This document shows positions 1 through 64,000 of a DNA stretch of 64,000 nucleotides, piece after piece. Under the pieces are notes generated by a model. The model was given only the letters and a program-made list of their open reading frames with translations. It did no database searches and had not been told where the DNA came from. A program made the translations under genes and the position numbers. The first letter of the stretch is position 1, and each line of letters opens with the position of its first letter. The DNA comes from Bisporella sp. PMI_857 (taxonomy: Eukaryota > Ascomycota > Leotiomycetes > Helotiales > Helotiaceae), in NCBI GenBank assembly GCA_021307315.1, contig JAJSPD010000011.1:372001-436000 (forward strand), read 5' to 3'.

Positions 1-738
1 GACTGTATATTTGTAGTGGGTGACTTGTATCCCAGTAGCAGCATTCTTGGGGTAGATCTAAGTCCAATTCAGCCTACGTGGGTTCCCCCAAACGTCAAAT
101 TCGTGGTCGATGATGTGGAGAGTCTTTGGCTGCAACCTTTGGATCATTTTGATTATATACACACGCGGCATATGGCGCCGGCTATCAGAAATTGGCCAGG
201 ATTGATGCAGCAAGCTTTAGAGTACGCTCTATCCTCCCTACCGCATTGTAAAAATGATGCTTATGAATACAGTCATCTCAAACCTGGCGGCTGGTTCGAG
301 GTACAAGAGATTCACCACTACCCGCAGTGCCACGATGGCAGTATCCCTTTGAACTACCCTGTGACGCAATTCTGGGATTCGATAATCGAAGCTCTGGCAG
401 CGCTCGGGGTGGACTTGATGGCAACTCGAGTGCTTGTAGAGGTGATGCGACGAGTGGGATTTGTCAATATCACGATGCGGACATTCTACATTCCAATTGG
501 ACCTTGGCCGAAGAACAAAACTCTGAAAAGAGCAGGCTTGGAATGGAGAACTATCTTGAGCGATGGACTACAATCAACTGCCTTAGGACCCCTAACTAGA
601 GGATTGGGATGGACCAAGGAGCAGGTGGAGGTTAAATTGGTAGAGGTGAGAAATGCATATATGGATGATGGGGTGCATTGCTATATGCCTTTGCACATCA
701 TTTATGGGCAAAAACCCAGAGCGAGTGTGACTAAATGA
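1..738 (+). CDS. LaeA-like SAM-dependent methyltransferase, 3' part
   Basis: Class I methyltransferase of the fungal LaeA/TAM-domain group; these act on unknown substrates, and LaeA itself regulates secondary metabolism. Family landmarks are visible: GVDLSPIQPTWVPPNVKF (acidic end of strand 2 with the family's LSPIQP motif), DDVES and FDYIHTRHM, then HLKPGGWFE. The 5' end is outside the window, so motif I is missing. A 51-nt intron is likely at 222-272 (GTACGC...TACAG); removing it joins ALD to HLKPGGWFE and deletes a 17-residue insert absent from relatives. Because 51 is divisible by 3, the unspliced frame stays open. A second intron may end at 16 (TTGTAG). Stop codon at 736-738. I cannot tell which paralogue this is. 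Confidence 0.82.
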   Translation, partial: DCIFVVGDLYPSSSILGVDLSPIQPTWVPPNVKFVVDDVESLWLQPLDHFDYIHTRHMAPAIRNWPGLMQQALEYALSSLPHCKNDAYEYSHLKPGGWFEVQEIHHYPQCHDGSIPLNYPVTQFWDSIIEALAALGVDLMATRVLVEVMRRVGFVNITMRTFYIPIGPWPKNKTLKRAGLEWRTILSDGLQSTALGPLTRGLGWTKEQVEVKLVEVRNAYMDDGVHCYMPLHIIYGQKPRASVTK

Positions 739-2477
739 CTAATAACGAAAACTTGATCCAAAATTTAAATCCCCATCAAACACCAGCCTCAGTAGTCGGT
801 TAGATGCCTATAAAATAAGTGTTGGTGATTCGGCATTAGAAATTGGGGAGTTCCTGAACGGGGAGTCGCCTCCCTCACAGGCCACGGCCCGCCTGGCTGT
901 CTTGCTGCCACCGGCCTAAATAAGGGATCGCGAACTCCGCCTCAAGTATAAATCCATCGCTATTTCCTACTGCTTTCTCATCGCCCTTCGCTCCTAACTT
1001 CCAGCACGCCTGCCGCAGCTCGCCCCCAAAAGTATGTCGTCTCGGCTTTACCACGACCCTGGGTCCAGCACTATTGCTCGTGTCGCTCCTCGAATATCCC
1101 TTCCCACCACCAGGCCCGCCCTCCAATTTGCGCTCATCCTCGTGTGTTTCCCACCTTCTTCGCCTCTGGTGTTGGAATCTGCCTCATATTGACGACGATC
1201 TTGATTTAGCTCGGCTCATCTCAGACTCGCCGACGGTCTGCGACACGTCCAGCACTTACTGCCAACTCGAGATGCCGGTGCGGGTTCGCTCTCTTCATTA
1301 TCCTTAGCTATCATCTCCACCGGAATCCTCCATTCTCTGCGTACCTGGAATCCGCCAGGCGTTCCACAAGCCACTCTGCCAGCGCTGGCGAGTCGACTGA
1401 TCACAAAGAGATGCAACATGGCTCTTGCACTAGGACGCAGACGTTGCCAAACAACCAGCGATGCAGAGGACCTTCTTTCGTAGTAGTGGTTTGGGGAAGG
1501 AACGAGTCGGCTTGGCTTCACGACGCGGCAACAGGGAAGAGGCGAAGCAGGAAGACCAACAACGGCTGAGTCTGCTGCGCACATGAGCACCCAGCCAGTT
1601 CAAGGAAGGTTTGGTCCTTGATTCTCCCATTTGACAAACGGTCCCCGAGTTCGAGACTGGTTATACGAGATGATTCTAGGTAGTAGCGTGGATATTGCAG
1701 CAGGCGGCTAGAACGGTCGAGGGAGAGCCGGTTAAGCTAGCATGGGTGGGGCGTTTAAGGCAACACATTTTCCTACCTGCTGGAATGTGCCGAGAGAGAT
1801 TCCTTGGCACTTTTAGTGCTCGAGTTTTCTTTTGCGGCAATCACCCTAAGTGGGGTTGCTTGATGAGGAGAGTCTTCGTGGATCCGCCGAAGACTTGTTC
1901 CACAGTAGGACGACGTGCAGCTCGTCCTGATAACCCGACTCGCCTTTTTACGAGAGGCGCTGAAGCACTAAGGCCGGCAATTATAAGGTGGACCTAAGAC
2001 GGCGCGCCTCTTCATCCATCATCGTTTTTCGAGCCTTCCTGACGATCGAGACATGAGGTTGTGATCTGCCAATCCTGTGACCTAGCCAAGTTGAGATGGT
2101 GGCTTGGGGGATTTCTGCATATTAGTGGTGTTTCAAGACCCAGCAGCTTCTGTAAGATTCTGGATTTGAATCATGGCATTCTTACGGAAGGGTAACAGCA
2201 AGGTGACGAGAGTGCAAGGTAGCACGGCATATACAGACTATAGGGCCTGTCTTGAGAGTGTGCAGTACAGCAAGTCTACAAAAGCCTCCAGTTCCCCTTT
2301 TATGCTCTGTACAGTCTACATTCTTCGCCCAGCAATCGGATTTCAAAAGTGCTTTACTGCATTTACTCTATTCTTAAGATGGCTGCGTTGACTTTTGTTC
2401 CTCACGCGCCGAAACTACGGAAGAGCAGGATTTGGAAGCCATCCACTAAATTCATCGCCTAGAAATCCAGACACCTG
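739..2477. other. Intergenic, no supported gene
   Basis: Several short frames overlap on both strands around 870-1630 but none carries a recognisable domain or a convincing start and intron pattern. The 850-1600 part is GC-richer than its surroundings and may be an old relic. No RNA gene seen. Confidence 0.5.
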
Positions 2478-3194
2478 GATGAGAAAATGCGAATCGACCT
2501 CAGCGACTTGCCAATTACAGTGCTGTGCCCTCAGCATTATGGAGGGTGGAAGATGCCCAAGTTTCTAGAGATGATTTGGTCGAAACTCGAGGTATGTGTT
2601 CAGATTCACCTCGCCGCTGTCGCCGTCGATGTCTGATGATATCTAGCAAGCCTCTACTTCCCTCCAGCCTCTATGAGCATTCAAGATGTGGGAAAGCACC
2701 TCAAAACGCTACACGATTCGTCAATCATCATCGGCGATGTCAATGTCCGATTCCGAAATCCCTTCTTCTAAGAGGGAACTGCAGGTCCTACCGACAGACT
2801 CGATGTCTTCACGCAATGGCTAAATACGGCTGGGAGAAACCAAGTGCTCCTACAGACGGACAGCTGCACAGACGTAAAGCCTGTTATACCTCATGGTTCA
2901 GGTTTGCGTTCCAAACTAAATCTCGACCACTGCTTTGTCTCCCAACAGCTGTTAACGAGGGCCAGTCTTCAGCTACTTGACTGCACTCAGATCTCTCTCC
3001 GAACAGACCACTCCTACGTGATACATCTAACGGTGATTGCCGCTGGCCGGGGTGTGAGGGTCGGTTCGTGGATAGACCCTGTCCGTTATCGTTTGCATCG
3101 ACTAAAAGAGAAGACATCGATTGACCAGATTCCGGTGGTCTTGAAAGAGACAATCCGGAAGGCCTATCGCCTAACCCTAGTTGTATGGAACTGA
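2478..3194 (+). pseudogene. Endonuclease/exonuclease/phosphatase-fold relic
   Basis: One frame, broken by stops, reads through most of this stretch and shows endonuclease/exonuclease/phosphatase landmarks in order: SIIIGDVNVRF (the GDxN motif) near 2725-2757, then LDHCFVS near 2920-2940 (the D-x-x-F/L-V-S element), then RTDHSYVIHL near 3000-3030 (catalytic DH). Stops interrupt it near 2625 and at 2769-2771 (TAA where Gln fits), and no good start is present. It could be the nuclease part of a dead non-LTR retrotransposon or a fungus-specific nuclease gene; no reverse transcriptase follows, so this is undecided. Confidence refers to the fold. Confidence 0.5.
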
Positions 3195-4806
3195 GGCTAA
3201 CCCGAGCCAGATTCTGCCTAAAGGATGCTTTCAACTACGCTGGATGATTCAGCGCAACTTAGGCGGGCTCAAGATGATTCAAACCGGTGACAAAACGCAA
3301 TCAACCCTTCTTTGGTAGGATGGCTTCTGATTATATCTGCTTCTTCGGCGATCTCCATGATGAGATATATGGTGACCAGATAAGGAAAGAAGAAAGGGAG
3401 GTAGTCTGATCCATAGTCATCATCGAATAAGATGTTATTATATTGGAAATCCAACACATTTCAGTGCGGATGGCCCAGTCATCTTTTCCCTGAGGACTAG
3501 CCTGCAAGGAGCGTGTTCAAAGATCTGACAAGCTACCAACCAAGCATCTTCATAAACACCGTCACCTAGATCTTCGTTGGCTAGAGCCTCCTGTATTGCA
3601 GCATTCTCACTTTGTCGAAGGGTATAATAGTACTCAAGAGGTGTCGAGAAGGGTCTAACTAGATACCTCCGAAACAGTATGATGTCAAGCTCCGTTGGAG
3701 TGTGCGGTATATCCGGTCATGGAAACAACATCAATGATGGCTACCAGTCCGTTGTATATTATGTTAACTGGTAAAGTAACTCTGTCAATCTGCCGAACAA
3801 TACTGATATTATTAGAGCCGTATGGGCGAAATTATACGCCTCAAAATCCGCCAGCGGATAAATTCACGCAGACGCTTTATACGTTCTCAAATATAAAGGC
3901 GGATACAGGTCAAATTCTGTCAGGGAACAAGATCATGCAAAAAAAGGGGTTGGTTTGATTGTATTGTAAATTGGTTGAATTGAGAGAGAGAGAGAGAATG
4001 ACGTATTAAATACAAGGATGTGATCCCTTGAAAAATTCTTACGCTGAAGGGGAGCACTAGTAGAAGTCGCATTTTCCTTTTCCGCAACTCCCTCGTTACT
4101 TCGACCACCACTTGATCTGATGTTTTCATGTGCCGATAGAATTGAAAGATTTCGGGTTTGCATCGCCGCTTGTGGTGGGAGTTCGGATGATTCAGCTTGC
4201 CTGGATTCCCGTTCGTGGCAAGGCGTGTTAGGGCTGGCCAGGGTAGCCATTTATTCGAAGGTGTTGGCTATGCAGATTGTAGATTGATGGTCCTGTGATC
4301 AGCGTAAACTTATGAGAATATATCTCTCATAGTCCTGGGGATGTTGGCAAAGTTGTCGGACGTGTGGCTGAGCATCAGGGTTCAGAAAACTGCATATTTG
4401 GACTAAGCCTCGTCGTAGGGCTGCAGGGCACGGTTTAGCAACGGTTCCGCGAAGAACCGTGGACGGGTGCACTTTCTCTTAATTTAGTAAATAGCAACAT
4501 CCCGCGAAACTTACTGTCCATTCTGTTGCGTTGTACGTACAATCGCGACCGTGAGAGGTTGCAGGGAATTTGCCACTACAGTAAGGTTACAGACGGAGAT
4601 GCCCATTCAGCCAAGCTATTAAAAGTCTAGTATGCGAAGCTACGTAGGACCAGAAATCCATCTTATTCTTACCGAACACCATCGCTAATCTAATCCAACT
4701 AGTAATATTACAAATGTGCTTAAAACAGTGCTTCCCGCCCACTCAAATTCAAAACTCGATCTATACTTAAATAACGTTTACAATTAGACCTTGCCTAATA
4801 ATTCGC
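3195..4806. other. Intergenic, no supported gene
   Basis: Only short overlapping frames without recognisable domains. A GA-dinucleotide run lies at about 3979-3997. Nothing else stands out between the nuclease relic and the 3' end of the receptor gene on the minus strand. Confidence 0.5.
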
Positions 4807-6186
4807 TTACTTGAAAGGGCTTGATATATTGAAGACTCCGCGCCACATGTTCCAAATGTGTTCGTTGAAGCCGTAAACAACTGCATCTGCAAACCCTTGG
4901 ATAACGATGCAGGACTTATCAACCGTGCCAATTGCGAATGGTGCTGCTTTGTTTGTCGTAGCTTCTGAGTTTTCAAGGTCAGCACTTCTCATTCTGGGAA
5001 TATCTCAATCTTTGCTTACGGTAAATTCGAATTGCAGTCGGAACAGTCCAGATGATTATATAGACTAGGGGATAGGTCATCATCTGGTATGAGATCTACT
5101 AAAATCAGTCTGGTGCGAGATGAACGCCTATAGTTTGTGGAATATACCCTTTTTAGAACAGGAGATGTTTGGCCGATCCTTGTATGCGTAGTACGGACTC
5201 TTCCTATTTCACAGCCGTCCTCTCTACTTGAAGAGATGTTGAAAGACGTACTAGGTCTGTTTCGACTGGTAGAAAATCCAGGTTGTAGATTCTCTGCGGC
5301 ATCTTCGCCGAAAGATATGAATCGATTGTGAGCTCTGTGGATCAAAAAGTAGAGGCGTATGTAGAGACCCAGAATAATAATGACGATGGTCCATCTTGGG
5401 ATGAAGTTGACAAAAAGTCGAACTCGATCACTAGTGAACCAGCACCCTGCAGTAATGAGTAAATAATTTCGTAAAAAGCATTATGGATTGAACTTACAGG
5501 CCCCGATATCACCATATCCTACAATGCCCAGGCCCAATGCCGCCCATAAAATAGAAAAGAACCACGGAAGCAGCCAGATAACGATCCTATGTTCCTGAAT
5601 CCAAGTTGACTGGCGCTTGTGGTCTGACAGAATTAAACTGCAAGTTCTCCGAGTAAGCAATTACTTCGTTAAGAAAAGAAATAACATACATACTAGGTAC
5701 AGACGGCAATGGCAAGAACCCAGTAGTCGGCTTTCAGAATGTTAGTACCTGAAGTAACATCAAACTCTAGTCGACTTACTTTGAACAACAAACACCTGTA
5801 TCATAAAACCATTGAAGCTACAAAACACTTTTTGGTTCTCGACACCAATGGACAAACCAGATAGATTCATTAATGCGGAAGATAGGAAGTTGATGGCCAT
5901 CCAAAAGTCACTGATAGCAAGGCCCCTTCCAGAGTTAGAAATGTCCTGCTATTGATTGGTTGAGTCTGCCTCGACTTACAGAATAAGCTGATGGCGGAAG
6001 CTTCTCAGAGGCTTGAACAGCTTGGTTAATCAGAAATCGCGTCCAATAGTGTTGATCATAATAACTAACTGCAAAACTTAGCAGAATCCATCCGGCACCG
6101 ATGGCTGAAATGATTGCTACCGCTACTATAACTGCATGGAGAACTTTGTTTTCATGACTTGTTGATGGCGCGGATAAAACCGTCAT
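4807..6186 (-). CDS. Seven-transmembrane GPCR, Git3/CAR-like fungal family
   Basis: Predicted plasma-membrane G-protein-coupled receptor of the nutrient/cAMP-receptor-like fungal group. Eight exons join into an uninterrupted 337-residue protein: 6186-6070, 6020-5980, 5925-5780, 5730-5694, 5637-5498, 5446-5148, 5095-5020, 4964-4807. All seven introns are 49-56 nt, GT-AG, most with CTAAC/CTGAC-type branch sites. Landmarks in order: GAGWILLSF (TM1), SFRHQLIL+GLAISDFWMAINF (loop 1, TM2), QTDYWVLAIAVCTY (TM3), WFFSILWAALGLGIVGYGDIGAWCWFTSD (TM4 and loop 2), VNFIPRW (TM5), a Ser/Thr-rich loop 3, ISYQMMTYP...WTVPTAIRIYQ (TM6) and VIQGFADAVVYGFNE (TM7). Each junction was fixed by restoring a family motif. 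The ligand is unknown. The exons are short enough that an ORF scan misses the gene. The start at 6186 has an in-frame stop upstream; an extra 5' exon is not excluded. Confidence 0.88.
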
Positions 6187-8159
6187 ATTTTCCGATACTG
6201 TTAAGTTAATGCATTTGCTAACGTTGAAGAATAATTGCTCTCGGAAAGCTTTTACAAAGTTTATATGGAATGGAGGTACCAGAGAGAATACTATCCCTTA
6301 TCTCGAATGTTTGCTTTGTTCGGAGATATTCTACCGTACCCCAGCTTATCGCGCTGCGCGCTGGGTAGAAAAAGCAATTATAGCTTCAGGTTCACCAGGG
6401 GTTGGCGACTCTTATCTTAAGATCAGGGAAAGAGCAACCACGTTATCAGATAGTGGCTGAAGCACGTTTGATTGCATAGAAGGGGTGCACTAAAGCGGTT
6501 TGATGATGGCTCTACCGCGGTTGATGCATTGCACGCGCTCATATCAAAAGATAAGGGTAGCACATTCCCGAAGCAATTCCCCAAAGGACTGTTAAACCAA
6601 GAGAGAGAAGAGCACACACTAAAATGGTCTAATATTAAATGCTGGAATATTATCTGTAGAGAAATGGAAATTCAATAATATAAGCAAACGAGTAGGCGAT
6701 ACGATCCTATCAACACTATCGATAAACATATGGAATTTTCTTCCAGAATTAATTCTGACCATCGGACACGATTTCCGTAGGACAAAAATATCTGATGATA
6801 CTAATAACAGTTCATTTACTTGCATAAACAAGATGCAGACCTCCTGGACCTGATCTTTTGATATACGACACGGGACAGCGTTGAACGATTTCCGCGGACG
6901 CAAAAAAGCGACAGGGGCCAGACGAACAGATGTTGGAACAATGCCTCCCCACTTTTCCGACTCTGATTAAGGCTGTTGGTACGAGTGAATAGCACCCCGC
7001 GACGCACGGACCACATGGGCATATACCCTGGTACGTAGCAATGGACTTGGAAGAATGAATCAAGAACAAGCCAACCACCTACAAAGAGCATACTAGCACT
7101 GCGCGGAGATCGCGGTGCTACATGCCCCGTGGGTAACCGACTTAAGCAATTGCAAGTTATCAGACACCAAGAAGTATCACTCAGAAAGTGATACAAACAG
7201 GTAGACTTGTCGAAGTTGTCGAGCAAGAAAGAGTATGTATTAGTCTGTGTGTTATGACGAGAAACAACTCACTGCATGAGTTGTCCATAGTCATAATTTG
7301 AAAGCTTGTCGCCTGCGAAAAGCTTTTATGTTATTCCATTGAGATGCTGCCTGAGGACGCTTTGACTGCCAAAGCTGATATTTATCTATCAGATGGCTGT
7401 CTACCACCCGAGGATCAATGCTTTGGGGACATTGATATATAACGCACAACGCCGTCCTTTGCGGTACTTCGCTAAACAGCACCAACGCGAATTCTGGCAC
7501 GGCGCAACTAGCGATGGGGCAACGAAAATTACAGCCAGGGAGCAGTGATAGATGGCCAGAGCCGAATACTGTGCTTTGTAGGAATGCTACCGACAAGGGT
7601 ATAATAGAGATGAGCAATTTGCAGGCAAAACCAGTAAAAGTGGCCAAGAATGGGAGGAAAGGAGCCTCTAATTTGAGGGTATGTAAGTGTACGTGAGAGA
7701 AAGAAGAAGAAAATATACCATGTGTCGAACGAACGTACAAAATAAATAGGTTTGTGTAGATTTTTCCTTCTTAGTTGAACGTGCAAGGCCGCTACGAGGA
7801 GACAGGGCGGGATGCTTCTAGCCTAGCTCTCGTACTCATCATGGGCATAACTTGTACCATGGGAAGTACTCAGAAAGCTTATGGTGTATGGACGGCCTTG
7901 GTGCTGTATGACTTGGCCCTGAGGCTGCATGCTGTGACTTTGATGCTGTCTGTCAAGCTATATGCTCCCTTAATGTGTTGAAAAACCAGTTAGATGAAAG
8001 TTGTGACATAAGCTAGTGAGTACTAATAGACGGCCACAAACCCTTGGTACACCACTCACGATGACTTTCACGCCAAGCCTAACATGATAAGATATAATAT
8101 ATAACAACGGTCCTAAATTGAATTGCGCTCCCGTTCATATAATCACACATCGCCTAGCA
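6187..8159. other. Intergenic with a dispersed repeat, no supported gene
   Basis: Region upstream of the receptor gene. Frames at 6209-6678 and 7291-7740 show no domain I recognise. It contains one copy of a dispersed repeat (6960-7205, listed separately). The promoter of the receptor gene should lie just after 6186, but no clear element is seen. Confidence 0.45.
6960..7205 (+). repeat. Dispersed repeat, copy 1 of 3
   Basis: About 245 bp shared with 8930-9145 in the same orientation: both carry CACGGACCACA, AACCACCTACAA, GCATACTAGCACTGCGC and CCCCGTGGGTAACCGACTT. The first ~110 bp also recur inverted at 62607-62720. No terminal repeats are recognised, so the class is unknown. Confidence 0.7.
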
Positions 8160-8729
8160 TCATTGCGCCAGCGTCCAATTCCGCATCTTCGACCAGGTAA
8201 CCAACGTTTCCTCTGCGCTTGCGACTTCTGCCTCTGTCGTTTTGCTCAACGGTGCCAGGAAAGGTACAGTTTCTTGCTTAGTTCTATCATAAGCCGACTT
8301 TATATCCATCCAAGCCGAGCCGTTTGCAGCCATAAGGAAGTTCCTTCGCTCTATTTCGTGCAAAGGGCCAACACCCGTGGGCCAAGAATCGCCGAAGAAG
8401 CCAGAGAAGATAGAATGGTCGTCGTGCCTTGTGCAGACGAGGCGGCGAATATATGGTATTAGAGAGATTGCTTGGGGATGGCCTTGTAGGACCTCTCTCA
8501 AGGAAGCAGCAGGCCGATTAAGGGTGACCTGTTGCATAGAGCTGGCAGTGCTAGGCGAGTTGGCAGGAGTCCAGGATAGTACCGGAAATTCCATTCGCTG
8601 GCATGGTAACTCGATATTAAGCGACGCACAGAGAACTTGTACTGCTGTAGTGTGCTGCGCATGATCAAGAAAGTAGCAGAGGCAGGATTGGTATTGAGGA
8701 TACCATTCTAGGAAGTCAAATGATGACAT
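8160..8729 (-). CDS. Conserved hypothetical fungal protein, 189 aa
   Basis: A single uninterrupted frame of 189 codons from ATG (8729) to TGA. Segments such as FDFLEWYPQYQSC, YFLDHAQHT, SLIPYIRRLV, VGPLHEIERRNFL and a C-terminal EEtLVTWSKM look like a conserved fungal family; I recall relatives annotated loosely as Ilp (apoptosis inhibitor)-like, but that label has no functional weight. No signal peptide, membrane segment or catalytic motif is evident. The neighbourhood is intergenic sequence and repeats, so context gives no function. The absence of stops in an otherwise decayed region suggests a real gene. Confidence 0.6.
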   Translation of the reverse strand: MSSFDFLEWYPQYQSCLCYFLDHAQHTTAVQVLCASLNIELPCQRMEFPVLSWTPANSPSTASSMQQVTLNRPAASLREVLQGHPQAISLIPYIRRLVCTRHDDHSIFSGFFGDSWPTGVGPLHEIERRNFLMAANGSAWMDIKSAYDRTKQETVPFLAPLSKTTEAEVASAEETLVTWSKMRNWTLAQ

Positions 8730-11700
8730 TGGGCTAGGTTTGATAAAGGATCCGCTCTTTTCTCGTTCTAGAGACCCAGGGCAATGCTACACCCCGAGAC
8801 CAGTTGAGATGATGACGAAGAACGAGTGTTTCGGCGATAGAAAAGAGCGTTCACTAAAGCAGCGACGAGAACCTGGTTTGGCTATCGAATCTCGAAAGGA
8901 GATTGTTGGTATGCAGCCAAAGTCACGTCAATCACCCCGCGGTGCACGGACCACACGGATGATTATAGCTCTTGTACGTCGATTAGAACTCAGAAGAATC
9001 ATACAAGAACAAGTTAACCACCTACAACGAGCATACTAGCACTGCGCAGAGATCGCGGTGCTATGTGCCCCGTGGGTAACCGACTTGAGCAATTGCAAGT
9101 TATCAAACCAAGAAGTATCACTCACAAAGTGACACAAACACAAGGATCCTCGACTGTATTTATACATTTCACACTAACCTCGGCATTGTGTATAGCCCCA
9201 AAAATTTGGCCTATTTCAGTAACTCATGGCTACAGTGTTGATGACGGTGTGGATAATCAAGCCTGCCCGCACATGCGTAATAAATGGAGCCGCAACGGTT
9301 CTGCAGACACAAAAACTTAGGGCTGAGTGTCAACGGTGAGGTTCAGCTGGAATTTTCGGGGGGGTACAGAGTAAAACCGCGCCAGTTAGTTACCCCACAT
9401 AAAATTAAGCGTGCCAACAAAAACCAACATCTGAGATGCCCGGAGCTGAAATTAAGATTCGCCACACAGCTTCAACGCGGCATACAATCACGCTAACTTG
9501 TGTCTCATGTTGTACCACAGATCAGCGTGGACCAGTCTACTCCAGCATATCTTCACCGCTCCCTATACCAAAGGGTTCACAGATCAATGCACTCTTGATC
9601 TAACCCTTGCATGCTGCTGCTATTGCTTTTGAGCCAAGTAGCGCTTCTCCACTTGTTGGCTCCTCTCAGCTCAGCGCCTTCTTCACAACAGCCCAAGCTC
9701 CTCATCCTCGCTAGACCTTGATCCGTGACAGAAACGACAGATTCTATTTTCATCAAAATGGAACTTCGGCAATGTGATCCGGAAGGAAGCGCCATTATAG
9801 TATTTGCTGAAGCTCGGCAGATATCTGCAAATAATGAAGTCGAGGGCTGCTTTAAGAGCTGTCTCATACCAGTTAAAGAGGGCTTGGTAGCCAATGATAT
9901 TGTCACAATATAAGGCGCAATAATACTTCAACAAGTGCATTTACTTTTGTCACAGATGTGCTACGCATTCTATCAAGTACCGGCATAACCCATTATCTTC
10001 TTGTGAGAGGCAACAGAAAGACCTCACGTCGATGACTGATAGCCGCCATTCCTTGGTGTTGGAGGCTAAATTTTAACAGGTCGTCACTGGTGGATCTCGC
10101 TCGTTCTTCACTAACTAAGGCATGTTTTCGTGAGCGAGGACAGGCGACAGGACGCAAGGGGAAAGGCGCGGAACTACTCAGAATCGAGATTCACCATTTG
10201 CCTAATAGATCAATTTTCATTAGCTAAATAAGCTATTTGCGGAAATTAGTAAGGGAATACGGCCTAAACAACTACAATGGAATTAATATACCGATGTTTG
10301 ACAAACTTTGTGAAAGATCTAGCCTATTTAATAGGCGAATCCATCAGTAAATCGCAGGCTCTCTTGGCTGACCTCGCCCTAGGAACTATACGTAATGTTA
10401 CTCAGGCGATTTCCTATTTTCCAGTCAGGCTCCTTTAATCAAGCACTATAGAGTTCGAAAAGCTATTCACAAATACCTTAAGGATACAGAGGAGAGTGGG
10501 CTTCCCAAGCAAGCGATCCTGATGGAACGAAGACGAATATGAGATCACCCATCCTCGGCACCAAAGCGGAAGTCAGAGGCCAATGGACATGAGCTGGCTC
10601 GCTCAAAGCGTCCGAGATTCTGACATTTATCAAACCTGTTTTCGACGCAGCAAAAAGCGATATGCTCTTGAAAGCCCTCCAATCTGTTTTACGAGAGAAC
10701 CGAGGTCAATTCCGTTCCTCATAGCAGGACACAGCCATTCGCGTCTTGAGTGGGTTCCTTAGAGTGACGTACTCCGCCTCTACAGTGCCGTTTGCGACTC
10801 TTTTTTGATTAGTTGAACCCCATGCTACAGCGCCTTTCACCATCATCACTACTTGGCCACTTGTCGATTTCTATCGACCTCGTCGCCTGTCCAATCAGAG
10901 CTACTGTAAGTTCGGAACGTATCACTTCCCGACCTATATAAGTTGCCCCATTGGCTAACTTCGCCATAAATAGGGCACTATTTGAAAACAGCATCGAAGT
11001 TTTCTGAACAGCAACATTATATTGACTTGATTTTGCTTGCTGGGTATAAGCTTAGTGAACCTGCCCTTGTCTTATCGAATTGTCGCGAGAGAAATAGCTA
11101 ACAATATATCAACATAAGTCTTAGAATCGTCCACTTTTCATTGCTATGCCAATCGTCCCTATCTGTATAAGTTTCATTCCACCTGCATTAATTTCACTAA
11201 ATTGGTTGTTACCGTTTCTTTCTCGACTTAGTTCCAGGTTTTTAACATCAACGCTAACTTCTTGACTAACTATAATCTTCAAACGTCTGCGTTTCAACTA
11301 ACTGTATTTCAGAAGTACTATCCAAAGCGGCTCTCGGGAGAGTTTTAGGCTTTTCACTCGATAGCTTACTCCAGAGCCTCAGATTTAAAGCCGCCTTAGC
11401 ATAAGCTTTTGGTACTTCTGCCGGCATCGAAATATCTAATGGCTCCCTCAAATTCCTTTTCACCCTCCTTGGAAACTTCCCTAGACGCATTGGACTCTTT
11501 AAAGCTTTTGCATCATCTCTGATACTTAATCTCTTATTCAGAGTCGGTCCAATTTCCTAATGAATCTTACGTGCAAAGCGTTCATGATCTGGGCTGTGTC
11601 TAAATATATACTGTTGCGTCTTAAGAAGCTAAGAAAAGTGAACCCGAGTTTAAGGCTTTGAGCACGGAACTGGATAGGCACAATAATTCGAAATGTGATG

Positions 11701-12047
11701 ATCGTTGCTTGAGCTGGCTTTGCGTCCCCGCCGGATCCATAGCAAAGTGCTAAGATCGGTCTTCCGATAAAGAAAGCATCGGCGAAGAACAGGTTATTGA
11801 TTTCTTCTCTCAATCCCAACAGCGTATTATACAACTGTATAGTGAAGCTCTGTTCCTGTTTCGTGATTTCAGAGCTTTTTAACTTCTTTTTCAGGAACTT
11901 AAAGCATGTTGTAACAAAAAAGCCATCTAGCAGAAACAGATAAGCGATTTGCCAGCTGTTCAAGTTGTCAATTAGCAACCGTATAGTAGGAAGTTGGTTT
12001 CTGGCATCTTTACGGACAATAACGTCGAAGCTACTACGGACGCTCGC
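8730..12047. other. Long gene-poor stretch with one dispersed repeat
   Basis: More than 3 kb with only short frames on both strands. A copy of the dispersed repeat lies at 8930-9145. The minus-strand frames at 11266-11978 are AT-rich and unlike any family I recognise. No RNA gene or terminal repeats seen. Confidence 0.45.
8930..9145 (+). repeat. Dispersed repeat, copy 2 of 3
   Basis: Diverged copy of the repeat at 6960-7205, same orientation, matching best over AGCATACTAGCACTGCGC, GATCGCGGTGCTA and CCCCGTGGGTAACCGACTT. Function unknown. Confidence 0.7.
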
Positions 12048-12288
12048 TGTAACTCAAGGCGAACAGGGATCTCGATCCGTAGATCTCAGAAGAGGGACTC
12101 AAAGGTGCGAACAACTATCAATTGTTATAACGAGGAGAACAAGCTACAGATAGAAGAAGGGAAGGAGAGGAGTGCTTTATATGCAGGAGGCTGGCCAGGG
12201 GCCGGTGTAAGCGAACCCTATGGTGTCAGGGGCCGAACCCTAAAAGGCCGAGCCTCAAGGGGGCTTTAAGCGAGGTAGGGCCGTGACA
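12048..12288 (-). mobile_element. Solo LTR, family A
   Basis: Starts TGTAACTCAAG and ends GGGCCGTGACA, the inverse of the family A LTR. It lacks three bases near the outer end compared with other copies and has no matching 5-bp flanks, so the original target duplication has been lost or the copy is rearranged. Confidence 0.85.
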
Positions 12289-12559
12289 ACAACCTAGCAT
12301 TACAATAATACAGCTCTTTACAGGCTTGCAAGCTAATCGAAAGTTGTAATTTACAATAATACGTAATTTTGATTTCCTACAGCTGTATAGTGTATTAGCT
12401 GTGAAGCTTTGCATGTTCTACAAGCTATCAACCAATCAAAAGCGCTGTAGGTAAATAACACGTGACTCAACGAACCTCGAGCTTGCGAGAAGCCATAACC
12501 TAGTTTGAAGTAGTAGAGGTCGGGTAAAGCGACCGGAGCGCTGATAAACCCGGGCTGAG

Positions 12560-12806
12560 TGTCACGGCCCTGGCCCCATCTCGCTTAGAGTCCCTTGGGG
12601 CCTCAGCCTTTTAGGGCTCGGCCCCTGACACGACAGGGCCTCGCTTACACTGGCCCCTGGCCAGTCTCCTGTATGTAAGCACTGCTTTCCTTCTTCTTCT
12701 GTCTGAGCTTCTTCTCTTTGTTATAACATTGATAGTCGTTCACACCTTTGAGTCCCTCGTCCTGAGATCTACGGATCGAGATCCCCGTTCGCCTTGAGTT
12801 GTTACA
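12560..12806 (+). mobile_element. Solo LTR, family A, with target duplication
   Basis: TGTCACGGCC...GTTGTTACA, 247 bp, flanked by CTGAG at 12555-12559 and 12807-12811. It is a solo LTR left by recombination of a gypsy element (family A is tied to a gypsy pol fragment at 46977-47681). Confidence 0.93.
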
Positions 12807-12911
12807 CTGAGTTGTAAAATATGCTTTCTGCATTCTTTTATGTTTAATTAACAAGTGCATTCCTTCTCGTGGTGTGCATTCCGGTGATACTGTAGTACCA
12901 ATCTCAAGCAT

Positions 12912-12922
12912 TAATATATAAG
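12912..12922 (+). promoter_or_regulatory. Possible TATA box of the secreted-protein gene
   Basis: TAATATATAAG about 120 bp upstream of the ATG at 13044, followed by a pyrimidine-rich leader (CTTTTCACTTC...) as is common in fungal promoters. Position and composition only. Confidence 0.35.
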
Positions 12923-13043
12923 ATACTTTTCTTCAGTTGACTAAAGGCTCCGCATACGCTCATTCGCCTTTTCACTTCATTTTCTATCTATCAAACTTCT
13001 ATATCAAACATTTGGTACATTATTTTCCCACTTCGACATCAAA

Positions 13044-13697
13044 ATGCGATTGAAGTCCCTCTTTCCAGTAGCGCTTCTGGCTGTAGCCAGCGCGAGCCCT
13101 GCACGGCCAATCAACCCCAAGCTGCTGACCTCTGTGTCCTCATCAGCTCCGAAACGTATTGCTCAAGGATCTACGGCAGCTCCCCTATGCCAAGTTCAAA
13201 CTGGAACCAAGCCTCCAACTTTTCAGCCAGATTTTAAACACCTCACCGCCGAAGATATTGTTAACGCTACTCTTGCTTGGGCTAATGAAGTGTGTACTGT
13301 CAATAGCTTTCTTAACCGCCCTCGAGATACTAAGACAACTCTCAACACCGTCATAGCTTATGCTAGTGACGAGCCTACTCAACTCAAAACTCTCGCTTCC
13401 CTGCCAAATCTTAGCGTAGCAGGCTTAAATGCTGCTGAGGTACTTAAGGCCAACTTTCCTATGATCCCAGCAAATCTGGTCAATGTTCGCCTTGGTAAAA
13501 CCACCACGTATACTGCTCTTGTCGCCATCAATTTCATGAGATGCTGTACCGTTTTACCGGCTATCGAAATTCTTTTTAAGGAAGCTTCTGTTGCTTCTGG
13601 AGCATTCAGCGATGGGGTTGTTCCAAAACCCATCCGGCCCTTGCCTTGTGCCTCTATCGACTGTAGTAGTGGTGCAAGCCCTGGAGTATCTATTTGA
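13044..13697 (+). CDS. Small secreted protein, 217 aa
   Basis: Intact intron-free frame of 217 codons. The first 18 residues form a signal peptide (MRLKSLFPVALLAVASAS) with an Ala-x-Ala-like cleavage region, so the product should be secreted. The start has a strong fungal context (ATCAAAATG). The mature part has about seven cysteines, including a CC pair near residue 168 and PCASIDCSS near the C terminus, which suits disulphide-stabilised extracellular proteins. I recognise no enzyme motif. The size, signal peptide and repeat-rich location would fit an effector-like protein, but that is inference. It follows a solo LTR at 12560-12806, and nothing else nearby suggests its role. Confidence 0.72.
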   Translation: MRLKSLFPVALLAVASASPARPINPKLLTSVSSSAPKRIAQGSTAAPLCQVQTGTKPPTFQPDFKHLTAEDIVNATLAWANEVCTVNSFLNRPRDTKTTLNTVIAYASDEPTQLKTLASLPNLSVAGLNAAEVLKANFPMIPANLVNVRLGKTTTYTALVAINFMRCCTVLPAIEILFKEASVASGAFSDGVVPKPIRPLPCASIDCSSGASPGVSI

Positions 13698-14523
13698 AGG
13701 CGTAGTTGAGGCTGTGTATTTTTGTTTACCATGGCTGGGATTTCGGCATTTGAGATTGGGTTATAGCGGGAGAATATTCTCTGGTGGCTGTACCTAGTCA
13801 CTAATCAGAAGAAAACACTAATTTCCGAGCTTTCCTTTCATTCTATTAAGCAGGCCGTGGCAGGGGCGAGGTGGTTATACGCATTAGAATAAAATATTAT
13901 TACTTATTTTCGACTTTTGAAAATGGTGGCTGGTGTGTCCCCCAACACCACTTTACTAAATTGTAGCCTATAAGTATGCAGCATCTTATTCACGTGACTT
14001 GACTCCCTCATGTTGTCATCAACTCAACACACTACCACTCTTATCCCTGATAATATGGAGTCTCGAAACCGAGGACCTACTGCCGAAAACGAATGCGATT
14101 TCTCCCCATACAATTTACCCCCGATTATGACCTACTAAATCCGCGGCGAAGCACTCCAAGATGTCGATGAATGGTGGCGACCTAAAGGCAACGTGTTCTC
14201 CACCTACCCGTCCCAAATTAAAAAGAAATGATGCCTAATTAAGTTTTTATTTGCATATAATCGACGGGAACCGAAGCCTACAGCAGATCTTATGAAGGGG
14301 AAGGGACAACAAACCCTGTAAAAACTGCGTGTGCAAATACTCGATTATCTTGCAGAGAAGAACGGACTTTGGGTGCTAAGATATAGGACACCCTGGTTAG
14401 ATCAGAGCAAGGGAAACACAATAGACTGCTGTGTTTATAATCACCTTCCAAGCTATAGAACTGGCAGTGAACACCCGGCTATTCAGAGGCTGCAGCGTAG
14501 AAGGGTATGTTAGGAAGGGGAAC
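13698..14523. other. Intergenic, possible gene relic
   Basis: A frame beginning MESRNRGPTAENECDF at 14055 continues, interrupted by several stops and shifts, to about 14450 (WVLRYRTPWLDQ). It may be a decayed gene but belongs to no family I recognise. Confidence 0.3.
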
Positions 14524-15440
14524 GGCTTGGGACGACTGACTGTATCCTTTCGAGCAGGTAAACTCCTTTGAGAGGGATGGTGGAGATTTCTCTCTTTGCA
14601 GCTTTAAGATCGAGGCTTTCTGGGATTCCTGATGTGCCTCTCTTTTGCCCCTTGAATCTTTGCATCTATTCACTTCGGAGCTCTCGTATTAACAGGAAAT
14701 AGGAAATGCTTGGGGCGCAAGTCCATGCACCCTAGCCAAACCAAGGGATAGCTTACTGCGTCTTTGGGAATCTGTATAAATGGGATGTGAGGGTGTGGAT
14801 TCCGTGCAACTCAAGGGCAGGAAGCCGCTCCACCCTTTTCAACCCCAACCCTTAATATCGTGCAGGCTGTATAGATACACGATGAGGCAGAAGTTTTTTT
14901 CTCTACAAAGGTAAGGATATGGCCACAAGGTCACCATCTGCAAGGAATCGGAACGTTTCTCGGGGCTGCATGATTGATCGTCTCCGTATGCTTCAAGGGC
15001 CAAGATCCCTGCGACACGCGTCTCGAACACCGACGACCGTTGAGCTGCCTTCAACAAACCAGAGTTGGAAAAATCTGTCACGGAGTAAATCAGAGCTGTA
15101 GAATAGTTAATCGGGTGAGCGAAGTGATATAATACTGTTGTAGAATACACGCTTGTAAAAGAAAAAAATAAGGGGAACGCTCAGGTCCCATGCAGCCTGA
15201 ATGCGCGCCAAGCGCACTAGCTGTATGGGGAAAGCTAAACGAGCCTCGGCTGCTAGCATTCCCCATGACAAAATCAAATTTGGAGTTGCAATGTTCGCGG
15301 TGGCTAGGAGGCTAGGATCGCATTCCAGAGAGTATTTCTAGCTAGCTCAATTCGCGGGATCAGCACCAATATTCCGCAAACACTAGTTTTCCCTTTTGTC
15401 CTCCACATTCCATGGTAACTTTTCTGTAGGAGCGGGCTTT
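14524..15440 (+). repeat. Diverged direct repeat flanking ferric reductase, left copy
   Basis: Two blocks match 18818-19536 in the same orientation. Block 1 runs from CCTTTCGAGCA through ATGGGRTGTGAGGGTGTGG to TTTCTCGGGGCTGCATGATT. Block 2 runs from TTCGCGGTGGCTAGGAGG to TTTTCTGTAGGAGCGGGC. The middle differs between copies. Block 1 looks like decayed coding sequence (TFNILQVVSIHDK in the right copy), family unknown. Confidence 0.75.
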
Positions 15441-16152
15441 TCCCTTAGCCAGTATCGCCATCGAGTGTCTTGCTGGTACCGTAATGAGTGCGATAAGCAA
15501 TAGTTTCCACTTTCGAGCATGGAAAACTATATGGAAAAGACCAAGACTTAGTTTATAGACTAACATGCTATTTCACGTAGTGTTAAACTTGGATTGCGTT
15601 ACTTCGTAGGCGACATTACTCCAAAAAGAACAGAATCGCTCCCAGGCTTCACAACTATTTGCGGTACCTCTCCACTAACTCCGAGGCGACTAGAAACTTT
15701 TTTCCCGTCTAAATATTTTTTGCCAAAAGCAAGGCCTTTACTATCGCATCGTAAGCCTGTTAACGGACGCCGGACATATCAATACATATCAGATAAACCC
15801 GTCCAGACGCTATTCTATATACGGTGGCTAATAGTGCAAAATGGACCATTACGTGTAATTAGGGTATCGATTGGATCCGTGTTACATTCCCGAGCTTTTG
15901 TATAAAGTTTTGTTTTGTATCAAAATGCACAATATAGCTAACGCAAGCAGCTAGCCCACTTTTTGCTTTTTAATCCTTCATAAATAATAAACTATTCCCG
16001 GACTGTTTTGCATGTCTGCTTCACTCCTGCGTCATCACATATTGTACCTGCATATTTGCATATCTTGCCTGTTACATCCCCCTATCCACGATCATATCCA
16101 GAGACAATCTCATACCACAATTTCTCTATGCCATTCATCTCATACATGAGAT
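15441..16152. other. Upstream region of the ferric reductase gene
   Basis: No gene recognised. A frame at 15594-15905 is open but has no domain. Contains the ATCAGATAA motif listed separately. Confidence 0.4.
15788..15796 (+). promoter_or_regulatory. Candidate iron-responsive GATA site ATCAGATAA
   Basis: Matches the ATCWGATAA consensus bound by fungal iron-regulatory GATA factors of the Sre/SreA type, 357 bp upstream of the ferric reductase ATG. Such sites repress iron-uptake genes in iron-replete cells. One 9-bp match can occur by chance, so the link to regulation is inference. Confidence 0.45.
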
Positions 16153-18039
16153 ATGATGGCTCCACAATTAGGTGGTCAAGGGATCTCCACACTCCTCGAA
16201 CGAGCCTCTGTCTTAGCTACCAGGATTTTATCGTCAAGTGCAAGTAAGACTACGGCCATGGAGGCTGGATCTACTATCAAACCCTACACAATTGGATTGG
16301 TCGGCGTCGACACAGAACTGGATAATATTATTCGATCTGTATTGCTTGGGACTCTGGGAACACTGGTGATAGCATTCCTGTTGATCAGGCTACAGCAGCT
16401 GGCCAAGGGACACATGCGGCATCTGTTAGCGATCCACGCTAATAAGAGACAGCAAACATACTTCGCTCGGAACCACTCAATATGGTGGCCATGGGTAAAG
16501 AGACATGTCATCTATGCACCACTGCTCAGAAAGCGCCACAACCGAGAGATTCGACTATCCTCCACTGTCAGTGTTGGCACAGTGCCAACGCGATTCCAAA
16601 CTGCTCTCCTATCACTCTACGTCCTGAGCAACCTCGCATACTGTATGATCTTAGACTACAGCGTGGCTAACAAATATGCAATTCTTGCCGAACTTCGCGG
16701 GAGATCTGGTGTACTCGCTGTGGCCAATATAGTGCCTCTTATGCTCCTCGCCGGCCGCAACAATCCTCTGATTGCGATGCTTCAAGTAAGCTTTGACACC
16801 TACAATCTTTTGCATCGATGGATGGGAAGGATAGTAGTGATTGAGTCCGTAGTTCATACGGCCGCTTGGATGGCCTCTCAAGTCGCCAGTGACCAGTGGG
16901 ATTCAGTTTGGGCGAAAATGAGCGCTCCCTACATGCTATGGGGCGGAGTGGGAGTAACAGCAAGTGTCCTAATGGGAATCCTTAGTCCAAGCGCTGTCCG
17001 GCATGCCTTTTACGAGACGTTTCTCACTATTCACATCCTGCTTGCTATCGCCACAGCTGTAGGCATCTATCTGCATTGTAGCATTGGAAATCTTCCTCCA
17101 CTGCCTTACGTCAAAGTTGCAGTTGCATTTTGGATTGCAGATCGTCTTTTTCGATTTTTCCGGATACTCCAACATAGTTTCTCTCGCCGCGGCTGGACAG
17201 ACGCTGAGATTGTGGTTCTCCCAGGAGATGCTTGTCGAGTAACTCTTCGTCTCGCAGGTCGCATTCATATCAAACCTGGCACCCATGCCTACTTACGCTT
17301 CGCCCGACTCAATATATGGGAGTCTCATCCTTTCTCTATTGCTTGGAGTGAAGAATACGCCATTCCCCCAGTGTCCACTTCCAGCACTGTCGAAAAAATC
17401 GAGGCTATAAAGGAGGTTGATCTGCGCAAGGCTCCAACTGGCACTTCCGTATCCTTTGTCATTCATGCCCAAGCTGGTCTCACTCGGCGGCTCCTAAACT
17501 TCGCCACAGCCCATAAATGCGGCGGACTTTGTACCCCTACGTTATTCGAAGGCCCATATGCTGGCCACCACAGCCTAGATTCGTACGGTCACACGGTCCT
17601 CTTTGCTGGTTCTAGTGGTATAACCTACCAAATTCCATATATTCGGCGCTTGATAGACGGCAGCGAGGATGGGACCGTTGCAACTCGGCGTATTATACTT
17701 ATTTGGGTCATCCGGGAAATAGAACACCTACAGTGGGTAGATCCCTGGATGAGAACCCTTCTCCGCATGTCTGGACGGAGCGGTATCTTTCACCCTAAGA
17801 TTTTTGTAACAAAACCGAAAAGCGGCCTCGAAAACGCGGGCACAAGTGACGCTCTCCAGATATTCTGTGGCCGGCCAAATATTGCTCAGGTCCTCAACGA
17901 AGAAGTCAAACAACAAGTTGGCGCTATGTGTGTGACTGTTTGCGGCCCTGGTGGACTTGCGGATGATGTCCGCAGTGCCGTAAGAAATGTTCAGTATCTG
18001 GGCTCTGTGGACTTCATCGAAGAGAGTTTCACGTGGTGA
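16153..18039 (+). CDS. FRE-type ferric reductase transmembrane component, 628 aa
   Basis: Plasma-membrane flavocytochrome that passes electrons from NADPH through FAD and two haems to external Fe(III), the first step of reductive iron uptake. Single uninterrupted frame. TM1 is near residues 58-81; the ferric-reductase-like membrane domain spans about 145-335. Likely haem ligands are H221 (LLHRWMGR) and H235 (VVHTAAW) in one helix and H294 and H308 (IHILL...LHC) in the next. HPFSIAW at 392-398 is the FAD-binding motif; AGSSGIT at 485-491 is the NADPH-binding glycine motif; CGRPNIAQVL and VCGPGGLADDV near the C terminus complete the NAD-binding domain. The length is at the short end for the family. 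Two diverged direct repeats flank the gene, and an ATCAGATAA motif lies upstream. The ATG-ATG start leaves a short N terminus without a clear signal peptide. Confidence 0.9.
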   Translation: MMAPQLGGQGISTLLERASVLATRILSSSASKTTAMEAGSTIKPYTIGLVGVDTELDNIIRSVLLGTLGTLVIAFLLIRLQQLAKGHMRHLLAIHANKRQQTYFARNHSIWWPWVKRHVIYAPLLRKRHNREIRLSSTVSVGTVPTRFQTALLSLYVLSNLAYCMILDYSVANKYAILAELRGRSGVLAVANIVPLMLLAGRNNPLIAMLQVSFDTYNLLHRWMGRIVVIESVVHTAAWMASQVASDQWDSVWAKMSAPYMLWGGVGVTASVLMGILSPSAVRHAFYETFLTIHILLAIATAVGIYLHCSIGNLPPLPYVKVAVAFWIADRLFRFFRILQHSFSRRGWTDAEIVVLPGDACRVTLRLAGRIHIKPGTHAYLRFARLNIWESHPFSIAWSEEYAIPPVSTSSTVEKIEAIKEVDLRKAPTGTSVSFVIHAQAGLTRRLLNFATAHKCGGLCTPTLFEGPYAGHHSLDSYGHTVLFAGSSGITYQIPYIRRLIDGSEDGTVATRRIILIWVIREIEHLQWVDPWMRTLLRMSGRSGIFHPKIFVTKPKSGLENAGTSDALQIFCGRPNIAQVLNEEVKQQVGAMCVTVCGPGGLADDVRSAVRNVQYLGSVDFIEESFTW

Positions 18040-18817
18040 TGGCCTCTCATTCCCTACAGATTGTGTATTTAATAATTTTAGTTGTGTATTCTGCCTCTAT
18101 TGGTTGAGTTGAGGGGTAGTACGAGAACCTTTTGGGCTATTTTTTAATACTACTACCTTTTCATACGGCATAGATAGAGACTAATAAAGTGACACGGGAA
18201 ATGCCTAGGGCTTGGTTTGGGCAATTTCTACGTGGACTTATGTAGCGACGAACGGGGAGGAAGTTTAGCTATTCACATCAGGGCATGATCAGGTATTGAT
18301 ATATAGAATTGTGATTATAATGCTAGAACTTGAAGGGAATGCCCCTTGGCCAAATACTCTATCGGGTGAGATAAAAGAGGTAAAAATACAGTACTACAAA
18401 AGCTAAAATAGGCCGACAACCCTTTTGCTGGTCGAAGATTGATTCTCTGATCAGCCATCTCAGGCACAGGCACCGAGACTCAGGTTATCAAGAGCAGGGG
18501 GAAAATTGCTATAATTGACATTCACAAAGCCGGACAAGATGCAAGCGGAACCTGCTTCCGCAATCGCAAACAGCCAATTGGTGTTGCGCTCTGCCGACCG
18601 CGACTATGCCCTCATTAATTTGGATGTCCAGGTGTACAGTACCAGCTGTGAAAGCCTTTGCCAGTAGTAGAATTGCCGCTAACCAGATCTAGCAGTAGCT
18701 TCTGCGTGCCGTCCAGGAGTTTGTGGAGTAGACAGTAATGGAAAAGAAGGCTCAGAGCTATTAAGGATGTGTTGAAAGACTATTATGCCTATAGAAAGTC
18801 AGTAATCTAGTACAAAA
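18040..18817. other. Intergenic, no supported gene
   Basis: 3' flank of the ferric reductase gene. Frames are short and no domain is recognised. Confidence 0.45.
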
Positions 18818-19536
18818 CGGCTTGGAACAATCATACAGCGAGGCTTACTGAACCTTTCGAGCAAGAAAAACTCCTTCGAGAGGAATGGCAGAAACTCCAC
18901 TCTTTCCAGCTTAAAGATCGAAGCTTTCTGCATATCTGCTCTGCCATTCACTTATGAGCTCCCGTATTCCCAGTGGATGGGAAATACTTGGTGAGCAGGC
19001 CCTTACACCCTGGTTAAATAGAGGGATGACTTGCTGCGTCTTCGGGGATCTGTGTAGATGGGGTGTGAGGGTGTGGATTCGACGCGACTCAATGTTAGGC
19101 CAACCAGCTCCACCATTTCCAACTCCAACCTTTAATATCTTGCAAGTTGTATCCATACACGACAAGACAGAAGTTTCCTTTTCTACAAAGGTAAAGATAT
19201 AGGTACAGGGTCACCATCTGCAAAGGATCGGGACGTTTCTCGGGGCTGCATGATTAATTGGCTCTGCTCATTTCATGTCCCACAACCACCACAGCACTCG
19301 AATCTTCAACGCCAACGCTAACGCCCATTCAGCTTACCTCTGACAAGTCAGCGTTGAAAATATATATATATATAATATTGAAGTTGCAACGTTCGCGGTG
19401 GCTAGGAGGTTAGGATTGCATTCCAGAGAGTATTGCCAGAGGGCTTAACTCACGAGATCAGCGCCAACATTCCGCAAATACCAGCTTTCCCTTTTGTCCT
19501 CCACATTCCATGGTAGCTTTTCTGTAGGAGCGGGCT
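18818..19536 (+). repeat. Diverged direct repeat flanking ferric reductase, right copy
   Basis: Partner of 14524-15440. The end of this copy (CCTTTTGTCCTCCACATTCC, then TTTTCTGTAGGAGCGGGC) is nearly identical to the left copy. A (TA)n run at about 19362-19376 sits in the non-matching middle. Confidence 0.75.
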
Positions 19537-19546
19537 GCTCTCTCGG

Positions 19547-19663
19547 TGTGGGATCACTCTAATACGGGGCACCACCACGTCCTGACGCGAGTGCCTATTG
19601 TATTCTTGAGTGATTGATTGATTGATTGAGAGTTAAGGTGTAACTATTAGTAGTAGCTCAACA
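19547..19663 (-). mobile_element. Truncated family C-like LTR
   Basis: Begins TGTGGGATCACTCTAATACG and carries GAGTGCCTATTGTATTCTTG like the 198-bp family C LTRs, but is only ~117 bp, with a GATT tandem run and a different end (CTCAACA). No target duplication seen. Confidence 0.6.
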
Positions 19664-20365
19664 AAGGAGTAAACAACCATTGAAATTCGTAGCATAAAAA
19701 TAGCCCCTGTGGACGTTAAGGAGACGTTCTGGAATGATGAGGCTGAGACCATTCTCACGTGTGCGTAAGCGAACATGGATCCAAAATTGGTTCCGGAGGA
19801 ATCTCAGTCTTGAGGGAGCCAAAATAGGATTTGCGCTTAGAGACAAAGAAAGTATAACCGGGCCTTGAGAGAACCAAGACGAGCCCCATTGGGTACTAAA
19901 ATAGCATCTCACCTGCTCTCACCCTTACACAACCTTAACTCACCCTGCATTACCGATAAAGCAGCCCTGCTCGCCTTTCCGAACAGAAATAGATTTCATG
20001 CAAGTGAGGATTCAGGTCAAACAATCAGCTGTTATCAGAGCAGGAACCAGTACCTTGCTTTGTTATCAAATCCAAAGTGCACGAACCAGCACTAGTACAT
20101 AGTGTTTCTGGGACTTGAGTGCGGTCGTTGCTTATAAGCAATTCATGCTAGCATGGGCTTGTGTTAAAAACGGCATTATCATAATCAGGAATGTTTGTGG
20201 AGATTATAGTGATTAGCTTTCGGGTTTGTTGCTCGTAATTCGGGCTTTCGTGCATACCGATTGCAAAAAGCAATGTTTTTATTCGTTTATTTTGTGGTTT
20301 ATTCGGACAAATTTGCATATTAGTGTTTGCTACATTTTTTGGGGGGCGTATTTTGGTTTCGGCAG
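19664..20365. other. Intergenic, no supported gene
   Basis: Short frames only; no domain, RNA gene or terminal repeat recognised. Confidence 0.4.
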
Positions 20366-20487
20366 TGTCACGATACGCGCTGTGGATCTACAGATACAGA
20401 GGGCAACGGTGGTATCATACAAGAATCTAAAGCTAAGGAAGCTCGGCTAATATAGGTTACGTGTGCTCCAGAGCACGGAACGTGACA
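20366..20487 (+). mobile_element. Shortened solo LTR, family E
   Basis: TGTCACGATACGCGCTGTGG...ACGTGACA, sharing CTACAGATACAGAGGGCAAC with the 171-bp copy at 30779-30949 but lacking ~50 bp internally. Flanks GGCAG and CCAGC do not match. Confidence 0.75.
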
Positions 20488-20489
20488 CC

Positions 20490-20830
20490 AGCCAAAGACA
20501 AACCCTATTTCCACATCGCTAAACTCAAGCAGTTGTCCAACTCCATACTTCCTCGATTCGCGAAAATTTTCGAAAACATTAAGAAAAATATAGGCCAGAT
20601 AATAGATCAGGTGCTTCGGGTCTTGACTCACCAAGATCTCTCGAGTATGAATATCCTCTCGGTTCGACCAGGCGCTTACTAACCAGCGCTAGAAAGCAGC
20701 GACAAATACTTAAATATTGAGGAGATTAACGCTTAGACCGTCAAGCGGGTGGTTGAGTTTATGTACACGAACGAGTACGATGACGAAGCGGAGGAGTGAG
20801 GATCGGAAGACCTCCCACGGTCGAACCACA
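20490..20830 (+). pseudogene. Possible BTB/POZ-domain relic
   Basis: A broken frame ends with YLNIEEINA, a stop, TVKRVVEFMYTNEYDDEAEE. That resembles the C-terminal helix pair of fungal BTB/POZ domains, in which a hydrophobic ...FLxYLYTxxYD... follows the interaction core. Stops at about 20680 and 20735 break the frame and no start is evident. Weak, single-motif evidence; a chance match is possible. Confidence 0.3.
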
Positions 20831-21503
20831 CAGAAGCTGGGATACTTAACCAAGGTAAGTAATGTACTTACGGGCGGCCACAGTTGGCTAATCATCAAAC
20901 AAACCAGATGTTAGAGACTCTTCCAACGTTGTTGTATCGAAAGACGCTGATCCTCTCTAGACGATAACACAGGCGATGACGACATTTTGACGGCGTACTG
21001 GAAGGGCCGCCTCCGTGCTATCGTGAGCTGGTGTAGGCGAGTCATAACAATTTTCTTCTACCTCGTTTTGAATCGGATGGCTGCACATTCTTGCTTGTAC
21101 ATATGAGGATAATGAGGATGGCGGACCTATTGGCAGTAGGCCTATGAGGATTACGGCCGCTTAAAAGCATCACTTGCTAGTTCGACACTCTTTAACAGTC
21201 TAGACTGTCAACAACATTATTATCATTTAAGCAATAAACTATTTAGACGTGGCATGCGTGATTGGTCGGTTCGTAGTGGTACAGTGAGATCGTTCACTTC
21301 TTCGCGTGCTATAACGCCAGGTGAAAGACAGAACTCGGCAATATAAGTAAGGCTGGCATACAGGTTGCTTGTTTTACATGAAGCTTTCCGCAACGAACGC
21401 TGAGTTAGCCAAATTTCGCCTGTGCTTGCCGTGTTCTAGTTCGAACTCTGATAAGCATCGACACCTACCAGTAGCTGCCTAGGTTATCAAACAAGACCAA
21501 CTC
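20831..21503. other. Intergenic, no supported gene
   Basis: Nothing recognised between the BTB-like relic and the kinase gene. Confidence 0.4.
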
Positions 21504-22984
21504 CTACTCCTCCACATCTCCAAGAAGCCAAGGGTCTTCTAATAGCTCAGAGGGCGATGCTCTCGATTCTGGCGTCCACCTGACTATTTTGCAGACAAAG
21601 CTGAGGAAGCCTTTCTTATTGGAAACCTCGAGATTCCTTTCGGAATCTTCCCAAGACACTGATAGGACAGGATTCAGACACTTCCGGTTGCCTGTCGTAT
21701 GTGCATTAGGTTGGCGGATGCACATCCTTGGAATCAAGTACTTACCTCTGTCATCGAAGTAAACGGAGCTGCAGTCGCTTCGCTGGAGGAACTCGAGGGG
21801 AGGAGGTCCCAAAAGACCAACTATACTAGCAAGGTGGAAGCGGTTTCCATACTTGCCAGCCTCAGGGTCAAGCCTATCGAACATGCGTTCTCAAACATGT
21901 CCCAGACCTAGAAGCTCTCATTAGTTTCGTGCTATCAGCCACATACAGGAAATCTCGCACCATGACTCCGACATTCCATATATCCACAGCATAGGCCCAG
22001 GGCATCTCTATAATGACGTCGGGAGCCCGGTAAGGACCCGGCTGGATGTCATGGCAGTGCTCGACCTGTCCGTTCCGAGCGAGGGAGAAGTCACATAGGA
22101 TCGGGCGGCGGCCAAGCCTTGTTGGAATATCCCGAAGTTTGCGCTTTTGTAGAGATTGTACCCATTGATATTTTGTAGAGGCTCGATGCCGCGATTTCTT
22201 TTGTGTCCAGCTGTTCCACGATAGATGAATCAACCAAACCCAGCAAGATACTCTCTTCTTTTATATCTGGCATTCTGTCAATGGTTTCCAAAGCATAGTG
22301 AAAGGAGCGGCCTGACCTATGTGGGTGATATGGCACTCGCTATGCAAGAAATCTAGTGTGAGCGGCAATTGAATCAAAATTTGCTCGAGCATTGTTTCAG
22401 GCAGTTTACAATCTGGGCGAGTATACCGGAGGCTTAATATGTCGTTGGAAAGGACCTCGTGAACTAAACATTGATAAGGATTCCCTGCTCTGCTCATGAC
22501 AAAAAAAGAATCCTGAATAGTGCGGAAATATATCTTGTCAGGATGGTCGGGGTTCCCCGCGGTGCTGAGATGTTTGTAAATGGCAGTTTCGTTGTCAATC
22601 TCATTTTCTGCAACTAAATCGTGAGCGTAAGTCTTCAGTGCGGCATATTTATTCGTGCTGGTATATCTGGTCAATGCTAGGCTCTCTCACGCCCTCTGAG
22701 CTTCACTCACGCCAGGTTACGACAGCACCATATCGTGCTTGCTGATCCGAAGCCAAGTTTTGCCACGACCTTATATTTTCATTGATAACGTCGCCAAAGG
22801 TCATCGGGTAGAAGTTTTCGAAGCCCACCTCCTTCTCTTCTTCAAACGGAGTGGCTGAGGATGACATGGAGCGCGATGTAGTGCGGCCTGCGCGACATAA
22901 GGAGAATGAAATAAGGCAAGATCTATCCAAGACTGGCGTTCGCAGCCGCGAGAATATACGAGGTCGAGAAAACGTGGAAATCAA
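21504..22984 (-). pseudogene. SRPK-like protein kinase with three frameshifts
   Basis: Reads as a fungal SR-protein-kinase-type gene. After an N-terminal FYPMTFGDVINE comes the G-loop LGFGSASTIW, ALK lysine, a helix-C region ENEIDNETAIYKHL, catalytic loop HIDIKEESIL, activation segment PILCDFSLA, GPYRAPDVI, then VDIWNVGVM and GLLGPPPLEFL. Introns inferred: ~22674-22715 (GTGAGT...GACCAG), ~22268-22317, ~21913-21966 and ~21687-21741 (GTAAGT...CGACAG), each restoring family sequence. Three single-base shifts remain: near 22770 (one A short in an A run before KYKVVAKLG), near 22165, and near 21880 before MFDRLDPEAG. Substitutions at key sites also stand out: DFG is DFS, APE is APD, and the catalytic-loop Asn is Ser. 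Either a recent pseudogene or a locus with sequencing errors; the active-site changes favour loss of kinase activity. Confidence 0.72.
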
Positions 22985-23334
22985 AAGATTTCTGGTCTAC
23001 AGTTAAGTAATGGCGAAGGGTGGATAGCCAGAGGCAAGTTTGGATAGGTAACCGCTGCACTTACTAATTGTGCAGCCCTAAGACAATTTAAGCACGCGGG
23101 CCGGCGCATCTTAGCGCTTCAAAAATAGTTCATCTGGCAAGCTAAATAAAGGTCACGTGGACCACTGTACTGGTGAGTTGTGGGTCTTTTCAGGACCTAC
23201 AACCCCCCGCGATAGAACGTAGCTTAAAACAAACATATTATACGATCAAGGAATACTAGAATGACCACCGCAAGAGCGTAGTAAATAGCCACTACGCCTT
23301 TTGCACGGTGATAGGTATTCCGACAGATACTCTT
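22985..23334. other. Intergenic, no supported gene
   Basis: Upstream flank of the kinase pseudogene up to the LTR at 23335; nothing recognised. Confidence 0.4.
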
Positions 23335-23532
23335 TGTTAGTACAATTAACTAGAGAGGTCATGTGGTCACGCACTTGAACGAAGGGTGTCGTTCACGTGA
23401 CCCGGAACGGGGTTATATAACTCGTAGTTTCACCGTAGTTAAAACTTAGCACTCAATCAATCACTCACTCAAGAATACAATAGGCACTCACGTTAGGAAC
23501 GTAGTGGTGCCCCGTATTAGAGTGAACCTACA
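23335..23532 (+). mobile_element. 5' LTR of a family C retrotransposon
   Basis: TGTTAGTACAATTAACTAG...GTGAACCTACA, 198 bp, the same length as the inverted solo copy at 29560-29757. Followed in the same orientation by gag and protease coding sequence, so this is the 5' LTR of the truncated element that runs to 25694. Confidence 0.88.
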
Positions 23533-25694
23533 CTGATCAGTTAGATCTTTCAGATCAGACTCTATTACAACTTACTTTTCCAATCCTTTTCTTACTCTTT
23601 CTGAACCCTCAACTTGAACCCCTCCAAAAACCCTAAACCTTCAAACTCAGGACTTTTCAACCAAGCAACTACTTAACTAAGCAACCACTTACACCAGCAT
23701 ACCAACACTGCAAAAACTCGGTACTACGTGCTCTATAGCGGCAATCAGTAAAAGCATAGAAAGCAACCAGTAGGATTACGGTATCGAAGTAGAAACGGCT
23801 ACGAAAAACGACCTGAACGCTTACGCAAAAGCTAAACTCCGGGAATACCTCGACTGCAACGCAGTAGACTCGGATCTATAGGACTTTTACGTGGAAGACT
23901 TCAAAAGCTTTATTTTAACCAACTTCGACAACTTTAAAACAAGCACTAAACAAACTTTACGCAACTACTTACGCAACAGAGGCGTTTACGTGCTTCAACG
24001 TCACAAAAACAAAACTTTGTTTTAAGCTTTGCACGAAATACTTTAAGAACAAAAGCAACACAAATGAACTGACGACGAACTTGATGACTTAACACGGCTC
24101 GGGACGGATAGCTTACAGTCTGACGAACTTCTGTACAGACTGCAAAACGACCTACCGGCAAATCGCCCCCGGAGAACTTTTTTGAACAACATTCGAGAAA
24201 CTGTCTAGAACTTTCGAAACATTCTCCAGAACTTTCGAGACTTTTTCCAAAACCGCACTTTGTCAGAAAACCAACTAACTCCACGTAATACTTCACAACA
24301 ACTCGACGAGAATGTAGCTACTCGCAATTACGGCAAAAAGCTAGCTGTTCTAGCTAAGCTTTACACTGAAAACATGAAGTATAGCAGAGAGAACAACAAT
24401 TTTGATTTCAAGCTTACTGTATTTTTTGACTTTTGCGGCAAAGCTAATATTCCAAAGCATGCTTTTAATCAAGCTTACTCAACTATACTACACGGTCTCG
24501 CTTTAGACTATTACTATACTAACCTCAAAAACGTTCCGGGAGTTCTTTTCAAGCAAATGTGTACTGCAACAAGCAATTACTTTGAAAAGCCTGAGTACAG
24601 GCGCGCTATCCTCAATCAATGGAACTCGACGACTTTGCACAGCGTAGTCAATAACAACGCAGGGAAATCTACGGCAGAGTGCTTCAAACTACTTATTAAG
24701 GACCTACGACACCTACAGCATGGCCTAGACCCCAATTTTCGTACTGACGAGTTTTTACACAACAAGCTTATTACCGCTTGTCAACAGCACGAAGCTTGCA
24801 AATACGCTTGCTACAAGCCTGCAGTTACTGTTGCAGGGCTGATTAATGACCTACGGTTTTCTATTACAACGTATAAAGCAACCCAAAGTGCTACAGATTT
24901 GACAGCGTTTTTCACCGACCGTCGCTACTACTAAAGCAGCTACAGGCACTGCAACAGCCGTTACAGCAACAGCCAAAAACCACCCTACTAAAAAAAGCGC
25001 TGTTTCGTGTGCAAAAAAGAAGACTGTCGATTATACAAACACACTTTTAAAGAGCGTAAAGAATTAAAAGCTCGATTCAAAGCTCGCAACCAAAACCGGT
25101 TTGACACAAAAAGCCGAAACTTTAACTAGCGCTTTGACGACAGCCTGAGACAGTACATCCTGACTTTTGAAAGCGACGACAATAATAGTGACTCAGAACG
25201 TATCAACGAAGCTTTTAATGCTTTGACAACTGAACCAGATTTTGATTTTAAACTGGCTTTTAATGACGAAACACTTGAATTCTAAACTAGCTACTTTGCA
25301 AACAATATTACCGACGAAGGAGCAAGTTCAATAATTGCAACTTTGAACGGTCGAGCCTTGACTCACTTCGTTACAGCTACGGACACTACAACTCTTTTTT
25401 GCAACGGATTTACCGGCATTACAAACACCGACAACTTTACAGACGTTTACAACACTAACAGCTTATCTCGCTACACTTCCGCTTATTTCTACGGTATCGT
25501 TATTGACACAGACGCTTCGAAGCACTCGACTGCCGGCTACGGCCAATTTCAGGCTTTACAACGACAAAACGCAAACTTCACTTTTGACTATTCTACTAAA
25601 AGCATGGTTACTGTCCAGTTCGGCATCGACTCTACAGGGTTTATCGGGTCAGCAATAGTTAAAACTCCGATCGGCTAAATAAAGTTTTATATAG
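23533..25694 (+). pseudogene. gag-protease remnant of a family C LTR retrotransposon
   Basis: Gag-type sequence runs from about 23930 (LRNYLRNRGVYVL, with TAA and TGA stops) into an open stretch at 24260-24934 (KLAVLAKLYTENMKYS, LHGLALDYYYTNL, STAECFKLLIKDLRHLQHGL, YACYKPAVTVAGLINDLR, FFTDRRYY). A zinc-knuckle-like KRCFVCKKEDCR follows near 25000, then an aspartic protease at 25343-25678 with YGIVIDTDASKHSTAGYGQF. The protease motif reads DTDA where relatives have DTGA. Everything after the protease is missing: the chromovirus LTR begins at 25695, so integrase, RT and RNase H cannot be seen and copia versus gypsy cannot be settled. Confidence 0.78.
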
Positions 25695-26031
25695 TGTAAC
25701 AGCCACGACCGGTTTAAGGAAGGTTTACAGCGGTGACAGCCAGAGCCGGTTAAGGGAGGTTTTACAATAGGCCACAATCGGTTTAAGGATAGTTTACACT
25801 AAAGTCGGTTAGAATTGGTTTACAGTATCACAGGTCGGTTTAGTACTGTTAAGCATTGTTAAGGATATAAGGAACAGCCAAAGCTTCTTGGAAAAGAGTA
25901 AGCCTGAGTTTTTCTCTTGAGACTCACAAGCATACTTCTAGTATCAATACATTACTATTGCAACCACAGCGCTTGTCAAGTGTTTTCACCTGTTATATTG
26001 CAATTCCTCCTGTTGCCCTCTATTTGTTACA
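25695..26031 (+). mobile_element. 5' LTR of the chromovirus (diverged family B)
   Basis: TGTAACAGCCACGACC...CCTCTATTTGTTACA, 337 bp. The last ~170 bp match the other family B LTRs (AGGATATAAGGAACAGC, GTTATATTGCAAT). The first half has its own diverged tandem CGGTTTAAGG-type repeats instead of the CAGC-rich minisatellite seen in other copies. Confidence 0.8.
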
Positions 26032-26039
26032 ATTCTCAG

Positions 26040-26932
26040 GCTTCTACTTACAGGGCCGATTTCAATATAGCAGAAGAAAGAGCAACCCCTGAAATCAATA
26101 CGGCCGCTAACTTAGCACAATTACGTAGAGAAGGCCGTATCCTTAACTCTTAGGAACTCAAAGAACTCAACACTAGAGTTAAAGCTCTAGAAGACATAGC
26201 AAAACTAGAAAACCGCCTCAAAACCTTGGAAAGACGAAAGCGGCCAAGATCAACTGCTGATGTTGAAAGTAACCAGCCAAAACGCCGACGACAGCAACAA
26301 TATCAGCTAGAATTTTCTGAAGAACCCTCTGAAAATCCTTCTAGCTCTCGCGGACATACTTCAAGCCTTCTTGCAACTATAAAGCCTGACAGTTCAGAAT
26401 CAGACTTTTCCAGAGCTATGCGCCCGAATAAGCGACGCAAATACACTAGAGGCATTAAAGTTACATCTACTTACACTCTTAAAACCAGCTCGAGCCTTCG
26501 AGAATAGGGTGACTGGAAGCACGACATAGAACGCGTTTTTCAAAGCGACCCGGACATTTATCGGAAAAGCAGTCAAAAAATACTTAAAGCACTTGATTAC
26601 CTGGACCCTAGCTTAAAATCATTATAGTATACTTACAGTAAGCAACAAAGCGTCAAAGAATGGCCGTTATTTCTTGAATGGACCTGTGAAAATATACACA
26701 ATGGCCAACACGCCACGGCTACTCTTTACGAACAACTAAATCAAGCTAGACAATTTTCTGATCAATCTCCAATTCAGTTTAATAGTTATTTGTCGGCAAT
26801 CGAAAGAGATTTACCTCGGCAAGACGAAAAAGCTTCAGCAATGACTTTTTATTCAAAGCTGCATCGTACACTAAAGCAACAATTCAAAACCTCGGATATC
26901 ACTATTCCGGAAACCAGAGCCAAATGTGTATC
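26040..26932 (+). pseudogene. Chromovirus gag relic
   Basis: One frame continues through ADFNIAEERATPEINTAANL, a lysine/arginine-rich segment with KRPR and KRRR clusters, then DIERVFQSDPDIY and the conserved capsid-like stretch SYLSAIERDLPRQDEKASAM and FYSKLHRTLKQQF. It is broken by TAG codons at about 26152, 26506 and 26626, each where Gln, Trp or a related codon fits. The frame stops at the LTR beginning at 26933, and no protease follows. Confidence 0.75.
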
Positions 26933-27283
26933 TGTAACAGTCAGCCGAAGGTTTTTCAGCTGTAATACTTTCAGGGCTGCAAGCGGCACGCTCCACCCAT
27001 GGCCAGCCACGGGCTTACAGCTACAGCAGCCACAGGCTTCCAGCTACAGCAGCTCCAGCAGCCACAGGCTCACAGCTCCAGCAGCCACAGGCTCACAGCT
27101 ACAGCACAGTGAAAGATATAAGGAACAGCTAGAGCTTTCTGAACAAAGCAAGCTTGAGTTTTCCTTTCCATGTTAGACTTACAAGCATACTTCTAAATAT
27201 CATCACTATTGCAACTACATCGCTAGCCACGTATCCTTATCTGTTATATTGCAAATCCCTCCTGCTGCCCTCTATTTGTTACA
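26933..27283 (+). mobile_element. Family B LTR inside the chromovirus
   Basis: TGTAACAGTCAGCCGAAGG...CTATTTGTTACA, 351 bp, containing a CAGC-rich minisatellite (CAGCTACAGCAGCCACAGGC units, ~27005-27110). It sits between gag and the middle of RT, replacing protease and N-terminal RT. Flanks GTATC and CATTT do not match, which suggests recombination with loss of the intervening coding region and not a simple insertion. Confidence 0.83.
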
Positions 27284-27795
27284 CATTTCGAATTTCTAGT
27301 AGTACCAATAAGCCTTACTAATGCACCTGCTACGTTTCAGGCGTATATCAACAAAGCTTTTCGAGGCTTGGTTGATGATTTTTGCATTGTTTATTTGGAC
27401 GATATACTTATTTTCTTTAAAACAAAAAAAAAACATAATCAGCACTTGCAGCAAATATGCGAAAAACTTCGACAAGCGGAGCGTTATGCAAAACCTTCAA
27501 AGTGCCAGTTTTATTAAAAAGAGTTGGAATTTCTTGGCTTTATTATCGGCTTTACCAGCATTAGTATAGACCTACGCCGAGTACAAACTATCAAAAAATA
27601 GGAAAATTACCCTCCGAAAACCTACAAAGACTTACAAGTTTTTCTTGGATTTTGCAATTTTTATCGACGTTTTATCAAAAACTACTCAGCTATCGCAAAA
27701 CCTTTGACTGCTCTACTAAAAGGTAGTCAAAATGGCCGCAAACCCGGCAACCTCAGTACAGTATGGAGCGCTTCTGAAGCAAAAGCATTTCGAAG
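27284..27795 (+). pseudogene. Chromovirus reverse transcriptase, C-terminal half
   Basis: Begins HFEFLVVPISLTNAPATFQ, then the catalytic YLDD box (CIVYLDDILIFF), [29 protein letters not shown] and [10 protein letters not shown]. Stops occur at a TAA where Gln is expected and a TAG where Trp is expected. The frame continues after the inserted LTR at 27796-28484, whose removal restores [13 protein letters not shown]. Confidence 0.85.
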
Positions 27796-28484
27796 TGTAA
27801 CAAATAGAGGGCAGTGTAACAACTCAAGCTGAACAGGGATCTCGATCCGTAGATCTAGGTAGAAGGACTCAGAGGTGTGAACAACTATCAATTGTTATAA
27901 CTAAGAGAACAAGCTACAGGCAGAAGAAGGGAAGGAGAGCAGTGCTTTATATACAGGAGGCTGGCCAGGGGCCAGTGTAAGCGAGCCCTGTAGCATTGGT
28001 CGCCAAGCTCTGGGATGCCAAGCCCTGTGGCAGCAGGGGCCAAGCTCGAGATAGGGCCAGGGCCGTGACAGGCAGCAGGAGGGATTTGCAATATAACAGA
28101 TAAGGATAGTGGCTAGCGATGTAATTGCAATAGTGATGAATTGATATTAGAAGTATGCTTGTAAGTCTAACATGGAAAGGAAAAACTCAAGCTTGCCTTG
28201 TTCAGAAAGCTCTAGCTGTTCCTTATATCTTTCACTGTGCTGTAGCTGTGAGCCTGTGGCTGCTGTAGCTGTTGTAGCTGGAAGCCTGTGGCTGCTGGAG
28301 CTGTTGTAGCTGGAAGCCTGTGGCTGCTGGAGCTGTTGTAGCTGGAAGCCTGTGGCTGCTGTAGCTGTTGTAGCTGTGAGCCTGTGGCTGCTGGAGCTGT
28401 AAGCCCGTGGCTGGCCATGGGCGGAGCGTGCCGCTTGCAGCCCTGAAAGTCCTACAGCTGAAAACCCTTCGGCTAACTGTTACA
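27796..28484 (-). mobile_element. Inverted solo family B LTR, itself split by a family A LTR
   Basis: TGTAACAAATAGAGG...GGCTAACTGTTACA in reverse orientation, flanked by CGAAG at 27791-27795 and 28485-28489. A family A LTR (27815-28070) interrupts it near one end. Carries the CAGC-type minisatellite at about 28245-28405. Confidence 0.92.
27815..28070 (-). mobile_element. Solo LTR, family A, third-level insertion
   Basis: TGTAACAACTCAAG...GGGCCGTGACA, 256 bp, flanked by GGCAG at 27810-27814 and 28071-28075. Nearly identical to the copy at 43036-43291 (about two differences seen), so recent. Confidence 0.95.
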
Positions 28485-29559
28485 CGAAGCCTTCTCGGTG
28501 CATTCCAGACAGCACTTTTACTTCGACACTACGACCCTGTACTTTCTATCCGACTAGAAACAGATGCGTCTAACGTCGCTATAGGCGGTGTTCTTTCTCA
28601 GCTACAAAAGGATTCAGGCCTATGGCACCCAATTGCTCTTTTCTCCAAGCAATTCAAAGAAGCAGAGCTCTATTACGGCACTTCTGATAAAAAGCTTATG
28701 GCTATAATTGAATGCTTTAAGCATTAGCGCCATTACTTAGAAGAAAGTCAGCATACTATTGAAGTTTAGTCGGATCATCAGAACTTACAAAGCTTTATGA
28801 AGCAGCCAAAGATTAATGGCAGACAAGCTAGATAGCTTATTTATCTTACTCTTTATGATTTTGTTATACGACATCGGCCAGGACTTTTTAATCCTGCCGA
28901 CGGGCCGTCGAAGCGGCCTGACTACAAAGCTACAGATCAGAATGAGCCTGTTCAAAAAGACTTGCTAATAAACAGACTAGTAACATCAGAACCAAACTTG
29001 CGGAATGCAAAAGAGCTATATAATTTATCTAGAACAAAGTCTTTGCGGAAAGCAGAAAAGCCATGCGACTTGGCAAAAGTACAGCTGTGTGACGCAGCTA
29101 GGTCTAAGCTCGATAAAGATAGATCACAGTCTAAGCTCGAAATCAGAGATAGGCTGGGACTGAGGCTCGATAGCGAAGCCCAGTTCGCGCTGCCGGAAGC
29201 AGCAGATTTAGAAGCAGGACGCTTGCTAGATCTAATTAAGATTCAATCAGTAACTAGAAAGGAAGCCAAAAAGGCAACTCAGGACGAGAATTCTTTAGTT
29301 GAAAAAACAGCAGATACTTTATTAGCTTCGATTCGGAAGCTACAAGAAACTGATCCTTTATGTTTGAAGCTTGTAAAAGAGCTTAAAGCTGACGCTGGCC
29401 AAGACGGCCATACTATAGACCAGGAGGGTCTTTTGAAATACCAAAACAGAATTGTAGTCCCTGCCCAAAAGGCATTGACACAAGAGTTACTTTATTTGTA
29501 CTATAATGACCAATTTGCAGGCCATTGGGGTATCGACAAGACAAAAGAGCTATTAGAAC
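28485..29559 (+). pseudogene. Chromovirus RNase H and linker to integrase
   Basis: RNase H of the gypsy type: LETDASNVAIGGVLSQL (catalytic D with the usual DAS context), WHPIALFSKQF, YGTSDKKLMAIIECFKH, then RPGLFNPADGPSRRPDY. TAG codons replace expected Trp at KH*RHY, EV*SDH and AR*LIY. A charged linker (28962-29500) leads to the integrase zinc-finger start FAGHWGIDKTKELLE, interrupted by the LTR at 29560. Confidence 0.85.
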
Positions 29560-29757
29560 TGTGGGTTCACTCTAATACGGGGCACCACTACGTTCCTGAC
29601 GTGAGTGCCTATTGTATTCTTGAGTGAGTGATTGATTGAGTGTTAAGTTCTGACTACGGTGAAACTACGAGTTATATAACCCCGTTCCGGGTCACGTGAA
29701 CGACACCCTTCGTTCGAGTGCGTGACCACATGACCTCTCTAGTTAATTGTACTAACA
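29560..29757 (-). mobile_element. Solo LTR, family C, in the integrase zinc finger
   Basis: TGTGGGTTCACTC...TTGTACTAACA, 198 bp, flanked by AGAAC at 29555-29559 and 29758-29762. Removing it and one AGAAC restores KELLERKFYWPGLL. Confidence 0.95.
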
Positions 29758-30241
29758 AGAACGAAAATTCTATTGGCCAGGGCTATTACAAGATGTCAAA
29801 GACTATGTGATTAGCTGCCCTATATGTCAAAATATTGCGATCCCTCGACACAAGCCTTATGGAAAATTACAGCCACTGCCCGTGCCGGAAGGGCCATAGC
29901 AAAAAGTCTTTCTTAACTTTATTACTCAACTGCCAGAATCCTATATAAAAACAAAAGCATACGACGCTATTCTAGTGATCGTGGACCGCTACACTAAAAT
30001 GGCAAAATTCATTTTTACAACAACTAATGTTACTACACCAGAATTTGCAGCGATATTCCACGAAAATATTGAACTAAAGTATAAATCCTCAAAAGGAATA
30101 GTTTCTGACCGGGACACCAGGATTACTTCAAAATTCTGGGCTGAAGTTTGTGCCTATTCTCTTATCAAAAGACGAATGAGTACAGTTTTTCATTTTTAGA
30201 CAAATAGCTAAACTGAAATCCTAAATCGAATTCTTGAAAAC
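29758..30241 (+). pseudogene. Chromovirus integrase core
   Basis: KFYWPGLLQDVKDYVISCPICQ (end of the zinc finger), then the DDE core: AILVIVDRYTKMAKF with the first Asp, FHENIELKYKSSKGIVSDRDTR with the second Asp, FWAEVCAYSL. A stop replaces the Trp before QKVFLNF, and two replace Gln in the HPQTxxQTE-type motif. Continues after the LTR at 30242. Confidence 0.85.
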
Positions 30242-30445
30242 TGTAAGGTGCTGGAGTAGTGTGGCACAAGTCAACTGCAATTCTGATACAAGACTAATCT
30301 CTACCCTCTCTACTACGTCCCCGAGTCCCCTACTTATACACTCCGTACCCCTGGCGGCTCCTCACGTGCCCATACATGCCCAGCATCATGGCTCTTACCG
30401 AGCCGCTCCTTGCCCCTTTAGCACGTGACATCCTGGCACCTGACA
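30242..30445 (+). mobile_element. Solo LTR, family D
   Basis: TGTAAGGTGCTGGAGTAGTG...GGCACCTGACA, 204 bp, flanked by AAAAC at 30237-30241 and 30446-30450. An inverted sister copy lies at 46774-46976. Confidence 0.95.
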
Positions 30446-30778
30446 AAAACTATCTTCGGTGCTATACTGACCTAAAGCAAATAAATTGGGCAAGCTACTT
30501 TCCAGCGCAGAATTCGCATACAATAATAGCCGCAGCTTAAGCACCAAAATCACTCCTTTTATAGCATTGTACGGCTACAATCCAAAGCTCAGGATCGACA
30601 TAAGTGCTGAGGACAGCACTACTAAAAGGGAGACTTCAGCAGCTCGAGACCGAATCGAAAAGCTACAAGAGTTACGGAATAAGCTTCGAGAAAAGCTTTT
30701 CAACAGCCAAGAACGACAAGCTAAATACTACCACCAAAAGCATCAATCTAGGCTATTTAAACGCGGCAATTTGATAAG
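30446..30778 (+). pseudogene. Chromovirus integrase C-terminal part
   Basis: NYLRCYTDLKQINWA, then a one-base shift near 30492, then KLLSSAEFAYNNS, TPFIALYGYNPKL and KLREKLFNSQERQAKYYHQKH, which are the standard end-of-integrase motifs of gypsy elements. Confidence 0.83.
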
Positions 30779-30949
30779 TGTCACGGCACGCGCTGTGGAT
30801 CTACAGATACAGAGGGCAACGGTGGTGCAATACGAGAATATCAAGCTGAGGAAGGAAAAGGGGCTCGGGGAGAGCAGGCTATATGTACATGAGGGAGCCC
30901 TAGTGGCTCGGCAACAGGGCACGTGCTCGACCAGGGTCGGGACGTGACA
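30779..30949 (+). mobile_element. Solo LTR or short TIR element, family E
   Basis: TGTCACGGCACGCGC...GGGACGTGACA, 171 bp, flanked by ATAAG at 30774-30778 and 30950-30954. The ends TGTCACG/CGTGACA are inverted repeats; a 5-bp target duplication with TG...CA ends fits an LTR best. Confidence 0.92.
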
Positions 30950-31457
30950 ATAAGCTATCAACTCGGAACTTACGACTAAAAAATAAAAAACTACAACTAC
31001 GCTGGATTGGTTCTTTTCGGATACTGGAACGAATTGGCTTCTAGGCTTATAAGCTGGCCTTGCCAGAAAAATACAGCCAATTGCATAATATGTTTCCAAC
31101 ACAACTTATTAAAGAATACAAGCCAAGAAAAAAACAACCGCTATTGCTACTGCCTGATCTAGAAGAAAACGCAGAATGGGAAGTTGAAATGGTTAAAGAT
31201 CAAGCGGAAATCAAGGGTCAGTTATGCTATTTAGTGAAATAAGAAAGATGGCCAACAGAGTACAATCAATGGGTTCCGGCTGAAAATACAGAGCACGCAC
31301 AAGGTGCTATAAAAAGGTATAAACGGTTGAAAAAGAAGAAATAAACTGTTGTCACTCTTTTTCCTACAAGGTTTTAATGAAGACAGTCAGTCAATCAGTC
31401 GTTCAGTTACTATTAGCTTGGCTACTCGAGGACTAGTAGCCATAGGAGGGGGATAAT
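30950..31457 (+). pseudogene. Chromovirus chromodomain end
   Basis: After a poorly preserved stretch, EWEVEMVKDQAEIKGQLCYLVK, stop, ERWPTEYNQWVPAENTEHAQ is a chromodomain with its Trp replaced by a stop (VKW to VK*). KRYKRLKKKK ends the protein. A purine-rich tract (GGAGGGGGATAAT) precedes the 3' LTR, as expected for second-strand priming. Confidence 0.82.
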
Positions 31458-32056
31458 TGTAACAGCCAGGGTCGGTTTGAGACGGCCATCGTGACAGCTT
31501 AACAGCCAGCCGAAGGGTTTTCAGCTGTAGTACTTTCAGGGCTGCAAGCGGCACGCTCCGCCCATGGCCAGCCACAGGCTTACAGCTCCAGCAGCCACAG
31601 GCTCACAGCTACAGCTGTCACGGCCCTGGCCTCTCTCCGGTGGAGCTTGGCACCGGACACCCCAGAGCTCGGACGGAGCTCAGCACCGGACATCCTAAAG
31701 CTCGCTTATACTGGCCTCCGGCCAGTTCCTGTATATAGAGCGCTGCTTTCCTTCCCTTCTTCTGCCCGTAGCTTGTTCTCTTAGTTATAGCAATTGATAG
31801 TTGTTCACACCTTTGAGTCCTTCCACCTGGATCTACGGATCGAGATCCCTGTCCAGCTTGAGTTGTTACAACAGCATAGTTAAAGATATAAGGAACAGCT
31901 AGAGCTCGCTGAACAAAGCAAGCTTGAATTTTTCTTTCCATGTTAGACTTACAGGCATACTTCTAATATCAATTCCTTACTATTGCAACTACATCGCTAG
32001 TCACGTATTCTTATCTGTTATATTGCAATCCCTCCTGCTGCCCTCTATCTGTTACA
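31458..32056 (+). mobile_element. 3' LTR of the chromovirus with a nested family A LTR
   Basis: TGTAACAGCCAGGGTCGG...CTATCTGTTACA; the outer parts match the family B LTR at 26933-27283. Its right end abuts the broken pogo transposase. Confidence 0.88.
31616..31870 (+). mobile_element. Solo LTR, family A
   Basis: TGTCACGGCCCTGGCC...GAGTTGTTACA, 255 bp, flanked by ACAGC at 31611-31615 and 31871-31875. Confidence 0.95.
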
Positions 32057-32478
32057 CCAGTCCTTAATCACGGTAGTTGTAGCTCCATTGACTCGTACAG
32101 AATCGATATTATTAGCTCTTTTAGTACGTAGAATAGGGTTACGACGTAGAAAGCCTTCTATCCACCGTTTCCCTAGTTCTTGCGTACTTCCTTTGATTGC
32201 CAAAAACCGATTTGCAAATTGCTTGATTTGACCATAAGTTAAAAGGGGAACCTAGCGCTTCGGGGCTAGTACCCACTTAATTAAGTCTTTTCTTGATTAG
32301 GAAAGAGCTTCAGTTGACTTCCGGCTGCAATAGTATAACTCTGACTACCGTTATTGCGATTCCACAGAGGAGTCAAAAGGATACCCCATTTTTTACTAGC
32401 TAACTTCACTGACTTGCCATTTCCGACGTCATCAAAAGCCGCAAGCAGATCCTGTTCGGTGTATTGACGCATTATCAC
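32057..32478 (-). pseudogene. Pogo-type transposase, N-terminal part
   Basis: Starts MIMRQYTEQDLLAAFDDVGN...LASKKWGI, a psq/CENP-B-type helix-turn-helix, followed by FLAIKGSTQELGKRWIEGFLRRNP and DSVRVNGATTTVIKDW, the CENP-B second DNA-binding half found in fungal pogo/Fot1 transposases. The catalytic DDE domain is absent: the sequence ends at the LTR boundary at 32057, so the retroelement interrupted or deleted it. A stop at about 32284 also breaks the frame. Confidence 0.78.
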
Positions 32479-32861
32479 TTGGGGATTAATAGATTCAAAA
32501 ATTAAGTAATAGTAATTAGAATTATATTAATACCTGATTTTTTTGTTGAAGTAGCGGTCTAGCTAAACGGGGTATCCAAATGGGGGGTATACAAAAAGGG
32601 GTGCACGAACTTACTATGTAGGTGTAGTCGGACCCGGACCCGGTGCGCCATACCCAGCTTAGTAATGACTTCAATGCTTGGGCAGTTAGCCTAAGCCCGA
32701 AAATCGTATACGAAATCTTGAACAGAAAAATTTAGAAGATTCTAGAAACGGAGTGGCAATTATTAACTCCCATAAAGTTACGCGCTCCCCTAGAATCCTC
32801 TATAAAATAAAGTTGAAAAGAAAAAGAGATATGATATAAAGACTATAATACTATGCAAAGT
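32479..32861. other. Intergenic, 3' flank of the HET-NACHT-WD40 gene
   Basis: AT-rich with no gene recognised. A terminal repeat of the pogo element may lie here but I could not define it. Confidence 0.4.
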
Positions 32862-35800
32862 TTACAGTACTAGCAGCTTTGGCCCTTGTCTGAACTGAAG
32901 AAACGAAAGTCTCCCTGATGAATGTCCTAAAACGATGGTTTGATCCCAAATAGCTTCACAAATAGATCGGTAATCGGGAGGTAGCCAAAAAATATTCGCT
33001 TCACCTTCTACTACCCAATAATCAGATACACGTAAAGTAGGTAGTAGATTACCGTCAAGTGAGAAGGCCACAGAGTTGACAGAGGATGAATGGCTTGCGA
33101 GCGTCCGCAGCGCGGCTCCGGTAGCAGCGTCCCAGAGCCGCACCGTGTTATCTCCTGATCCAGAGACGACCTGCTTACCGTCGGGTGAGAAAGCCACAGA
33201 GTTGACGAAGTCTGTATGGCCCTCGAGCGTCTGCAGCGCGGTTCCGGTAGCGGCGTCCCAGAGCCGCACCGTGTTATCCCATGATCCAGAGACGACCTGT
33301 TTGCCGTCGGGCGAGAAAGCTACAAAGTTGACGAAGTCTGTATGGCCCTCGAGCGTTTGCAGCGCGGCTCCAGTAGTAGCGTCCCAGAGCCGCACCGTGT
33401 TATCTCTTGATCCAGAGACGACTTGCTTGCTGTCGGGTGAGAAAGCCACAAGGTAAATAAAGTCTGTATGGCCTTCAAGCGTCTGCAGCGCGGCTCCGGT
33501 AGCGGCGTCCCAGAGCCGCACCGTGTTATCCCATGATCCAGAAACAACTTGCTTGCTGTCGGGCGAGAAAGTCACAGAGTTGACAAAATTTGTATGGCCT
33601 TCGAACGTCTGCAGCGCGGCTCCAGTAGTGGCGTCCCAGAGCCGCACTGTTTTATCTTTTGATCCAGAAACAACTCGCTTGCCGTCGGGCGAAAAAGCTA
33701 CAAAGTAAACGAAGTCTATATGGCCTTCAAGCGTCTGCAGCGCGGCTCCGGTAGCGGCGTCCCAGAGCCGCACCGTGTTATCTTCTGATCCAGAAACCAC
33801 CTGCTTGCTGTCGGGCGAAAAAGCTACAGAGTAGACAAAAGATAAATGGCCTTCGAGCGTTTGCAGCTTGGCTCCGGTGGCGGCGTTCCAGAGCCGCACC
33901 GTGTTATCTTTTGATCCAGAGACGACCTGTTTGCCGTCGGGCGAAAAAGCCACAGATTTGACGGAGTCTGTATGGCCTTCGAGCGTCTGCAGCACCCCAT
34001 CAGTGGCGGTGTCCCAAAGCCGCACCGCGTTATTTCTTGATCCAGAGACGACCTGCTTACCGTCGGGTGAGAAAGCCACAGAGTTGACGGAGTCTGTATG
34101 GCCTTCGAGCGTCTGCAGCGCTGCTCCGGTAGCGGCGTCCCAGAGCCGCACCGCGTTATTTCTTGATCCAGAGACGACCAGTTTGCCGTCGCGTGAGAAA
34201 GCCACAGAGTTGACGAAGTCTGTATGGTCTTCGAGCGTCTGCAGCGCCGCTTCGATGGTGGTATCCCAGAGCCGCACTGTGTTATCTCCTGATCCAGAGA
34301 CAACCTGCTTGCCATCGGGTGAGAAAGCTACAGACTTGACGGAGTTTGTATGGCCGTCGAACGTCTGCAGCGCGGCTCCGGTAGCAGCGTCCCAGAGCTG
34401 CACCGTGTTATCCCATGATCCAGAAACGACCTGCTTACCGTCGGGTGAAAAGGCCACAGAGTAAACAAAGGATGTATGGATTTTAAGCGTCTGCAGCGCT
34501 GCTCCGGTGGCAGCGTCCCAGAGCCGCACCGTGTTATCTCCTGATCCAGAAACGACCTGCTTGCCATCGGGCGAGAAAGCTACAGAGTAGACAAAGGATG
34601 TATGGCCTTCAAGCGTTTGCAGCGCTGCTCCGGTGGCAGCGTTCCAGAGCCGCACTGTCTTATCTCCTGATCCAGAAATGACCTGCTTGCCGTCGGGCGA
34701 AAAAGCTACAGAGCTGACAAAGAATAAATGGCTTTTGAGCGTCTGCAGCGCCGCCCCGGTGGCGGCGTCCCAGAGCTGCACTGTCTTATCCCATGATCCG
34801 GAAACGACTTGTTTGCCGTCGGGTGAAAAAGCCACAGAGTTGACGGAGTTTGTATGGCCTTCGAGCGTCTGCAGCGCGGCTCCGGTGGCAGCGTCCCAGA
34901 GCTGCACTATTTTATCCCATGATCCAGAAACGATCTGCTTGCCGTCAGGCGAAAAAGCTACAAAGTAAACGAAGTCTGTATGGCCTTCAAGCGTCTGCAG
35001 CGCCGCTCCGGTGGCAGCGTCCCAGAGCCGCACCGTTTTATCCCCTGATCCAGAGACGACCTGCTTGCCGTCGGGCGAGAAGGCCACAGAGTTGACGGAG
35101 GATAAATGGCCCTCGAGCGTCTGCAGCGCCGCACTCCAATACGGTTGAACTCTAGGTTTTCTTTCTATCCAAGCAGGGATACACTTCTTAAATGTTTCTC
35201 GGACAATACTCTTCTCTGGGGCAAAAACAAGAGCTGAACAATATAATTGAAGGGGCGTCTGTTCAATAGCTAATCGGTTGTATAAAGCAAATCGCTTTGC
35301 ATCATGGATAAATGTGTGCAAATTGAGAGTTTCATTAGCCTAAGGACAAGTTAGACTCTTATAAACAATAAATAAATGGCTTACTGGAACGTGAGCCTCT
35401 AAGGACAATATTGCTTGAATCCCTTCCGAGGTTTTGCCCATCCACCCAAGCGCCTCAAGCCAGTGTAATAAATGAGCCTGCAGAAACCAGTAAGTCTCCT
35501 CACTATTGTAAACCTGAGAACCACCTTTTTGCAGATGCTGGACCCAGTAAAGGCATGCATATTGAACTTCGGGCGGGAGGCATTTCTTAATCCAACTGCT
35601 TTTAACTTCACCAGCTTGACTACCAGGAGCATGCATCTCGCAAATGTCTTTCTTGAGTGTCTGGGACATTAGCTGTATACACTTAGCTGCTAAATTTTGG
35701 TGTGCCTCTTTCTCATCCACCCAAAATTCCCCACATCGATCTTTGTTAAGGAGAAAGTCGCGAAATGAAGGGTGGTGGAGGCGGAGCGGACGGTTTTCGT

Positions 35801-37875
35801 CCTTTGGAATTTCTAGGATTGCGTGAAGGTTCTTCAGGGTCTGATTCACCTGTTGCTTCGTAGTATGGAGTAGCCTGCATAAAGATTTAACCGAGAGAGG
35901 AGAAGAGAGAATGGCAATACTTCCAAGAATTTGTTTTATTATTCTATAGAACCTTTGTTTTTCTTGTTCCATAGAGCTTGGTTGGACAGAGTTTCGTAGA
36001 ACAGTAGTATATATCCCGCTAAGGTGTTTCTCTGGAGCTGCGGAGGCTTCTCCACCGTCAAGAAGCAAACATAGCCTTTCCTCAGTGGATTGGCCTTCAC
36101 GAATGAATCGGCAGGCAGTCGCAGCCCAGATAAACAAACCACTTGCAGCTCTAACTAAATGTCGAACACGTTCTGAACCCGGCCAGCCGGGCTCTTGTTC
36201 ATCGTCCTGGCCGATGACTTCCAACTCGTGCTTTAGGAATTTAGAAATGTCGTGATCAACAATCGACTGCGATATGCTGTGGAGAACAAAATCCTGGCGC
36301 TTTGTATCCGGTATTTGAGTAAATCCATGTCGGATTGGAATCTCAGGTCTACTTGTAAGAAAGATTCGTAATCGGACTTTCCGTAACGACCGAGCTTCAG
36401 CTAGGAGTTGTAGAATGACCCGGATATCATTACCACTGTCGCATTCATCGAGTGCGTCAATAACGAGGATGTACGAAGAATGGCAATAATTGCCATCCAG
36501 CTTCGATAGAGGATAGAGGACGAGCTGGTGCCACTGATCGCGTAAAGACTGGTTCGTAATATCGCTATTTTCTGCGATCGCGTCACAAATGTGCTGATTA
36601 AGGAGGGGTATGCTTTGCGCTAGCTGTCTGGCAATGCTTGTGAAGAACTTGCCAGCATGGCTAATATCTCCATCGCCTTTTGAGAAAAAGAAGCTAGCTC
36701 CAAGCGACTTCTGCTCTAAGTGCCTACGAGCAATAGTACGAGCGATTGTTGACTTTCCGGTCCCAGCTAACCCATTCAACCAGAAGATGCACCGCTCGTC
36801 TTGACTATCAGCCCATATATATATCTCGTGAAGGATATCGACACGAGTGTTGTCGAAGCAGCGAGGTTCGTGTTGTCTTTGGTATGTATTAAACGACGCT
36901 TCTATAGCGTATGGTAAATTGTTGAGTAAATGATCTAATTGCCAGCAGCTCGTTAGAATCCTGTTATTTTTAAATGAAGCAGATTCTATACTAACCATTA
37001 TATAGTGATCCTTGGGGATACAAAACATCTGTGTCGCGACGGGAAGTAGCGGCGGTCGACAAGTTGCCTGAAGTCTTTAATCGTTTAGTAAAATTAGAAG
37101 TCGTCTGTGAGTTATTCCCTTGGTCGTCGAGCAGATTCTTCCTTAATGCCTTATTGTGCTTACTTTCGAGCCTGCGGAACGCCTTTTCTGCTCCTTCGCC
37201 ATAGATAAGTGGCATGGAGATGTCGAAAATGCCCAGTAAGGAATAGGCCATGTCTTCGTCACGCTTAGTCTTCCGATTTTGTGCCCATGACATTCGCTCG
37301 TCAAACGTGAATTTAGAAAGAGAAGTGCCTTGAAGAGCAGAAACCGGAATGCCGGTTATTTCGTAGAGCTGTTGCCCTAACGATTTCTTGTCGCCGAGTC
37401 GTTTGCCATTCGAGCAGAAGAATTCAACTGTTGTTGGCGCAATAAGCTCTTGAAGCGTCCAACCACGAGTAAACCATCGACTGTTCCGCAAAGCCGCCTC
37501 CCACGACTGTAAAGACAAATCGATTTGATCAGTTATCGAAACATCTGACAAATATACGTAGCATTTTGCCGCTTTGTGATACCAGCGAAACATGGAGTTG
37601 ATAGCTTCAGAAAGCTCGCTGTCACTTGATTTGTTGATGCAGCAAGTGTCCACCCAGAAGTATTCTAGGCCATCGCGAGCGGCTTGCCCTCCACAGAACC
37701 GAAGCTTGTTGTATCCGTTTTTGGTCTTCCCAGAACCATCTTTCATGTCCCCAAAGTTGACCTCCTCCTCATCTTCTCCCCAGGTGTGTGAAAGTATCGC
37801 ATAACGCGTTGTGGGGTAAGTAATATCTTTCGTGAGGCTAAACTCGCCATTTTCTTCTAGCTTCAGAAGACGCAT
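32862..37875 (-). CDS. HET-NACHT-WD40 protein (HET-D/HET-E architecture), 1635 aa
   Basis: Cytosolic STAND/NLR-like protein with the domain order of Podospora HET-D/HET-E, which sense a partner through the WD40 repeats and trigger incompatibility cell death through HET. Three exons: 37875-36996, 36934-35385, 35339-32862; introns of 61 nt (GTTAGT...AATTAG, branch TTCTAAC) and 45 nt (GTAAGC...CCTTAG) keep the frame. HET domain: RYAILSHTWG (~25), VDTCCINK, SRWFTRGWTLQELIAP. NACHT: Walker A GLAGTGKS at ~348-355, Walker B ILVIDALDE at ~449-457, FLTSRPE. From residue ~881 there are sixteen complete 42-residue WD40 units plus a partial one, nearly identical except at a few positions. No stop or frameshift is seen, in contrast with the decayed elements on both sides. 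The exact partner is unknown. Confidence 0.93.
33050..35126 (-). repeat. Tandem 126-bp WD40-coding repeats, 16 full plus partial
   Basis: Period of exactly 126 bp (42 codons) with consensus LQTLEGHTDFVNSVAFSPDG, KQVVSGSGDNTVRLWDAATG. Variation between units concentrates at two patches: the residues after GH (TDFVN, LSSVN, TNSVK, IDFVY) and the SGSxxx patch (GDN, WDK, RNN, KDN, EDN). This is the high-identity repeat type prone to unequal exchange. Confidence 0.95.
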
Positions 37876-38064
37876 TCGAAATTGAGCATAGAACAGTCTG
37901 TACGTGTGTCATTCGACGTAGCAAGGGTCGTAGGCGGAAGTGCTAAGGTTAGGATCCAAATGATAGCGGAGATGAGTCTGAAACGAAAAGGGTGTGTGAG
38001 GGGTCACGTCAGCCACACTCCTGAACAACCACAAAGCTTGGAAAATAATTACATAAGTGAACCA

Positions 38065-38110
38065 AGGTCGGCAGGTCAGGTGGAGGTCCAACTGAGCTCA
38101 GGTGGACCTG
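38065..38110 (+). repeat. Left terminal inverted repeat of the MULE
   Basis: Includes an imperfect palindrome at 38083-38110 (GAGGTCCAACTGAG then CTCAGGTGGACCTG). A further GGTCCAACTGAG copy lies at about 38154. Confidence 0.85.
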
Positions 38111-38396
38111 CACAGACCACATTTCACACTTCAATTTTTTAAAATTTCTTGGCAGGTCCAACTGAGGTATTCTGTAAACGTTTAGTATTTGTTTTTAATA
38201 TATTTGCAAAAAGATTCAGATTCAAAAAAGAAACAAATTTCATAAAATTAATAAAAATGTATAACTTATATGCTAAAAACGCAAAGGACAGTTGAAGACC
38301 AATGCGTAACAGAAGCCTAGCAACGGTTTGTTTATTTTTTGTTTACTTTTTATTTACATTCCTTTTTTTCTGTGACATCGCAGAAAACTCCACTCT

Positions 38397-41300
38397 ATGA
38401 ATTTTTGGACTATTATTACAATGGTTGCTTTTATGCAATTTCTACGCAACTCTGTAGCTTCTACGTTCCGGGAGCTTAGTGTTGATATTCCAAAAGAAGA
38501 ACGGCAATGGAATGATATGCGATACTACAAACATTGTTCTGAAGATCGAGAAAACGCAGTTTCAGAATTTCTTCAAATCGAAAAAAACAAAGACACTTCA
38601 ACGGTAAAAACTGTGTTAAAAATTCATTTCAAAACTTTTTCAAAACCTTTTCAGTGCAGATTTTATGCAGATTTTATGCAGATTATTTTTGTGTTTAAAA
38701 AGTTTTGAAAAGGATTTTAAAACGTTTGGTAAAAGTAGAATATTACTAATATTTCCGCTACAGATCTTTCCGCAAATTACGCCACTTTACTATCTTACAA
38801 CTATAGGAAAACAGTGTTATACTGTTGAAACTATTTATGATGTGCCCGATATTTCTTTATATCCAGACACATCGGAAAACGGAATAGAATATCGCATTAA
38901 TGTAGAAGGCTTTTCACGAAAAGATGTAAAAAATCTTATATCCCGAGTAAGTGTTTTTTAAACGTATAGAAAACGATTTCTTTCCGCTTACTAAATACTT
39001 TTAGCTCCAATACAGCTATACCCAGAAACAATCTTTTCACAAAAAGCTTACTTTTTCTACATTTTTGAATACTCGTGTTATTCGAACAGTATAGAAATGT
39101 TCTAGAGTTAAAATCTGTGCTTACGCTGCTGACTATGTTAAACAATCTTACACTTTTTAGTCAGGTATTGATTTTCAGAAAAAATACGAAGCGACAGATA
39201 TTTCTCAAAGGATTTTTGCTGAAAAGTACATTGAGTATAATAAGCAAAAGCGAATATTAGAGTAATTAATTTCTATGTTTTAGAAAACAAATACTAATAC
39301 AAGCAATAGCGAATACAATTCGATTATGAAACATTTTCGAAACAATGGAACCGGATGCCCGTTTTGGTACAATACGGAAGAAACTAAACAAAAATGCTTT
39401 GGCAAGCCAAAGGTTTTTGCATCTAAAAACTTAGTAAGTATTTTCAAAACTTTTAGAAAACGTTTATATTCTGATTACGATATGCTTAGAATTTGAATGA
39501 CGAGTATAATTATTTTGTAGAATATGAATTTCACAATTCACATACTAAAATCTTGTATTTTTATAAACATATCGATTTTTTACACAAGTCAATCCACTTT
39601 ACTTAAAGGAGCTATTTAATGCTGGATTTGCTCCTTAAATTCAAAAATATTATTAAGTTTTCGGACAAGTATTACGCGTTCTTGATTGTAGTAAAACGTT
39701 AACTTTGTTATGTTTTAAAAATGAATACTAATTGTTTAGGAATACTCCATTTTTCCGGACTACAAAAGCTTTAAAATCGTTCTTGTTCTGTTCAGTTTAA
39801 TCTTTTTATTCCGGGTGATTTAAATGCAACGCTATATATTTTGTTTTCGTCAACTGGTATTCATACACATAATGCTCTACCGCCTCGAAACACTCCGCAA
39901 ATACTTATAGACAGCTTTTTAATAGAACTTAGAAAACTGGTTAAAGCAGAGTTAACAAGCAGTAAGTATATGCTTTTAAAACGTTTTGAAATTATTTTTA
40001 ACATATATAGCTCAAACTCTGCACAGCTTTACTATACGAAATTTTCTTCAACAATTTAGTGTAAAATTGTTGTTTGACACTCACCCGAGTTTTTACAACA
40101 AATCGAAAATACAAGCTTTGATTCGCACCGAAGTATTAAAAAAATATCCTGAAAGAGTTAGTTAAGCAAGTAAATACAAATTACAAACAGTTAGAAATCG
40201 AAAAGCTAATATGTTTTAAGTGTTTGGGCTGAGTACAATTTGCATTATCGACATGTAGAAAATCAACAATATATTTATTCTATGATTAACGACGGAACAA
40301 ATCAGATTATTTGTTGTGCATTTCTTGAACAAGTTCAATATTTGTTACAACAAACAATTGTACGTGTTGACATGTTTTTAAACGGGTGTATAAAGAATGG
40401 AAAGAATTATATTTGCTGATTTTTTGAACGATACCAACAATGTAAGTTAGTCGTTTTAAAAACGTTTTGTTAATATTAACTAATTGCTTTTAGTGCTTAC
40501 TTTCGCTCGGATTTTTATTAATAACGAATTAGCCGAAAATACTTTTATGCTTTTACGATTTTTTTTTCAACAATTAATCAAGCATTGAAAAGCGCCGGCT
40601 AAAGCGAAATCCAATAGTTTTATATTTACGGCACAGAAATTCATGCGATTTTAACAGACATGTATCCGAAACAAGTATGCGGTACATAGTATTCGCTTTT
40701 AAAACGTTTAAAATATATTTAAATACTAATTCAGTTTATAGATAGAGTTTATATTTTAAACTATTGATTTTTGCAGAAAGATTAGCGATAGCAAGTTAAA
40801 CGTACAGTAATATATTGTACAGTTCATTATAAAAGAAGCTTTTGGATTGTGTACGAAATAAAAAATCTCCGAATCAATATGCGAATGCTTTTAGAGATTC
40901 TAACTATAAACTCTAAACATAATATTCTTGCACTGCTAAACAATATTAACAAGCATTCGTAAGTGTTTTTAAAATGTTTTAAAAATATTTTTTTAACAAT
41001 TAAACTATAGCCGGCTATAATTCTTTGACGAAACATAAACGCTAGATTGGATTTTGTCAGCATAAATATTTATTGCTGAAAAGTGATAAAAACGCTTTTT
41101 TACAAACAGGAACACGCACTTCGAATCCGGTTGAAGCTAGTAAAGCTCAAAGTAATCGGCTAGAAATATCAAAAAGCTTTATGGCCGCAATTATTGAGTA
41201 ATATTTTGTTTTTGTTTTTTAAACGTTTACTAACTGTTATTTAGTGAATAAAGCATGATTTAGAACAACTGGCTTTTTGTCGTGATAAACTCATTATTGA

Positions 41301-41690
41301 GCACAATCGACTTACAAAACTCGCAATATTTTAACTCGACTTGATGAGCGAAGAACAAAAATAGTAAAAAAACAGCTATTTATAATTACAAAACATTTAC
41401 TAAACAATTACTTTTAGTTGCGTCTTTGAAAAGAAAACGCTAATTAGAAATTATTTAACAATGACTAATGAAAATATATATCAAAATATTTCGTTGTCAA
41501 ACTCTGTACTAAATGTGGTTAACAGTAGTAGTCGGCTATATGTTAGATTTCAACGGAAACAACAATCGAAATAGCAACTTTAGATTCAGTAAATTTAGAG
41601 CTTAAAAAAAAAAGTTAGAATTGGTTTAACTTCAAATAGAAAAGGAAAAAGAAACACTTCGGCAATTGCGAGGAAATTAACAGATATGTT
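38397..41690 (+). pseudogene. MULE-like DDE transposase, intron-rich and decayed
   Basis: Exonic islands read in order: MVAFMQFLRNSVASTFREL, YDVPDISLYPDTSENGIEYR, YSYTQKQSFHKKLTFSTFLN, CPFWYNTEETKQKCFGKPKV, IHTHNALPPRNTPQILIDSF, QIICCAFLEQVQYLLQQTIV then RVDMF (first Asp, ~40369), LTFARIFINNELAENTFMLL, YGTEIHAILTDMYPKQ (second Asp, ~40660), CTVHYKRSF (~40820), RTSNPVEASKAQSNRLEI (Glu, ~41125) and a charged C-terminal coil ending ~41690. This order (D, A-R-x-F, D, C-x2-H, N-x2-E) is that of MULE transposases. Likely introns: 38947-39004, 39434-39489, 39962-40010, 40442-40493, 40675-40734, 40959-41010, 41198-41244. Stops, several at expected Trp or Gln codons, and frame slips make it inactive. 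Confidence 0.72.
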
Positions 41691-42504
41691 TGTAAAACGT
41701 TTTGGATACATTCTTTTTTCATTTTTATTCTGAATCCGACTCAGGCTGAATAAACTTTTGTAATACATAACAATCTGATTTTTCCCAGTTTTTACATGTA
41801 TTAGAAAGCATTTGCGATCTGTAAAAAATAAGTGAGTTTAATATATATAAAAATAGATATATTTACTTTGAGAATTGCAATTGTTACACTTTTCAGACTT
41901 TTTTAATCCAATAAATGTACGCATTTTAAAAAGATTCAGCTGTTATTATGTTAATTAATTGTACTAAATAACATTAAATAATATGTACTTTTTTATTGTA
42001 TATCGGAACTTCGAACTTATCTGGAACTTTTAAAATGTCATTGCTAACTGAAGAACTTGCGTTGTTTAAACGAGATTTTTTCGAAGCTTAAATTTATTAG
42101 AAACGTTTTAAGAATAATAAAAAAACATACAGGAGACAATTGATTATCGTTATTATTATATCGAGCAGCTTTCTGCAATATACGTCAATAAACACAATAA
42201 TATAATATAAAATACAGTTATGCGTACCGGACTTTGATGAAAAAGTAAAGAAAAAGTTGGATTAAGTAGTAATGTATTAGTGGAAAAAGAAGTCTGAAAA
42301 AGTAAGTATACTATTTACAGCATAGTTAAAAAAATGCTTACAGAACGATTAGAAAGTGTTTCGGTATTCTTTATTTCACTTTCTACTGTCTATGTTTGAA
42401 GTATTTCTTCAGCAAAAGCTAAATCAACTTTAGGCTGTTCAGATGAAATTGAAAACGAAAAAAGTAAATTAAGCAATAAAAATCAATTGGTATATTTGTA
42501 GATC

Positions 42505-42960
42505 TTGAAAACGAAAAAGCCGGAATAAAATCGACTGTAGTTGAAGTTGCTGAATAAGAAGAAGTCGGAACAGGATCAACTGTAGTTGAAGTTGCTGAAT
42601 AAGAAAAAGTCGGAACAGGATCAACTGTAGTTGAAGTTGCTAAATGAAAAGAAGCCGGAACAGAAGCGATTGTAGTTGAAGTTGCTGAATGAAAAGAAGT
42701 CGGAACAGAAGCGATTGTAGTTGAAGTTGCTGAACAAGAAGAAGCCGGAACAGAATCAACTGTAGTTGAAGTTGCTAAATAAGAAAAAGCCGGAACAGAA
42801 GCGATTGTAGTTGAAGTTGCTGAATGAAAAGAAGTCGGAACAGAAGCGATTGTAGTTGAAGTTGCTGAACAAGAAGAAGCCGGAACAGGATCAACTGTAG
42901 CTAAAGTTGCTAAATAAGAAAAAGCCGGAACAGAAGCGATTGTAGTTAAGTCAAAAAGTA
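42505..42960 (-). repeat. Tandem 45-bp repeats coding a Ser/Thr/Pro-rich tract
   Basis: About ten units of exactly 45 bp (15 codons) on the minus strand, e.g. VPTSFHSATSTTIAS, VPASSCSATSTTIAS, VPAFSYLATSTTVDS. The frame is open across the whole array and beyond to about 42350 but has no ATG, as expected for an internal exon. Confidence 0.85.
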
Positions 42961-43035
42961 AAGAAACGTTTGTAGAAATAAAATTGGTAGTTGTTTCCTA
43001 ATCGTTTGATAAATAAACATAAAACAAATTTAATT

Positions 43036-43291
43036 TGTCACGGCCCTGGCCCTATCTCGAGCTTGGCCCCTGCTGCCACAGGGCTTGGCATCCCAGAGCT
43101 TGGCGACCAATGCTACAGGGCTCGCTTACACTGGCCCCTGGCCAGCCTCCTGTATATAAAGCACTGCTCTCCTTCCCTTCTTCTGCCTGTAGCTTGTTCT
43201 CTTAGTTATAACAATTGATAGTTGTTCACACCTTTGAGTCCTTCTACCTAGATCTACGGATCGAGATCCCTGTTCGGCTTGAGTTGTTACA
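43036..43291 (+). mobile_element. Solo LTR, family A, inside the MULE
   Basis: TGTCACGGCCCTGGCCC...GAGTTGTTACA, 256 bp, flanked by TAATT at 43031-43035 and 43292-43296. Contains TATATAAAG, a plausible TATA box of the element. Confidence 0.95.
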
Positions 43292-43667
43292 TAATTCAGG
43301 ATTATTACACTAGAAATTTGGTTTTCAACAGAGTTGAAATGAGCTTGAGCAGCAATTTTGTGAGCCTATTAAACTTTAGTTAAATTAGAAATTTAATAAA
43401 AGAAATATGTTGTACTATAGTAGCTTTGCCCTTTTTAGAATGAACAATAACTTCTGGGTGTTGTTGACGAATATGAAGTAAAAGTGCAGGTGTACGAAAA
43501 AACCGTTGCTATACAATATTAATACATAAACCATAAAACAATATATTAAAAACAACTTGCTTTATAAAGACAAAGAATATTTTCTGTCACAACACGGCAA
43601 AATAAATCGCCAACATAAACTTTAATACAAGTAGTTTGTGAACAATTAGGATGCTATTAAAAGTTAT

Positions 43668-43858
43668 TGTCGGATCACTCTACCCGTGGCAACACCACGT
43701 AATTGCTACGCAGTTGCCTGTTGGGTTGAATGTGATCTGATTGTTGAAGGATGAATCAAGGGATGAGGATATGCCTCATCCCTAAGTCATGTGACGAAGT
43801 CACATGACCCATCCTCCATTCAGTAACTAATCTATACTGGTAAATATTGATACAAACA
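43668..43858 (-). mobile_element. Solo LTR, family F, inside the MULE
   Basis: TGTCGGATCACTCTACC...GATACAAACA, 191 bp, flanked by GTTAT at 43663-43667 and 43859-43863. The GGATCACTCTA start resembles family C (GGATCACTCTAATACGG), so the two may be related. Confidence 0.92.
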
Positions 43859-43863
43859 GTTAT

Positions 43864-44488
43864 ATTGTAAACGTTTTCTAAATAGATAACAATAGACATA
43901 CATCTGTTTCAAGACTGAATAAAAAACAGTTTTCAGGTCGTGTACTATATTTGAGTGGGTAAGTGTTTGCCATAATAATCAAATATAAGAAAATATTTTT
44001 GAAAGCAGAAGCGAAAATTGGTTTAGAATTGTATTTGTAAAAGTTTTCAAAAGTAGGCGCTACTAAGCGAACAAATCAAATACTTTCAAATATAACGAAG
44101 CAATTAGTAAAGATGTAAACGTTTACAAAACGTATACAAACTGATATGAAAACGTTTAGAAAATACTTTATAGTATATTAAGCTATGCATAAAACTATAA
44201 ACGTTTAAAAAACGTTTTCAAAATAGTTTAAAAACAATAAAAACTTATAAAGCTTTAATTAAACAAAGCATTGTATTTCAATTTGAAAAACAGACACAAG
44301 TGTAAAAATATTATTTGAAAGTTTAGTATTTGTAATAAAAGTTGATTCGTTTAACTTCTGTAAAGTAAACAATCGAAACGTTTTAAAAACGAATATAAAT
44401 CAAAAGCTTAACGCTTGAACGCTCGCTGTACTATGCTTGCTTTCTATCTGAACGATTGCAAAACGATTGCAAAACGAACAAGAATTAA
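43864..44488. other. AT-rich noncoding part of the MULE with AAACGTTT motifs
   Basis: No coding frame. AACGTTT-type motifs recur at about 43870, 44118, 44148, 44200, 44211 and 44378, with related CAAAACGATTG units near 44455. It could hold the promoters or transposase-binding sites of the element. Confidence 0.5.
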
Positions 44489-45643
44489 CTATTGAATATT
44501 ATCCAAACCATTATCATCGTTATTATCATCAACACCATTAGCATTATTATTATTGCTGCCGGGCTGCTTGAAAAGAAGAAAAACTTGGCAACCATTTTCA
44601 TTAGTCCAGTTCTTAGAATTAACATCAGGGCACTCTAGAAACGATTAGAAAACGATTATGAAATGGTTAAAAAGTACTTACTGGAGTTTTTGCGAGTTTT
44701 GCAAACCGCACACTTTGTTTTTCCTTGTAATTTAAATTAGCGGCGCATAGCAGCGGCATTAGGCAATTTAGTCTGAAAACGTTTAGAAAACGAATATAGA
44801 ATATATAGAGTTTAATTATAAATACCTTTTTAACAATTGGAACAACGCGTTTGGATAAAGAAGCGACGGATTGTTGAACAAGTTAAGCTTAAACGATTAG
44901 AAAACGAATAGAAAACGGAAAAGCAATAATGTTTATTACCTGGGTAGCAGCAGCTACTTGAGTTTTGTGCTAACGAAGGTTTTTGGTAGCTTGAAATCTG
45001 CCCTATAAACGTTTTAGAAACGAATATAAAATATTTGAAAATCCAAAGATAACTAACTTTAGTAGGAGTTAAAGCGAATTCGGCATTGGCACGGATATTC
45101 TCAAGCTGGAAAACAATTAGAAAACGTTTAGAAATTGAGCGTTATACAGAAAACTAACCTTCGTAATATGAGCGAGAACAGCTTTCTGGCAACGAGCAAA
45201 TTCAACTTGAGCAGTTGCTTTAGATTGCTAAAACGTTTAGAAAACGAACTTAAAACGGTTGGGAATTAATACTTGACTTGCGGGTCCTTTCTTTCCTTCA
45301 TTAAATGTAACAAAAGGGTGTTGCTTGCGGATATGCTCGCGCAAAGCGTTCGTGGTTTGATATTTATTCTAAAAACGATTAGAAAACAAATAGCAAAGAA
45401 TTATATAACAATTAATATACGTACGTTATTGGCACACAGATCACCGTCGACATGACCGACGCGGCAAAAAGCTTCTCCAGCGGGAATATTAATACGGCCC
45501 TAAACGTTTAGAAAACAATTAAAAATCGGTTGCAAAGTACTTACAGCTCCATCAGTAGCAAACGGAACACAACCATCTGGGCGCTTGTTATACTTCAGAT
45601 AGGTCGTCGCCAACTCACTATTAGTCATGGAAATCGATGCCAT
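44489..45643 (-). CDS. Accessory zinc-finger-like protein of the MULE, nine exons
   Basis: Nine short exons: 45643-45545, 45499-45425, 45368-45273, 45227-45159, 45105-45058, 45002-44940, 44887-44826, 44772-44682, 44634-44489. Eight introns of 45-56 nt share a near-identical 3' part. The first five exons join cleanly in frame. Product: MASISMTNSE..., then FCRVGHVDGDLCANN...LREHIRKQH, a Cys2-His2-like finger, a Gln/Ala-rich coil, CAVCKTRKN...CPDV (second Cys cluster) and an Asn/Asp-rich tail. Exon 6 has one TAG (Gln expected), the exon 6/7 junction needs one extra base, and exon 8 has a stop after MRR, so the copy is slightly damaged. Function unknown; DNA or transposase binding is a guess from the Cys/His pattern and location. 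Confidence 0.7.
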
Positions 45644-46166
45644 ATTGTTTGTAGATCGCTTTCTAAACGTTTCAAGTCCTGTTAGTCTTTCTTCAAAAAA
45701 TACAGGTCAAAACGTTTTCAAAACAAATAGAAAAAAGATGTTTCAAAACGTTTAGAAAACAAATAAATCCTAACCTGGTATTTTGGTGTTGTTGTAAAGA
45801 GAAAGAATAAAGGTCAGGTAAAGGTTTTAAAAACGTTTAGCCCCGCTTTTCACTAGTAGCATTTTAAGCGAGCCTTGGCACCCTATTTTTTTTTATTTTT
45901 CGCGTCCACAAACATTACTCACTTGTTTAGTAATCGTTTTGTAAACGTTTTGAGCTTAATTTAATAATTGTTTGCAAAAAATTTTTATTTGTTGTTTTAA
46001 TAGATAACAAATGGTTTATTTACTTTACTTTTCACTTGTTTCTACTATTTGCTTTTTAACTCGTGCTGATATAAATTAAAAAATTTTGTTTAAAATCTTG
46101 AAAATTACTAGTATTCCTTTTGTAAACGTTTACGTGAAGGTCCAACTGAGCTTTTACGCTAATTTA

Positions 46167-46212
46167 GAGGTCCAACTGAGCTCAGTTGGACCTCCACCCC
46201 ACCTAACGTCTC
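46167..46212 (-). repeat. Right terminal inverted repeat of the MULE, with perfect palindrome
   Basis: 46167-46194 is a 28-bp perfect palindrome (GAGGTCCAACTGAG joined to its complement). A further GGTCCAACTGAG copy lies at about 46138. Confidence 0.87.
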
Positions 46213-46442
46213 AGTGAACCATAACCCCACCTTCAATTGCGCTGAGAATGCTACGAACATTATTGTATCCGATTCTATAATATCACTCCTGCCTCCAAAA
46301 AATCAAATCCAAACTAAAGGAAAAAGAGAAATGATACTTATTCTTTCGTGCAACAGTCTCATATCATCTTCGCAACTGGTGCCCTCCATGGCACTGACAC
46401 ATCAATTGTCCGTGCCACTTCTGGCTCTAGTTCATCTACCTC

Positions 46443-46733
46443 CTACGCAGCACTCTTACGCTTCTTGCCACGTTTCCTCCTGTCTTTGATGGCCTCTTTC
46501 GCAGCACGCACCACTTCTGGCTCCGGCTCTGCTTCTGGCTCATCTGCCTCTAGCGTAATACTTTTACGCTTCCGACCACGTTTTCCTTGCCCTTGGTGAC
46601 ATCTTTCGCAGCACGCGCTGCTCGCTGGTCGTGCCACCTCGATGTCCTCAAATCTCATCACTTTCGCCTTCTCTAGTGCGACTGACCTAGTTGGTCGGCG
46701 AACTTTAGCTTCGTTATTCATTCTGGGTAACAT
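46443..46733 (-). pseudogene. C-terminal tail of a pogo-type transposase
   Basis: Reads EKAKVMRFEDIEVARPA, GKRGRKRKSITLEADEPEAE and AAKEAIKDRRKRGKKRKS: a lysine/arginine-rich tail with a duplicated RGRKRK/RGKKRK module, typical of the C terminus of fungal pogo-like (CENP-B/DDE) proteins. The catalytic domain is not found here. It lies just beyond the MULE's right target duplication. Confidence 0.55.
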
Positions 46734-46773
46734 CTGATTTCGATTATCAAGAAGGGCACATTTGGCATCGAGG

Positions 46774-46976
46774 TGTCAGGCGCCAGGATGTCACGTGCTG
46801 AGGGGCAATGAAGGGGGCTCGGTAAAGGCACTGAGACTTGGCATGTATGGGCACGTAGGGAGCCGCCAGGGGTTCGGAGGGTATAAGTAGGGGACTCGGG
46901 ACGTAGTAGAGAGGGTAGAGATTAGTTTTTTGTTCAATATGAGTTGATTTGTGCCACACTACTCAAGCACCTTACA
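46774..46976 (-). mobile_element. Solo LTR, family D, inverted
   Basis: TGTCAGGCGCCAGG...AAGCACCTTACA, 203 bp, flanked by CGAGG at 46769-46773 and 46977-46981. Confidence 0.95.
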
Positions 46977-47649
46977 CGAGGAAAGCAGGAACAACAACAA
47001 GCAATATAAGCCAATAAGCACCGCCGGCCAGTCGACTTTAAAGTCAAGGACAAAGTATGGGTTTCGACCAAGAACTGGACTAGTGAACGGCTAAGCCGAA
47101 AACTAGGCTACCAGATTGAACGCCTATATAAAATCACCGAGCAAGTAGGCCATTTATATCGCTTGAAGCTTCCAGAGAGCAATCAGCTTCATAACGTTTT
47201 TGCACCGGAACTCCCGTGGAAAGACCCAGGTGACCCGCTGCCAGGTCAGCATCAGGAATTTCTATTGCCCGTAGTTTACAACCAACAGCCGGAATAGGAG
47301 ATCGAACAAGTCCTGCAAAGCCGTAAATACCGCCGGAAACTGCAATACCAAGTCGAATAGATAGGCGTAAATCATGACCCTGTGTTCTATGACGCAGAAT
47401 GATTCAAAGGGGCGCTATACAAGCTGAAGGCTTTCCACGACGAGTACCCTAGAGCTAAAGGTCCCCCGGTGAACCTACAGTACTGGCTCGACTGTTACCT
47501 GCAAAGCAAAGAACCAGCTGATCGTTCGAACGATAATGGGTATAGTAGTCTATGTGAGCTTAAATGGTGGATTTTCTATTTTTAATTTTCTATTCTTAAC
47601 TTACTATAGCTTGAAGACAAGCTATGCTGGAGGGGGGGGTGGGGGGTAA
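46977..47649 (+). pseudogene. 3' end of a second gypsy pol (family A): integrase tail and chromodomain
   Basis: Reads FKVKDKVWVSTKNWTSERLS, LGYQIERLYKITEQVGHLYR, NVFAPELPWKDPGDPLPGQ, then a chromodomain EIEQVLQSRKYRRKLQYQV with FKGALYKLKAFHDEYP. Three TAG/TGA stops fall at expected Trp codons (E*EIEQ, E*IGV, E*FKG). A long G-rich tract (GGAGGGGGGGTGGGGGG) at ~47627 acts as the PPT and leads directly into TGTCACGGCC, tying LTR family A to this gypsy lineage. The 5' side is cut by the family D LTR. Confidence 0.85.
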
Positions 47650-47681
47650 TGTCACGGCCCTGGCCTCTCTCGCTTAGAGCC
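47650..47681 (+). mobile_element. Truncated 3' LTR, family A
   Basis: TGTCACGGCCCTGGCCTCTC... matches family A for ~30 bp, then breaks at 47682, where unrelated sequence starts TGTTAGTACAATTAG like family C. Confidence 0.8.
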
Positions 47682-47916
47682 TGTTAGTACAATTAGTTGC
47701 CGACTAAATCGACTCCAGCTCCATTAAATCGACTCTGCCAAGGCGCTAAATGCCGACTACGGCGCATCACCTCCCCTTGCTCGATAGTAGTAATTTATTA
47801 GTAATTGAAAGGGCCAATTATGTTTGTTTGTCAAAACACTCACACTCGCGTCGTTGCGTGCAAACTAAGTTATTCTTTTGCTCTACCAAGTCGCTTATTT
47901 TATATACGCCAATAGT

Positions 47917-48204
47917 TGTCACGGCCCTGGCCCTATCTCGAGCTTGGCGCCAGACACTGCAGAGCTCGGTAGAGCTTGGCCCCTGCTACCACAGGGCTCG
48001 GCAACCCAGAGCTTGGCGACCGATGCTACAGGGCTCGCTTACGCTGGCCCCTGGCCAGCCTCCTGTATATAAGGCACTGCTTTCCTTCCCTTCTTCTGTC
48101 TGTAGCTTGTTCTCTTAGTTATAACAATTGATAGTTGTTCACACCTCTGAGTCCTTCTATCTAGATCTACGGATCGAGATCCCTGTTCAGCTTGAGTTGT
48201 TACA
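47917..48204 (+). mobile_element. Solo LTR, family A, 288-bp form
   Basis: TGTCACGGCCCTGGCCC...GAGTTGTTACA, flanked by ATAGT at 47912-47916 and 48205-48209. Longer than other copies by ~32 bp (extra GGCGCCAGACAC segment). Confidence 0.95.
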
Positions 48205-48270
48205 ATAGTATTTGTTACTGAAACCGTCTGCGGTCCTGCGCCTTCTGAAGCTTTTTACAAGGACCTTGAC

Positions 48271-48558
48271 TGTAACAACTCAAGCTGAACAGGGATCTCG
48301 ATCCGTAGATCTAGGTAGAAGGACTCAGAGGTGTGAACAACTATCAATTGTTATAACTAAGAGAACAAGCTACAGGCAGAAGAAGGAAAGGAGAGTAGTG
48401 CTTTATATACAGGAGGCTGGCCAGGGGCCAGTGTAAGCGAGCCCTGTAGCGTTGGTCGCCAAGCTCTGGGATGCCGAGCCCTGTAGTAACAGGGGCCAAG
48501 CTCTACCGAGCGCTGCGGTGTCTGGCGCCAAGCTCGAGATAGGACCAGGGCCGTGACA
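48271..48558 (-). mobile_element. LTR, family A, inverted partner of 47917-48204
   Basis: TGTAACAACTCAAG...GGGCCGTGACA, 288 bp, same long form as its neighbour, opposite orientation, 66 bp away. Flanks TTGAC and GTTGG do not match. Confidence 0.9.
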
Positions 48559-48669
48559 GTTGGTATCTTTTGTTTCAGAAACCAACGGTCTGGTCAAGGC
48601 ACATGTGTGAGTTTCACGTTACGCAGACACACCCTACATACCGCAACGTGCATTTTTGGAAGACCGGAA

Positions 48670-50850
48670 CTAAGCTTGACAGCCCACCAGGTCGGCTACA
48701 ATTCTAGCACAAAGCTCCCTCTCGCTCGCCTTCGCCACTTCGTCATCACTGCTATCGATCATGAGACAGCTGAGCACCACGTCCGCATAAGTGTCGCCAC
48801 ATGCCCATCTTAGGCGATCAAGATACTCTCGACAAATCCACCGTCTTCGCTCATAATGATCCTCCTCGTCATAATCGGGATTCTTATTGTACCCCGAGCG
48901 CGAGTCCTCGTAGTTCTTCAGTTTCTCCCATAGCCCGACTTCAAGTAGAAGAATGCCGAGAGAGTATACATCGTATGCGTGACGGTACAGGCGCTTTGGA
49001 TCTGCGTGCTTCGCGGGATGCTGATAATAGTCAAGCGTGAAGCCGCTGATGTTTGCCTCTTTCGTCTGCTCGGGCACCGTTACCTTCCCTAGCATGTTGC
49101 GACCGTATATGCTGTCAGCTCGAGCAGTTCCCGTTCTACGTCTCTTCTTTGCTCTCTCGTCCATCGGGTCATCCCACATCGTGCTGCCATCGGACACTCG
49201 CTTAGATAAGCGTCTAGAGCCGCCGTGTTCTTCTGTTTGTGGCGCAGATGGCAGATTCATTCGGATGATGACATCGTCCGGCCGTGAGAAGATGTAGCCC
49301 ATCAGAATAGGCTTTGAGACATCGATCTCGATTTTGATCTCGTATCGATCCTCCTGGAGTGCACTCACATGTTCGGGAAAGAACATCACTGACTCTGCGC
49401 GTATGTTCTTATGCAGCCAGCCACTGGAGTGAAGCAGGCAAACGGCACGCACAAGCTTTCTAGCCAGCTCGAAACGTGCACCGAGCGTAGATCGGACGCC
49501 TTGTTTCTGCTTGGTTCCAAGGAGTGACTGCAGCGTCACAGGTGCGCGAAGCATCAGGTTTTCCGCAGGCCGCTCACGACTCTGAGCGCCAATCGTGCCC
49601 GGGAGCTTATAGAGAATGCTACAATGACCCTTGTGCTCGCCTTCTGTGTGGTCAATCATACCGGCGATATCCAAACCATAGACGCTTTCCCTCATGTTCG
49701 CGCCTTGAAAGGTGTTGAAGAAGTTCCTGATGAGAGCGCGAAACTTGGGATCGGCTGGTCTGACAACCTCGATTGGTTCGACATCTTCTTCGGCCTCATC
49801 GCTGCTGCTGTATTCGTAGATCTGATCCATGCCAGCCTTGCTGTAATGGCGCGCCATCATGCCATCCGTTGACAGTGATCTCAAGAAGCGCGCCCGGTTT
49901 CGACGACGCTTCATTTGCTGTTTCTGCTCTGGAGTGAGTTCTAGCGGCGGTCCGCGGTAGTCTCGCATTTCCACGTAAACGACTTGCTCTTCGAATAGAG
50001 CAAGGCCCTTTCCTAAATACCACATCTCACGTTGCTCTTCGTCAACGCTGGTGAGAGTCCTGTCATCCTCTTGCTCCACGTCTCTGTTTTCATTAACCGA
50101 TGCTTTCAAAGTGGCCGCCGAAGCCAGCAATTCGTAGCCTTCCCGCACTGACGACTTTCCATCGACTTCTGCTTGCCGAATCGCGAGTCTTGAAGTCCAC
50201 TTCAGACCTGCTGGCGACTCCTGCCTGGCCAAGCATTCCATAGTGAGATAGATATTCATTGACTCGAATGCATTTTCGGGACAAAGACGATAGAGCGATT
50301 CGCTGTGAGATCTCAAGTCGGCGATAAGTTTCTTGAAGTTGTCCCTGTCTTTCAAAGCCCATTTAAACTTATTAAGCACGGAGAGACGGTTCTTGATTTC
50401 ACTGATCACCGGCTTGACATCCTCAATTGTAGTGTTTGGGATGGTCAACTGGACGTTATTGGTCGATTGCGACCCATCTTGGATGGCCTGGGCTGGTTGG
50501 AGCTGGATGCCATAGCGCTTGATGAGTTTCTCCTGGTTGGATAGTGTATCGGCAAGAGCAGAAAGAGTGCTGAAGACGCCTTCGGCCTTGAATCGGTTGC
50601 TCAAGAGGTACTCGTGAAGTTTGGTCCGCTTTCGTCTAGTGTGATCGGAGTGTTCCGGCTCGCTGCCGTCTTCATTTTGAATCTGCCAATGGAAGCCCCA
50701 GGCTTTGAGAATTGACTGCTGAATCTCCAATTCGCGCAGGTGAGCTGAAGATTCTGCCTCTGCTGTTTTCACGGTGGTGAAGAAATTGTAACAGTCCCGG
50801 CATGTCGTGTAGAGGGCCGCGATACTGATTGCAAGACCAGCCACGTCCAT
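48670..50850 (-). CDS. HeLo-domain pseudokinase, 726 aa
   Basis: Intact intron-free frame. N-terminal HeLo (prion-inhibition and propagation) domain, ~1-215: MDVAGLAISIAALYTTCRDC, WGFHWQ, helical to PENAFESMN. In HET-S the HeLo domain inserts into membranes and kills the cell. C-terminal protein-kinase fold, ~370-726: LARKLVRAVCLLHSSGWLHK, AYDVYSLGILLLEVGLW at 625-641, and a helical end. Catalytic residues are missing: the HRD motif reads HKN (480-482) and the DFG position reads MGY (517-519), so it should not phosphorylate. The overall plan, a helical membrane-active N-terminal bundle plus pseudokinase, parallels mammalian MLKL. Related fungal HeLo-kinase proteins often show the same motif losses. 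No upstream activator is visible nearby. Confidence 0.87.
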   Translation of the reverse strand: MDVAGLAISIAALYTTCRDCYNFFTTVKTAEAESSAHLRELEIQQSILKAWGFHWQIQNEDGSEPEHSDHTRRKRTKLHEYLLSNRFKAEGVFSTLSALADTLSNQEKLIKRYGIQLQPAQAIQDGSQSTNNVQLTIPNTTIEDVKPVISEIKNRLSVLNKFKWALKDRDNFKKLIADLRSHSESLYRLCPENAFESMNIYLTMECLARQESPAGLKWTSRLAIRQAEVDGKSSVREGYELLASAATLKASVNENRDVEQEDDRTLTSVDEEQREMWYLGKGLALFEEQVVYVEMRDYRGPPLELTPEQKQQMKRRRNRARFLRSLSTDGMMARHYSKAGMDQIYEYSSSDEAEEDVEPIEVVRPADPKFRALIRNFFNTFQGANMRESVYGLDIAGMIDHTEGEHKGHCSILYKLPGTIGAQSRERPAENLMLRAPVTLQSLLGTKQKQGVRSTLGARFELARKLVRAVCLLHSSGWLHKNIRAESVMFFPEHVSALQEDRYEIKIEIDVSKPILMGYIFSRPDDVIIRMNLPSAPQTEEHGGSRRLSKRVSDGSTMWDDPMDERAKKRRRTGTARADSIYGRNMLGKVTVPEQTKEANISGFTLDYYQHPAKHADPKRLYRHAYDVYSLGILLLEVGLWEKLKNYEDSRSGYNKNPDYDEEDHYERRRWICREYLDRLRWACGDTYADVVLSCLMIDSSDDEVAKASERELCARIVADLVGCQA

Positions 50851-52789
50851 GATAGTGATGGAATATGAATAAAATATGTACTGCCGGGCAACGTGGTAAG
50901 AGTCGAGCCGCAGCGTGCTATGAACAAGTCAGATGAAGTCAAGATCTTCATCTACAGATTTTATCAGCGACAATGCACCTTCACATAGTATATAAGATTC
51001 TGCTAAAGAAAACCCCGGCCATAAATAAAGCAACCTGAGATGCATGAGTGGTCTGACGGGGCGCCGAGGCTGTGCCAGGAATGACCAGTAAAGAGTGTAG
51101 AAACTTTGACTGGCCGATCGGCGATGCATGCGCTCCGCCTCACGTCATCATAAATGGCCAAATAGACAGACATAAATGCGTGTGTTCTCGACCTGAGAAG
51201 CGACGTCCACACCAGTGAGCGCGCCTTGCTGCAGCCTTGCAGAACCGCTGAGAGAGCCTGTGGGGGCTCATTCCACCCTCGTAACCTGTGCGTCTATCTT
51301 CCTGACCTTGCGTCGACACCACAAGCATGCATGGCATCGCAGAGCCCTATGCGACGTTCCCAGGTGCGCACAATGAGGGATCGCAGGTTTGGCAGGATCA
51401 AGGCGCGATCTACAACTATTACGGTGCTGGTGTCCGGGCCGGCACTCTGGAGCCCTGTATCTACCTTCAGGCCACACCAAAACCTTAAAACCTTAAAACC
51501 TCTTCGTTACTGATGGCTCGCTTACAGCCTGTGACTGTCCTTAACCGACCTTGGCTGTTGCACTCAGTCTACACTGGCGCAGCTCCTGTCAAGGCGTGTA
51601 GAGCGCCACCCAAATGTTCAGGATGTAATTCTCTGGATCATAATTATAGAAATTGCCCTAATAAATGATAACGGTTTATTATAATACCTGACTATATAAT
51701 TGCGATCGGATAGGCGTTAGAGAAATGGAGCTATCATCTGATTTTCGTTGTTGGATGGTGGTGATTCTCGGTTGGTGGTGGGACCTTCTAGATCGGCATT
51801 TACTGACTAGAATGGGAGCCCAGGGGCCGACCCGGGTACGCTAAGGCTAGGGAATATTGTGCACACTTTAAAATCCATCAGCTTGACACCTTAATCAAAA
51901 CTAAACGATAACTCAACTCATTGAGTTGAGCTTGACCCTGATTTCAGCCAACTTTGATAGACTCTACTTCAGCGTGGGACGTTCCAGGGGAGGAGCCTCA
52001 TATTTGATTACTGTATGGAGTAAACCATCTTCAGCACGATTTTGCTGCCGAGAAAATTGGCTCCTGTTGCTTTCGGTCTGCCAGATTGGCCACTAGTAAT
52101 CCAGCCACACTAGTGCCTAGAAAACCGTAGGGTGGAATATATTATGTGAATTGGCCGCGGGAAATAATATGCCGCACCGTAGCGGCTTAGCCAGGAGATA
52201 AAAGCAGCCGGCAATAGCAGGTTTGCTCTTACCTAGGTGGCATGCAGAAAGCGTCTTCTGCGAGTTTCAGCTCACCGACCAGCTCATTTCTACCCAACCA
52301 ATCTACAGTCACCTTTCCAGCCTAGGCACGGCCCGAAGTTTGGGGGCGTCGGCCGTCCAGTCCAGTAAGTCCGAGAGAACAAGAGCCTTCTAATCTGCCC
52401 CACATTTCCTATAGCAGGCAGGGATTATCACATCTTCACTCTCCTTAATCAGGATGATCGGTCGTGCTCCATTACATATTGGCACCGGCATAAGTTACGT
52501 TGGCCAATGGAAATCCTCTAGTAGTGATGTCTCTTTAGTTCCACATTTGTCTGTATGCATGAGTCCCTTTTGGTCTCCCGCTGAACATTTGCTTTTTCGC
52601 GACCGTCTTCTCTCCCAGGCATGACCATTACCTCGAGTTCAAAACTCAACAGCTTGCGCAATCATCTCGAACCCCATAGTTTACGATCCCGCGCTGCTCC
52701 ATTGATACATCCAAGAGATTTTTGTGCCAACTATCCGTATTTTCAAACGCCAGTAGAGTGAGGAAGAGATTCAACTGATTGTCCTCGCA
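50851..52789. other. Divergent intergenic region
   Basis: Lies between the start of the HeLo-pseudokinase gene (minus) and the start of the ankyrin gene (plus), so both promoters should be here. The only coding-like trace is at 51515-51668 (listed separately). No terminal repeats recognised. Confidence 0.45.
51515..51668 (+). pseudogene. Possible zinc-knuckle fragment
   Basis: The frame PVTVLNRPWLLHSVYTGAAP, KACRAPPKCSGCNSLDHNYR and NCPNK contains C-x2-C-x4-H-x4-C, a CCHC zinc-knuckle spacing. No start and no neighbouring gene; likely a transposon scrap. Confidence 0.3.
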
Positions 52790-53738
52790 ATGACGGATTT
52801 ACTAACGACACTATCATTTCTCTTTCTACTCACGGCGATTCACACAGTCGCTGCCGATAGTGGAGACGATCTCTCTAACAATCTTTTCACCGACCTGGCA
52901 CCGTAAGCTTGTCTACGTCATTATTCTTGTAGACGCCAAAGTGTAGGTATATCTAACCGCATATTCTAGACTCCTAACGCTGTTCGGCGAACGCTTTGCG
53001 CAGCAGTTTCTGAGCGAGGCCTTCAATTGGCTAGACCATATTATCTTCGCGATGGCACCGCTAGGAATTTTGACTGCAATCATTAGAGCTATTCGCATTG
53101 GTGGGCCATCATGGCTGAAAGCGACCATTGGTCGCGCGCGTGAGAATCGTGCCATTCCGGAAGTGGAGTTGATGTCTTCGACTTCGCATGAAGTATGCGA
53201 GTTGTGGAACGGCGACGCAGTCGTGCGCACTCTCGGACGGCCCCAGGTCAAACAATTGGTTCTGTTGCCCCGAGGAGAGGCGTATGAAATTTCTAAGGAT
53301 GAGGTAACGTTTGGTTTATTCACCTTGGGTGAGGCAGAAGAAAAAGGAGTTATGCGACGTGAGAGTATGTGAGAATATACAATGCTTTCACAGCTAAACG
53401 TGGGAATCGCTAATGGAATTATACGATACAGAATACAAAGGCCCTTTTATATATGTCTCTGACTGGATTATGGAGCGCGTAATTCACAGACGTCAAAATC
53501 GGGATGAATTGGAAGAGGGACTGCGCGATGGGGAGTCGGAGCAGAAGGTAAAAGAGCCAAATGACAAGATCGCTTCGAAAAATCAGGATCGTGGAGACGA
53601 AGATGCTCCTCCGGAGGAGGCTCCAAATATCCTACTTAATCTTCATCATGGAAGCAAGATATCCAACCTTGTTATCGCTGCTGTTGCCGGTATTTTGTTA
53701 CAAGTTGGCGTCTTGGTCTTTTCGGGTTTCATAGTATA

Positions 53739-53919
53739 TGTCGGTCGACTGCATCTCACGGGTCGCCGGGCAGACTAGTGATTTCACTTAGTATGCTCGT
53801 TGGCGTCAGGTGTAAGATGTGTCGATTGTTCTTGTGTTCTAAGCTACGTGTCGCGAAGAGGTTGCAGGTCCCGAGGGGACCCACAACTCTTCACGTGACT
53901 AGCTACATGGGTTCCAACA
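53739..53919 (-). mobile_element. 3' LTR of the young element (family G)
   Basis: TGTCGGTCGACTGCATC...CATGGGTTCCAACA; 181 bp, no difference from the other LTR by eye. Confidence 0.95.
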
Positions 53920-53989
53920 CTGGCAACTCTTTAAAAGCTTGAAAACCAAATAGCTATAGCACCTGTAAAGCCTCATATCCTTCTATCTA

Positions 53990-55400
53990 GCCAAGGTCGT
54001 ACTAGACGCACGTAGCTCACCTGTACGGGCCGTAACAGCGTCGAGGGCTGTAGCGTCGATAGCTGTAGTGTTAGTGGCCGTAACGCTACAGGCAGTATTG
54101 TCGAGGGCTGTAGCGTCGATAGTTGTAGTAGCTACCACAGGAGTCGTAACCAACGTACGTAGCACGCCTGTAGAGGCCCGTGATAGCGTCGAAAGCCGTA
54201 ACAGCTTCGAAAGTCGTGATAGCCGCCTGGACCGTAGAGGCTAGCTGGGCGGCAACAGAGGAAAGAAAGTCGAGGGCCGTAGAAGTGTCGATAGCTGTAA
54301 CAGCGTCAAGAGTTGTAGAAGCTTCTTGGGCAACAACGGAGAAAGGAGGGTTGAGAGCCGTAAAATTGAATCAGGAGCTGTACAGCTCTTTGGGCAACAA
54401 CGAGGAAAAGGGTCGGCTGTAGAGATCGAATCAGGAGCTGTAACAGCCTCAAAGGCCGTAACAGCTACCTGGGCGGCACCGAGCGAAAAAAGGTCGAATG
54501 CTGGGGAGCAAGGGGAAAGAAGGTTGACGGTCGAATGCTGTAACGCTACAGGCTGTGTTGTCGAAGGCTGTAGCGTCAGAAGTCGTAATAGCTGCTTCAT
54601 GAGCCGTAACAGCCTGAAAGGCTGTCACAGCTTCCTGGGCAGCAACGAAGGACAGAAGGTTGAAAGCTGTAGAATCGAATCAGGAGCTGTAACAGCCTGA
54701 AAGGCCGTAGCAGCTCCCTGGGTAGCAGCGAAGGAAGAAAGGTTGACTGTAGAGATCGAATCAGAAGCTGTAACAGTCTGAAAGGCCGTAACAGTTCCCA
54801 GGGCAGCAACGAGGAAATAGAGAGTCGACTGTTAAGAGTGTGCTAGCTTCATACAGTGCTGGCAAAGTCAAATAGGGGATGTGCCAGCTTTGTAGAGCGC
54901 TGGCAAGGTCGAATAGAGGATGTGCCAGCTTCGTAGAGTGCCGGCAGGGTTGAATAGGAGATATGCCAGCTTCGTAGAGTGCTGGCAGAATCAAATAGGG
55001 GGTATGCCAGCTTCGTAGAGTGCTGGCAAAGTCGAATAGAAGGCATGCCAGCTTCGTAGAGTGCTGGCAGGGTTGAATAGGAGGTATGCCAGCTTCGTAA
55101 AGTGCTGACAAACTGGCTGGGGCCATTGAATTGTTTGTAGAGTGTAGCAGGCAGGCTAGAGCCGTCGAATTGTCTGTAGAGGGTATAGCAGGCTGGCTGA
55201 AGCCGTCGAATTGTCTGTAGAGTGTGGCAGGCTGGCTGGAGCCGTCGAATTGGCTGTAAAGTGTGGCAGGCAGGCTAGAGCCGTCGAATTGGCTGTAGAG
55301 TGTGTAGTAGGCAGGCTGAGGCCGTCGAATTGCCTGTAGAGGGTATGCAGAAGTGTGGCGGATCTGCGAAGTAGTAGTTTGATGGTTTTCGAGTTGTAGA
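53990..55400. repeat. Minisatellite block inside the young LTR element
   Basis: Three successive arrays: imperfect GTAGCGTCGATAGCTGTAG-type and GGAGCTGTAACAGCCTGAAA-type units (54000-54835), a 41-bp array (54842-55110; the gCCAGCTTCGTAGAGTGCTGG unit recurs at 54883, 54924, 54965, 55006, 55047, 55088), and ~40-bp GGCTGGCTGGAGCCGTCGAA units (55125-55345). A 41-bp period is not a multiple of 3, so conserved coding is unlikely. Confidence 0.9.
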
Positions 55401-55478
55401 TAGTCTACAAAGGGATGGCGGCTTTGTAGGAGGTCAAGTAGGTGATTTCGGAGTTGTAGTTGTTCTTGTTCTTGCTTT

Positions 55479-56168
55479 TCACCCTATTCCACATCTGCCA
55501 ATTGTAGTTCCCCAAAGCCATAGAGTTGAAAGAATGATTTTCCAGCGGTTTTGGGCTGGAAGAAGAAAGTTGTAAAAAAAGAAGTTTCGCAGTTGAAGAG
55601 CTTGAGGATCCCGTTGGAGAGCCTGGGAATCCTTTAGCGCAACTTGAGCAATTGTTGGCTGGTTCGCTGGCTGAATTGTACGTTGCGTAAAAGCGTTCTT
55701 TGACTTGACTTGAAGCTTTGGCTTGACTTGAGGCTTAGGAAGCAATACCTTACAGGCATGCTCGAAACGTTTCCTTTTGGCTTGGTTCAAAGCCTCTTCT
55801 AGAACCTCGTCGTCGGACCACACATGCTGTTGTTCTTCCTCTAGAACTAGAAGAAGTGATCTAGGTAGATCAAAGTATGGTACAAAAACTTGGTGTCTAC
55901 GCAAATCAGTTCGAATTGCACGAAGACGCCTTGCTCCAAGTGTCTGAAAAATATCAGAAAAGTCTTTGAAATCGCTCCGAAATTGATCCCAAAGATCGCT
56001 GCCACTTAAACCCCACTGAAATGTATATTCGTAGAATCGAGTAGCTACGAACTCTCGTTGCTCCTCTTGTGTAGCCTCCAGAGCGATCACATATTGCCAT
56101 CGCTCTATTCGTCGCTTCCACTGCTTCTCCTTTTCTTTCCATTGTTGATAAGCAGCTTCTTCTGCCAT
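55479..56168 (-). CDS. gag-like protein of the young LTR element, 229 aa
   Basis: Intact frame starting MAEEAAYQQWKEKEKQWKRR about 100 bp inside the 5' LTR (minus). A charged coiled N terminus, then TRFYEYTFQWGLSGSDLWDQ, FKDFSDIFQTLGARRLRAIR, FVPYFDLPRSLLLVLEEEQQ and a lysine/glutamine-rich tail. No zinc knuckle. Gag is inferred from its position, the lack of any enzyme motif and its basic C terminus. Its intactness, unlike the other element genes in the window, supports recent activity. Confidence 0.7.
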   Translation of the reverse strand: MAEEAAYQQWKEKEKQWKRRIERWQYVIALEATQEEQREFVATRFYEYTFQWGLSGSDLWDQFRSDFKDFSDIFQTLGARRLRAIRTDLRRHQVFVPYFDLPRSLLLVLEEEQQHVWSDDEVLEEALNQAKRKRFEHACKVLLPKPQVKPKLQVKSKNAFTQRTIQPANQPTIAQVALKDSQALQRDPQALQLRNFFFYNFLLPAQNRWKIILSTLWLWGTTIGRCGIG

Positions 56169-56269
56169 TGTATGTATTCGTAGAGGGTGGCGGTTCCGCG
56201 AGAGGGGTAGAGGTGGCGCAAAGAAGTGAGTAAACCTTGCTAATCTGTAGTCTGTTGACTACTGATCAG

Positions 56270-56450
56270 TGTCGGTCGACTGCATCTCACGGGTCGCCGG
56301 GCAGACTAGTGATTTCACTTAGTATGCTCGTTGGCGTCAGGTGTAAGATGTGTCGATTGTTCTTGTGTTCTAAGCTACGTGTCGCGAAGAGGTTGCAGGT
56401 CCCGAGGGGACCCACAACTCTTCACGTGACTAGCTACATGGGTTCCAACA
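56270..56450 (-). mobile_element. 5' LTR of the young element (family G)
   Basis: Identical to 53739-53919. Followed on the minus strand by ACTGATCAGTAG..., where a primer-binding site would lie; the primer was not identified. Confidence 0.95.
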
Positions 56451-59400
56451 GTATATCATAAAAACCTTAAACAGCGATTTGGAAAAGATGGGAAGGCCGT
56501 TGAAACATACGGCTATCCGATTCTAGCTATTGGCACGGCAATGTTGGCCATTGGAATGATACTCTGTTCGTTTATTATCGAACAAGGCACAAAAGAAGAA
56601 GTTTGGATTGTCAATGATAAAGACCACAAACTGCCAAATTCTGGCACACTCCCTAGTAGTGGGTTTTGAGCGGTTCAGAAAACGCCAATGGACCCCAAAG
56701 ATCGACCAGCCAAGACCTTAAAACCCACGTTCTATGGCTCCAGAAAAAACACACTGTAGGCGACCAGAATTTCGAATCCTATGTACTCTGGACTGAAAAC
56801 CCTTCACCCGAAATTCTTACATCGCGCCGTTCGGGAAAATTCCTCAAGCAGCGCCTCCCGGAGTCGAAGGGAAACAGGCAGCAGAGTAATGTATCGCAGA
56901 GAAACACGACACAAGGTAATCGACTACAAGAAAACAAACCATGGCACAATGTGTGGAGGCATTACATGCTCCGAATTGCTTCAACTCGCTTTGAAGTACT
57001 AACGATAGTTGCGACTGTCATTGGTTTGGCGGGTTTCGTGCTACAGTTCCAGGGTTTCCGCGCCATGAACTGGGTGTGCTCAATTTTGCAACTTTCGGCG
57101 ACTCTTATCATGACGGTTTTACGTGCTTGGGTCCGTCGTGGACTGATCTTGCGGCCCCAATCAACAGAAGTGTCGGGTGGCCACGAGATGGATTGGATTG
57201 CAATACAGATGGCTCAGAACGACTCCTGGCCACAAGTGCCCGTTTCTAAAGACGTCTGTGACTGGAAAGTCCTTACAGGCACAGGTTCTTCAGCCCATTT
57301 TGACGTGAGTAAACAGAGTGGCACTAGCAAAGCTGAAAAGGCGATGAAAATAAGGCAGCGACTTGGAAGTTTGACCAATTGGATGCAAGCATCCCAAGAG
57401 GCCATCTCAGCCGCAATTGGAGTGGAAATTGTGCTAAATACTCTTGTCCCACCATCTTCCATAGAAGATTCGAAATTCCATTGGAGTTTGGAAGTGAATT
57501 TCGATGGGAAGCAAATAATAAGATTAACAGTTTGGAAAGAAGAGGGAGCGTGGCATGCCAATGCATCGGAAATTGAGGCTGTCTTATCTTTGTGGCTTTA
57601 TAGCATTCAGCGAGACACGTCCAAGCATCAAGAGAAGAACCGTCAAAACGAACAGCGAAACGAATCCGACGACTGGCTACGGAGGAGGGACGTTGGGCTT
57701 AGCAGGCGGTTTCGTCAATTATTGGGCCGAGATACACCAACTCTGCAAAGGGATTTGGACTGGTGGATCGGGGATAAAGTGGTCCCAGAGAGCCGGGAGA
57801 TAGAAAAGAAGGACGACAAAGACTTATTGATTGGACTCGCTCCAATGACACCAGAAGGCAAGTCTCCCGTACCTACTGCTACTTGAGTGTATGATGGATC
57901 CAACCGAGAGGGCGAACTCACTAAAACGCCGTAGAGATAAACGCAGCGTCACAAGCTAGCCAAAATGCTGCAAAAATACGGACTCTAGAGGTGAAATCAA
58001 GCGCACCGATAAAACTTTTCCTAGCTCAGCACATATTCTCCGCCTTCATGTGGGCAATTGCGGAAAAGGTTTCAAGGGGGCTACTTGCCGGGAAAACAAC
58101 GTTCGACCCAATGGAGGCATTCGACATTCACAATCATAAAACCTGGAACTTATGCAGGCTTGAGAACACTCTTTTAACAGGATTGGTGAAGGATATCCAG
58201 CGAACTAGCTTAGGGACCTTTGAAGAAATGCTTATGCTAATTGTTCCGCCACTCAGTCATGCAGAAAAACTACCTGATGAAGAAATGGTCGAGTTTATTA
58301 TGCAGAAAGCCCGAAAACATGAAATAACACGGTCTTGGGAAGAGGCCCAGAAGATATATCATGAGCTCCTTTGTATGATCCTAAGAGATGATACATCTAG
58401 AAACAATGTACCGCAAAGATTTGAATGCAAGGCCCTAGCCGCGGTGAATCAGATTCGCCCGCCAACCAAAGATGCAAATGAAGGGGAATCCGACATCGAT
58501 GAAAAGATCGAAAAGATCAAGAGCTCATGGGAAGGCTTGGGGCCCGCATTAAATGATAGGCTGCGTCGCATTGCCAGTATATGTCAGCAACGAAAGTTGC
58601 AGTTAGAAAAAGGCTCAATCATAGAGGAACTCCATCAGGTACCGGAAGACCTTTTGGAGATGTTCGGTTGTACACCGCTACACCAAGAGGTCATCAAGGA
58701 GATCTCGAAAGTAGCAAGTCAGGGAGTGCTTCATAACTCTGATCAGCGCAACTACATGAAAGCAGGAGATATATTTGGCTGGACACCTTTGCACTATGCA
58801 GTGGTTGGATCAAAGACAGAGATATTTCCCCAGTGCATAGAGGTCGCAAACGAGCCAAACTACAAAGATATGCTTGGGAGAACTCCTTTACACTATGCGG
58901 CCATGTTGGGGAGAAACTCTTTCCTTGAAAGTCTCCTGAAGAGAAACGCCGCTGTCGATGCCCCGGGCAGAGATGGAATGAGGCCGTTACATTGGGCCGC
59001 AAGACTAGGCAAATCTGAGACGGTAAAGAAGCTACTACAGAAGAAACTAAACGTAAATAGTGGAGATATCCGGGGAAAAACAGCTCTGCAATTAGCGGCG
59101 GCGAATGGGCACTATGCGGTGGTGAAGCTTCTTCTTGAAAAAGATGGCGTCGACCCAGATTCTAAGGATAAAGGCGGTCAGACACCGCTGTCGTGGGCTG
59201 CAAAAATGGGGTACGATAAGGTAGTGAGGCTGCTTCTTGAAAAAAAGGGCGTCGACCCAGACTCTAAGGATTTGATTCGTCGGACGCCGCTGTCATGGGC
59301 TGCACAAATGGGGCACGATAGGGTAGTGAAGCTGCTTCTTGAAAAAAAGAGCGTCGACCTAAATTCTAAAGATTGGGGCAGTCGGACACCGTTGTTGCGG

Positions 59401-59610
59401 GCTGCGAAAATGGGGTACGATGCGGTGGTGAAGCTGCTTCTTGAAAAAGAGAGCATCGACCCAAATTCTAAGGATGAGGGCGGTCGGACACCGCTGTCGT
59501 GGGCTGTAGAAATGGGGCACGATGCGGTAGTGAAGCTGCTTCTTGAAAAAAGGGCGTCGACCTAGAGTCCAAACCTGCCGGCTACTACATCCAGAGTTAG
59601 CAATTTTCGG

Positions 59611-60356
59611 GTGCCGCTGCCGTTTGCAAAGTAGGATAAATTGTGGTGGAATTCACAGATACAAAAACGGCCAATGCTATCATCTATGCCGGAATGGCAT
59701 GGGACGGGCAAATACCCCTGTCAACTGTATGACCATGCCTGCAGGATATAGCAGTATTTCCGCTAGTCATACATTGATGGGAAGACATTGCCCGATTTGG
59801 CTTTCCTAGTGGAAAGGGAGCTGTGTATTGCTCCGCGATATTTCTAATCTTCGGCTAATAAATTAGTCCTGGGCAGAGCTACATTCTATTCAGGTCATCC
59901 CTCATTGTTAGGCGGTTGTATTTTAATGATCTCTCGAACGGACCGTTCGGGAGATACTCTCTTTTGCACGCCAGATCCTTGAGTTGCTAAGTTTCGACTC
60001 CTCTATTCATGTCCCATTTCTTAGCCCAGATATGGCTCCAGAGATGTGCCTTTTTGCAAAACTGAAGGTAGCGTCCTGCACTCGCACACTGCTTGTCATG
60101 ATCCCAATACAGGCGCCGGCTACAGCTGTTTGCAAGGTATCAGAAACGAAGATTCTAAACTAAAGAGAAAGGGTGTAACTGTTTGTTTGTTTTTCCATTT
60201 AACGTCTAACTAAAGGGCCGTGCGTAGCACGGAACTTACTCCGAATTCAAAGATATGACGCTAGGGGTAAACTCCTAGAAACCAGAGGCTGAAAGCCTGG
60301 GACATACCGGGATACTTGGCGTTTTTCCTTAACCGCAGGTTGTCACATAGAATATA
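59611..60356. other. Intergenic, no supported gene
   Basis: 3' flank of the ankyrin gene. A hairpin-capable CCGTGCGTAGCACGG lies near 60215. No gene or RNA recognised. Confidence 0.4.
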
Positions 60357-60979
60357 CGGCAAATATCTCATATACCACAAAAAAGTGGCCATATATCTGA
60401 TATACCATACTTTTTTTGACGAATATCTCAAATACTATATTTTGTTTCTTGGCGCAAATGTATAGTATTTGAGATATTTATTGACTAAATGATGGTATAT
60501 AAGAAACACTTATATATCTTATATACCATTATTTTGTCGCAACATGCTGCAGCAATACAACACACGCAGCAGCGAACGTTGTAGCAATAGTATTACTATA
60601 AAGTGTATTACTGCAGTATGTATTATGTAGCTATAACATATGTTGTATTGCTATAGCGTATGTTACGACACTCTGTAGCGACACACGCTGTAACGACACA
60701 TGCTGTAGCGACACACGCTGTAGTAATGCAACACACGCTGTAGCAATACAATATATACTATACAATATATACTATACAATACAAACTATATTAATACTAT
60801 TGTTATAGCGTGTGTAGTATTACTACAGTGTATGTCGTTACAGCGTGTGTCGCTGTAGTGCAAGTCGTTCCAGCGTGTATTACAGGCTTTACAGTGAGTG
60901 TTGACGAATATCTGATATACCACACATTTGTTGACATATATCTCATATACCATAAAAGTGGTATATGAGATATTTGCCG
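60357..60979. mobile_element. MITE 1, 623 bp, 9-bp target duplication
   Basis: Ends CGGCAAATATCTCATATACC and its inverse, flanked by TAGAATATA at 60348-60356 and 60980-60988. Each end repeats an ATATCTSATATACCA-like module several times. The centre (60540-60890) is a decayed minisatellite of CACGCTGTAGCGACA units with inverted symmetry. No coding capacity. A 9-bp duplication suggests mobilisation by a Mutator-type transposase. Confidence 0.92.
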
Positions 60980-60988
60980 TAGAATATA

Positions 60989-61475
60989 AGGTGTTTTAAT
61001 CAGATTACAAACAGTGGCCACTTTTACATGATACAAGTATTAGCCAGGGAGGTATTTACACTGAAGCTAGGTAATGAGCCATCTCTATGCTCTAGCTATT
61101 GTTATTATTATTATTTCTATTTTACGTATTGGCGGGGGGTACGTTGCAAGTGCCCCCTGGCCCCTAAGCTCCGAAACCGAAGAAAGGACGCCAGAGGATA
61201 GGCTGCTGGTATGGTACAGCCCTTATCGTAAGCTGAAGGGATAAAGGGTTATATACAGATACTAGCGTTGTGCCCTAACTGCTAGTATAAAAGCGGCAGC
61301 GTAAAAAGTCTAAGCATAGAAAGTCTAGAAAATACAGGCGCCATCCACTTGTGCGCAGCCCTTTTGCCCTCCCTGGCCGCAACAACAATAGCAAATTATG
61401 TATTAAAATTGTAAAAGAACTAAGTGAAACACGGCGGCCTAGTCTAAGTTAGGCAGGCGAAGTAGGGAGAGTTCA
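60989..61475. other. Between MITE 1 and the LINE relic
   Basis: No gene recognised; may include the 3' tail of the minus-strand LINE relic. Confidence 0.4.
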
Positions 61476-62606
61476 TCAAAAAGGGGGTCTCTTTCCACTA
61501 CCGAGAAGCTCGGAAAGTTCGTGGAACGGGTAGCGCGAGAATAAATGGTTTGTTGATCTGCGGCGTGCTATGCGGCAGAAAAAGAAGTGGGCAGGCGCTT
61601 TTGGGCGGCCACAGAGGCAATTGGGTTCAAATGCAGAATGATTAAACGGCAAATATCTCATATACCACCATTTGCCTGTATTATTTCTGAAATACCACAC
61701 TTTTGTTTGGACTCTTTCTCATATACCACACTTGTGGTATATGAGATAAAAGCACGTAAAGCAATGGTATATGAGATATAAGCACGTAAAACAATAGTAT
61801 ATCAGAAAACATGGTACTTTTTTGAAAGCTATCTATAGTAATACCTTAAATACTCAATTTGCTTCATATCCCAGTTCTATTTATTGTTAGTAGCCATTTA
61901 TATATAGTTATGATCATGTGACTAGCACCCGAAACGTGGGACTTCGATCCTACTCAACACTTTAGAAAAAGAGCTTAGAACAATCAAGAATCAACCAACA
62001 ATCAAGACTTATCCACTAATCTTAACGAGTATTGCGCATGAAACACATGCGTGCGTGCCCTCAGGTTAAAGTATAAGTAGTTACTGCAACCCGGGTGTTC
62101 CTACAATCAGATATACACCTGCAAAATGATGGTATTTCAGATATACAACGTGAAACAGGTTCTTTTCTGAAATACCATCATTTTGCAGGTGTATATCTGA
62201 TATACCACTGTTTTGGTGCCAAGAAAAAAGTAGTGGTATATGAGAAAGAGTCCAAACAAAAGTGTGGTATTTCAGAAATAATACAGGCAAATGGTGGTAT
62301 ATGAGATATTTGCCGATGATTAAATCGTTCGTGGTGAGCTAAAATATCCCCGTGGCCGCTGCGCGCGACTAACAGGTGTCCTAAAGCTTTCCAGGACAGC
62401 GACAGCTCTTTTGGAGGTAAAAAAGCCGTTGAAACTGGGATCGCTTAATATGAGGGAGGAGCGTTAGCCAGCTACCATTTAAGGTGTTTTTGGGGAAGCT
62501 GAGGAGCTACAAAGCGTTTCAAAGACTCCCAGGAGTGTGGAAGAGAAGCGGGAGGAGGTTGCAATGCTCCGCGGCAAGCAAGAGCGCCAGCGAGTTCATT
62601 GCCTGG
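61476..62606 (-). pseudogene. LINE ORF2 C-terminal relic (RNase H end and CCHC tail), split by MITE 2
   Basis: On minus: QVPGNELAGALACRGALQPP (end of RNase H), PHSWESLKRFVAPQLPQKHL, two stops, LSWKALGHLLVARSGHGDIL, AHHERF, [MITE 2], NHSAFEPNCLCGRPKAPAHF and FFCRIARRRS (C-x-C-x7-H-x4-C type tail). This is the standard end of fungal Tad-like non-LTR retrotransposons. Removing the MITE and one target copy restores HERFNHSAFEPN exactly. RT and endonuclease are absent. Confidence 0.82.
61647..62315. mobile_element. MITE 2, 669 bp, 9-bp target duplication
   Basis: Same ends as MITE 1 (CGGCAAATATCTCATATACC), flanked by ATGATTAAA at 61638-61646 and 62316-62324. The inverted repeats are perfect over about 83 bp (61647-61729 versus 62233-62315) and contain repeated CATATACCAC modules. 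Longer and cleaner than MITE 1, so probably younger. Confidence 0.94.
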
Positions 62607-62720
62607 CACTTGGATTGATTCATTCTTCTAAGTCTATTGCTACGTACAAGAGTATATGCCCATGTGGTCCGTGCGTTGCAGGGTGTGATATTCGCTCGTA
62701 CCAACAGTTATTAATAAAAA
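62607..62720 (-). repeat. Dispersed repeat, copy 3 of 3 (partial, inverted)
   Basis: Matches the inverse of about 6960-7075 (CACGGACCACATGGGCATAT, AGAATGAATCAA). Its end coincides with the start of the LINE RNase H relic. Confidence 0.7.
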
Positions 62721-62724
62721 GGCA

Positions 62725-63143
62725 ATTAGGTGTATGGCTGGATTTTGGTATTCCGCGAAGACTCCTGGGCGGTACTATACCCCGCTGCACAATGACTAAA
62801 TGACGGTAATTTTACTGCAAGGGCCCGCGTGCCCCAACTTCTGGCTGCATCTGTAGGAGACGGCTGCGCACCGCAGGGATGTACGGACACACATGGGTGG
62901 GACGTCGCGAGCTGGCGAGGGAGTGGAGAGTCGAGACGGATTGGGAGATGAAAGAACCGAAACAGCCGATAAGATATGCTCAATTTAGGAGATAGATCCA
63001 AGTAATATGGTTTTAAAAGTCTGTAAATACCTCTGCAATCTTATTTACCTCCCTGATCGCTCGAGGACTATACCACTCATTTACCAACGCCTTTAGAATA
63101 ACAGTTCCATGTGACAATAAGCTATCCAACATCTGCCGAGCCA
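62725..63143. other. Intergenic, no supported gene
   Basis: 3' flank of the last gene; only short frames. Confidence 0.4.
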
Positions 63144-64000
63144 TCACCGTTTCCCGAACATCGCCGTAAAGGAAGCCGCATCAATTTGGCCTTGAAATGC
63201 TCTGCTGTTCTTCGACGTCGTCATCTTCCCAAAAGACTGCTCCACGCCATCGTGTGCCTCGCCAACGATTCCCTGCATTGCAAAAGACTGATCATCGGTG
63301 CTCATGTCACCGAAACTTTGCCCAGTTCTCTTCGCTCTGGTGGCCGAGAGAGTTTCCTGGCAGACTTTCCGAAGCCCTGCGGTCAACTGCATGCTCGCAT
63401 CTCGATCAGAGGCTGAGCCTTCTTCTAACGCAAGGGATGTTTGATGGTTGCGCAGCTGCGTGTCAAGCTCGGCTAGGGCCTGCTCCTGGGCTTGGAAACG
63501 ATCACCTAGTCGCTGGATATCGTCGGTGGTCCGCGTAGTAACAATCCTGTTTCGTGTTAAATATAGTTGACTTAACCGGCATAGAACCTACAGGTTGATT
63601 GACACCAGCACCATGGATATAGTTCTCTGACAGTCGCCCAGCTCTCTATTGAACTTATTTATTTTCGATTCGCGAAATTGGATCGTGAGCTTGTCCCGTT
63701 GCTGAACTTTTCTTTTGTCGAATGGTTCGTGAAGCCCGTGATAAGAGCAGTAAACTCATCGCAAAGGCGTTTCGCCGACTCGAGCGTTTCATCCAATTCA
63801 ATCATGCCTAAAACGGAATTGAATACGCCGACAGGTTCAGAGGCTGCTGTCAGCATCTGTTGCAGAGCACCTAAAGTCTTCTGGGTTTCGACAAGAGAAT
63901 TTTTCGATTTAGCGATGGTCTGCGGCGCCTCCGCCAATCCGTCGATAAGGTCGCATGCTGCCTTGCAGCTTTGCCACGCGAGAGTTGCAACAGCGATTAC
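63144..64000 (-). CDS. Fungal STAND/NLR N-terminal-domain protein, 5' end outside window
   Basis: The upstream part (64000-63592) reads VATLAWQSCKAACDLIDGLA, LVETQKTLGALQQMLTAASE, VLGMIELDETLESAKRLCDE and FTALITGFTNHSTKEKFS, the helical N-terminal domain of many fungal NLR-like proteins (azaphilone-cluster protein L N-terminal/HeLo-like group). Near 63697 one base appears missing: the family sequence KLTIQFRESKINKFNRELGD, CQRTISMVLVSIN continues in the next frame. A 45-nt intron (63547-63591) then joins an exon (63546-63144) with DIQRLGDRFQAQEQALAELD and a Ser/Thr-rich tail to the stop. No NACHT or repeats follow, so this is a stand-alone domain protein. It is either a recent pseudogene or carries a sequence error. 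Confidence 0.72.

Follow-up and report, generated by a model that had tools for sequence, protein, structure and literature searches.

Tandem arrays of an 11-bp unit in the introns and spacers of a Mutator-like fungal transposon: possible sites of self-recognition

Why should the eight predicted introns of one transposon gene end almost alike, and why should the same short palindrome recur in the non-coding DNA around them? The question is raised by a decayed DNA transposon with two genes (positions 38065-46212) in the genome of Bisporella sp. PMI_857, lying within the 64,000-nt stretch that was analysed (hereafter the window). An earlier note on this DNA called it a MULE, and by its ends the element is Mutator-like: a target-site duplication of the roughly 9 bp typical of MULEs, AGTGAACCA, matches exactly between 38056-38064 on the left and 46213-46221 on the right (hAT elements make duplications of 8 bp, against these 9), and terminal inverted repeats (TIRs) occupy 38065-38113 (plus strand, with the palindromic core AGGTCCAACTGAGCTCAG) and 46167-46212 (minus strand). 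The TIR arms of the window copy are 37 bp long and 92% complementary, and TIRs are common to its relatives. The label thus holds for the ends, but no MULE transposase domain was detectable in the damaged coding region by profile scans of the element: PF10551 matched neither the element, nor its pieces, nor the less mutated C3 copy (which stops at a contig edge, before the remainder of the plus-strand gene), the gene being broken and split by introns. A transposase search found no relatives at E<=1e-3.

The plus-strand gene, probably the transposase (38376-41500, approximate limits), is broken by C>T/G>A mutations and has at least nine candidate introns; exon pieces of it recur in copies C3 and C180, and no domain was found in it. 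The minus-strand gene (44489-45643) is zinc-finger-like: its product gave a zf-BED match below the cut-off (E 0.47 and 0.078; 11 and 13.5 bits vs 20.6). A database search with this product returned only itself, there was no PDB match, and a structure model was useless (pLDDT 42.7). The first five of its eight candidate introns are also present in a deposited model (P0001, 139 aa, Bisporella sp. PMI_857, B0O99DRAFT_591761), which the spliced translation matches exactly until a stop codon interrupts exon 6; introns 6-8 lie downstream of that stop and are predictions only.

The eight minus-strand introns measure 45, 56, 45, 53, 55, 52, 53 and 47 nt, and their 3' ends, which the earlier note had listed as near-alike, agreed with that list letter for letter: TTTTCTAAACGTTTAG in intron 1 (45500-45544), TTTTCTAATCGTTTTTAG in intron 2 (45369-45424), TTTTCTAAACGTTTTAG in intron 3 (45228-45272), TTTTCTAATTGTTTTCCAG in intron 4 (45106-45158), TTTCTAAAACGTTTATAG in intron 5 (45003-45057, whose acceptor may lie 5 nt further on), TTTTCTAATCGTTTAAG in intron 6 (44888-44939, with three 11-bp steps), TTTTCTAAACGTTTTCAG in intron 7 (44773-44825) and TTTTCTAATCGTTTCTAG in intron 8 (44635-44681). 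Aligned on CTAA, which stands shortly upstream of the AG in every one of them, the 16-nt blocks at the 3' end have a mean pairwise identity of 0.84, compared with 0.60 in shuffles that kept CTAA fixed (maximum 0.68 of 2000). The 5' halves differ, as had also been noticed: in the 16 nt that follow the donor hexamer, identity is 0.37. The octamer AAACGTTT is found in five of the eight introns, and the remaining three have AATCGTTT at the equivalent place. CTAAWCG occurs eight times in these introns (seven in sense) and GTAAWCG never; the respective counts are 7 and 9 outside introns and 0 and 1 in the plus-strand introns, a contrast in keeping with co-option of the unit for splicing.

The similarity extends well beyond the intron ends. 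The claim that the octamer recurs in the element and is rare elsewhere was borne out by the inside/outside count with a shuffled control that the note had proposed: the element has 27 copies of AAACGTTT, where dinucleotide shuffles of it average 1.06 (maximum 4 of 200), and the remaining 56 kb of the window have a single one; for AACGTT the two counts are 28 and 12. Density per kb is 12.3 in the minus-strand introns, 11.6 in the 5' flank of that gene (45644-46160, also the right subterminal region, with six octamers and an 11-bp array at 45925-45952) and 5.6 between the genes; the 749 exon bases of the minus-strand gene contain none. Longer forms are largely confined to the family: five of the six places with TTTTCTAAWCGTTTNNAG in the genome lie within it, as do 29 of 39 places matching GTTTTCTAAACGTTTAG within 2 mismatches (a reversed-pattern control gave 19 genome-wide) and 15 of 34 places with a 20-bp palindrome, the other 19 being close to the control of 16. 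Those copies of the element that allow a comparison have the motif too.

The octamer is one phase of a longer unit, approximately AAAACG[A/T]TTAN, 11 bp long and present in 2-3 tandem copies, and adjoining copies form the palindrome seen as AAACGTTT. The unit is found in nearly all predicted introns and in much spacer DNA, and is missing from those coding parts that can be checked. Period 11 accounts for 15 of the 17 tandem-repeat rows of the element, compared with 1 of 45 in the host part of the window, 8 of 84 in AT-richer loci outside the family and a mean of 0.64 rows (maximum 2 in 50 runs) in shuffled elements. Identity at lag 11 is 0.51 in the minus-strand introns and 0.52 in the plus-strand introns, compared with 0.22 in the minus-strand exons and about 0.26 in host DNA. 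Of 14 arrays, nine are in introns, five outside genes (among them 44117-44140, 44199-44234 and 44451-44477 in the non-coding DNA 3' of the minus-strand gene, 43859-44488) and none in minus-gene exons, although array-free exons may be just a consequence of coding. CG-N9-CG pairs number 17 in 43859-46160 vs 3.6 expected from shuffles (maximum 10 of 100), and show a weak excess in 38110-42418 (8 vs 4.2, shuffle maximum 11); 6 of the 31 pairs in the whole element belong to an unrelated 45-bp repeat. Lag 11 is not preferred in the spacer 42970-43035/43292-43667 (0.331, z 1.2), lags 10 and 11 are alike in 43859-44488, and 6 of the 17 introns fail p<0.05 for the 11-bp step. A relative with shared TIRs but a mostly unalignable interior, C103, also carries 11-bp arrays; among 12 other TIR-bearing places, most of them short remnants in host DNA, period-11 rows occur only in C103 and in a flank of C228.

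The plus-strand candidate introns carry the same motif mostly in other positions. Intron 1 (38604-38763) has three 11-bp arrays (38627-38653, 38655-38684, 38694-38722) and AAACGTTT, and intron 2 (38947-39004) has AAACGTAT in its donor half, apart from an ACTAAA branch site. Intron 3 (39434-39489) holds an array at 39446-39466 and the octamer, which also occurs in the donor half of intron 4 (39962-40010) and together with CG-N9-CG in introns 5 (40442-40493) and 6 (40675-40741). Intron 7 (40959-41010) contains an 11-bp array with AAAATGTTTT, intron 8 (41198-41244) the octamer followed by a CTAAC branch site, and intron 9 (41364-41417), spotted only once its array had been seen, an array at 41384-41412. 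An ACTAA branch site lies near the acceptor in six of the nine, and 6 of the 7 octamers of 38110-41500 sit inside candidate plus introns. The related core that the note had placed near the donor of the plus-strand introns is indeed in the donor half of introns 2-7, but about the middle of intron 8 and in the acceptor half of intron 1.

What could the arrays be for? The proposal examined here is that a two-gene transposon spread an 11-bp unit, in short tandem arrays, over much of its non-coding DNA, and that these arrays would be family-specific protein-binding sites working like the VANC targets of VANDAL elements, a reading to which an even chance is given. The reader of the arrays would probably be encoded by the element, the likeliest candidates being the zinc-finger-like minus-strand product and the transposase. 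With a step of 11 bp, neighbouring sites would face almost the same side of the helix. The arrays would let the protein recognise its own family along the full length of the element, beyond marking the ends for cutting, and this recognition might sustain expression of the element or protect it from silencing, the role that VANC has in VANDAL elements. In the minus-strand gene CTAA, a T-run and TTAG all lie inside the unit, so that the introns there would draw on it for both branch site and acceptor; their ends could then be nearly identical without intron copying, because the unit supplies both of these presumed signals. Of the two readings offered in the earlier note, that of a repeated, putative binding motif placed in DNA where no protein is affected fits better than intron multiplication, and the 11-bp step sharpens it.

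VANDAL21/Hiun and VANDAL6, Arabidopsis MULEs with VANC anti-silencing proteins, are described as having an extra gene and a short family-specific motif in introns, intergenic and terminal DNA (PMC5735166, PMC10398659). VANC21 is reported to bind a 9-base motif that VANDAL21 carries in introns and in intergenic and terminal non-coding DNA, and the targets of VANC are often tandem repeats (PMC5735166). The Bisporella element likewise repeats a short family-specific motif in its non-coding DNA, introns included, and the motif has grown as tandem repeats (the 15 rows at period 11). It differs in its host, a fungus and not a plant, and in its palindromic, CpG-centred unit, which has an 11-bp step and doubles as an intron 3' end; Pfam scans saw no VANC-like domain. 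Closer in its host is Mutyl, a two-gene MULE of another ascomycete, Yarrowia lipolytica, likened here by description only: it has 9-10 bp target-site duplications, TIRs, a listed C2H2 finger and, as its second gene, MutB, to which a DNA-binding role is ascribed and whose orientation is given inconsistently (same in the introduction, antisense in a table), and no repeated intronic motif appears in the excerpted account (PMC6446971). Should the arrays prove to be read by a protein of the element, plants would not be alone in having transposons with sequence-specific self-recognition, and a fungus with RIP-like mutation would be a system for asking whether such tags counter silencing. For such questions the 11-bp step offers a direct and cheap test handle. 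A bolder and rather doubtful extension is an independent fungal, VANC-like self-recognition code, in which a helically phased 11-bp tag, present in almost all introns and over much of the spacers and read by the element's own zinc-finger protein, is also the branch site and acceptor of the possible reader gene, binding-site growth and splicing having co-evolved. The core C and G of the tag form a CpG, the single context largely spared by the RIP-like mutation of this genome, so the tag would also resist the host's mutational defence.

Other processes could produce repeated motifs of this kind. Neutral 11-bp tandem duplication, a quirk of replication or repair whose products survive only outside coding DNA and of which AAACGTTT would be the commonest seed, is possible though unlikely. 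It would account for short arrays (2-3 units) that avoid minus-gene exons, and for arrays of other sequence with an equal step, TGCAGATTTTA and TTTGTTTACTT (the former, at 38655-38684, is at least one perfect array without the motif). Yet it predicts a few clusters, whereas the related CG-centred unit occurs in 8 of 8 minus-strand introns and the strict form in 6 of 9 plus-strand introns and both flanks; and since AT-richer DNA elsewhere in the genome shows no preference for period 11, the process is not a host-wide one. Somewhat less probable are subterminal repeats of the type found in hAT elements (Hermes, Ac), which would gather transposase for end cutting. Octamers do occur close to both termini, and also close to the TIRs of three relatives (C103, C226 and C258), and Hermes, as described, has many short sites, a quasi-palindromic pair, an AT-rich neighbour and a BED-type finger as reader, BED fingers being known to recognise short repeats at the ends of transposons (PMC10368747). 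However, the Hermes sites are described for the transposon ends (PMC10368747), and here they are also found in the centre and in the introns of the element, with no concentration at the ends. Moreover, a short derivative of 364 bp (C209) has one site and two 64-bp TIR-to-TIR remnants (C228 and C281) have none; a scripted search found no target-site duplication at these three, and only C281 has by eye a near-exact 9-bp flanking repeat (8/9), so that the mobility of these derivatives themselves is putative.

The other reading in the note, that the minus-strand introns multiplied from a single source intron in the manner of introners, found no support on comparison and is very unlikely. As in introners, several introns share sequence (PMC9860276); mean identity over the 16 nt at the 3' end is 84%, and seven of the eight introns are in phase 0 on the first splice, though that splice contains a stop. 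But the likeness is one-ended, confined to the 3' third, whereas the published search accepts only introns that are alike near both borders (PMC9860276); the unit also occurs outside introns, and in the plus-strand introns mostly elsewhere than at the 3' end. Nor is there a copying signature: among copies of this one genome no intron is missing where a copy spans it (8/8 in C155 and C262, 4/4 in the C59 part), and direct repeats at the borders are at chance (longest shared stretch, mean 4.0 vs 3.96), although target duplications are not required in ascomycete introners and their absence excludes nothing (PMC9860276). The element also shows how intron ends can become nearly identical with no copying: a putative binding motif may by chance already have the form of a 3' splice site. 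Equally improbable is a strict branch-site and acceptor consensus, made of ordinary splicing signals and brought by horizontal transfer from an AT-rich donor genome, with ends like TTTTCTAAACGTTTNAG: CTAA just before AG in all minus-strand introns would suit it, but the plus-strand candidate introns have no CGTTT within their last 20 nt, and the unit is equally frequent in the 5' flank. An artefact of RIP, in which CpG-sparing C>T mutation leaves CG islands in a sea of A/T and AAACGTTT is the remainder, can be given hardly any credence. C>T change in the copies does spare CpG (6/181, 18/160 and 8/100 at CG in C155, C262 and C59, against 156/565, 195/474 and 109/302 in other contexts). However, the octamer makes up 27 of 59 A/T-flanked CGs in the element vs 4 of 74 in non-family stretches below 38% GC (Fisher p 5e-8), dinucleotide shuffles yield only about one, and at the minus-strand gene the window copy is less mutated than the three compared copies, with the motif well visible in it.

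The element at 38065-46212 contains 27 copies of the palindromic octamer AAACGTTT against 1.06 expected from a shuffled control, so that the concentration noticed by eye in the earlier note is borne out. Alignment of the element's 28 AACGTT sites (both strands) gives a consensus of roughly AWTYRTTTTSWAAACGTTTWSAAAAYRAWT, in which CG or its mutated forms stand 11 bp apart, and the commonest array unit is AAAACG[A/T]TTAN, although the 11-bp step also occurs without the motif, in at least one array (TGCAGATTTTA). CG pairs at a lag of 11 number 17 in 43859-46160 (3.6 in shuffles, maximum 10 in 100) and 31 in the whole element minus its nested inserts (8.3, maximum 14), 6 of the 31 falling in an unrelated 45-bp repeat; only a weak excess is seen in 38110-42418 (8, with 4.2 in shuffles, maximum 11). 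Tandem Repeats Finder assigns period 11 to 15 of 17 rows in the element (15 of 19 with the nested inserts), compared with a mean of 0.64 and at most 2 in any of 50 runs on the shuffled element, 1 of 45 in the host window, 4 of 39 at other loci, and 8 of 84 at AT-richer non-family loci (mean GC 0.35), a control that includes stretches of contigs C128, C170, C29, C32 and C144, the last of which does not match the element at E<=1e-3. The copies on contigs C155 and C262 give 9/18 and 8/15.

At lag 11 the minus-strand introns reach an identity of 0.51 and the plus-strand ones 0.52, higher in each case than at any other lag, and lag 22 comes next; the value is 0.39 (again the top lag) in the right subterminal part, 0.36 in 43859-44488, where lag 10 is equal, and 0.33 with no lag preference in the spacer 42970-43035/43292-43667. 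Minus-strand exons give 0.22, host DNA about 0.26. Taken singly, 6 of 8 minus-strand introns and 5 of 9 plus-strand introns show the 11-bp step at p<0.05 relative to shuffles, and none of nine minus-strand exon segments does. Of 14 non-overlapping arrays, nine lie in introns and five outside genes.

The eight predicted introns of the minus-strand gene (44489-45643) and their ends are as first described, and introns 1-5 are part of the deposited model, since the 139-aa protein B0O99DRAFT_591761 of Bisporella sp. PMI_857 equals the spliced translation (its predicted structure was too poor a model for a structure search). The near-alike 3' ends amount to a 16-nt block of 84% mean identity, and the 5' halves do differ, the stretch after the donor being only 37% identical. 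The half-site takes the form CTAAWCG eight times in these introns and GTAAWCG never, against 7 and 9 outside introns, which suggests that the branch-site variant is favoured where splicing needs it; the motif itself is probably present there for some reason other than splicing. In the plus-strand gene (38376-41500), GT..AG borders picked by eye define nine candidate introns, the ninth recognised only once its array had been noticed. The strict octamer is found in six of them and a loose form in all nine, yet the latter also occurs in 2 of 9 minus-strand exon segments. The proposed position of the core near the donor mostly holds: it lies in the donor half in introns 2-7, near the middle in intron 8 and in the acceptor half in intron 1. 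An ACTAA branch-site-like sequence stands near the acceptor in six of the nine, and in intron 9 ACTAA lies inside the 11-bp array.

The motif and the alike introns can be read in several ways. Multiplication from one source, as by introners, is disfavoured: the likeness is one-sided, border repeats are absent, and a comparison of the copies found no polymorphism in intron presence or absence. An inherited splice consensus is disfavoured because the plus-strand candidate introns end otherwise. A third possibility is mutational: C>T and G>A make up 162/182, 213/218 and 117/130 of the substitutions relative to the window in the copies on C155, C262 and C59, a pattern of RIP-like mutation. It spares CpG (3-11% of CG changed against 28-41% of other cytosines); between 43859-46212 and these three copies, CA, CT and CC are mutated about equally (0.22-0.42) and CG at 0.03-0.11. 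According to the RIPCAL paper, RIP commonly prefers CpA, and in some fungi CpG (PMC2621366). Such sparing leaves CG in A/T surroundings, but AT-rich controls disfavour an artefact of this kind: the octamer accounts for 27 of 59 A/T-flanked CGs in the element and for 4 of 74 in non-family stretches below 38% GC.

A motif used throughout the host is likewise unsupported in genome scans. TTTTCTAAWCGTTTNNAG has six sites genome-wide, five in the element's family and one on contig C133. With up to 2 mismatches allowed, GTTTTCTAAACGTTTAG is matched at 39 places and its reversed control at 19; by manual count, 29 of the 39 belong to the family. For the 20-bp palindrome, with one mismatch allowed, there are 34 places: 15 are in the family, and the other 19 are close in number to the control of 16. 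Four stretches of 1.4-2.0 kb outside the family that contain the palindrome in full or nearly so (C128, C170, C29, C32) hold one or two octamers each and, together, one period-11 row of other sequence.

Sites that are largely family-limited, palindromic, phased and non-coding fit protein binding. We give about an even chance to the arrays being family-specific protein-binding arrays, the full reading by analogy with VANC anti-silencing proteins being part of this. The close precedent is VANC21, whose 9-base motif occupies non-coding DNA of VANDAL21 in introns, between genes and at the termini; the targets of VANC proteins are often tandemly repeated (PMC5735166). In Hermes, BED fingers act on subterminal repeats, whereas the sites of this element are not confined to its ends (PMC10368747). 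The minus-strand product is the candidate reader solely through analogy with MutB of Mutyl (PMC6446971) and a weak finger match. In the open-licence literature we found no description of a fungal transposon with an 11-bp repeat in its introns, and among the matches listed there nothing described fungal VANC-like anti-silencing.

The element lies within contig C13 (1,056,589 bp; genome 55.6 Mb). It has 31.6% GC against 46-48% in its flanks, is delimited by TIRs with a palindromic core, and has AGTGAACCA (9 bp) duplicated exactly on its two sides. Neither gene is intact in this copy; the plus-strand product, which has no homologues at E<=1e-3, may resemble transposases of other fungi. A nested repeat of about 256 bp (43036-43291), starting TGTCACGG and ending TTACA, interrupts the element; it looks like a solo LTR and recurs, in full or in part, at 40 or more further places in the genome. 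A second nested insertion of about 190 bp (43668-43858) has related pieces on C234 and C258, and the C155 copy carries neither. The 45-bp tandem repeat (42506-42951, about 10 copies), unrelated to the 11-bp motif, has a repetitive 192-aa ORF on its minus strand (42419-42997).

Among the copies, that on C155 is cut by the contig end, inside the 45-bp repeat; C262 keeps the right 1.85 kb, C59 the right 1.15 kb with an internal deletion, and C3 and C180 left parts, C3 being less mutated than the window copy in the left half. A relative on C103 shares the left end over 137 bp, at 91%, and matches most of the remainder at only 58-64%, and it has 11-bp arrays; of 12 TIR-bearing places scanned in addition to the copies, C103 and one flank at C228 are the only ones with period-11 arrays. 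A stretch of about 22 nt flanking the C155 copy (L012, ~2640-2662) recurs on C103 (L024, ~471-492) where the element is absent, so this copy may sit in another repeat, judging from one flank only. On C180 (11265-12181, L051) the left end equals the window exactly for its first 200 bp, and thereafter the sequence is C>T/G>A mutated. At C133:3335-3375 (L016), about 37 nt resemble, by eye, the junction of intron 3 and exon 4 of the minus-strand gene, in AT-rich surroundings otherwise without match to the element. Two 64-bp palindromic remnants, at C228:52243 and C281:108995 (L039, L048), consist of the left TIR fused to the right TIR, and the one on C281 is flanked by the repeat ATGTGTTGC/ATGTGGTGC, matching by eye at 8 of 9 positions.
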